From a virus: a DNA stretch of 30,646 bases. Below are positions 1 through 30,646 of this stretch, piece by piece; within the stretch, counting starts at the first letter, position 1; each line of letters opens with the position of its first letter. A program made the position numbers and the translations under genes. The stretch spans positions 1 through 30,646 of the IMG/VR virus record IMGVR_UViG_3300037076_000041; one strand, given 5' to 3'. The notes below the pieces were generated by a model, which saw only the letters and a program-made list of their open reading frames with translations, made no database searches and was not told the DNA's origin.

Positions 1-390
1 GGACCGCACCAGGTAGGTCTCCCGGCGTGCGTTCTCCTTGTCGATCTGGAGGTACAGGGCGTCCATGTGGAGCCCCGCGTCCTTGATGCTGGGTGAGTTG
101 TTGTCCGCCACCCAGTGCAGCGTCAGCACGGAGCGAGCCGTGATCCTCCTCACGAGCGTGGGCCAGACCCCGCCCCACTGAGCGCTCATCTCGTAGTGGA
201 ACGCCTGGAACTCGTCCAGCGGCGCTCCGCCCTCGTAGGCGGTGATCCGGGACTGGGCGGCGATGATGCGGCTGGGCTCGTCTCCCCTCTTGTTGATGGC
301 CTCCACGGTGGCATTGCCCCGGTAGTGCCGGAACACGACATCCTCGGCGGAGCGGAGTGCGTATACGTCCTGCGGTGTGAGCCGGTACAT
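1..390 (-). CDS. Hypothetical protein, C-terminus cut by window edge
   Basis: A leftward reading frame starts at ATG 388-390 and stays open for 130 codons to the left edge, so the C-terminus is missing. GGGAGAAG lies about 8 nt upstream of the ATG and serves as ribosome binding site. The protein begins MYRLTPQDVYALRSAEDVV and is mixed alpha/beta in composition, with no signal peptide, membrane segment or motif I recognise. It is the last of a set of leftward genes, 70 bp downstream of the zinc-ribbon pair. The gap holds one GTTTCTGGAAAC copy and a 22-bp inverted repeat about 25 nt before the start. Function is unknown. The good start signal and long open frame make a real gene likely. Confidence 0.75.
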   Translation of the reverse strand, partial: MYRLTPQDVYALRSAEDVVFRHYRGNATVEAINKRGDEPSRIIAAQSRITAYEGGAPLDEFQAFHYEMSAQWGGVWPTLVRRITARSVLTLHWVADNNSPSIKDAGLHMDALYLQIDKENARRETYLVRS

Positions 391-414
391 CTCTATCTTC
401 TCCCTATCGATCGA

Positions 415-436
415 GGTATGGCAGGTTTGCCATACC
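415..436 (-). promoter_or_regulatory. 22-bp inverted repeat in the leader of the leftward gene at 390
   Basis: GGTATGGCA-N4-TGCCATACC is a perfect 9-bp inverted repeat with a 4-nt centre, lying 25 nt upstream of the ATG at 390. A near copy sits at 2933-2954, 26 nt upstream of the ATG of another leftward gene. The half-site GGTATGGCA recurs in the array at 1345-1506. It could be a DNA operator or an RNA hairpin next to the ribosome binding site. Binding is inferred. Confidence 0.5.
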
Positions 437-445
437 CTCGTGCTG

Positions 446-457
446 GTTTCTGGAAAC
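446..457 (+). promoter_or_regulatory. GTTTCTGGAAAC motif, intergenic copy
   Basis: Perfect copy of the 12-bp motif, 2 bp beyond the stop codon of the leftward gene ending at 460 and 9 bp from the 22-bp inverted repeat. It lies in the only gap between two leftward genes. Confidence 0.75.
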
Positions 458-459
458 GC

Positions 460-795
460 CTACTCTTTCGGTCCCTTGCGGGATGTGTCCCGAGGCGTGC
501 TGTCGCAAGACTTGCACTTGTACGAGTTGACGCGGCTGGGCGCCTTCGGCCCTTTGCACCGGACGCACACGTCGGTGCCAGCTCCCCAGGTTGCGCCACG
601 GGCCAGGTTCGCAGCGGCCTTGGCGGTGATCGTACAGGGAGTTTCCCGTACAGGCTCCGGCGTCAGTGCGCTCAGCAGTCTTTTCATCGTGGCCTCCAGC
701 GCTGCCACCCGTGCGACCAGTTCCTGATGGGGAGACAGGCCAGCCTCCTCTTCCTCCCAGAACGCGGCCTCTTCCTCGGGGGTCAAGTCGCTCAT
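460..795 (-). CDS. Small zinc-ribbon protein (paralogue of upstream gene)
   Basis: A 111-aa protein starting at ATG 795 (MSDLTPEEEAAFWEEEE). The N-terminal half (about residues 10-45) is acidic and heptad-like, suggesting a coiled coil. The C-terminal half has C77-x2-C80 and C94-x2-C97, a four-cysteine zinc ribbon, followed by a basic tail. The start overlaps the stop of the preceding leftward gene by ATGA, so translation is probably coupled. The core ARGATxGAGTDxCxxCKG is shared with that gene (residues 59-74 there), so the two are tandem duplicates. A longer frame opening at 864 was rejected because it would overlap the upstream gene extensively. A nucleic-acid or protein-binding role is likely from the ribbon, but no specific function is known. 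Confidence 0.8.
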   Translation of the reverse strand: MSDLTPEEEAAFWEEEEAGLSPHQELVARVAALEATMKRLLSALTPEPVRETPCTITAKAAANLARGATWGAGTDVCVRCKGPKAPSRVNSYKCKSCDSTPRDTSRKGPKE

Positions 796-1076
796 GCCTT
801 GCCGCCGTCGCACTGGGAGCACCTGTTCGAGTTGAAGCGTCGGGCCTCCTTCTCCCCCTTGCACGTGGCGCAGATGTCGGTACCTGCTCCCGCAGTGGCC
901 CCACGAGCGAGCCGTGCCAGCGCAGCCGGTGACGCTACCCGCTTAGGTTCTGCTGGACAGGAACTTTCCCGTACTCCTGCCGCGTCTTCGAGGGCCTTGA
1001 GGCGCCGGTTGAAGTTCTTGTTCATGGCGCGGAGCGCTGTCTCCATCTGCTCCATGGTCATCGGTTCGGTACTCAC
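792..1076 (-). CDS. Small zinc-ribbon protein, first of a tandem pair
   Basis: A 94-aa protein with a GTG start at 1074-1076, preceded by AGGAGA at good distance. Residues 8-32 are predicted helical or coiled-coil. C69-x2-C72 and C86-x2-C89 form a four-cysteine zinc ribbon near the C-terminus. The stop overlaps the next start as ATGA. The region around AxLARGATAGAGTDICATCKG matches the downstream paralogue closely. A leftward extended -10 element (TGATACCGT) lies 32-40 bp upstream, so this gene likely opens a leftward operon of two or three genes. The control region behind it holds the four-copy motif array. Members of such ribbon families may bind DNA, RNA or polymerase; here that is only a guess. 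Confidence 0.8.
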   Translation of the reverse strand: MSTEPMTMEQMETALRAMNKNFNRRLKALEDAAGVRESSCPAEPKRVASPAALARLARGATAGAGTDICATCKGEKEARRFNSNRCSQCDGGKA

Positions 1077-1107
1077 GGTGTTCTCCTAGTGCTCGGTTCC
1101 TGCTCTA

Positions 1108-1116
1108 ACGGTATCA
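1108..1116 (-). promoter_or_regulatory. Leftward extended -10 promoter
   Basis: On the minus strand this reads TGA-TACCGT, an extended -10. The predicted transcript start is near 1101, 25 nt before the GTG of the zinc-ribbon pair. The spacer and -35 position are occupied by the CACGA repeat. No good -35 is seen. Confidence 0.5.
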
Positions 1117-1138
1117 CGACACGACACGACACGACACG
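1115..1138. repeat. CACGA pentamer tandem repeat
   Basis: Four complete CACGA units followed by CACG, directly abutting the leftward -10 element, so the repeat fills the promoter spacer. Change in copy number would alter promoter geometry; that effect is inference. Confidence 0.8.
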
Positions 1139-1170
1139 CTCTTAGGTATTCTCTTTTTACTCCCTCGTAC

Positions 1171-1195
1171 TTGACAGGTCGTGCTAGACTCTAGC
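1171..1195 (+). promoter_or_regulatory. Rightward promoter within a palindrome
   Basis: TTGACA at 1171-1176 is followed by TGC-TAGACT (1182-1190), an extended -10. The -10 sits in the palindrome GCTAGA-C-TCTAGC (1183-1195). TTGACA is only 8 bp from this -10, so it may not act as its -35. A transcript from about 1197 would run through the motif array and antisense to the leftward genes beyond 1602. Confidence 0.4.
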
Positions 1196-1344
1196 TAACG
1201 ACGCGCAGTTGCGACCCCAGGAGAGCAGACCTGAGCAGGAGAAGCAGCGCAGAGTCCTCGCCCTCCCAGCCTCGTACTTCGGTCGTCAGCATGGATGAGT
1301 AGATAGAAATCCTCTCCCGTGTTTCCTCCCGAACGACACGCTCT

Positions 1345-1506
1345 GTTTCTGGAAACACCCGGTATGGCAAGTTTCCCTGTTTCTGGAAACACCCGGTATG
1401 GCAAGTTTCCATGTTTCTGGAAACGGTCTGTGCGTGAGGGGGTTATGGCAAGTTTCCATGTTTCTGGAAACGGTCTGTGCGTGAGGGGGTTATGGCAAGT
1501 TTCCAT
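1345..1506. repeat. Tandem array with four GTTTCTGGAAAC copies
   Basis: Perfect motif copies lie at 1345-1356, 1379-1390, 1413-1424 and 1460-1471. Two 34-bp units (from 1345 and 1379) are followed by two 47-bp units (from 1413 and 1460). Each unit also carries ATGGCAAGTTTCC, at about 1364, 1398, 1445 and 1492. The first two have the full GGTATGGCA half-site seen in the leader inverted repeats. The array lies upstream of the leftward operon beginning at 1076 and looks like a multi-operator control region. Confidence 0.85.
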
Positions 1507-1601
1507 ACCGTCTCTACCTGTTGACCCACCGCATTGACGGGCCTGTGTAGGATCGGGGCCGAAGGCCGAGCGGGAGCGAGGGGAACGAGCCCCGGTGAGA
1601 T

Positions 1602-1829
1602 TTACCCCGATTCGGAGCCCCAGCCACTACAGCCGTTCAGCCGTTTCAGCCGTTGTGAAGGGGCGTTGTGGGCGTTGTGGGAAGGCGTTTTGGTCCCAAG
1701 AGCCTTCAGCCGCACACCGAATCCCAGGATCAGGAGCACCAGGGATGTGCCAGCACACGTCGGGCACAGCGTGCCAATGCAGCCGGTTAGCTCATAGCCC
1801 GGTGCCAACCGCAGGAGGAGACGTTTCAT
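1602..1829 (-). CDS. Hypothetical 75-aa protein
   Basis: Starts at ATG 1827-1829 with AGGA upstream (AGGATCACCAG before the ATG), overlapping the stop of the 30-aa gene as ATGA. It begins MKRLLLRLAPGYELTGCIG and contains C-x4-C-x2-C (CIGTLCPTC) followed by a hydrophobic stretch (SLVLLILGFGV) that may be a membrane segment. The C-terminal third is low complexity (HNAHNAP, RLKRLNG), reflecting short direct repeats in the DNA at about 1629-1690. The longer frame to 1853 was not chosen because it lacks a ribosome binding site. Function is unknown. Confidence 0.55.
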   Translation of the reverse strand: MKRLLLRLAPGYELTGCIGTLCPTCAGTSLVLLILGFGVRLKALGTKTPSHNAHNAPSQRLKRLNGCSGWGSESG

Positions 1830-1918
1830 CTGGTGATCCTGACTCGTGAGCACTTCTCAGAGCAGTACACGCTCTTGTAGGGCATGATCAGGTACTTGCC
1901 ACAAGCCGCGCAGCACAT
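1826..1918 (-). CDS. 30-aa zinc-finger-like protein
   Basis: A very short gene starting at ATG 1916-1918, with GGTGAGAAG just upstream. The product starts MCCAACGKYLIMPYKSVYCS and has C3-x2-C6 and C19-x3-C23, the spacing of a small treble-clef or zinc-ribbon peptide (compare CxxCGK...YCSxKC proteins in other phages). It sits between two leftward genes, 2 bp after one stop and overlapping the next start by ATGA, which supports expression. Partner and role are unknown. Confidence 0.6.
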   Translation of the reverse strand: MCCAACGKYLIMPYKSVYCSEKCSRVRITR

Positions 1919-1920
1919 GG

Positions 1921-2112
1921 TTACTTCTCACCCCTGACGCCTGTGCTGGGGCGTGAGCCGTTGTACACGTACGGACGGAACAGGCCCATGTACGGGGAGA
2001 CGCCTGTGCTGGGTGTGACCCGTGGCGTGGATGGGAACGCTGCGAGTGTCGCGGGCTGTGTGGTGCCCACGTGATCGGTGGTGACGTGCGACCTGTAAGG
2101 CTGGTTATACAT
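1921..2112 (-). CDS. Hypothetical 63-aa Pro/Thr-rich protein
   Basis: ATG at 2110-2112, with AGAAAGAC upstream as a weak ribosome binding site. The 63-aa product is rich in Thr, Pro, Ser and Tyr and has no clear domain. A 15-bp direct repeat (GACGCCTGTGCTGGG, at about 1938 and 1999) encodes the repeated PSTGV segments near the C-terminus. Its last codons supply the ribosome binding site of the 30-aa gene 2 bp downstream. Probably a small early protein; function is unknown. Confidence 0.5.
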   Translation of the reverse strand: MYNQPYRSHVTTDHVGTTQPATLAAFPSTPRVTPSTGVSPYMGLFRPYVYNGSRPSTGVRGEK

Positions 2113-2132
2113 GATCTGTCTTTCTACTAGTT

Positions 2133-2186
2133 GGGTGGCCCGGCGGGCCGTGGATAGATGGGTGGCCCGGCGGGCCGTGGATAGAT
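2133..2186. repeat. 27-bp tandem direct repeat with GC hairpins
   Basis: Two identical 27-bp units (2133-2159, 2160-2186) plus the start of a third. Each holds the hairpin GGCCC-GGC-GGGCC. They fill the gap between two leftward genes, downstream of the stop at 2206. They may attenuate leftward transcripts, although no T-run follows. Confidence 0.8.
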
Positions 2187-2205
2187 GGGTGACGAGCGGG
2201 TGAGG

Positions 2206-2907
2206 CTACGCGGCGTCCTTGGCAGCGGCGTCCTTGGCAGCCTTGGCAGCCTTGGCAGCCTTGGCAGCGTCGGCCTTGGCAGCCTTGGCAGCCTTGGCAG
2301 CGTCGGCCTTGGCGTCCCGTGCGTCCTTGGCAGCGTCGGCCTTGGCGTCCCGTGCGTCCTTGGCAGCGGCGTCCTTGGCAGCCTTGGCCGCCACGCGCTG
2401 GGAGGCATCGGTCCGGAGGTATTCGGCAATGACTCGCCCGATCTCAGAATCGGCCGACACGGTCACGCGCTGGGCATCGGGTCCCGTAGAGAAGACCCCC
2501 AGGGTGATCGTGGCATCGGCTGCCACGTCGTCGGCCTCGGCCTTGAGGATGGCAGTCAGCGCCATACGCACGCGGTTGAAACCGTGCCCCTCAGGTGTGG
2601 TGACTTGCGCACCCTTGCCACCGATCGTGCGCTGAAGTGGCTTACTGTCCGGAGTGACCATGTAACGGTGGATGGCATCCGACACGGTGGCCGTGGTGAC
2701 CGTGAAACCGTGGGCGGTTGCGTACGTGAGGATGGCGCGTGCCACGTCGGAAGACTTGGCCTCGGCCTTGGCTTCCATGCGGCCGATCTCACGCATGGTG
2801 AGCCGCGCGGTGCGGCGGGTTTCGACGTCGTCACTCCATACGGTGGCCTGACGCGCGGTGCGGGTCTCGGCAGTGGTGCGAATCGTCGTGGTGGTGGTGG
2901 TGCTCAT
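2206..2907 (-). CDS. Hypothetical protein with Ala/Lys/Asp repeat tail
   Basis: Start chosen at ATG 2905-2907 (MSTTTTTTIRTTAETRT), giving 233 aa. The frame extends to 3078, but that extension crosses the promoter and leader. Residues about 15-165 form an alpha/beta domain I do not recognise. The last about 60 residues are repeats of AAK, KAAKDA and DARDAKADA, a charged helical tail resembling histone H1-like or nucleoid-associated C-termini. The codons for it are near-identical GCC/AAG/GAC runs, so the DNA at about 2210-2395 is itself repetitive. A leftward sigma-70-like promoter and a 22-bp inverted repeat precede it. Nucleic-acid binding is a guess from the tail. Confidence 0.75.
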   Translation of the reverse strand: MSTTTTTTIRTTAETRTARQATVWSDDVETRRTARLTMREIGRMEAKAEAKSSDVARAILTYATAHGFTVTTATVSDAIHRYMVTPDSKPLQRTIGGKGAQVTTPEGHGFNRVRMALTAILKAEADDVAADATITLGVFSTGPDAQRVTVSADSEIGRVIAEYLRTDASQRVAAKAAKDAAAKDARDAKADAAKDARDAKADAAKAAKAAKADAAKAAKAAKAAKDAAAKDAA

Positions 2908-2932
2908 GGTGTGCCTGTCTGTCTGTTGGGTA

Positions 2933-2954
2933 GGTACGGCAGGCTTGCTGTACC
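2933..2954 (-). promoter_or_regulatory. 22-bp imperfect inverted repeat in the leader of the gene at 2907
   Basis: GGTACGGCA-N4-TGCTGTACC closely matches the perfect repeat at 415-436 and lies at the same distance (26 nt) from its start codon. It is downstream of the predicted transcript start near 2980, so it could act as an RNA hairpin or a roadblock operator. Confidence 0.5.
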
Positions 2955-2986
2955 GGGTCGGCTCCTGTGTAAGCGGCCTACGGCCT

Positions 2987-3016
2987 AATCTACCCGTATC
3001 CCTACCCCTTTCGCAA
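2987..3016 (-). promoter_or_regulatory. Leftward sigma-70-like promoter
   Basis: On the minus strand: TTGCGA (3011-3016), an 18-bp spacer, TAGATT (2987-2992). The predicted start is near 2980, giving a leader of about 73 nt for the gene starting at 2907. Confidence 0.5.
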
Positions 3017-3061
3017 GAATCTACGCTCAGGGTCCATTGCAACGAATCCCACCTGTCTGGA

Positions 3062-3147
3062 CCAAGTAGCTGATACACCCATACTGTGGTACACTATAGC
3101 TGGGCCAAGTAGCTGATACACCCATACTGTGATACACTATATCTGGG
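3062..3147 (+). repeat. Two 43-bp tandem repeats, each a rightward promoter
   Basis: Units at 3062-3104 and 3105-3147 differ at two positions. Each holds an extended -10: TGG-TACACT (3087-3095) and TGA-TACACT (3130-3138). Being tandem and directed rightward, they look like a duplicated promoter opening the rightward gene block. Confidence 0.7.
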
Positions 3148-3188
3148 CTCACTAGGGGAAACACCCACCACCCATCCCCCTACTAGGT

Positions 3189-3200
3189 GTTTCTGGAAAC
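3189..3200 (+). promoter_or_regulatory. GTTTCTGGAAAC motif, intergenic copy
   Basis: Perfect copy downstream of the tandem promoters. It is embedded in the 20-bp sequence 3182-3201 (ACTAGGT, then the motif, then C), which recurs at 4583-4602 on the other side of the glycosyltransferase gene. Confidence 0.8.
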
Positions 3201-3270
3201 CGGCCCGAAGGCCCGAAGGCCCAAAATCTCAGGGATCCGTGCAGCCCACAGAGGCGTACACGTCACGCTG

Positions 3271-3279
3271 TGGTACGGT
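3271..3279 (+). promoter_or_regulatory. Extended -10 promoter for a leaderless gene
   Basis: TGG-TACGGT followed by 6 nt and then ATG at 3286. The predicted start point is at the ATG itself. The same arrangement precedes the second glycosyltransferase gene. Confidence 0.55.
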
Positions 3280-3285
3280 ATGCAC

Positions 3286-4587
3286 ATGACAGGAGTAGAC
3301 CTGAGCATCCTCGTGTGCTCCACGAACACCCGGTACAACACGTTCCTGCCGAAGATCCTGGACCAGTTGTTCGGGCAGTACGCTCTGCTGTCTGCCCAAG
3401 ACCAGGAGCGCGTGGAGATCCTGGTGCTGACAGACAACAAGCAGATGATGCTGGGCACCAAGCGCAACGAGCTGGTGCGCATGGCGCAGGGTCGGTACGT
3501 GCAGTTCGTGGACGACGATGATCGTGTTGCTGAGGACTTCATCTCTGCTCTGTTGGAGGGCACCCAGTCGGGTGCCGATGTGCTTGTGTTCCGGGCTGCT
3601 GTGAGCCTGAACGGCGAGCCGCCCAAGATTTGCTACTACTCGAAGGACTGGGGTGTCGACTACAACACGGCTGACTCCTATCACAGGATTCCGAACCACA
3701 TCTGCTGCGTGAAGCGCGAGGTGAGCCTGCGGTCCAGCTTCCCGAACGTACTGTACGGCGAGGACGCTGGATACTCGAAGGTGCTGCTCCCTCACTTACG
3801 TACGCAGTACGCGATAGACAAGGTGTTGTACTACTACGACTACAACGCTGCGACCACAGAGACGCAAGCCTGGCGCGCGGGTCGGGGTGCGGAGCGCCCT
3901 CCTGTGGTGGACGTGGTGATCCTCTCGAAGGCGAACGACTTCCCGACGAAGCGGATGACCCAGAAGGCTGTGGACACGTGCTTCAACGGCTCGAACGGTC
4001 TGGGGGTGAATATTCTTGTCATAGAAGGGGGAGGCGCGAACGGGTACCACAGAGCCACCACGCTGCCGCCGCCAGCAGAGAAGTTCAACTACAACGAGTA
4101 CGCGAACTACGGGGCGTCCCGGGGCACAGCCGAGTGGATCATGGTGGCGAACAACGACCTGGTGTTCCACGACGGCTGGCTGCACTACCTGCTGAGCGCG
4201 GGCAACGACCTGGTCAGCCCGCACGAGCCCACGGACTCCCGCCAGGCTGAGCTGACTGAGAACACGCTGGGCACCGTGACCGGGAAGCACCTGTCCGGCT
4301 GGTGCTTCATGATCCGCCGCTCCCTCTGGGAGCAAATAGGGGGATTCGACACTGACGTGGACTTCTGGTGCTCGGATGACGTGGTGATCGAGCAGTGTGT
4401 CCGCGCTGGATACAAGTCCATGCTGGTGATCGACTCGCTGGTCACGCACACACCCAGCACGACGCTCCGGCAGGAGCCAGACCAGGCCGAGCTGACCTGG
4501 AAGAACGTGAAGATCTTCAACGAGAAGTACGGCAAGCACAAGTTCATCAACCACCCCGAGTACCGGAGGTACGTGCAGACGCACTAG
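3286..4587 (+). CDS. Two-domain GT-A (GT2-like) glycosyltransferase
   Basis: A 433-aa protein with two nucleotide-sugar glycosyltransferase folds in tandem. Domain 1 (about 1-195) opens with the strand LSILVCSTNTR, has the metal-binding DDDD at 76-79 and GED at 158-160. Domain 2 (about 205-433) opens with VVDVVILSK, has NND at 289-291 in place of DxD, SGW at 337-339, the acidic DFWCSDD at 359-365 and H388. Such phage enzymes usually decorate virion proteins or modified DNA bases; the acceptor cannot be told from sequence. ATG 3286 was chosen over 3280 because a promoter -10 ends at 3279 and no Shine-Dalgarno exists, implying a leaderless mRNA. The gene is flanked by identical 20-bp repeats, which suggests a cassette gained by recombination. 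Confidence 0.85.
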   Translation: MTGVDLSILVCSTNTRYNTFLPKILDQLFGQYALLSAQDQERVEILVLTDNKQMMLGTKRNELVRMAQGRYVQFVDDDDRVAEDFISALLEGTQSGADVLVFRAAVSLNGEPPKICYYSKDWGVDYNTADSYHRIPNHICCVKREVSLRSSFPNVLYGEDAGYSKVLLPHLRTQYAIDKVLYYYDYNAATTETQAWRAGRGAERPPVVDVVILSKANDFPTKRMTQKAVDTCFNGSNGLGVNILVIEGGGANGYHRATTLPPPAEKFNYNEYANYGASRGTAEWIMVANNDLVFHDGWLHYLLSAGNDLVSPHEPTDSRQAELTENTLGTVTGKHLSGWCFMIRRSLWEQIGGFDTDVDFWCSDDVVIEQCVRAGYKSMLVIDSLVTHTPSTTLRQEPDQAELTWKNVKIFNEKYGKHKFINHPEYRRYVQTH

Positions 4588-4589
4588 GT

Positions 4590-4601
4590 GTTTCTGGAAA
4601 C
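4590..4601 (+). promoter_or_regulatory. GTTTCTGGAAAC motif at the promoter of the RHH gene
   Basis: Perfect copy 2 bp after the glycosyltransferase stop codon and 7 bp upstream of the -10 of the next gene, overlapping the expected -35 position. It is the right-hand copy of the 20-bp direct repeat (4583-4602). Confidence 0.8.
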
Positions 4602-4605
4602 CCCG

Positions 4606-4614
4606 TGTTACAGT
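4606..4614 (+). promoter_or_regulatory. Extended -10 promoter of the RHH gene
   Basis: TGT-TACAGT. The predicted start near 4621 gives a short leader carrying the strong AGGAGGT before ATG 4644. The adjacent motif suggests direct control. Confidence 0.55.
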
Positions 4615-4643
4615 ATGGCTCAACAAGACAGAGGAGGTGTGCC

Positions 4644-4805
4644 ATGGGCTGGCCGACAACGAGCAACCCGCGCACGGAGTTCGTGACCCTGCGGCTGACG
4701 CAGGACGAGGCGGCTGACCTGGACGCACTGGTCCTGAAGACCGGGGCGCGCAGCAGATCATCCGCGCTGCGTGCTGCCTTGAAGCGCGCTGCACGCCAGA
4801 AGTAG
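4644..4805 (+). CDS. 53-aa ribbon-helix-helix DNA-binding protein
   Basis: Begins MGWPTTSNPRTEFVTLRLT. Residues 12-18 form a beta strand (EFVTLRL), 20-33 helix 1 (QDEAADLDALVLKT) and 38-50 helix 2 (RSSALRAALKRAA), the Arc/CopG/MetJ-type fold. Such proteins dimerise, insert the strand pair into the DNA major groove and usually bind short palindromes cooperatively. AGGAGGT sits 6 nt before the ATG, the strongest ribosome site in the window. Its promoter abuts a GTTTCTGGAAAC copy, so it could be autoregulated and could be the protein that binds all copies; that is inference. Other roles, such as a local regulator of packaging genes, are possible. Confidence 0.75.
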   Translation: MGWPTTSNPRTEFVTLRLTQDEAADLDALVLKTGARSRSSALRAALKRAARQK

Positions 4806-4828
4806 CGGAGTCGAACAGGACCAGTCAC

Positions 4829-4990
4829 ATGACCGGCAGGGCTGTCATAGAGCTTTGTCCACCCATCAACCTGGACGAGCACCCAGGGGCGCGGGAGGGC
4901 ACGCACAGGCCGAGGAACTGCCCGACATGCCGGGCTGCGATCTGTGGGTGCCCGTACCATAGGGCTCTGAGCTTGGAGGGAGAGACGTGA
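4829..4990 (+). CDS. 53-aa zinc-binding-like protein
   Basis: ATG 4829 follows AGGA at about 9 nt. The product MTGRAVIELCPPINLDEHPG... carries a C-terminal cluster C31-x2-C34-x4-C39-x-C41-x2-H44 that probably binds zinc. The stop TGA overlaps the GTG start of the small terminase gene (GTGA at 4987-4990), a sign of translational coupling. It could be a structural zinc knuckle protein assisting terminase, but I do not recognise a family. Confidence 0.6.
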   Translation: MTGRAVIELCPPINLDEHPGAREGTHRPRNCPTCRAAICGCPYHRALSLEGET

Positions 4991-5640
4991 GCAAGATCCC
5001 AGCCGGGGCCGTGCGGCGCAGTACAGCCACGGGCGAGAAGGTGATGACCACGAAGCAGGCGGAGGCCCAGCGGCGCAAGCAGCTTGAGAAGGACGACGCC
5101 AAGCGGCTGGCCCAGGTGGTGAACCTGCACATCGCGGGGTTCTCGCTGGCTGACATCGGTGCCGCTATAGGCAGCTCCGCTGCCGATGTAGACAGAATGC
5201 TGACCAACGACACGGCGCGCTATGTCCGGAGCCAACCGGCTCTAAGGACGTACGTCAGGAACTACATCAGCGGCAAGTACGCGAAGCTCCTGGACGCGGT
5301 GTGGGACACGGCAAGCGACCCCGCCGCGCCCATGGACGCGAAGCTGGCCCACCAGGACAGGGCTGTCAGGATCTTGGAGCGCATGGCGAAGCTGCACGGT
5401 GCGGATGCACCCACCCAGACGGAAGTCACCGTGGACGTAGTCCCCGAGAACGTTGACAAGATGGTGAGGCTGCTGAGTGCTGCGCAGGGTCTCGGCTACG
5501 ACAGCTCGATCTTCGATGACGTGGTCGAGGGTGAGATCGTGGACGAGATGGTCGAGGAGTCGCAGTTGGCTCTGGAGCGCAGTGCCGAGGCCGTAGGTGT
5601 CACATATGACACCGATGAGCCCCTAAGGTCTCAGAAATGA
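4987..5640 (+). CDS. terS: Small terminase subunit (probable)
   Basis: A 217-aa protein with a GTG start preceded by GGAGGGAGAG. Residues about 30-80 contain a helix-turn-helix-like segment (VVNLHIAGFSLADIGAAIG, then SSAADVDRML), typical of the DNA-recognition domain of small terminases. The central part (90-140) is helical and suited to oligomerisation. The acidic C-terminus (VVEGEIVDEMVEE) may contact the large subunit. The role is to recognise the packaging site and regulate the large subunit. The stop overlaps the large terminase start as ATGA at 5637-5640. Identity rests on position, size and the helix-turn-helix; the fold is not conserved enough to be certain. Confidence 0.75.
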   Translation: MSKIPAGAVRRSTATGEKVMTTKQAEAQRRKQLEKDDAKRLAQVVNLHIAGFSLADIGAAIGSSAADVDRMLTNDTARYVRSQPALRTYVRNYISGKYAKLLDAVWDTASDPAAPMDAKLAHQDRAVRILERMAKLHGADAPTQTEVTVDVVPENVDKMVRLLSAAQGLGYDSSIFDDVVEGEIVDEMVEESQLALERSAEAVGVTYDTDEPLRSQK

Positions 5641-7283
5641 GCACTCTGCTGGCTACAAGAGGGATAGCACAGGAGTTCAACCGGCTCTCTGACCTGGAGC
5701 AGCAGGAAGTCGCCAAGAGGCTACTCAAACTCGAAGAGTCGGGCTGGAAGCCGTTCTGGTGCAAGGACAAGGACTGTGACGGGAACCCGCACTGGCTGGT
5801 AGGACCCGATGGGGCGGCGGTGTTTCTGGAAACAGGCTCTGTTGTGCCCCCAAACGTCACCGTGGACCCGGCTTTCCCCGAGGGATACGTCGTTGAATAT
5901 GATGACGGCGGCACAGTCAACTGGGGACTGCCCGTTTTGGACCCCGCGTGGTCCCACAACCACGCCAGAGCGGACCAGAGGCTCCCCGGATGGTCGAAAC
6001 CGTGGACTTTGTTCATCATGTCAGGACGCGGGGCTGGGAAAACTACGACCGGCGTCGAGTTCGTCACTTTGTGCGCCCGAAAAGGGCTCGATGGGGCGAT
6101 TCTTGGCCGTCGTGGCACCGAACTCGTCAACACCCACGTCGCAACGCTGCTGGTGAGGGCACATCCGGACTTCAGGCCCATCTTCTACGCCAGCAAGGAC
6201 ATCCTGGTGTGGCCGAATGGGGCTACCACCTACCTGTTCTCCGCTGAGAAGCCCGAGAACATCCGATCTGTGAACATCTCGTACGCATGGGTCGACGAAG
6301 CGGCCCATATGGACGAGATCGAGACAGCATGGATGAACATCAAGCTCGCAACCCGTATCGAGAAGCCCGGCAGTCCGATCCACAAGCTGATCACGTCCAC
6401 GCCCACCCCGACGCAGTGGGTGATGAAGATGGAGGACGACCCCGACATCATCGTGCGCAGGGTGAGCACCTACGCCAACCGGGCGAACCTCTCCAAGGAC
6501 TACATGGAGGAACTGGAGAAGTCCTACGAGGGCACGCGCATCGGTCGGCAGGAACTTCACGGAGAGGTTCTGCGCGATGTCGAGGGCGCGATGTGGAACG
6601 ACGACATGTTCACGCACTTCCGGTGCTCGACCCCGGAGATGTTCGACGCCCTGCTGGACGCTCAGGATGACATCGTGCTGGCCGTGGACCCGGCAGGCTC
6701 GAAGGGCAAGAGGTCCGACGCCACCGGCATCATCGGCGTGGGGGCCATGCACTTCGGCGAGGACTCTGTTCGCTTGAGGTCTTCGACCTTTGATGTACTC
6801 TGTCGCGCCACGATCAAGGGCACACCGAACGAGTGGGCCGAGCAGACGTTCAAGGCGGCGCGACACATCAAGGCCAGGCGGATCAGGGCCGAGAAGAACT
6901 TCGGTGGCGACATGGTCAAGCAGGTGCTGACCGACTACGCCCGTCTTAATCCTGAAGAGACGTGCGACGAGAACGGCGAGCGGTTCGTCATTGAAGTAGT
7001 ACATGCGGTCAAATCAAAAGAGACCCGCGCAGAGGCCACAGTGGGCAAGTATGAGCAGGGACGGGTGCGGCATGTCACCTCACCGGGCGTGTACGGGGAT
7101 CTGAGTGACCTGGAGAAGCAGCAGGTCACGTGGGTACCCAAGAGCCGTGGGGGGCGTATGCCGTCTCCTAACGACATCGACGCACTCGTGTGGGCCGTGA
7201 TGGGCCTGGAGGCGAAGAACAGGTTCGCTGCCCAGTCGGCGGGCCGGGACACACTCAAGAAGTTCATGAAAGGGAGGCAGTGA
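5637..7283 (+). CDS. terL: Large terminase subunit (packaging ATPase and nuclease)
   Basis: A 548-aa protein that drives DNA into the procapsid and cuts concatemers. The ATPase half has Walker A SGRGAGKT at 129-136, a Walker B-like YAWVDEAA (216-223, D220-E221) and a coupling motif TSTPTP (253-258). The RNase H-like nuclease half starts at VLAVDPAGS, with D351 and D361 as metal ligands, and ends with NDIDALVWAVMG supplying another Asp. N-terminal C43-x3-C47 is unusual. A GTTTCTGGAAAC copy at 5822-5833 encodes FLET (63-66) in the poorly conserved N-terminal region. Translation is coupled to the small subunit by ATGA and to the next gene by TGATG. Confidence 0.95.
   Translation: MSTLLATRGIAQEFNRLSDLEQQEVAKRLLKLEESGWKPFWCKDKDCDGNPHWLVGPDGAAVFLETGSVVPPNVTVDPAFPEGYVVEYDDGGTVNWGLPVLDPAWSHNHARADQRLPGWSKPWTLFIMSGRGAGKTTTGVEFVTLCARKGLDGAILGRRGTELVNTHVATLLVRAHPDFRPIFYASKDILVWPNGATTYLFSAEKPENIRSVNISYAWVDEAAHMDEIETAWMNIKLATRIEKPGSPIHKLITSTPTPTQWVMKMEDDPDIIVRRVSTYANRANLSKDYMEELEKSYEGTRIGRQELHGEVLRDVEGAMWNDDMFTHFRCSTPEMFDALLDAQDDIVLAVDPAGSKGKRSDATGIIGVGAMHFGEDSVRLRSSTFDVLCRATIKGTPNEWAEQTFKAARHIKARRIRAEKNFGGDMVKQVLTDYARLNPEETCDENGERFVIEVVHAVKSKETRAEATVGKYEQGRVRHVTSPGVYGDLSDLEKQQVTWVPKSRGGRMPSPNDIDALVWAVMGLEAKNRFAAQSAGRDTLKKFMKGRQ
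5822..5833 (+). promoter_or_regulatory. GTTTCTGGAAAC motif inside terL
   Basis: Perfect copy within the N-terminal coding region, read as FLET. It is sense-oriented with respect to transcription. Confidence 0.75.
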
Positions 7284-7561
7284 TGATCGTTCGCACTGAG
7301 ACCGGAAGCACCTACGAGTTCGACCCGGCCAACCACAGGGTCCGCAGGATCAACCCCGACGGGGTACTTCGAGGTGACGGCGAGTGGCTGCGCCGTCAGG
7401 ACGAGAACCCGATCCACATCGGATCGCCCATGCTCCTGGTGCTGGAGCCCTTGGACGCTGATGCGGACGCCACGCTGCGACTCACGACTCCTGTGGTGAG
7501 CATCGAGGACAAGGAGCCCATCATCCTGCCCCTCTCGTGCGTGGAAGAGCCCAACCAGTAA
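7283..7561 (+). CDS. Hypothetical 92-aa protein
   Basis: ATG 7283 shares its A with the terminase stop (TGATG) and has GGGAGG 6 nt upstream. The product begins MIVRTETGSTYEFDPANHRV and is rich in beta-type residues, with no cysteines beyond one near the end and no membrane segment. An N-terminal part resembling short beta-hairpin domains (TGSTYEFDPANHRVRRINPD) is followed by an acidic C-terminus. Small proteins of this kind often follow terminase genes in actinobacteriophages. Function is unknown. Confidence 0.75.
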   Translation: MIVRTETGSTYEFDPANHRVRRINPDGVLRGDGEWLRRQDENPIHIGSPMLLVLEPLDADADATLRLTTPVVSIEDKEPIILPLSCVEEPNQ

Positions 7562-7566
7562 CACTG

Positions 7567-7575
7567 TGTTACAGT
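7567..7575 (+). promoter_or_regulatory. Extended -10 promoter for a leaderless gene
   Basis: TGT-TACAGT followed by 6 nt and ATG 7582, the same geometry as at 3271. The predicted start is at the ATG. Confidence 0.55.
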
Positions 7576-7581
7576 ATGCCC

Positions 7582-8406
7582 ATGACTCAGCAGCGCATCG
7601 ACGTGGCGATCTCCACGACCGGACAGCCCCATCGGATGGCGTTTCTGGAAACTTGTGTACGCAGTTGGTTCGCTGCCCTGGCGGGCAGGGGCACCGTGAC
7701 CGTCACCGTGGATGGTTCTCGCGCTGACGCCGAGCGCGTCGTGGATGTGTTGCAGTACCAGAACCCAGCCCCCATGGTGGTGTGGCTGGGTTCTGATACC
7801 GGCACCAGGCTGGGCGTCGCCGCGAACAAGAACACCGGACTGGAGCTGTTGACCGCTGCCGGTGCCGAGCACATGTTCCTCTCCGATGATGACGCGTGGC
7901 CGACATGTGTGGGTGCGCTGGATCTGCACACGTACTACTGCTCTCCGATGCACTCCATGGTGAACTGGGGTCCTCACCGGCTCGACCCGCGCATGGAGTG
8001 GACGTGGCCTCGCGGCTCCATCCTCTACACGCGCAAGACCGTGCTGAACAAGGTGGGCGGAATGATCGAGGCGTTCGGCACCGGAGGCCACGAGCACGTC
8101 GAGTGGAGCAGGCGGATCAACCAGGCGGGTCTCACGCCCGTCCTGTACCCGTCCCCCATCGTCTACGCCGGAACCGAGGGTGGCTACGGCGCGCGACCGT
8201 TCTGGCACTGCGAGGACATGCCCACAGAGGGCGAGCACATGTCCATGACCATGGCTCGGCGGCGCAGGCTCACGAGCATGGACAGGCCCCCAGAAGCAGC
8301 CGAGAAGGCCGAGAAGATCATGGACGCAATGGACGGCACACCCCGGTTCATCCCCTACACTGCTGAGGGAAACAGGCGCAAGCGCGCTATTGTTGTCCTC
8401 GACTGA
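7582..8406 (+). CDS. GT-A family glycosyltransferase
   Basis: A 274-aa single-domain enzyme. The opening strand RIDVAISTTGQPHR binds the nucleotide sugar, GVAANKNTGLELL (78-90) is the family helix, and SDDDAW (101-106) carries the metal-binding DxD. WPRGSILYTRK and the GHEHVEWSRRI segment fit the acceptor and catalytic regions. Acceptors are unknown. With the two-domain enzyme at 3286 it may act on the same virion target. ATG 7582 is preferred over 7576 because the gene appears leaderless and lacks a Shine-Dalgarno. It lies alone between terminase and portal genes with its own promoter, like an accessory moron. A GTTTCTGGAAAC copy at 7641 encodes FLET (21-24). Confidence 0.82.
   Translation: MTQQRIDVAISTTGQPHRMAFLETCVRSWFAALAGRGTVTVTVDGSRADAERVVDVLQYQNPAPMVVWLGSDTGTRLGVAANKNTGLELLTAAGAEHMFLSDDDAWPTCVGALDLHTYYCSPMHSMVNWGPHRLDPRMEWTWPRGSILYTRKTVLNKVGGMIEAFGTGGHEHVEWSRRINQAGLTPVLYPSPIVYAGTEGGYGARPFWHCEDMPTEGEHMSMTMARRRRLTSMDRPPEAAEKAEKIMDAMDGTPRFIPYTAEGNRRKRAIVVLD
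7641..7652 (+). promoter_or_regulatory. GTTTCTGGAAAC motif inside the glycosyltransferase gene
   Basis: Perfect copy about 60 bp after the predicted transcript start, read as FLET. Confidence 0.75.
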
Positions 8407-8475
8407 AGGATCTCGGCTTCACTGCCCCTTCTGAAGTCATTTGACTTACCACCTGTACTGAGCCTAGGAGCCAGC

Positions 8476-8841
8476 ATGGAAACGGCACTCTTCTGGATCG
8501 CGGTCGCACTCGTTGCCATCACAAGCAGCGCACGGCTCACGCGACTGATCACCATCGACAAGTTCCCCCCGATCAAGTGGGCGCGGGACAAGTTCGAGAA
8601 CGCGACGGACGGCTCCAACTGGCAGCTCCTGACGATGTGCGGCTACTGCATGTCGGTCTGGACCACCATCGGCGTGGTGCTGTGGGGGTACCTGGCACTC
8701 TGGGACAACACCTGGTGGCTGATCAACTCGATCCTGGGCGCTGCGTACCTCGCCGCGATCCTGGTGCGCCACGATGGCGACGACGACGAGCCTGCTCCCT
8801 CTGAGATCACGCCTACCACGATGACTGGCCGGGTGCTCTGA
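8476..8841 (+). CDS. DUF1360-like membrane protein
   Basis: A 121-aa protein with AGGAG 6 nt before ATG 8476. Residues 5-22 are hydrophobic. The central WQLLTMCGYCMSVWTTIGVVLWGYLAL pairs a C-x2-C motif with a membrane segment, and a third hydrophobic stretch (WWLINSILGAAYLAAILV) follows. The layout R-L-T-R-L-I, then W-x-L-L-T-x-C-x-x-C-x-S-x-W is what I know from DUF1360 proteins, common in actinobacteriophages near the portal. Its role is unknown. The C-terminus is acidic. The stop overlaps the portal start (TGATG), so the two are probably co-translated. Confidence 0.75.
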   Translation: METALFWIAVALVAITSSARLTRLITIDKFPPIKWARDKFENATDGSNWQLLTMCGYCMSVWTTIGVVLWGYLALWDNTWWLINSILGAAYLAAILVRHDGDDDEPAPSEITPTTMTGRVL

Positions 8842-10823
8842 TGGCACGCAGGTACACCGGAGCGGTTTCTGGAAACAGCCGTACCCCCAGCCTGCGTGCG
8901 CAGGGCATGAACATGGCCGGACAGAACGTGGTGCGCGCCGGGATGGCGTCCTCCACGTCGATGTATAAGTCGGGCACCCCGCTGAAGGATCAGCGGTTCA
9001 ACCGCAACTCCCTCGCCAAGGCGTGGCAGATCGAGGCGTACCGGCAGATCGACATCTGCGGTGAGGCCCGCTACGCGGTGACGCTGTTCGCCAACATGGC
9101 TGCACGCGCCGAGATCGGTGTGTCCGAGCCGCAGGCGTTGGCGGGCAAGGCCGTGTGGGTGACCTCCGGCCCCGAGTTCGACGCCTTCTCCGAACTGGCC
9201 CCGACCGTGCGTGACCGCCAGAAGTTGATCAAGTCGTTCACGATGCACTACACCATCGCTGGTGAGTCCTACCTGATCGCGCGTGAGCGCCTGGAGATCG
9301 ATCCCCCCGGCCCTGATCCCATGATCTGGGAGTTCGTGGCCGTCACCGAACTCCAGAGGATGGGTCCGGTGTGGAGGATCCGTCACGAGAACAAGCAGTG
9401 GCTCGAACTGAAGCCCACCGACCCGGTCATCCGCATGTGGAACGCGGACCCGTCCGAACGGCAGGAGGCGTGGTCCCCGTTCCGTTCGATGGCCGACACG
9501 CTGACCGAGATCGAATGGTTGACCAAGCACATCTTCACGCAGGTCAAGTCGCGTCTCATGAGCGCGGGCGTGTGGTTCCTGCCGAACAACCTGACCTTCC
9601 CTCCGCCCCCGCCCGAAGCGATCAACGGGGACTACGAGGAGACCATCGCCTCCATGAACGAGGCCGAGTTGTTCATGGTCTCCCTGGCTGCGTCCTCCAC
9701 TGCCTCGCTCGCCGACACCGATGTGGCCTTCCCCAGCGTCGTGCTGGCCGACGCCGAGTCCCTGGCAGCCATCGACCAGACAAGGTTGATCCAGTTCTGG
9801 TCGACCATCGACGACAAGGCCATGATCCTTCGAGCCGACGCCATCAAGCGGTTCGCGCTGGGCATGGACCTTCCCCCGGAGCAGGTTCTCGGCTCCAGCG
9901 GTCGGGCGGTTCCCGGCTCTGGAGCAGGCACTGGCGGCAGCGTGAACCACTGGGGTGTGTGGGCGAACGAGGAGCAGACGATCACGGCTCACATCGAGCC
10001 TGCGCTCAGCGACCTCTGTGCCGCTCTGACGAGTTCGTTCCTGGCGAACGCGGTGAAGGGCGGAACGGACAAGGTCATCGGCTTCAGCACTACGTCGCTG
10101 CGCCTGAAGCAGGACCGCAGCAAGGAAGCCCTGGAGTTGTGGGATCGCGGTCTCATCAAGGGAGAGGTCGCCCTCCGCGAGATCGGCTTCGATCCGGCCA
10201 ACGACGCGATGGGATCGGCGGAGTTCAAGCAGTGGCTCCTCCGCAAGATCGCCGGGGGCTCCGCGACACCGGAGCAGGTCCAGGCAGCGGTCCAACTGCT
10301 CGGGGTCGTCCTCCCCACCATCGAGCCGCCAGCCGTTTCTGGAAACCCGGCCCCTGTTCAGAAGGCGCTGCCTCCCGGCACCCCGGTTCCCGTGGCTCCC
10401 GCCGAGCCCGCTCCGGGCAAGCCTGGTGCTGGTCAGCCGCCGTCGCTGAAGGACCACCCGACCCCCAAGGGTCCTCCGCAGGGCACACACGACCACACAC
10501 CGGCTCCGTACAGCCTGGTGCATGTCTCTGAGGGTCTGGTGCTCCGCGCCCTGGAGAAGGCTGGTAACCGGCTCCTGAACGACGGCAAGCGTGGACGGGA
10601 CAAGGACCGCTCCACTCTGGCCCACGAGGCGCACTGCGTGGTCGAGCCGACCGAGGGTGTCTCGTTCGACTTCTCGATGGCCAGCACGGTGTTCTCAGAC
10701 CTCTCGCCCGCGCGCGCACGTGAGATCGTTACCAAGTTGGAGGCATTCTGCGATACCCTCTACTCGACGCGGCAGCCCTACAGCCGCAATGCCCTGATCG
10801 AGATGATGGCCAATGGCCTCTAA
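8841..10823 (+). CDS. Portal protein
   Basis: A 660-aa protein forming the dodecameric channel at the capsid vertex. Residues about 45-500 show the portal pattern: an N-terminal region with NRNSLAKAWQIEAYRQIDICG, the wing (GESYLIARERLE), the stem and clip (TLTEIEWLTKHIFTQVKSRLMSAGVWFLP), and the conserved AIKRFALGMDLPPEQVLGSSGR loop. Beyond 500 comes a Pro-rich linker and a 115-residue C-terminal extension of unknown fold. Two GTTTCTGGAAAC copies are in frame as VSGN, one near the N-terminus (8865) and one at the domain-linker junction (10335); both positions are likely disordered. It lies between the membrane protein and the lysis/fibre block, not next to the protease as is usual. Confidence 0.9.
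   Translation: MARRYTGAVSGNSRTPSLRAQGMNMAGQNVVRAGMASSTSMYKSGTPLKDQRFNRNSLAKAWQIEAYRQIDICGEARYAVTLFANMAARAEIGVSEPQALAGKAVWVTSGPEFDAFSELAPTVRDRQKLIKSFTMHYTIAGESYLIARERLEIDPPGPDPMIWEFVAVTELQRMGPVWRIRHENKQWLELKPTDPVIRMWNADPSERQEAWSPFRSMADTLTEIEWLTKHIFTQVKSRLMSAGVWFLPNNLTFPPPPPEAINGDYEETIASMNEAELFMVSLAASSTASLADTDVAFPSVVLADAESLAAIDQTRLIQFWSTIDDKAMILRADAIKRFALGMDLPPEQVLGSSGRAVPGSGAGTGGSVNHWGVWANEEQTITAHIEPALSDLCAALTSSFLANAVKGGTDKVIGFSTTSLRLKQDRSKEALELWDRGLIKGEVALREIGFDPANDAMGSAEFKQWLLRKIAGGSATPEQVQAAVQLLGVVLPTIEPPAVSGNPAPVQKALPPGTPVPVAPAEPAPGKPGAGQPPSLKDHPTPKGPPQGTHDHTPAPYSLVHVSEGLVLRALEKAGNRLLNDGKRGRDKDRSTLAHEAHCVVEPTEGVSFDFSMASTVFSDLSPARAREIVTKLEAFCDTLYSTRQPYSRNALIEMMANGL
8865..8876 (+). promoter_or_regulatory. 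GTTTCTGGAAAC motif at the portal N-terminus
   Basis: Perfect copy 24 bp after the portal start codon, encoding VSGN (residues 9-12). Confidence 0.75.
10335..10346 (+). promoter_or_regulatory. GTTTCTGGAAAC motif in the portal linker
   Basis: Perfect copy encoding VSGN at the start of the Pro/Ala-rich linker (about residue 499). Confidence 0.75.
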
Positions 10824-10840
10824 GAGCTTGCGGAGACTAC

Positions 10841-11359
10841 GTGAACGCCTACAGGACTGCCCCCCCCTTGCGGAGTGACCCAGTGACCAAGCAGGAGTTT
10901 GTACTCCAGCCGCCAGTCATGTCCAGGCCGATGCGTCTGATCCTGACCGGATGGCTCACTGGTGGGATCATGATCATGCTCGGTGAGTGGTTCACGTTCG
11001 ACGAGGTGCTGGGCATCGAGATCAGTCCGACACTGAACGCCGGACCTGCGTTCATCGAGTGGCTGTTCTCCATCATGCTCGTGGTCGGGTCCGTGCTGAT
11101 CCTCCTGTCGACAATGCGGTGGAGGAACAAGTCGACATCATGGAAGTTCGAGTTGTTCGCCTGGCCGCTGCTCATCTCGTCCTGGCTGATATACGTGATC
11201 ACCGGACTCCTGCTCCCTCATCCCGTGATCTTCCCTGTCATCCTCGCTGTCGGCTACGTGGCCGCGTCCACGTTCCGCCTGACTGAGGTACTGCGCTCCA
11301 TCAAGGTCACCCGAAAGCACGTCGAGATCATGAAGAGTGGCGGGCAGGCCAATGTCTGA
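10841..11359 (+). CDS. Four-helix membrane protein
   Basis: A 172-aa protein with a GTG start; GGAG lies 6 nt upstream. Four hydrophobic segments are visible: about 31-52 (RLILTGWLTGGIMIMLGEWF), 68-90 (AFIEWLFSIMLVVGSVLILL), 105-127 (ELFAWPLLISSWLIYVITGL) and 130-146. Charged residues lie between them and at the C-terminus. It overlaps the next gene by 8 nt and is two genes upstream of the holin, so it may belong to the lysis module, for instance as a second holin-like or regulator protein. It lacks any motif that decides this. Confidence 0.7.
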   Translation: MNAYRTAPPLRSDPVTKQEFVLQPPVMSRPMRLILTGWLTGGIMIMLGEWFTFDEVLGIEISPTLNAGPAFIEWLFSIMLVVGSVLILLSTMRWRNKSTSWKFELFAWPLLISSWLIYVITGLLLPHPVIFPVILAVGYVAASTFRLTEVLRSIKVTRKHVEIMKSGGQANV

Positions 11360-11795
11360 GATCACGTCGTGGCTCATCCCGCTCGTCGCCGTACTCCTTG
11401 GCAGCAGCGGAGTGGCCGGTTCCTTCGTGCTGCTCCGCAGGGAAGCCCGGCAGGCTCCCGTGGAGTGGCAGACCGCTCAGGTGGCCAACGCCGCCGCCCT
11501 GTCCCACGCTGCGCAGGGACTGGTCTCCATGGTCAATGCGCAACTCAAGGTTCAGGACTCGAAGATCGACTCCCAGGACTCGAAGATCGACTCGCAGGAC
11601 ATCCTGATCGAGGCCCTGCGGACGGACAACAGCGGACTCCGGCTTGAGGTAAACGAGTTGCAGGCCGGTGCCAAGGTGATGGTCGACCACGTGTCGGCTG
11701 TGCATGACTGGATCGAGTCCGGTGCGCAGCCGCCTCCCCCCGAGCGCCCTCACTGGGCACCCCGGAGCGCTGTCACTCCGACCAGCGCAACCTGA
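11352..11795 (+). CDS. Membrane-anchored coiled-coil protein
   Basis: A 147-aa protein starting at ATG 11352, overlapping the previous gene by 8 nt (ATGTCTGA). Residues 5-27 (TSWLIPLVAVLLGSSGVAGSFVLL) form one transmembrane segment. From about 45 to 115 it is heptad-like and includes the repeat QDSKIDS-QDSKIDS-QDI, a parallel coiled coil. The C-terminus is Pro-rich. Small proteins with one membrane segment plus a coiled coil occur beside holins and endolysins in actinobacteriophages and are often called holin-like or spanin-like without proof. Its place between a membrane protein and the holin supports a lysis role. Confidence 0.65.
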   Translation: MSEITSWLIPLVAVLLGSSGVAGSFVLLRREARQAPVEWQTAQVANAAALSHAAQGLVSMVNAQLKVQDSKIDSQDSKIDSQDILIEALRTDNSGLRLEVNELQAGAKVMVDHVSAVHDWIESGAQPPPPERPHWAPRSAVTPTSAT

Positions 11796-11816
11796 TCTAC
11801 AAGCAGTGTCACATCT

Positions 11817-11825
11817 TGATATCAT
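11817..11825 (+). promoter_or_regulatory. Extended -10 promoter upstream of the holin gene
   Basis: TGA-TATCAT, predicted start near 11832, 31 nt before ATG 11863. A perfect 10-bp palindrome GGGTGCACCC (11826-11835) spans the expected start point. No GTTTCTGGAAAC copy is near. Confidence 0.45.
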
Positions 11826-11862
11826 GGGTGCACCCGTGACATCCACAACAAGGAGCAGCGCA

Positions 11863-12393
11863 ATGAAGATTCTCGACCCTGTGTTCTGGAAGGCCCTCAT
11901 CGGCCCCCTCGCCCGTACCGCCATCGCCGCGATCACGCCGTTCCTGGCGATCATCATCGCCGCGCCGCTGGCCGCGTCCACCTGGAAGCTCGTCGGCCCC
12001 GTCGTCCTCCTGGCGGTCGTCTTCGCCATCGCCAACGCACTGGGTACCCTCCCGGACGCCAGCGGCCCCTGGTGGGAGATCGCACTCCAGCGCTCCGCAC
12101 GTCAGGCCGGACAGTTCTTCCTCGCCACCGTGATCCCTGGCGTCCTGTTCAGCGAGATCGACTGGAAGTTCATCCTGATCAGCATCGCTCTCTCGGCGCT
12201 GACCACGTTCGTCCTGGCAGCCGTGTCCATCGTCAGCCCGGGTGTCGCGTCCATGACTCCTGTGGCCACCGAGGCTCCGTACCCGTTCATCAACCCTGCC
12301 CAGCCTCCACTCCCGATACCCGCCGTCGCTGAGGGCGGAACGATCAGCACCACCACGGACACCGCAACCGGGGGCTACGTCCCCTCTCCGTAG
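11863..12393 (+). CDS. Holin (probable)
   Basis: A 176-aa protein starting at ATG 11863 with AAGGAG 8 nt upstream; an upstream ATG at 11824 lacks such a site. It has hydrophobic segments at about 15-33 (ARTAIAAITPFLAIIIAAPLA), 39-57 (VGPVVLLAVVFAIANALG), 78-92 (AGQFFLATVIPGVLF) and 97-116 (FILISIALSALTTFVLAAVS). The segment WWEIALQRSARQAGQFFLA followed by IDWKFILISIALSALTTFV resembles the r1t-type holin pattern (R-x-x-R-T-x-x-Q, then D-W-x-x). The protein would accumulate in the membrane and release or activate the endolysin. The Pro/Thr-rich tail is not conserved. A strong hairpin terminator follows directly. Confidence 0.7.
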   Translation: MKILDPVFWKALIGPLARTAIAAITPFLAIIIAAPLAASTWKLVGPVVLLAVVFAIANALGTLPDASGPWWEIALQRSARQAGQFFLATVIPGVLFSEIDWKFILISIALSALTTFVLAAVSIVSPGVASMTPVATEAPYPFINPAQPPLPIPAVAEGGTISTTTDTATGGYVPSP

Positions 12394-12401
12394 TGCCGGG
12401 A

Positions 12402-12441
12402 ACCGGGCTGGGGTGTCGAGCATCAGAACCCCCAGCCCGGT
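12402..12441 (+). terminator. Hairpin terminator after the holin gene
   Basis: A perfect 12-bp stem (ACCGGGCTGGGG with CCCCAGCCCGGT) and a 16-nt loop, starting 9 nt after the stop codon. The tail is C/T-rich (CTTCCCTC), not a pure T-run. Confidence 0.75.
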
Positions 12442-12452
12442 CTTCCCTCACC

Positions 12453-12458
12453 TATACT
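12453..12458 (+). promoter_or_regulatory. -10 element for the fibre genes
   Basis: TATACT immediately after the terminator; predicted start near 12465. No TG extension or clear -35. A GTTTCTGGAAAC copy lies just downstream of the start. Confidence 0.45.
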
Positions 12459-12471
12459 GTCCAGAGTAAGC

Positions 12472-12483
12472 GTTTCCAGAAAC
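12472..12483 (-). promoter_or_regulatory. GTTTCTGGAAAC motif (reverse) at a fibre promoter
   Basis: Perfect reverse copy in the leader, 13 bp after the -10 and 19 bp before the GTG start of the first fibre gene. Confidence 0.8.
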
Positions 12484-12502
12484 CGGGTTAGGGGGTACTC
12501 CA

Positions 12503-13411
12503 GTGGTCCACATCAACCAGCGCCGCGACACAGCCGCGAACTGGACACTGGCCAACCCGGTACTCCAGCTTGGTGAAGTCGGCGTGGAGACAGACACACT
12601 GAAGACGAAGGCCGGGAACGGCGTCTCGGTCTGGACCGCCCTCGCGTACATGACCACTGGGGGAAGCGGTGGCGGAAGCACCATAACCGCTGCGCCGCAC
12701 CCCACGTTCGCTGGCGTCTCTGTACTAACCATCGGAGCGAGCACCGGGGGTGGTGGGACAACTACAGTGATCCCGCTGGAGCCGACGTGGTCCAGCGGGA
12801 CGCTGACTATCCCCGAAGTGACCGGTGTTCAGTACAAGCGTAACGGGACCAACATCTCGGCAGGCACGTCCTCCGACAGCACCACCGACATCACTATCAC
12901 CTGTGTGGCGCTGACCGGCTACGACCTCGCGTCCGGGTACGCCACGTCGTGGGTGCTCCATGTCGGACCCCCTGTGATCACGGCGTTCGTCCCGACCGGC
13001 ACAGGCTCGTACTCACGCAACGTCGCAGACGGCGCTGTCGCTACGTCGGTCACAGCAACGGGAACAGGGCTCACCTATCAGTGGGGATGGGTACCCGCTG
13101 GGACTCTGAACGCGAACCTCGGCTCTGCGTTCGTCCCCGCCACCGGGGTCACAGGGAGCAGCACCACAGTTACAGGTAATGGCGACCATCCCGCAATCGG
13201 CGGAGTCGCTACCATCATGGCGGACATCGGTACCAACTACGAATACGCAACCGATTTCTTCGCCAACTGCCCAAGGGTGTTGTGCAAGGTTACGAACTCC
13301 GCTGGCTCTGCGTACGGCCCGGACCACGCGGGAGAACTCCAGGGCGCGGAGGGGACGTACCCTCCGGCCACGGGTTCCATCGGTACCTGCATCATCGACT
13401 GGTCGCCGTAA
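12503..13411 (+). CDS. Tail fibre protein with Mtd-N-like domain and Ig-like region
   Basis: A 302-aa protein, GTG start with AGGGGGT upstream. Residues 4-50 (INQRRDTAANWTLANPVLQL, then GEVGVETDTLKTKAGNGVSVWTALAYM) match the short N-terminal repeat used by phage receptor-binding and tropism-determinant proteins, where W-x-x-x-N-P-x-L-x-x-G-E-x-G-x-E-x-D is the signature. The middle is Gly/Ser/Thr-rich and the C-terminal 150 residues resemble Ig-like folds (TGLTYQWGW, CKVTNSAGSAYGPD). It likely sits at the tail tip or baseplate and contacts the host surface. The gene is the first of three fibre genes on one transcript, between the holin and the endolysin. Confidence 0.78.
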   Translation: MVHINQRRDTAANWTLANPVLQLGEVGVETDTLKTKAGNGVSVWTALAYMTTGGSGGGSTITAAPHPTFAGVSVLTIGASTGGGGTTTVIPLEPTWSSGTLTIPEVTGVQYKRNGTNISAGTSSDSTTDITITCVALTGYDLASGYATSWVLHVGPPVITAFVPTGTGSYSRNVADGAVATSVTATGTGLTYQWGWVPAGTLNANLGSAFVPATGVTGSSTTVTGNGDHPAIGGVATIMADIGTNYEYATDFFANCPRVLCKVTNSAGSAYGPDHAGELQGAEGTYPPATGSIGTCIIDWSP

Positions 13412-13421
13412 GGAATGAGTC

Positions 13422-14006
13422 ATGGCTGAGATTCTGGTTCCATCCGTCAATGGGACGACCGGCAAGCTAGATCCCGCCGTCATCCCTTCCCCAGCATCCA
13501 TCGGGGCGGCAACCGCAGCGCAGGGCACCCTGGCTGGTACCGCTGTGCAGCCGGGTGCCCTCGCCGCTGTGGCTACCTCAGGCTCGTACAACGACCTGAC
13601 GAACAAGCCCCCGAGCGGTCCGCAGCAGTTCACGTGGCACTTTCCTGGCACCCTCCTCGTGCGGTCTGGGATGGCGTTCATCTACATCCCCCAGGACAGC
13701 GTCTACACCGGAAAGCGAATCCACCTCCTCTACGTTTCCGCCACGCTGGGTACGGTCGCAGCCCCAACAACCGACGCCACCGCCAATACGGTGTGCGCCC
13801 TCCTCGTCAACCGAGCCGTTTTTCAGGCTCTCACACTCGCCTATACCAACACTGGTGGGGTTACGTCGGCTTTGTTGGGCTCTCTCGCGGGGTCTACGCT
13901 CAACCCAAGCGACGTACTGAGCGTGGACGTTACCCAGGTACCAACCCTTCCTCGTACTACGCCGTCCGGTGACCTCACGGTAACCGTATGGTACGAGTGG
14001 GTGTAG
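13422..14006 (+). CDS. Minor tail / fibre protein
   Basis: A 194-aa protein with AAGGA before ATG 13422. The N-terminus MAEILVPSVNGTTGKLDPAV followed by ATSGSYNDLTNKPP (residues about 51-64) is the classic connector of phage tail fibres. The rest is beta-rich (FTWHFPGTLLVRSGMAFIYI), ending VTVWYEWV, and resembles a trimeric fibre tip. It probably binds host receptors or links the neighbouring fibre proteins. Codon choice is looser, with more A/T in third positions than the head genes, as also in the next gene. This suggests a different history for the fibre block. Confidence 0.7.
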   Translation: MAEILVPSVNGTTGKLDPAVIPSPASIGAATAAQGTLAGTAVQPGALAAVATSGSYNDLTNKPPSGPQQFTWHFPGTLLVRSGMAFIYIPQDSVYTGKRIHLLYVSATLGTVAAPTTDATANTVCALLVNRAVFQALTLAYTNTGGVTSALLGSLAGSTLNPSDVLSVDVTQVPTLPRTTPSGDLTVTVWYEWV

Positions 14007-14010
14007 CGGC

Positions 14011-16902
14011 ATGACGCTGATGTCAGAGGGATCGCAGACTCCCCGTGTCATCCCCTGGCACAACGCTCCTGGAATCCCTGTTGCTCAGGTTCTAGTTGGG
14101 GACGACGGTCTCATCCCCGGAGAACTTATGGCTGGTGGCGGGCTCTATGACGCGGTGAAGCGGACCACGGATTCCATGCCCGCTGGCTCCCTGGCCGTGT
14201 TCAACCAGTGGATACACAACCCCGCCGTTGGTGCCCTGGACCCGGTCAACGCGGCTATGCGTATTCTCCTCGGGTCGCGGCTAGCGTTGGTGGCCGATTC
14301 TCTCCGGGTCTCAGATCAGTACCGGGGTACTGCAAGCATGAACTGGGCGGGGGTGTACGACAATTCTGGCTACATGAAGCAGAACGGGATCACGCTCTTT
14401 ACCCAGGCCGTCCCGATTGTCCATGAGTACGGCCATCACGTCGACTGCCGGTACAAAGAGTTGGTACTTGACGCCTCCCCCGCTAACGGAACAAACTGGC
14501 TCACAGCATCTCCTCCATTCAGTACATTGGCAGAGGCCTCAATCCCTGGCATTCCGGATGGGGTATACGCGAAAACCAATTCGTTGGAATGGTTCGCAGA
14601 GACATGGGCGGCTCTCCTCACCGGGAATAACAACAACGGCACCAACATGACGGATGCCGATTTCATCAGCCACTGTGCGGGAGGAGACGCAACACGAGCA
14701 GCGGCCATCAAGACAGCGTTCTATGCCCTCTTCCCTGGTCTCTTCCCCACATTCCCTATCACGCAGCCAACGTCGACCTCTCCAACCATCCTGCGCCTAT
14801 TCACGGTCCGTGATGGGAACGGGACGGGAAACCTCACCCCAGCGGTACCCGCGTACATGTACTTCGATGATGCCACCACTGACACCACTGCGCAGGCCCA
14901 CCTCAGTGCCAGTGATACGTCATTCATCTATACGTTCCTCAGCGTAGCTGCTACGGGTAATGAGGGCAACGACCTCACAGTGACCTGGCAGCGCTCGGAT
15001 AATGGTGTTACGTGGGTGGACTGGATGGCGATGGGGGCGATCTGGGGTGGCGAACTCTCATTCATGAACTCTCCGGATCGCACAAAACCGTTCGTTCGAG
15101 CCAAGATCACAAACGGTGCAGGGACCGCATACAGCGGCCTATACACACTTCAGACCATCACCCCTCCGACATTCACGACGCAACCCGCTGGTGGGGATCT
15201 ATCGGTAGCAACGGGTGCGGCTACCACCCTCACCGCAGCGGTGTCGTCTGGTGCAACTCTTCAGTGGCAGTACAGCAGTGATGGTTTCACGTGGACCGAC
15301 CTGACGGGGGAGGTTTCCGGAAACCTAGTCCTGACCGCAGGCTCGGGGAATGCCCTCAACATGTACCAATTCCGGTGCCTGGCTATCAAGCCTGGGTGTA
15401 CTCGTGTCCCTTCCAGTGTCACGTCCCTATACGTGATCACTAGCGCCCCCACCATCACCTCGAACCCCACGAGCCAAACGTTCGCCGACGCAGCTTCTAT
15501 CAGCGACTCCGCATCCGCTACCGGCTGGTCCAGCATGTACTGGCAGTCCTCCCCTGACAACGCCACATGGACCGCGATCTCTGGGCAGACCGACAACTTC
15601 CTATCGGGTACCGCAGGCACCGCACCCTTCACCCCAGGAACAAAGTACGTACGGGCTGCGTACGTAAACCCCGTGGGGACGACCTATACGAGTGCGGCGA
15701 CCTACACGATCAGCGCCCCTGCCGTGGCCCCCGTGATTACCACGCAGCCCACAGGAGGAACGTTCGCCTACGCGGCAGCGATCAGAGCCACGGCAGCCGC
15801 GACGGGAGCGACCTCGCAGCAGTGGCAGCAGTCGGCCAATGGCACTACGGGGTGGACGAGCCTCTCGGGTCAGACCACCACGACTCTGTCGGGTACGTCT
15901 GGGACGAGCCCGTTCGTCACCGGAACCCTGTACGTGCGGTGTGCCTTCACCAATGCAGCGGGTACGACCAATAGCTCTGCCGTTGCCATGATCGCGAGCG
16001 CCCCCGCCGTGGCCCCCGTGATTACCACGCAGCCGATTGGCGGAGACTACGCCATCGCGGACACCCCGACGCTCACAGCCGCCGCCACAGGCGCTACCAG
16101 TCAGAAGTGGCAGAGCAGCCCGGACAGCATGACGTGGACCGATATCTCGGGTGCCACAACGACCAGCCTCGCCCTTACCGCAGGCACAGCCCCCGCAGTG
16201 AACGGCCCTATCTACTTCCGCTGCGTGTTCACCAACGCCACGGGATCTACCAACACCAACGCCGTCATCGTGGGTACCAAATACTTCACTGGACCCGGCA
16301 CCGCCTACCTAGCTATCAATGGAAACACTGGCCTCGTTCCTCAGCTCCCGTCAGCGGTCTCAGCACTCACTTTCGCGTGCCCCCCTGCGTATGGCTACCC
16401 TGCACTCACGTACCAATGGAAGTCTGGGACAAGTAGCAGCTCGGGCACTATGACCAGCATCACAGGCGCTACGTCACAGACTCTCTCAGCGACCTTTGGG
16501 ACGACACCATATGTTCGGAACCGATACTTCCGGTGCGTTGTCTCCAACTCGGTAGGCACCGCCACCTCGTCTTACGTCAAGCTCCAGGATGGCTACTACG
16601 CCACCCTCATCACGCACCTTGACGCCACCCCTCACACATATACATTGGCTTCCGCCACTACATACACCACCTCGGTCACCTACACCGATGGTGACCCCTC
16701 AGGAACTGTCTCGTGGGCGTACATCAAGAATGGGGACGGTGCAACCTATACGGTCATCGCTGGACAGACCTCAGCCACCCTTAGCGTGGTTCTCTCCGCC
16801 GCGAACGGATACTCGGCGGGAAGCTATGTTTTCTACGCCGTGGTCACCAATACGTTTGGGGCGATGGGCTCGAACCCCTCGGGGGCTGTGACCCTTACCT
16901 GA
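14011..16902 (+). CDS. Large fibre protein with zinc-peptidase-like domain and Ig-like repeats
   Basis: A 963-aa protein. The N-terminal 250 residues carry the gluzincin-type motif H138-E139-Y-G-H142 in VPIVHEYGHHVDC and, 50 residues on, NSLEWFAETWA, where E193 or E197 would be the third zinc ligand, as in lethal-factor-like peptidases. From about 255 to the end come at least five Ig-like repeats, each opening like PxITTQPTGG, with a central WQ (QWQQSANGTTGW) and ending YxRCxFTNAxGTT. The protein likely projects from the tail and could cut a host surface protein or process a virion partner. Activity is inferred from the motif. A single-base variant of GTTTCTGGAAAC is embedded at 15313. ATG 14020 is an alternative start. 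Confidence 0.75.
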   Translation: MTLMSEGSQTPRVIPWHNAPGIPVAQVLVGDDGLIPGELMAGGGLYDAVKRTTDSMPAGSLAVFNQWIHNPAVGALDPVNAAMRILLGSRLALVADSLRVSDQYRGTASMNWAGVYDNSGYMKQNGITLFTQAVPIVHEYGHHVDCRYKELVLDASPANGTNWLTASPPFSTLAEASIPGIPDGVYAKTNSLEWFAETWAALLTGNNNNGTNMTDADFISHCAGGDATRAAAIKTAFYALFPGLFPTFPITQPTSTSPTILRLFTVRDGNGTGNLTPAVPAYMYFDDATTDTTAQAHLSASDTSFIYTFLSVAATGNEGNDLTVTWQRSDNGVTWVDWMAMGAIWGGELSFMNSPDRTKPFVRAKITNGAGTAYSGLYTLQTITPPTFTTQPAGGDLSVATGAATTLTAAVSSGATLQWQYSSDGFTWTDLTGEVSGNLVLTAGSGNALNMYQFRCLAIKPGCTRVPSSVTSLYVITSAPTITSNPTSQTFADAASISDSASATGWSSMYWQSSPDNATWTAISGQTDNFLSGTAGTAPFTPGTKYVRAAYVNPVGTTYTSAATYTISAPAVAPVITTQPTGGTFAYAAAIRATAAATGATSQQWQQSANGTTGWTSLSGQTTTTLSGTSGTSPFVTGTLYVRCAFTNAAGTTNSSAVAMIASAPAVAPVITTQPIGGDYAIADTPTLTAAATGATSQKWQSSPDSMTWTDISGATTTSLALTAGTAPAVNGPIYFRCVFTNATGSTNTNAVIVGTKYFTGPGTAYLAINGNTGLVPQLPSAVSALTFACPPAYGYPALTYQWKSGTSSSSGTMTSITGATSQTLSATFGTTPYVRNRYFRCVVSNSVGTATSSYVKLQDGYYATLITHLDATPHTYTLASATTYTTSVTYTDGDPSGTVSWAYIKNGDGATYTVIAGQTSATLSVVLSAANGYSAGSYVFYAVVTNTFGAMGSNPSGAVTLT
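15313..15324 (+). promoter_or_regulatory. GTTTCTGGAAAC variant (GTTTCCGGAAAC) inside the fibre gene
   Basis: One base differs (T to C), making a fully symmetric site inside the 16-bp palindrome 15312-15327. It encodes VSGN like the other intragenic copies and lies in the otherwise longest motif-free interval (12472 to 16926). Confidence 0.55.
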
Positions 16903-16908
16903 TACACT
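16900..16908 (+). promoter_or_regulatory. Extended -10 promoter at the end of the fibre gene
   Basis: TGA-TACACT overlaps the fibre stop codon; predicted start near 16915. It matches the -10 of the tandem promoters at 3087 and 3130. It would drive the endolysin region together with the promoter at 17094. Confidence 0.45.
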
Positions 16909-16916
16909 TGATGTGA

Positions 16917-17069
16917 CACAACACCGTTTCCAGAAACGGTGTCACCACGAACTCCACCTACGTCCACACGGCGATTTACCATCCTGGGGGTTCGGCGTTC
17001 ATCGCCCTCCGGGTCACTAATTCCGCCGATTCGTACATCACAGGCGAAGTCATAATCAACCTCACCTGA
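16917..17069 (+). pseudogene. Remnant of a fibre Ig-like domain
   Basis: Fifty codons are open up to TGA 17067-17069 but begin after an in-frame stop (16914-16916) and contain no ATG, GTG or TTG. The reading (TAIYHPGGSAFIALRVTNSA, then DSYITGEVIINLT) has the pattern of the last strands of an Ig-like domain and parallels the end of the upstream fibre (VFYAVVTNTFG...GAVTLT). It is in a different frame from that gene. It looks like the 3' end of a replaced fibre gene left behind by recombination. It is bracketed by motif copies at 16926 and 17073. Confidence 0.6.
16926..16937 (-). promoter_or_regulatory. GTTTCTGGAAAC motif (reverse) with extended symmetry
   Basis: Perfect reverse copy inside a longer imperfect palindrome, ACACCGTTTC-CA-GAAACGGTGT (16922-16943). 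It is downstream of the -10 at 16903-16908 and at the left end of the fibre remnant. Confidence 0.8.
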
Positions 17070-17072
17070 GCC

Positions 17073-17084
17073 GTTTCTGGAAAC
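17073..17084 (+). promoter_or_regulatory. GTTTCTGGAAAC motif upstream of the endolysin promoter
   Basis: Perfect copy 3 bp after the remnant stop codon and 12 bp upstream of the endolysin -10, covering the expected -35 position. Confidence 0.8.
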
Positions 17085-17093
17085 AGGAGCCCC

Positions 17094-17102
17094 TGGTAGA
17101 CT
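17094..17102 (+). promoter_or_regulatory. Extended -10 promoter of the endolysin gene (leaderless)
   Basis: TGG-TAGACT, then 7 nt, then ATG 17110. No Shine-Dalgarno lies at a usable distance (AGGAG is over 20 nt away), so the transcript probably starts at or next to the ATG. Confidence 0.55.
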
Positions 17103-17109
17103 CTTCAAC

Positions 17110-17961
17110 ATGGCAACAGCACAGGCAACGCTCGCAATCGCGCGAGCAGAAGTTGGGTACCACGAAGGCTTCTCCGGAGGTCACTGGAACAACCAAGAGA
17201 AGTACGGCCCGGAGATCGGCCTGCCTCAGGCGAACGCCGGGGCGTGGGCATGGTGCGAGATCTTCGTCCGCTGGGTTCTCAAGATGGCGGGCGTCGCGTG
17301 GAGCGGTCCCGTCACCGCGTACACTGGCACCACGACCGCTCAGTGGAAGGCAGCGGGCCGCTGGTCCGAGTACCCCGCCATCGGCGCACAGGTCATGTTC
17401 GGCGCTGGCGCGGGCAACGTCCACACCGGCATCGTCTACAACTACGACGACACGTACATCTACACGTACGAGGGCAACACCAACACCAACGGCTCGCCCG
17501 AGGGTGATGGCGTCTACTCCAAGCGCCACACGCGCACGGACCCGTACGTCTACGGCTACGGCTACCCGATCTACGACGGCGGCATCCAGTCCGCCGATCC
17601 GGCATGGGCGCACCAGAACCCCGGTGCCACCCCCACGGCTCCGGCCGCACCTCCGGCCCCCTCCGTCCCGCAGGTCAGCCTCTCGGCGCTCACCCGTGCG
17701 TTCCACGCGGACAGCGCAGCCTCCAGCCCCACCGGCCACGTCTCGTACGGCCCGGCGGTCTACGTGGAGCGCGCCCTCCAGAGCAGGGGTCTCCTCCCGG
17801 CCAACCGTGTCGACGGCTCTGCCGGTACCACCACGGTCGCGGCGTACGCTGCCTGGCAGCGGGCGCTCGGCTACTCGGGCAAGGACGCTGACGGCTACCC
17901 CGGCCTGACCTCCCTGACCCGTCTGGGTCACGACACCGGACTCTTCTCGGTCGTCGGCTGA
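17110..17961 (+). CDS. Endolysin with CHAP amidase/peptidase domain
   Basis: A 283-aa cell-wall hydrolase. Residues 1-165 fit a CHAP domain: the nucleophile C49 in GAWAWCEIFVRW, H105 in GNVHTGIVYNYDD and E121 in YTYEGNTN as third catalytic residue. A Pro/Ala-rich linker (about 172-192) leads to a C-terminal peptidoglycan-binding domain, recognisable by the repeated helix pattern YGPAVYVERALQSRGLL and GTTTVAAYAAWQRALGYSG. It has no signal peptide, consistent with holin-dependent export. The gene has its own motif-controlled promoter and is followed by the best intrinsic terminator in the window, so it is a self-contained transcription unit separated from the holin by 4.7 kb of fibre genes. Confidence 0.9.
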   Translation: MATAQATLAIARAEVGYHEGFSGGHWNNQEKYGPEIGLPQANAGAWAWCEIFVRWVLKMAGVAWSGPVTAYTGTTTAQWKAAGRWSEYPAIGAQVMFGAGAGNVHTGIVYNYDDTYIYTYEGNTNTNGSPEGDGVYSKRHTRTDPYVYGYGYPIYDGGIQSADPAWAHQNPGATPTAPAAPPAPSVPQVSLSALTRAFHADSAASSPTGHVSYGPAVYVERALQSRGLLPANRVDGSAGTTTVAAYAAWQRALGYSGKDADGYPGLTSLTRLGHDTGLFSVVG

Positions 17962-17976
17962 CCAACCACTACCCCG

Positions 17977-18009
17977 AAGGGCCTCCCTGTATGAGAGGGA
18001 GGCCCTTTT
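17977..18009 (+). terminator. Intrinsic terminator after the endolysin gene
   Basis: A 12-bp stem (AAGGGCCTCCCT with AGGGAGGCCCTT), 7-nt loop and a TTTT tail. Textbook form. Confidence 0.92.
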
Positions 18010-18052
18010 GGTTGCCCCCATCAGTTGTAGGCTTGTGGGACACTGTTACCTG

Positions 18053-18058
18053 TAAACT
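18053..18058 (+). promoter_or_regulatory. -10 element for the head module
   Basis: TG-TAAACT downstream of the terminator; predicted start near 18065. The adjacent motif covers the start point. A second possible -10 (TGT-TACCTG at 18044) is weaker. Confidence 0.45.
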
Positions 18059-18065
18059 CGACTTC

Positions 18066-18077
18066 GTTTCCAGAAAC
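18066..18077 (-). promoter_or_regulatory. GTTTCTGGAAAC motif (reverse) at the head-module promoter
   Basis: Perfect reverse copy covering the predicted transcript start, 23 bp before the protease ATG. Confidence 0.8.
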
Positions 18078-18100
18078 ACGCAGAGCAGAGAGGCATTCAG

Positions 18101-20017
18101 ATGGCCAAGCCACTGACCGATCCCAGGATCACCCCCGTGGCCGACCCCACGAACAAGCCCCTGCTGGACCCCACGAACAAGCCCCTGCTGGACCCCACGA
18201 TCGATCCCGTCCCGGCTGACCCAGCGGTCGATCCCGAGGAGTCCACGGAGGACCCGGCTGAGGAGGCCACGGAGACTCCCGAGGAGGAGACCGCCGAGGA
18301 ACTGACCGAGCCGAGCCTGGACATGATCGACCTCATGGGCTCCACGCTTCCCGTCCACGGTGTGCTCGCCCCGGAGGACACCGCGTCCGGCGACGGTCGT
18401 GGCTTCGCACCCGGCGCTGTCACCAAGCGCGGGTACCGTCTGCCGCTCATGTGGCAGAAGGCGCAGAGCGACGCGCACGACAACTCCGTGGTCATTGGTT
18501 CCGTGGACAGGCTCATGCGCCAGGGCGGGATGATCCACTGGGAAGGCCAACTCATGGACTGCGCCGACGCGAACGAGTTCACGGGGATGCTGGCGTTCTT
18601 CGGTACCTTCGGCGTGAGTGTCGACGGAGACAAGGCTTCGATCAACTTCGACCAGGTAGACAAGACCGGCGTGCTGTGGTTCGACGCCGTCCGCGCTGCC
18701 GGTCTCACCGCTGTATCTGTCCCGGCGTTCCCGGAGGCGTACATCGCGTTCGGCCCGCACCCGGACATGCCTGTGGACGCACCCGCCATCGACGCCATGG
18801 CCGCGTCCGGCAACCTGGCGGACTTCGGTCGCGGTGCTGGCTGGGAGAAGAACCCCAAGGCCACGGCGCGCATCCACGACTACTGGACCGTGGCCGGACA
18901 GCCGGGCTACGCCAAGATCCGCTGGGGCACCGATGGTGACTTCACCCGTGCCCGGAAGTTGATCGGCGAGAAGATCGGACTCCACAGTCCGCAGGATCTT
19001 CCGTACCTCAACCAGATCATCGCCCAGTGGCACCACGACGCTCTCGGCTACTGGCCCGGCCAGGCGAACATGCCGGGTAACCCGACGACGGCTGAGATCC
19101 GCGCACGTCGTCGTGGGGGCAAGGCTGCTGGCGAGACCGTCAGCCTGTCCCTGGCCGTTGCTGAGCCTGAGACGGACGAGGACGAGGATGAGACTGAGGA
19201 GACCGACTACGCCGCTGACGCCCTCGCCGCCGTCGACTACATCGACAGCGTCATCCTCGACGGTGACGGCGGCTGGGAGGCCGTGCTCACATCTTCGGCT
19301 CGGGCACCCCGCAACCTTCCCCCGGCCAGTTACTTCGACCGGCACCCGGAGACCGGCGCGCTCGTGATCGAGGAGCCGGACGAGAACGGGATCAGGCGCA
19401 CCTACGGGTACGCGGGAGAGTGGGGCGTCTGCCACATCGGGTACGAGGGGCGCTGTGTCGGCGTTCCGGAGGACCCCGCTGGTGGCGAGTACCCGGACTT
19501 CCATCTCGGGCGCACCAAGGTTTCTGGAAACGGCTTCGTTAACACCGGACTCATTACCTACAAGACCGAGCACCGGGGCGGGCAGCAGATCCTGAGCGAG
19601 TCGGCGGAGCAGGCGCACTACGACAACGTCGCCAACGCATGGGCATCCGTCCGGCTGGGCGAGGATGACCGGGGCGTGTGGTTCTCCGGAGTCGTCCTGC
19701 CGCACGTCACCGAGGACGACATCACCCTCATCGAGGCGTCCGGCCAGGTCTCCGGCGAGTGGAAGTTCGGATCGCTGCGCGGGCTCCAGTCCGTGAACAT
19801 CCCCGGCTTCGCGGTGCTCCGGTCGAGCGCGGCATTCGACGCGGAGGGCGAACTGGTGTCGCTCGTAGCGTCCTCGTACGGGAACCTGCTCACTCCCACT
19901 GGGAAGTGCGAGCCGAGCCCCGCAGAACGGATGCAGGCGCTTGCCAGTGCCGATGCTGAGGTCCGTATGTCCCAGCTCAAGGCGCGGGTCTCCATGGGCA
20001 CAGAGGGGGCGCTCTGA
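18101..20017 (+). CDS. Capsid maturation protease
   Basis: A 638-aa protein preceded by AGAGAGG. The first 80 residues hold the repeat DPTNKPLL-DPTNKPLL-DP and then an acidic Glu/Thr stretch, probably disordered. Residues 80-240 (HGVLAPEDTASGDGR, WQKAQSDAHDNSVVIG, MIHWEGQLMD) fit the protease-like N-terminal half. KATARIHDYWTVAGQPGYAK and the following WHHDALGYWPGQ are hallmarks of this actinobacteriophage family. The C-terminal part (HYDNVANAWASVRLGEDDRG, then VWFSGVVLPHVTEDDITLIE and SGEWK) matches the conserved protease/scaffold region that cleaves the capsid precursor. The motif copy at 19520 encodes VSGN between domains. An internal scaffold function is possible. The gene overlaps the next by TGATG. 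Confidence 0.8.
   Translation: MAKPLTDPRITPVADPTNKPLLDPTNKPLLDPTIDPVPADPAVDPEESTEDPAEEATETPEEETAEELTEPSLDMIDLMGSTLPVHGVLAPEDTASGDGRGFAPGAVTKRGYRLPLMWQKAQSDAHDNSVVIGSVDRLMRQGGMIHWEGQLMDCADANEFTGMLAFFGTFGVSVDGDKASINFDQVDKTGVLWFDAVRAAGLTAVSVPAFPEAYIAFGPHPDMPVDAPAIDAMAASGNLADFGRGAGWEKNPKATARIHDYWTVAGQPGYAKIRWGTDGDFTRARKLIGEKIGLHSPQDLPYLNQIIAQWHHDALGYWPGQANMPGNPTTAEIRARRRGGKAAGETVSLSLAVAEPETDEDEDETEETDYAADALAAVDYIDSVILDGDGGWEAVLTSSARAPRNLPPASYFDRHPETGALVIEEPDENGIRRTYGYAGEWGVCHIGYEGRCVGVPEDPAGGEYPDFHLGRTKVSGNGFVNTGLITYKTEHRGGQQILSESAEQAHYDNVANAWASVRLGEDDRGVWFSGVVLPHVTEDDITLIEASGQVSGEWKFGSLRGLQSVNIPGFAVLRSSAAFDAEGELVSLVASSYGNLLTPTGKCEPSPAERMQALASADAEVRMSQLKARVSMGTEGAL
19520..19531 (+). promoter_or_regulatory. 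GTTTCTGGAAAC motif inside the protease gene
   Basis: Perfect copy encoding VSGN (about residues 474-477). Confidence 0.75.
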
Positions 20018-20160
20018 TGGCCTGCGCGTGCCAGGGACGTTCGGCTCAGACGTACGTGTGGACCAGCGCTGACGGCACTGATGTCAAGGTGTACGAGACC
20101 GAGATCCAGGCCAAGGCCAAGGTGCTCCGCGCTGGCGGCAGTTACACCGTCCAGGGCTGA
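20017..20160 (+). CDS. 47-aa head-associated protein
   Basis: Starts at ATG 20017, sharing its A with the protease stop. It begins MACACQGRSAQTYVWTSADG and ends AKVLRAGGSYTVQG. The layout (Cys pair at the N-terminus, then Y-V-W-T-x-x-D-G, a T-E-I-x-A-K-A helix and A-G-G-S-Y at the end) is a small protein I know next to capsid genes in many actinobacteriophages, but its role has not been assigned there. It is too short for usual length cut-offs but is supported by the tight coupling on both sides. Confidence 0.8.
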   Translation: MACACQGRSAQTYVWTSADGTDVKVYETEIQAKAKVLRAGGSYTVQG

Positions 20161-20165
20161 CCGCT

Positions 20166-20927
20166 GTGACCACCACTTGCTTCTCCATGGTTCGCGGCTC
20201 CGCTGTCCGGGTAACCGGCCTCAGCAGCCGTGGAGCAGTACCGTCACTGCCCAGCTACGCCGTGTCCCGCTGCGTAGCGAAGGTACAGATCAACGAGGTG
20301 ACGGAGTCTGGCGGCAACGAACTCATCCGTGATGAGTGGGACAACGAGCGGCTGCACTTCGTCACTCCGGACAAGACGATCAAGTACACGACTGACCTCT
20401 CGTTCCTCCAGGTAGATCCTGGGATGATCTCCCTGATCTCTGGCGTCCCGGTCGTCACTAATGCCGCAGGCGAGGTCGTCGGGTTCGACATGAACACGCG
20501 CCTCCCCGCCGCGAGTTTTGGGCTGGAGGTGTGGTCCAAGATCACGGGGCGCTGCGTGACGCCTCAGTACGGCTACACGCTGTTCCCGTTCCTCAAGGGT
20601 GGCTGGCTGACCGGGTTCACGTTCAGCAACGGGCTGGTGTCGTTCAACCTGGTGGGCGCTCAGACCAAGCAGAACCCGACGTGGGGCTCTGGTCCCTACC
20701 CGGTCATGGGCAACGGCGGACTGCTACCTGGCGCTCCTATGGGTCGAGGCAAGTCGTGGAGGGTCGTCGTCGTCGATGCGCCCCCGCCACCGCAGACCTG
20801 TGGTGTGATCACGACTGACCCCAATGTCATCGACGGAGGGTCCGCGTTCTACACCTCAGAGGGAGTTATTGACGGCGGAACGGCGTTCACCACGACATCG
20901 ATTGTGGTAGACGGCGGAGGGGCTTAG
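20166..20927 (+). CDS. Virion protein, paralogue of the major-tail-like protein
   Basis: A 253-aa protein with GTG 20166. Residues 1-200 are clearly similar to the protein at 25691: VNEVTESG-type strand, VVTNAAGEVVGFDMNTRL against VVTNAANEIVGFDATTNV, LEVWSKITG against LEVWSRIAG, YGYTLFPFLKGGWLTGFTFSN against WGYTVFPFFKGGRLGGFAFEN. The tail (VIDGGSAF, VIDGGTAF, VVDGGGA) adds three short repeats. A structural role such as decoration, tail tube or tail-tip protein is likely. It lies upstream of the capsid gene while its relative lies downstream, an unusual arrangement from a gene duplication. Start choice is supported by weak AGGG only. Confidence 0.75.
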   Translation: MTTTCFSMVRGSAVRVTGLSSRGAVPSLPSYAVSRCVAKVQINEVTESGGNELIRDEWDNERLHFVTPDKTIKYTTDLSFLQVDPGMISLISGVPVVTNAAGEVVGFDMNTRLPAASFGLEVWSKITGRCVTPQYGYTLFPFLKGGWLTGFTFSNGLVSFNLVGAQTKQNPTWGSGPYPVMGNGGLLPGAPMGRGKSWRVVVVDAPPPPQTCGVITTDPNVIDGGSAFYTSEGVIDGGTAFTTTSIVVDGGGA

Positions 20928-20946
20928 CCTTAACCCGGTGTTAACC

Positions 20947-20958
20947 GTTTCTGGAAAC
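20947..20958 (+). promoter_or_regulatory. GTTTCTGGAAAC motif upstream of the small gene at 21022
   Basis: Perfect copy 19 bp after the stop codon and 11 bp before the -10 at 20970. Confidence 0.8.
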
Positions 20959-20966
20959 CTAGTTCC

Positions 20967-20975
20967 TGCTACTAT
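20967..20975 (+). promoter_or_regulatory. Extended -10 promoter
   Basis: TGC-TACTAT, predicted start near 20982, leading a transcript with AGGAG before ATG 21022. Confidence 0.5.
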
Positions 20976-21021
20976 CTAGGCGTTATAGGGCCTGCCTAAA
21001 GACCAGGAGAATGAACGCGAC

Positions 21022-21249
21022 ATGACCCTCAAGAGCCTCGCCACCAAAGCCAAGAGACCAGCCGGGTGTTGCATCACCTGTTGGATACTCCAGGAACTTC
21101 CCAAGGGAGGTGAAGATGGATCAGAGGCGCTGCGTGAGGCCCTTGCTTCCGGAGCCTCAAGCCAATCAATCTCTTCCGAACTCTTGAACCTAGGACACGC
21201 TGTCAGCGCTGGAGCAATCCGCAACCACAGACTGAGGGTGCACGCATGA
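21022..21249 (+). CDS. 75-aa Cys-containing helical protein
   Basis: Begins MTLKSLATKAKRPAGCCITC; C16, C17 and C20 form a CC-x2-C cluster. The following ILQELPKGGEDGSEALREAL and SSQSISSELLNLGHAVSAGAI segments look like a helix-turn-helix, with R67-N68-H69-R70 at the end like a recognition helix. AGGAG is 12 nt upstream, rather far; a 4-codon mini-frame (ATG 21011) ends over the start as ATGA and may couple translation. The stop overlaps the metallophosphoesterase start (ATGA at 21246), so the two act in one operon. Possibly a DNA-binding partner of that enzyme; this is inference. Confidence 0.65.
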   Translation: MTLKSLATKAKRPAGCCITCWILQELPKGGEDGSEALREALASGASSQSISSELLNLGHAVSAGAIRNHRLRVHA

Positions 21250-22424
21250 GCCTCGCTGATCTCGCCGCACCGGCCTCCACGGATCTCAAGGTAGAGGGGA
21301 CCAGGGAAGAGGTCGGGTTCTCCGGACTCGTCACCGAGAATCCGCTTGATCCCAAGGATGCCGGAGCGTTCTCCAAGATCTTCGAGTTGTCCGGGCTCTC
21401 CCAGACGGAGTACCGGCTCATCGAGAACACCTTCAAGTTCTCCACGTGGCAGCAGTCCAAGGCCACGGAGGATGGCAAGCGGGATCTCATCCAGTTGTAC
21501 TCCTACAGCGGTCGCTTCGCCCGGCTGACCAAGGGTGACCTGGACGCCGACGAGGCCACCAACCTTCTCCTGCTGGCCGACCGGATGGGCCAGAAGCCCC
21601 GGAAGCGCAAGAAGGCTCTCGGTACCAAGACGCGGGTGGTGATCATCTCTGACCCACAGATCGGAAAGGTCGACAACCGGGGCGGGACACCTGAACTCCT
21701 GGCTCGGATCGCATGGCTCCGGGACGAACTCGCACTGGAGATGGACGCCCACCCCTGCAACGAGGCTGTCGTGCTCGATGCGGGAGACCTGATCGAGGGG
21801 TTCGAGAACACCAAGGGACAGGCGTTCACGAACGACCTGTCGCTGCCGTCCATGCTGCGCGTGGCTCGGTCGGTGCTCACTGACATGATCGGGACGGTGG
21901 CCTCGCGCCACGCCCACACACGGGTGGCCACAGTGCCGTCCAACCATTCGGCGTGGAGGAGCGGACCCGGCTACCTCGGGAAGCCTTCCGACGACTTCGG
22001 GCTCGACTGCCACCGAGCCGTGTCGGAAGTGTTCGCTCACGCGAACGATTCTGTGGAGTGGGTGTGGCCGGGAGACTGGGACCAGTCCGTCGCTCTCAAC
22101 ATCTCGGGCGCTCGGGTCGGACTCACACACGGTCACTACGCCAAGCAGAGGAAGTTCAAGGAGTGGTTGGCCGGACAGGCGCTCGGGGACACGATCCTGG
22201 CCGACTGCGACATCGTGGTCAGCGGCCACTTCCACAACTACCTGATCGAGCCCTGTGGCTTCCTGAACAAGCGTGAGCGCACCCACATCCAGGCCCCCAC
22301 GATGGACAACGGGAGCGAGTGGTGGAAGGTGATCTCCGGAGACGACAGCGCTCCTGGCCTGCTAACCTTCACCATCGAGGACGGGAGAATCAGGAACTCG
22401 GTCCTGCTTCAGCACGTGTTGTGA
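21246..22424 (+). CDS. Calcineurin-like metallophosphoesterase
   Basis: A 392-aa enzyme with a dinuclear metal centre: D136-P-Q138 (Gln in place of the usual His), G180-D181 in LDAGDLIEG, N233-H234 in VPSNHSAWR, H295-G-H297 and G327-H328-F-H330. The N-terminal 125 residues are a separate helical region (KIFELSGLSQTEYRLIENTF) that resembles DNA-binding regions. It probably hydrolyses a phosphodiester in nucleic acid or nucleotide, perhaps in DNA processing, since it lies amid head genes but has no structural features. Similar proteins occur in actinobacteriophage structural clusters with unknown task. Starts at ATGA overlap with the previous gene. Confidence 0.82.
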   Translation: MSLADLAAPASTDLKVEGTREEVGFSGLVTENPLDPKDAGAFSKIFELSGLSQTEYRLIENTFKFSTWQQSKATEDGKRDLIQLYSYSGRFARLTKGDLDADEATNLLLLADRMGQKPRKRKKALGTKTRVVIISDPQIGKVDNRGGTPELLARIAWLRDELALEMDAHPCNEAVVLDAGDLIEGFENTKGQAFTNDLSLPSMLRVARSVLTDMIGTVASRHAHTRVATVPSNHSAWRSGPGYLGKPSDDFGLDCHRAVSEVFAHANDSVEWVWPGDWDQSVALNISGARVGLTHGHYAKQRKFKEWLAGQALGDTILADCDIVVSGHFHNYLIEPCGFLNKRERTHIQAPTMDNGSEWWKVISGDDSAPGLLTFTIEDGRIRNSVLLQHVL

Positions 22425-22432
22425 CACTATGC

Positions 22433-22444
22433 GTTTCCAGAAAC
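22433..22444 (-). promoter_or_regulatory. GTTTCTGGAAAC motif (reverse) at the capsid promoter
   Basis: Perfect reverse copy ending 6 bp before the -10 element of the major capsid gene. Confidence 0.8.
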
Positions 22445-22447
22445 AGG

Positions 22448-22456
22448 TGCTACGGT
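22448..22456 (+). promoter_or_regulatory. Extended -10 promoter of the major capsid gene
   Basis: TGC-TACGGT, predicted start near 22463. The leader may begin with the hairpin TCCGAC-N6-GTCGGA (22460-22477), which could stabilise the abundant capsid mRNA. Confidence 0.55.
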
Positions 22457-22533
22457 ATGTCCGACGGTAGGGTCGGAAGCCGAGGAGCCCTGAACTACCT
22501 AACCCATTCAGGTTCTTGGAGAGGATCAATGCC

Positions 22534-24303
22534 ATGAAGTTCAGCACGATGAGCAACGAGGAGTTGGCCCTGGCCCTCTCCGCTGCTCGCACCGCAGCCG
22601 CTGCGCTGTTCGCCATGACCGAGCCGACCATCGCTCAGGTCGAAGAGGCCGAGGGTCACGTTGCGACCATCGCCGCCATCGAGGCCGAGCAGGGCGTCCG
22701 CGCCGCTGCCGTCAAGGACGCGGCTGCCCGCTTCGTCGCCGCCCGCAAGACGTTCAACGCCGAGCCCGAGGTCGACGAGACCGACGAGACCGGCGAGACC
22801 GACACCGAAGAGGCCGACGAGGCCGATGAGGTCGAGGGTTCCGAGGCTTCCGACGCCGACAACGCCACCGCTGCCGAGGGTGACGCCGGAGTCGACGCCG
22901 CTGCTTGCACGCACGGTCCTGATGGCTCGTGCGCCACTTGCGCCCCCGCCAAGAAGCAGGCCGCTTCGACGAGGATCAAGGTCTCCGCCGCCCAGCGCGT
23001 CGGTGCCAAGGTTCGCCGCCCGAACGTCGCGCCCAAGCCGGTCACGACCATCACCGCCGCCGCCGACATCCCGGGGTTCGCCACGGGTTCGACGATGGAC
23101 GACATGGAGCAGGTCACCAAGGCTCTCCTGTCGCGGGTCAAGGGCTTCGGCAAGTTCAACGCCGCTGCGGGTCGCAAGGCGTTCGAGCAGAGCAACGGCG
23201 AGCCGGTCTTCAGCAAGTACGGCGTCGCGTCGTTCGGCATCCCGTTCGACTCCACGCTCGTGGCGTCGGCATCGGGCGGCCCGAACGGTGACTACGTGGC
23301 CATCCGCAACGCGATCAAGCAGGACCGCCACAGCGCGGCTGTGCTGACCGCTGGTGGCTGGTGCGCTCCGTCCGAGAACGTGTACTCGTACCTCGCCGAC
23401 TACGTCGTGGACGGCCTCATCACCATTCCTGAGGTCAGCGCGACTCGCGGCGGTCTCAACATCACCACCGGCCCGGCGCACGTCACGCAGGGCACCGCGC
23501 TGGACGACTTCGGCTGGACCCAGACCGAGGCGCAGGCCATCGCATCCACGGTCAAGCCGTTCGAGTCCATCGAGTGCCCGACGTTCGTCGATCACCGACT
23601 CGACGCGGTCGGCTACGCGTACAAGATCCCGCTGCTGACCCAGAACTCCTACCCGGAACTGGTCACCGACGCGCTTCGTCTGGCGAGCGTCCTGTACGCC
23701 CACCGCACGAACCGCCGGATCATCGGCGACCTCGTGAACCTGTCCACGGAGGTGACCTACTCCGGCTACGGTGCATCGTTCACCGACGCCCTGGAGGCAC
23801 TGGCGATGATCGCAACCGCCGAGCGCCGGAAGTGGAACCTCGGCGAGAACGCGATCATGGAGGTCAAACTCCCCACGTACGTGGAGGAGGTCTTCCGCGC
23901 CGACATGAGCCGTCGCAACGGCATCGCCCGTGATTCGGTCTCGGACGCGCAGATCGCAGCGCACTTCACGGATCGTGGCCTGGCCGTGCAGTACGTGTCC
24001 GACTGGCAGGAGATCGGCGTCGTCGCTGGCGCGCTGATCCTCCCCGGTACGTTCAAGGCGATGATCTACCCGAGCGGGACCTTCATCAAGGCCGTCGAGG
24101 ACGTCATCAACCTGTCCGCGATCTACGACGCCGCGTCGCTCACGGTCAACGAGTACACGGGTGTGTTCTTCGAGCAGGGCATCCTCACCGCCAAGGCGGG
24201 CTACGGCGGGTCCGTCATCACCGTCCCGATCAACACCGCTGGTGAGCAGGGCGCGCTCATCATGACCGGCAAGGGCGATCACTCGGCGCAGGGTTCCTTC
24301 TGA
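22534..24303 (+). CDS. Major capsid protein (HK97-fold) with N-terminal extension
   Basis: A 589-aa protein; ATG 22534 has GGAGAGG about 10 nt upstream. Residues 1-170 form a charged extension: a helical start (MKFSTMSNEELALALSAART), an acidic run (EVDETDETGETDTEEADEAD) and a zinc-like cluster C125-x-H127-x5-C133-x2-C136. This may be an internal scaffold domain removed by the protease. The HK97-like shell domain follows, with SENVYSYLADYVVDGL, ALDDFGWTQTEAQA, YPELVTDALRLASVLYAHRT and the C-terminal FFEQGILTAKAGYGGSVITV. It assembles the icosahedral head. A motif-flanked promoter precedes it and a hairpin terminator with a motif in the loop follows, suiting high, independent expression. Confidence 0.88.
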   Translation: MKFSTMSNEELALALSAARTAAAALFAMTEPTIAQVEEAEGHVATIAAIEAEQGVRAAAVKDAAARFVAARKTFNAEPEVDETDETGETDTEEADEADEVEGSEASDADNATAAEGDAGVDAAACTHGPDGSCATCAPAKKQAASTRIKVSAAQRVGAKVRRPNVAPKPVTTITAAADIPGFATGSTMDDMEQVTKALLSRVKGFGKFNAAAGRKAFEQSNGEPVFSKYGVASFGIPFDSTLVASASGGPNGDYVAIRNAIKQDRHSAAVLTAGGWCAPSENVYSYLADYVVDGLITIPEVSATRGGLNITTGPAHVTQGTALDDFGWTQTEAQAIASTVKPFESIECPTFVDHRLDAVGYAYKIPLLTQNSYPELVTDALRLASVLYAHRTNRRIIGDLVNLSTEVTYSGYGASFTDALEALAMIATAERRKWNLGENAIMEVKLPTYVEEVFRADMSRRNGIARDSVSDAQIAAHFTDRGLAVQYVSDWQEIGVVAGALILPGTFKAMIYPSGTFIKAVEDVINLSAIYDAASLTVNEYTGVFFEQGILTAKAGYGGSVITVPINTAGEQGALIMTGKGDHSAQGSF

Positions 24304-24309
24304 GCCTAA

Positions 24310-24360
24310 CTAGTGGGGGTGGCCCGGTTTCTGGAAACGGGGACCGGGTCACCCCCTCTA
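24310..24360 (+). terminator. Hairpin terminator after the capsid gene with motif in the loop
   Basis: GGGGGTGGCCCGGT (24315-24328) pairs with ACCGGGTCACCCCC (24343-24356) over 14 bp, including one G-U. CTAG at both edges extends it. The loop contains most of GTTTCTGGAAAC. No T-run follows. Confidence 0.65.
24327..24338 (+). promoter_or_regulatory. GTTTCTGGAAAC motif in the terminator loop
   Basis: Perfect copy whose first two bases end the left stem arm; the rest is in the loop. No promoter is obvious nearby. Confidence 0.8.
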
Positions 24361-24408
24361 GGGCTTGGACACCAAGATGACTACGAATCAGAAAGGGGGT
24401 GGACGCAA

Positions 24409-25206
24409 ATGACCGCAACGATCGTTCGTCGTCCCGAGGTAGTCCGGCCCGAGCCCATCGCGCTGCGCTCCTCCGTGCTTGACCACGCCACAGTCACCGA
24501 GATGCCCGCCTTCGGGCTTCGCAACAACGACGGCCTCTTCAACTCCTACAACAGCCTGGTCGGTGGCGCTGCCATCGCACCGGACATCTGCGCCAACCAC
24601 ACCAACACGTTCGGTGCTGGCGTCTGGATCAAGGGCAACGAGTTCGCCGTGTACCAGGGTGCCAAGTGCGCCCCACTTGGCCTCAATGTCATGGACCAGA
24701 GGTCTGAGGTGGTCCGTGTGTTCAAGGCCACCGAGAGCAGGAACGTCGAGTCGGCTCTCGTCCAGATCATGGCTGCGAACGCTGGCCTGGTGAACCTCAC
24801 CCTCGTGGCGGGCTTCACACTTCAGGCAGCTCTCTCCGTCCTGATCGGTTACGCCGCCCAGCGGTACGCCGGTCAGCCGGTCATCCACATGCCTCGTGCG
24901 GCTGCTGAGTACCTGCTGGGTACGGCGCACCTGGTCGTCTCCCAGACCGATGGCACCCTCTACACCAGGACCGGCGCTCCGGTTGCCTGTGGCGGCGGCT
25001 ACGACACCGACTCCTACGTCACTGGCGGAGACGGCGTATGGGACCTGTGGGCCACGGGCGCTGTCTACATCGAGCGCTCGGCGGAGATCGACTTCACGGC
25101 GCAGGACATCCCCGGCGCGAGCAACGACGCGCTGGCCATGGCCGAGCGTCTGTACCGGGTCGGCTTCGACGGCTTCATCGCCAAGGCGTCCGGGAAGGTG
25201 TGGTGA
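24409..25206 (+). CDS. Virion structural protein (265 aa)
   Basis: ATG 24409 chosen because AAAGGGGGT lies about 8 nt upstream; the longer frame from 24313 runs through the terminator. The protein starts MTATIVRRPEVVRPEPIALR. The centre (GVWIKGNEFAVYQGAKCAPL, VFKATESRNVESALVQIMA, IHMPRAAAEYLLG, VACGGGYDTDSYV, SAEIDFTAQDIPGA) reads as a beta-rich structural protein with a helix pair. I know similar proteins downstream of the capsid gene in actinobacteriophages but without a proven role. Capsid decoration or a second shell component is possible. It follows the capsid terminator and precedes connector genes. Confidence 0.7.
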   Translation: MTATIVRRPEVVRPEPIALRSSVLDHATVTEMPAFGLRNNDGLFNSYNSLVGGAAIAPDICANHTNTFGAGVWIKGNEFAVYQGAKCAPLGLNVMDQRSEVVRVFKATESRNVESALVQIMAANAGLVNLTLVAGFTLQAALSVLIGYAAQRYAGQPVIHMPRAAAEYLLGTAHLVVSQTDGTLYTRTGAPVACGGGYDTDSYVTGGDGVWDLWATGAVYIERSAEIDFTAQDIPGASNDALAMAERLYRVGFDGFIAKASGKVW

Positions 25207-25207
25207 C

Positions 25208-25687
25208 ATGTCACGCCAGCCTGGTAACACCTTCATCCGCACCGGGACCGTCCTTCCCAACGGATCGACCAAGGACACGGCGGTCCTGCTGATCGGGATG
25301 GCCGAGGAGTGGGGCTTCCCCTACGACTCGGTATTCGCTTCCAGCGGAGGCTTCTACGTCTCCGACGACCTCGCTGCCGTCCTGGTCAGCGAGGGGCTTC
25401 TCCCCTACGATGAGGGCATGAGTCCCGCCCCCGAGCCCCGGTACGCCATCGAGCCCGTTTCTGGAAACGAGCCTGACACGACCGAGGACGAGACGTACGA
25501 CCCGGCTGACTTCACGGTCGAGGCCGTCAAGGAAACCCTCATGGAGATCGCTGACACCGAGTTCGCACAGAGCGTCCTCGATGCTGAGATCGCCGGGAAG
25601 AACCGCACGACGCTGATCGTGTGGATCACGGACTACCTGGCTCAGACGACTGAGGCCAGCGCAACCACGACTCCCGAGGAGGAGTAG
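25208..25687 (+). CDS. Hypothetical head-tail region protein (159 aa)
   Basis: ATG 25208 directly after the previous stop. Residues 1-70 (MSRQPGNTFIRTGTVLPNGS, LLIGMAEEWGFPYDSVFASS, SDDLAAVLVSEGLLPY) form a compact alpha/beta unit. A Pro/Glu-rich linker follows and encodes VSGN at the motif copy 25457. The C-terminal about 60 residues are helical (FTVEAVKETLMEIADTEFAQ, SVLDAEIAGKNRTTLIVWIT), resembling a small SAP/LEM-like or chaperone domain, though I cannot confirm it. Probably a head or connector component, judging from position. Confidence 0.65.
   Translation: MSRQPGNTFIRTGTVLPNGSTKDTAVLLIGMAEEWGFPYDSVFASSGGFYVSDDLAAVLVSEGLLPYDEGMSPAPEPRYAIEPVSGNEPDTTEDETYDPADFTVEAVKETLMEIADTEFAQSVLDAEIAGKNRTTLIVWITDYLAQTTEASATTTPEEE
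25457..25468 (+). promoter_or_regulatory. GTTTCTGGAAAC motif inside the linker of the 25208 gene
   Basis: Perfect copy encoding VSGN in the interdomain linker (residues 84-87). Confidence 0.75.
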
Positions 25688-25690
25688 TAA

Positions 25691-26389
25691 ATGGTCACAA
25701 AGTGCTACGCACCAGTGCGAGGCTCCGTCCTTCGGGTCACGCGCCTGGACACTTGCGGCAACCCGGTCCACGGGGCATCTGCCGTCGTCGTCTCCAAGCG
25801 TGTCAGCTCGGTCACCATCGCTGAGGTCACCGAGTCCGGCACCAACATCCGTGAGAAGAACTTCAACGACGAGCTGTGTGTCGTGGACGACGCCATTACC
25901 TCGATCCTCGGCTACACCGCCGAAATCAAGCTCTGTGGTGTCGACCCGGCCCTCATCACCTCGCTCACCGGCCAGCCGGTCGTGACCAACGCGGCCAACG
26001 AGATCGTCGGCTTCGACGCCACCACGAACGTCAACCTCGACTCGTTCGGCTTCGCGCTGGAGGTCTGGTCCCGGATCGCCGGTACCGCCTGCGACGTGTC
26101 GGGTCACCGCCCGTGGGGATACACGGTCTTCCCGTTCTTCAAGGGTGGTCGCCTCGGCGGATTCGCCTTCGAGAACGCAGCCGTGACCTTCGCGATCTCC
26201 GGCGCGCAGACGCGTGACGGCAACGGCTGGGGCGTCGGCCCCTTCGATGTGGACCGTGGCATTGCCCCCGGCTACCTCCCGATGCCGCTGAGCACGCCGC
26301 TGGGCACGAGCACGCACTTCCGCTCGACGCTGGTCACGCTCGACCCGCCCGCCGCTGCCTGTGGCGCGCTCGCTCTGGCCTCCGCCTGA
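25691..26389 (+). CDS. Major tail-like virion protein
   Basis: A 232-aa protein with GAGGAGGAG just upstream of ATG 25691. It is beta-rich: LRVTRLDTCGNPVHG, SVTIAEVTESGTNIREKNFN, FDATTNVNLDSFGFALEVWS, WGYTVFPFFKGGRLGGFAFE, FAISGAQTRDGNGWGVGPF. The pattern of a strand-rich domain with E-V-T-E-S-G, V-V-T-N-A and G-x-F-x-x-E-N resembles tail-tube proteins. The strong ribosome site and the terminator right after it fit an abundant structural protein. Its paralogue is at 20166. It lies before the connector genes rather than after them, so a head decoration role cannot be excluded. Confidence 0.7.
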   Translation: MVTKCYAPVRGSVLRVTRLDTCGNPVHGASAVVVSKRVSSVTIAEVTESGTNIREKNFNDELCVVDDAITSILGYTAEIKLCGVDPALITSLTGQPVVTNAANEIVGFDATTNVNLDSFGFALEVWSRIAGTACDVSGHRPWGYTVFPFFKGGRLGGFAFENAAVTFAISGAQTRDGNGWGVGPFDVDRGIAPGYLPMPLSTPLGTSTHFRSTLVTLDPPAAACGALALASA

Positions 26390-26405
26390 GCAACAACCCC
26401 CTAAC

Positions 26406-26457
26406 CCGCTACTCCCGACGCGCAGAGTCCCCAAGCAAAGCGCGTCGGGAGTAGCGG
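26406..26457 (+). terminator. Long hairpin terminator after the major-tail-like gene
   Basis: A perfect 18-bp stem (26406-26423 with 26440-26457, CCGCTACTCCC... paired with ...GGGAGTAGCGG) and a 16-nt loop, 16 nt past the stop codon. The tail CTTGTTC is short. Confidence 0.85.
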
Positions 26458-26467
26458 CTTGTTCGGG

Positions 26468-26473
26468 TATCCT
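26468..26473 (+). promoter_or_regulatory. -10 element for the connector genes
   Basis: TATCCT between the terminator and the motif; predicted start near 26480, within the motif. No -35 or TG extension. Confidence 0.35.
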
Positions 26474-26474
26474 G

Positions 26475-26486
26475 GTTTCTGGAAAC
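26475..26486 (+). promoter_or_regulatory. GTTTCTGGAAAC motif after the -10 of the connector genes
   Basis: Perfect copy covering the predicted start, 19 bp before the GTG start. Confidence 0.8.
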
Positions 26487-26505
26487 ACTAGAGAAGGGCT
26501 CCACA

Positions 26506-27222
26506 GTGACTTCCTGCGTATGGTCGCCGGACACGACGATCCTTGGCGACGAGTGGGCTGCGCTCACTTCCACGGAGAAGGACCGAGCGCTGAGGCTCGC
26601 CACGTCCTCGCTCCAGATGCTCGCTCTCTACCGTGTCGGCCTGTGCCCGATCACGATCCGCCCTCTCGCGTCGACCACGGTCCTGGCCGAGTACGACATC
26701 CCCGGCCCAGTCGGCTACATCGACACGCTGAAGATCGACGGCGCTGTGGTCGACCTGTGGGGCGGCGACTGGCGTCTGGACGATGGACACCTGCTGGTGT
26801 GGCAGGGAGGAGGTGACAGCCCCCTGACGGGCCTACAGGACATGACCCAGCCGGATACTGCTCCCGGCACCTGGTCGATCACCTACAGCCGCTCGTACCC
26901 CGTGCTGGAGGATGGGAGGCTCGCTGTCGCTCTGCTCGCGCTGGAGTTCGCTCGCGCGTCTAAGCCGAAGGCCAAGTGCTCGCTGCCCCGTGGCGTCACC
27001 AGCGTTGTCCGCAACGGCGTCTCGTTCACCATCGAGGCTGGCCTGTACCCCAACGGTCTCACGGGCATACAGGACGTGGACGCGTTCATCATGAAGTGGG
27101 CCCCCGCTCACTCTCCGCTGAAGACAGCGATGGTGTTCAATCCCAGCGGGAAGAACTACCGCGTGACGAACAAGATCCCCCGCAAGGCTGTTCCGTCGCC
27201 GTTCTACAACGAGTCGTGGTGA
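26506..27222 (+). CDS. Head-tail adaptor protein (probable)
   Basis: A 238-aa protein, GTG start with AGAAGGGCT upstream. The N-terminal WAALTSTEKDRALRLATSSLQMLALYRVGLCPI matches head-tail adaptors (gp15/gp6-type) found in actinobacteriophages, where a helical bundle docks under the portal. The middle (VLAEYDIPGPVGYIDTLKID, WRLDDGHLLVWQGGG, WSITYSRSYPVLEDGRLAVA) contains the conserved beta hairpin and helix. The role is to seal and extend the portal after packaging. It begins an operon of connector and tail genes following a terminator. Confidence 0.72.
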   Translation: MTSCVWSPDTTILGDEWAALTSTEKDRALRLATSSLQMLALYRVGLCPITIRPLASTTVLAEYDIPGPVGYIDTLKIDGAVVDLWGGDWRLDDGHLLVWQGGGDSPLTGLQDMTQPDTAPGTWSITYSRSYPVLEDGRLAVALLALEFARASKPKAKCSLPRGVTSVVRNGVSFTIEAGLYPNGLTGIQDVDAFIMKWAPAHSPLKTAMVFNPSGKNYRVTNKIPRKAVPSPFYNESW

Positions 27223-27226
27223 CCTC

Positions 27227-27742
27227 GTGACTGTCACTCCTACTCCCCCTCCCGATAAGGCGGGCAATCTGAACGAGGCACTGGTCGCGTTCACTGGTGC
27301 CATCGGAACGGCCCTCTACAAGATCTGCTCCTACGGCCTGACGTACGGAGACACGTACGTCCCATTCATGCCTGACGAGATCGACAACACCTGCTCCGAC
27401 GAGGAGGAGGCGCTGTGCTCGCAGGCATGGGTCCGTGTCGTCGAGGTCCACCCCACACCCGGAGCAGCAGAGTCGTGGAACGGTGGCGACTGCGCCATAG
27501 AGCTGTCTGTGACGCTGGAGGTTGGCACTGTGCGCTGTGTCAGCATCCCCGAGGGTGGAGAGGCCCCAACGGTCACAGACGCCCTCTCAGCGGCCTTGCA
27601 GGCGAACGAGGACATGCTCACGATCCACTGCGCAGCGATGAGTCTGGAAGTGTGGTCTTCCATCTCGTCCGGCACGTGGACACCGCACGGCCCCATGGGT
27701 GGCCAGTACGGTGGCATCTGGACCTTCACCGTAACGATCTGA
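27227..27742 (+). CDS. Tail terminator or stopper-like protein
   Basis: A 171-aa protein with a GTG start 4 nt after the previous stop. Opening helix (LNEALVAFTGAIGTALYKI) followed by a beta sheet (QAWVRVVEVHP, DCAIELSVTLEVGTVRCVS) and a final strand with SSGTWTPHGPMGGQYGGIWT-FTV. The ending GTWTPxGPxGGxxGGxWTFTV is a signature I know from actinobacteriophage proteins next to neck genes, commonly taken as tail terminator. It caps the growing tail tube and joins it to the head. The start lacks a strong ribosome site and relies on coupling. Confidence 0.68.
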   Translation: MTVTPTPPPDKAGNLNEALVAFTGAIGTALYKICSYGLTYGDTYVPFMPDEIDNTCSDEEEALCSQAWVRVVEVHPTPGAAESWNGGDCAIELSVTLEVGTVRCVSIPEGGEAPTVTDALSAALQANEDMLTIHCAAMSLEVWSSISSGTWTPHGPMGGQYGGIWTFTVTI

Positions 27743-27754
27743 TCGGGTGCTGAC

Positions 27755-28648
27755 ATGCTGACACGCCAAATGCGTAAGCGCGGCGCTACGGTCATGGTCG
27801 AGGCCCACGGCGAACTGCTGTTCGCTCCGGGGACCGAACTGGCCACGTGGAAGGATCGGTTCTCGAACCGCATGACCGCTGCCGTAGTCGCGTTCGCCCC
27901 AACGCACGGGGACACGGGAGCACGGGGATACCGTCCGCATCCGGGGCCGCACCTGAAAGAGACCATCACCTCGAAGACGAGTACCCGAATCACGGCGGGT
28001 GGCGGTAGCTACTACATCGCCACGGGGTCGAGGTCCAACTACGCGCTGTATCCGGACCAGGGAACCGGTGTGTACGCGGGTCACAGTCCGTTCCTTGTTA
28101 AGGTGCTGCCGCCTATGGAGTTCGGCCAGCCCTCGCTGTATGAGCGCAACGCACCGTGGATCAAGCCCAACAAGCAGATCGTCGTCCAAGGACAGCGAGC
28201 AAAGCATTACTTCGACCGGGGTCTGACGAAGGCTTTCCAGAGCATGATCCATCGATCCTGGGTCCTTCCGGGCGAGGGAGTCAGCGGCATGAAGGATGCC
28301 CTGACCGCGTTTCCAGAAACGCTCGCCGCCGCCGTTGCCGCGAACACCATGGCCGATGCAGCATTCAGTGCACGCCTCACCTTGTGGCGTTCATGGCGCG
28401 AGGCAGCGTACGGCTCCAAGAAACGTAGTGAGCTTGCTACCAGCTTGAACAAAATCAAGAAGGCTGGCCAGAAGCGCGGTGCGAACAATGAGCAGCTCGC
28501 TGGTCACACCGCTCGGCTACAGGCGTGGGCCAACGGCAAGGGGTTCAAGATCAGGAAGGTTGTGGTCCTGAAGACCTGGCAGCACACGTTCGAGGTCGAG
28601 GTCAGACCCGGAGTGTGGCAGGCAAAGCACGGGACGTGGAACCCATAA
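27755..28648 (+). CDS. Neck protein, HK97 gp10-like (probable)
   Basis: A 297-aa protein, ATG 27755. The central part (SNYALYPDQGTGVYAG, SPFLVKVLPPM, then KQIVVQGQRAKHYFDRGLTK-AFQ) matches the pattern of HK97-gp10-type neck proteins: Y-A-x-Y-x-x-x-G-T-x-x-Y-x-G followed by x-V-x-G-Q-x-x-x-x-Y-F. It would be part of the head-tail joint. A C-terminal extension (about 200-297) of basic helices (LWRSWREAAYGSKKRSELAT, NKIKKAGQKRGANNEQLAGH) is unusual. The motif copy at 28309 sits at the junction with it, reading FPET. Confidence 0.65.
   Translation: MLTRQMRKRGATVMVEAHGELLFAPGTELATWKDRFSNRMTAAVVAFAPTHGDTGARGYRPHPGPHLKETITSKTSTRITAGGGSYYIATGSRSNYALYPDQGTGVYAGHSPFLVKVLPPMEFGQPSLYERNAPWIKPNKQIVVQGQRAKHYFDRGLTKAFQSMIHRSWVLPGEGVSGMKDALTAFPETLAAAVAANTMADAAFSARLTLWRSWREAAYGSKKRSELATSLNKIKKAGQKRGANNEQLAGHTARLQAWANGKGFKIRKVVVLKTWQHTFEVEVRPGVWQAKHGTWNP
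28309..28320 (-). promoter_or_regulatory. GTTTCTGGAAAC motif (reverse) inside the neck gene
   Basis: Perfect reverse copy in the sense-strand frame FPET, in the longer palindrome GCGTTTC-CA-GAAACGC. Confidence 0.75.
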
Positions 28649-28654
28649 GAGTCG

Positions 28655-28663
28655 TGGTACCGT
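28655..28663 (+). promoter_or_regulatory. Extended -10 promoter for the tail assembly genes
   Basis: TGG-TACCGT, predicted start near 28670, leading to GAAGGGCAGG before ATG 28700. No motif copy is adjacent. Confidence 0.5.
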
Positions 28664-28699
28664 ATTACCTTAGTAGACCCAGACAGAGAAGGGCAGGAC

Positions 28700-29089
28700 A
28701 TGAAGAGTTTCACCACAGCGATGGAAGACGCCGTCAGCGAGGCGGAGGGCAAGGTTGAGGAGAAGACCACGCCGTTCGAGATCGACGGTCGGGAACTCCG
28801 GGCCTACGCCCCCACAGAGGGCCAACTCGCGTTCATGCTCGCGTCGATGGGTCGCGGCCAGACCACCGATCAGCGGTTCGCGTCCATCGTGAACCTCATG
28901 CTGGAGTCTCTGCGCGAGGGTGACAAGGACTACCTGGAGTCCCGGCTGCTGTCCCGCGACCCCAGGAAGCGACTCCCCATCAAGATGGTCGAGGAGATCT
29001 TCACGTACCTCATGGAGGAGTGGTTCGCCCGCCCTACCCAGCCGCAGTCAGGCTCTGCGCCATCGCCTCAGAGCGATGGGCAGAACTAG
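28700..29089 (+). CDS. Tail assembly chaperone, upstream frame (gpG-like)
   Basis: A 129-aa protein with a good ribosome site. The core (TPFEIDGRELRAYAPTEGQL, AFMLASMGRGQTTDQRFASI, VNLMLESLREGDKDYLESRL, IKMVEEIFTYLMEEWFA) is the typical helical gpG-type chaperone of siphoviruses and precedes the tape measure gene. The protein binds the tape measure and recruits tail tube protein. The C-terminal RPTQPQSGSAPSPQSDGQN tail is disordered. A second frame, overlapping by about 70 nt and displaced by -1, carries the conserved gpT-like extension, so a fraction of ribosomes probably shift. Confidence 0.85.
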   Translation: MKSFTTAMEDAVSEAEGKVEEKTTPFEIDGRELRAYAPTEGQLAFMLASMGRGQTTDQRFASIVNLMLESLREGDKDYLESRLLSRDPRKRLPIKMVEEIFTYLMEEWFARPTQPQSGSAPSPQSDGQN

Positions 29090-29304
29090 ACGCGGCCTAC
29101 TACTCGATCAACCTCGCACGCCAGAAGCCGTACCGGTTCTGCAATCTGGTCTATGCTTGGTGCATTGAACGCGTAGATCCGGAGAAGTTGGACGAGTGGA
29201 AGTTGGACCTGGTGGACTTGCTCCCATGGCAGGACTCCTCCTCTTCCGCAGCCATCGAGTCTGAGTCTGATTCGTTCTTCGCTATGCAGGCGATCAGCGG
29301 TTGA
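29020..29304 (+). CDS. Tail assembly chaperone, downstream -1 frame (gpT-like)
   Basis: This 94-codon frame overlaps the end of the upstream chaperone and lies in the -1 frame. The conserved-looking part starts around ERWAELDAAYYSINL and includes CNLVYAWCIERVDPEKLDEW and KLDLVDLLPW, the usual extension in gpGT fusions. Nominal start is GTG 29020, but it has GGAGGA directly against it and no other start codon suits, so expression as a frameshift fusion is more likely than independent initiation. I see no classic X-XXY-YYZ heptamer in the overlap; CCCTACC at 29032-29038 is only a weak candidate. Confidence 0.65.
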   Translation: MVRPPYPAAVRLCAIASERWAELDAAYYSINLARQKPYRFCNLVYAWCIERVDPEKLDEWKLDLVDLLPWQDSSSSAAIESESDSFFAMQAISG

Positions 29305-29321
29305 GCGGTCGGTCCATGAGG

Positions 29322-29333
29322 GTTTCTGGAAAC
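29322..29333 (+). promoter_or_regulatory. GTTTCTGGAAAC motif before the tape measure gene
   Basis: Perfect copy 17 bp after the chaperone frame ends and 14 bp before the tape measure ATG. Confidence 0.8.
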
Positions 29334-29347
29334 GGTGGTGAGTGGCG

Positions 29348-30646
29348 ATGAATCGCGGAACGCTCGTCGGTCAGGCATACGTCGCCCTCGCCATCGACGG
29401 CTCCAGCATGAACAACGACATCGTCAAAGAGGTCGAGGACGTTGATTGGGACAAGGCCGCCAAGGCTGGCGGGACCACGTACGCCAAGGGCTGGAAGACA
29501 GCCTGGAAGACCGGCATCGAGGACAGCCTAGGAACTGTCGAGTCCGACATGTCCGACTCCCTGAAGCGCATCGAATGGGCCATGCGCAACGATGACAGCA
29601 TCACGCAGGGAATCCAGCACCAACTCTCCGCCGGTTTCAACGACGGCAAGTTGGACAGCCTGATCAAGGTGGTCGGGGAGAAGGCCGGGGTCGGCCTCGG
29701 GTCCGGCATGGATAAGACGCTGAAGCAGTCGGTGCTCAAGTCCCTGGAAGACGCCATGCAGGAGGCTGCTCGGGGCGGCAAGGCTTTCCAACTGACCTCG
29801 ACGACCAATAGTGGTGTCCTCCTCCCGACCGGGATGATGGACTCTCTCGTGGCTAAGGCGCACGCCGCTGTCGAGAAGTACAACAGCGACTGGGATGCCG
29901 CGATCAAGCAGCACGCGTGGCTGGAGACATCGGCGGACAAGGCTGTCTGGGATGTACGCAACGCGACCCTGAAGGCGTACTCGTCGTTCCTCGCTGGCGT
30001 GGACCGCGACCACGGTGCAGCCATCAAGGAGAACGCCCGGATCGAGACGGACGCGGAGAAGGCTCTCCAGACCGTACGCAACGCGACCTTCAAGGCGTAC
30101 ACGAAGTACCTGGCCGACGTGGAGCGCGGCGTCATCGATGTGACCGGAAACGCCATCAAGAGGGTCACTGGCGGTGGAGGGGTAACCTCCCCCAATAAGG
30201 ACACGCTGGAAACCGGACTGAGCGGGACCATCGGTCGGGCGTTCGGCATGGGTGCTCACAACCTCCCCTTCAACCTCGATGCCTGGCTGAACATCTTCGG
30301 TACGGGTGTGGCTAGTGCAGTGCAGGGCGTCGAGTCTCTGGCCGAGAAGTTGGGCGGTGGTTCGGGTGGCGGGCTCGACACGCTCCTGGAGAAGTTGACC
30401 GGAAAGTCCAACCTGTTCAGCACGGCACTGGAGAAGATCGGTACTGGCGGTACCGCTGGTGCTGAAGGGCTCGCCCCCATCCTGTCCTCCGGTCCGGTGG
30501 CCGTCGCTGCCATCTTCGCCGTGATCATGGCGCTCTCCGGAATCGTCTCTGCCCTCTCCTCCGTCATCACTCTGGCTGTGGCGCTGGCGTCCACGCTGGC
30601 CGGTGCCGTAGTCATCGCTGTCCTGGCGGCGGGTGCGGCTCTCGGC
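29348..30646 (+). CDS. Tape measure protein, N-terminal part (runs off window)
   Basis: The frame opens at ATG 29348 and stays open for 433 codons to the right edge. It begins MNRGTLVGQAYVALAIDGSS, a start common in actinobacteriophage tape measure proteins. Long helical segments follow, including an internal repeat of about 35 residues (KAVWDVRNATLKAYSSFLAG against KALQTVRNATFKAYTKYLAD). From about residue 375 the chain is strongly hydrophobic (VAVAAIFAVIMALSGIVSAL, VITLAVALASTLAGAVVIAV), a membrane-active part thought to help DNA cross the cell envelope. It sets the tail length by spanning the tube. Position after the chaperones agrees. Confidence 0.88.
   Translation, partial: MNRGTLVGQAYVALAIDGSSMNNDIVKEVEDVDWDKAAKAGGTTYAKGWKTAWKTGIEDSLGTVESDMSDSLKRIEWAMRNDDSITQGIQHQLSAGFNDGKLDSLIKVVGEKAGVGLGSGMDKTLKQSVLKSLEDAMQEAARGGKAFQLTSTTNSGVLLPTGMMDSLVAKAHAAVEKYNSDWDAAIKQHAWLETSADKAVWDVRNATLKAYSSFLAGVDRDHGAAIKENARIETDAEKALQTVRNATFKAYTKYLADVERGVIDVTGNAIKRVTGGGGVTSPNKDTLETGLSGTIGRAFGMGAHNLPFNLDAWLNIFGTGVASAVQGVESLAEKLGGGSGGGLDTLLEKLTGKSNLFSTALEKIGTGGTAGAEGLAPILSSGPVAVAAIFAVIMALSGIVSALSSVITLAVALASTLAGAVVIAVLAAGAALG

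Follow-up and report, generated by a model that had tools for sequence, protein, structure and literature searches.

A 53-residue ribbon-helix-helix protein as candidate reader of a strict, evenly dispersed palindrome in one clade of phage genomes

The DNA around a small gene at position 4644 of this phage raises the question of which protein reads a 12-letter palindrome repeated along the genome, and what such reading would do. The palindrome, called M1 here (GTTTCYRGAAAC, general form GTTTC-YR-GAAAC), is found in 24 exact copies in the window, that is, the whole 30,646-bp stretch analysed, a phage fragment with relatives of up to 61-65 kb. About 0 copies are expected, and none with exactly one mismatch was found; up to two mismatches, the count was 25 against 1.9 expected in shuffles. 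Relatives of 61-65 kb carry 37-53 copies each. Counted over whole records, the numbers are 50 (G001), 53 (G002), 48 (G016), 37 (G019 and G024), 29 (G026) and 12 (G004), and over eight genomes the variants altered at one half-site base amount to six copies only. The centre is always a pyrimidine-purine step, mostly TG or CA, with the CA orientation preferred among intergenic copies. About half of the sites are intragenic, and many of the intergenic ones either precede a start codon by 13-30 bp or closely follow a stop codon. A role as hairpin terminator was rejected because of the two-base loop, the presence of both centre orientations and the intragenic copies. A literature search on the letters of the motif returned unrelated papers only. 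The coordinates of the copies and of the other features are collected in Table 1; the four copies within 127 bp at 1345-1471 form the sole such cluster in the window.

The distribution of these sites proved to be far from random. Their mean spacing is about 1.1-1.7 kb over the whole genome, with few clusters, and the coefficient of variation of the spacing was 0.30-0.62, compared with about 0.95 under random placement; against a null that keeps the intergenic share, the evenness was still significant (0.42-0.55 vs 1.1-1.2). Intragenic copies were found at the same aligned position in relatives in 20 of 28, 17 of 21 and 16 of 18 cases, with about 0.4-0.5 expected, and all 12 letters were identical at 50-67% of the alignable coding sites, compared with 3-5% of control windows. 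Taken together, the even spacing, the conserved intragenic positions and the identity at coding sites suggest that M1 is under selection as DNA and at a roughly regular density. The sequence-only reading had proposed a reader that binds its sites with cooperative spacing, and this part was not borne out, as almost every site stands alone, about 1 kb from the next. Searches of the literature for evenly spaced phage palindromes found none, nor any matching phage control system.

Table 1. Positions of the features discussed (window coordinates unless a record is named)
Feature	Position	Strand	Remarks
M1 copy	446-457		exact match
Cluster of four M1 copies (1345, 1379, 1413, 1460) upstream of leftward genes	1345-1471		34/34/47-bp units
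M1 copy, intergenic	3189-3200		exact match
M1 copy GTTTCTGGAAAC upstream of RHH gene	4590-4601		exact match
Conserved promoter-like element GTGTTACAGTA	4605-4615	+	GTGKTACNGTA in relatives; putative promoter role
Shine-Dalgarno AGGAGGTG of RHH gene	4632-4639	+	predicted pairing -16.8 kcal/mol
RHH gene (53 aa), candidate M1 reader	4644-4805	+	Pfam RHH_1; AF2 model/PDB folds; orthologs in 7 further records
TerS-position gene (predicted small terminase), rival DNA binder	4987-5640	+	orthologs upstream of terL in clade records
M1 copy in terminase large subunit gene	5822-5833		exact match
M1 copy in predicted gene 7576-8406	7641-7652		exact match
M1 copy immediately upstream of called portal gene start	8865-8876		exact match
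M1 copy in portal gene	10335-10346		exact match
M1 copy, intergenic	12472-12483		exact match
M1 copy, intragenic	15313-15324		exact match
M1 copy, intergenic	16926-16937		exact match
M1 copy, intergenic	17073-17084		exact match
M1 copy, intergenic	18066-18077		exact match
M1 copy, intragenic	19520-19531		exact match
M1 copy, intergenic	20947-20958		exact match
M1 copy upstream of predicted capsid gene	22433-22444		exact match; 5 bp before element GCTACGGTA
M1 copy, intergenic	24327-24338		exact match
M1 copy, intragenic	25457-25468		exact match
M1 copy, intergenic	26475-26486		exact match
M1 copy, intragenic	28309-28320		exact match
M1 copy, intergenic	29322-29333		exact match
HTH-type protein, 174 aa, replication block	G001 45484-46008		orthologs in G002, G016, G019, G024, G026

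Analysis of the gene at 4644 bore out its earlier identification as a ribbon-helix-helix (RHH) protein, with a match to Pfam RHH_1 at E=5.7e-7 (29.7 bits, cutoff 20.5), and also the claim that its ribosome site is the strongest in the window, the predicted Shine-Dalgarno pairing ranking at the top among 32 called genes. The proteins of the window, G002 and G024 score above the RHH_1 cut-off and the other orthologs tested below it, while in the clade records the profile matches at the RHH locus only; in addition, PHROG 876 ('transcriptional repressor') matched all six RHH proteins tested. The AF2 model of the window protein (pLDDT 77) presents an unpaired, extended N-terminal segment followed by helices at residues 20-33 and 38-52. 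Its nearest PDB folds are mostly RHH proteins (MazE-mt1, NikR, AtaR, PutA), with weak scores (E>0.1), and by sequence NikR was the only solved structure matched (E=0.017). All eight orthologs have T or S at position 15 and R at position 17, the pair expected to contact bases, judging from solved RHH structures. In the G026 ortholog much of the N-terminal half has diverged, with T/S15 and R17 kept and M1 identical; an invariant N-terminal arm was thus dropped as support for M1 reading, and these two positions remain.

The M1 copy in front of this gene is located 3 bp past the stop of the upstream glycosyltransferase gene and 42 bp upstream of the RHH gene, and it adjoins a promoter-like element, within which TACAGT could be a -10 box. 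Relatives keep the form GTGKTACNGTA upstream of their RHH genes (G026 has the variant TGTGATACAGT), and it recurs upstream of several late genes. A scan for sigma-70 consensus promoters at the RHH gene found none. The sequence-only reading had placed a promoter directly after a motif copy and deduced possible autoregulation: the adjacency stands in the window, but just four of eight genomes (window, G004, G024 and G026) have M1 near the RHH promoter, at variable distances, so autoregulation is possible and not a conserved feature. The promoter-like pattern G[GTC]TACNGTA was seen at window positions 3272, 4607, 7568, 22449 and 28656, as well as in relatives, upstream of RHH, capsid, tail-chaperone and glycosyltransferase genes, with M1 4-6 bp before it in several cases.

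The co-occurrence of gene and motif, proposed earlier as a check, was then found in all eight records that cover the locus: homologs of the RHH protein are encoded in G001, G002, G004, G016, G024, G026 and L120, which together with the window all bear M1. G024 was retrieved through the RHH sequence alone and then shown to have its M1 copies, and conversely G004 was retrieved through the motif alone and then shown to have the RHH gene. The gene is missing from G017, G018, G019 and G025, four M1-bearing fragments that apparently do not cover its locus. Among the outgroups, 10 named phages and some 29 distant IMG/VR records were checked, and neither M1 nor this RHH subfamily was detected in them. 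Since all the positives belong to a single clade, the co-occurrence amounts to consistency, not to independent events or proof, and because about 30 other clade-specific genes share the same distribution, it cannot by itself single out the RHH gene. Furthermore, Microbacterium relatives, which lack M1, have a divergent RHH gene in the same place, so that the position of an RHH gene alone is no predictor of the motif. No relatives of the RHH protein appeared in INPHARED or GTDB genomes, nor in plasmids, where one weak match was without M1. An IMG/VR scan for motif pairs returned 13 contigs, of which G004 was the only true relative, the others being mostly coding repeats or short operator-like pairs. 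In an unrelated contig, two copies of GTTTCTAGAAAC were noticed immediately upstream of a gene whose product, judged by eye, resembles a different RHH protein (L006 1049-1095).

From the co-occurrence within one clade, the type of fold and the conservation of residues, the RHH protein emerges as the best available candidate for the reader of M1. The geometries of one-groove RHH readers and of helix-turn-helix (HTH) dimers are established structural knowledge, and M1, whose 12 bp form a palindrome without a gap and whose half-site centres lie 7 bp from each other, would suit the former better than a classic HTH dimer. The product of the 4644 gene, acting as a dimer, would most likely read M1, with T15 and R17 of its strand entering the major groove at the M1 dyad and the invariant pyrimidine-purine step permitting a bend. 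If the phage requires M1 about once per 1.1-1.7 kb throughout the genome, within and outside genes, the protein would organise or silence the genome at isolated sites; it could also repress at those few sites where M1 overlaps a promoter, the promoter of its own gene in the window genome among them. We give about an even chance to this reading, in which an RHH dimer reads M1 and acts genome-wide, not at promoters alone. RHH proteins tend toward cooperative binding of arrays, and isolated single sites would be unusual for them. A bolder version, in which the RHH protein of a lytic-type phage coats the genome at even, strict palindromes in a chromatin-like manner, the spacing itself being selected and not only gene position, seems to us possible and rather doubtful.

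The earlier statement that no other clear regulator is visible is valid for the fragment, but the longer relatives encode a predicted HTH-type protein, and the gene immediately downstream of the RHH gene, at the TerS position, is a possible DNA binder too. Either could be a clade-specific reader of M1, leaving the RHH protein to regulate something else, an explanation that we consider unlikely while taking it seriously. The HTH-type protein would be its likeliest form: it is present in all clade records covering its locus and thus co-occurs with M1 equally well, tblastn found no homolog of it in the outgroups, it shows weak HTH matches in Pfam, and its helix has R64, M67 and R68 unchanged across four orthologs. 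However, most positions of that recognition helix vary while M1 is invariant, the protein is best conserved at a C-terminal SPLAYLPMG motif, and the half-site distance of M1 is short for a classic HTH dimer. TerS, a lesser rival, has distant homologs in phages without M1.

It is less probable still that the RHH protein works as a stoperator-type repressor, combining promoter repression with roadblocks that silence the genome in lysogeny. M1 does overlap or adjoin promoter-like elements at the RHH, capsid and tail-chaperone genes, and its scattered sites resemble the stoperators of cluster A mycobacteriophages (PMC9283540, PMC6550527), but it is a palindrome with hardly any degenerate copies and about half of its sites inside genes, whereas stoperators are asymmetric, mainly intergenic, tolerant of substitutions and mostly in one orientation, and no report of their even spacing was found in the literature. 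In addition, the Phage_integrase profile gave no match to a tyrosine integrase in the clade records and none of them has ParB_N above the Pfam cut-off, which leaves lysogeny unsupported; for the latter reason, a ParB-like reader of M1 was rejected. Nothing positive points to reading by a host DNA-binding protein whose sites the phage merely carries; the half-site GTTTC is shared with the ParB site parS (GTTTCACGTGAAAC). Against this, which we regard as the least probable of the readings weighed here, the centre of M1 has two bases instead of the four of parS, and M1 is specific to the clade, with similar phages lacking it.

Beyond this clade, Kithara, Sunfish, Squash, OneinaGillian, SadLad, Fizzles, Phinky, Rizwana, Tank and Pointis each carry an over-represented palindrome of their own (4-30 copies), in most cases concentrated in the right arm. 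The window clade has an early-arm equivalent of these palindromes besides M1. This second strict palindrome is GTGCTAn4TAGCAC in G001 (L017 292-7518) and G002 (L021 8470-17518) and GATGCTAn5TAGCATC in the early arm of G016 (L041-L042), mostly between early genes; in the outgroup phages, the corresponding arm holds a different palindrome in each. Five Microbacterium phages have an RHH gene annotated close to the divergent junction that precedes the terminase genes, and Kithara and Sunfish have a possible one. The RHH strands of the Microbacterium phages do not covary with the palindromes, so the reader there is probably another protein. That the RHH protein might instead read the early-arm palindrome of the window clade was made less likely by this lack of covariation and by the confinement of that palindrome mostly to the leftward early arm. 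Among other features of these genomes, small leftward zinc-ribbon-like proteins are encoded at window 460-1076 and at L017 5524-5790, the latter, from G001, with a C-terminal part that is RHH-like by eye and undetected by Pfam. The C-terminus encoded by a leftward gene at window 2206-2907 (-) is repetitive and rich in Ala/Lys/Asp (DNA repeat family D1). Finally, the two ends of the G001 contig (L017 1-186 and L020 1116-2090) share the same gene stretch, which suggests a complete, circularly permuted genome.

Dispersed sites in phages are known mainly as the stoperators of temperate phages. A near-regular exact palindrome along genomes of 61-65 kb, conserved at the DNA level inside genes, suggests another use for such sites, which could be to organise, protect or silence the whole phage genome. 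With a candidate reader of only 53 residues, a single purified protein and a single oligonucleotide suffice to put the idea to a direct test. In the wider supergroup, every named relative examined has its own over-represented palindrome and many have an RHH gene at a fixed place.

Compared with known systems, the window protein has its predicted fold in common with NikR, CopG, MetJ-type and PHROG 876 repressors, with weak sequence similarity. The well-known RHH repressors have one or few operators each. HTH-ParB/parS and Noc resemble the M1 system in their GTTTC-type half-sites and strict palindromes, and Noc sites are scattered across a chromosome; unlike M1, HTH-ParB sites have a four-base centre and an HTH reader with a CTPase domain. 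Omega, the RHH ParB of pSM19035, is a small RHH dimer with sites overlapping its own promoter and a dual role in regulation and DNA organisation, as proposed for our candidate. Omega binds single sites weakly and requires an ATPase partner as well as 7-bp repeats that are contiguous (PMC9499535). In contrast to its heptad arrays, or to the contiguous repeats typical of RHH-ParB proteins such as Omega and ParG, M1 sites occur singly at distances of about 1 kb, and no ParA-type ATPase is among the Pfam and PHROG families shown for the leftward genes of G001. In cluster A phages, stoperators are dispersed over the genome (PMC9283540, PMC6550527). With them and their immunity repressor, as with the systems of Streptomyces phage R4 and Rhodococcus cluster CA, the M1 system shares one short motif at tens of sites, an actinophage-type genome and a phage protein as the likely reader. 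Stoperators differ in being 13-bp, asymmetric, degenerate, mostly intergenic and mostly oriented with transcription, and they serve temperate phages; M1 is strict, palindromic and evenly spaced, with an orientation bias confined to the central step of its intergenic copies. Lastly, the position of many intergenic M1 copies shortly before a start codon recalls the start-associated sequences of cluster K mycobacteriophages, from which M1 is set apart as a palindrome that also lies within genes and extends genome-wide.
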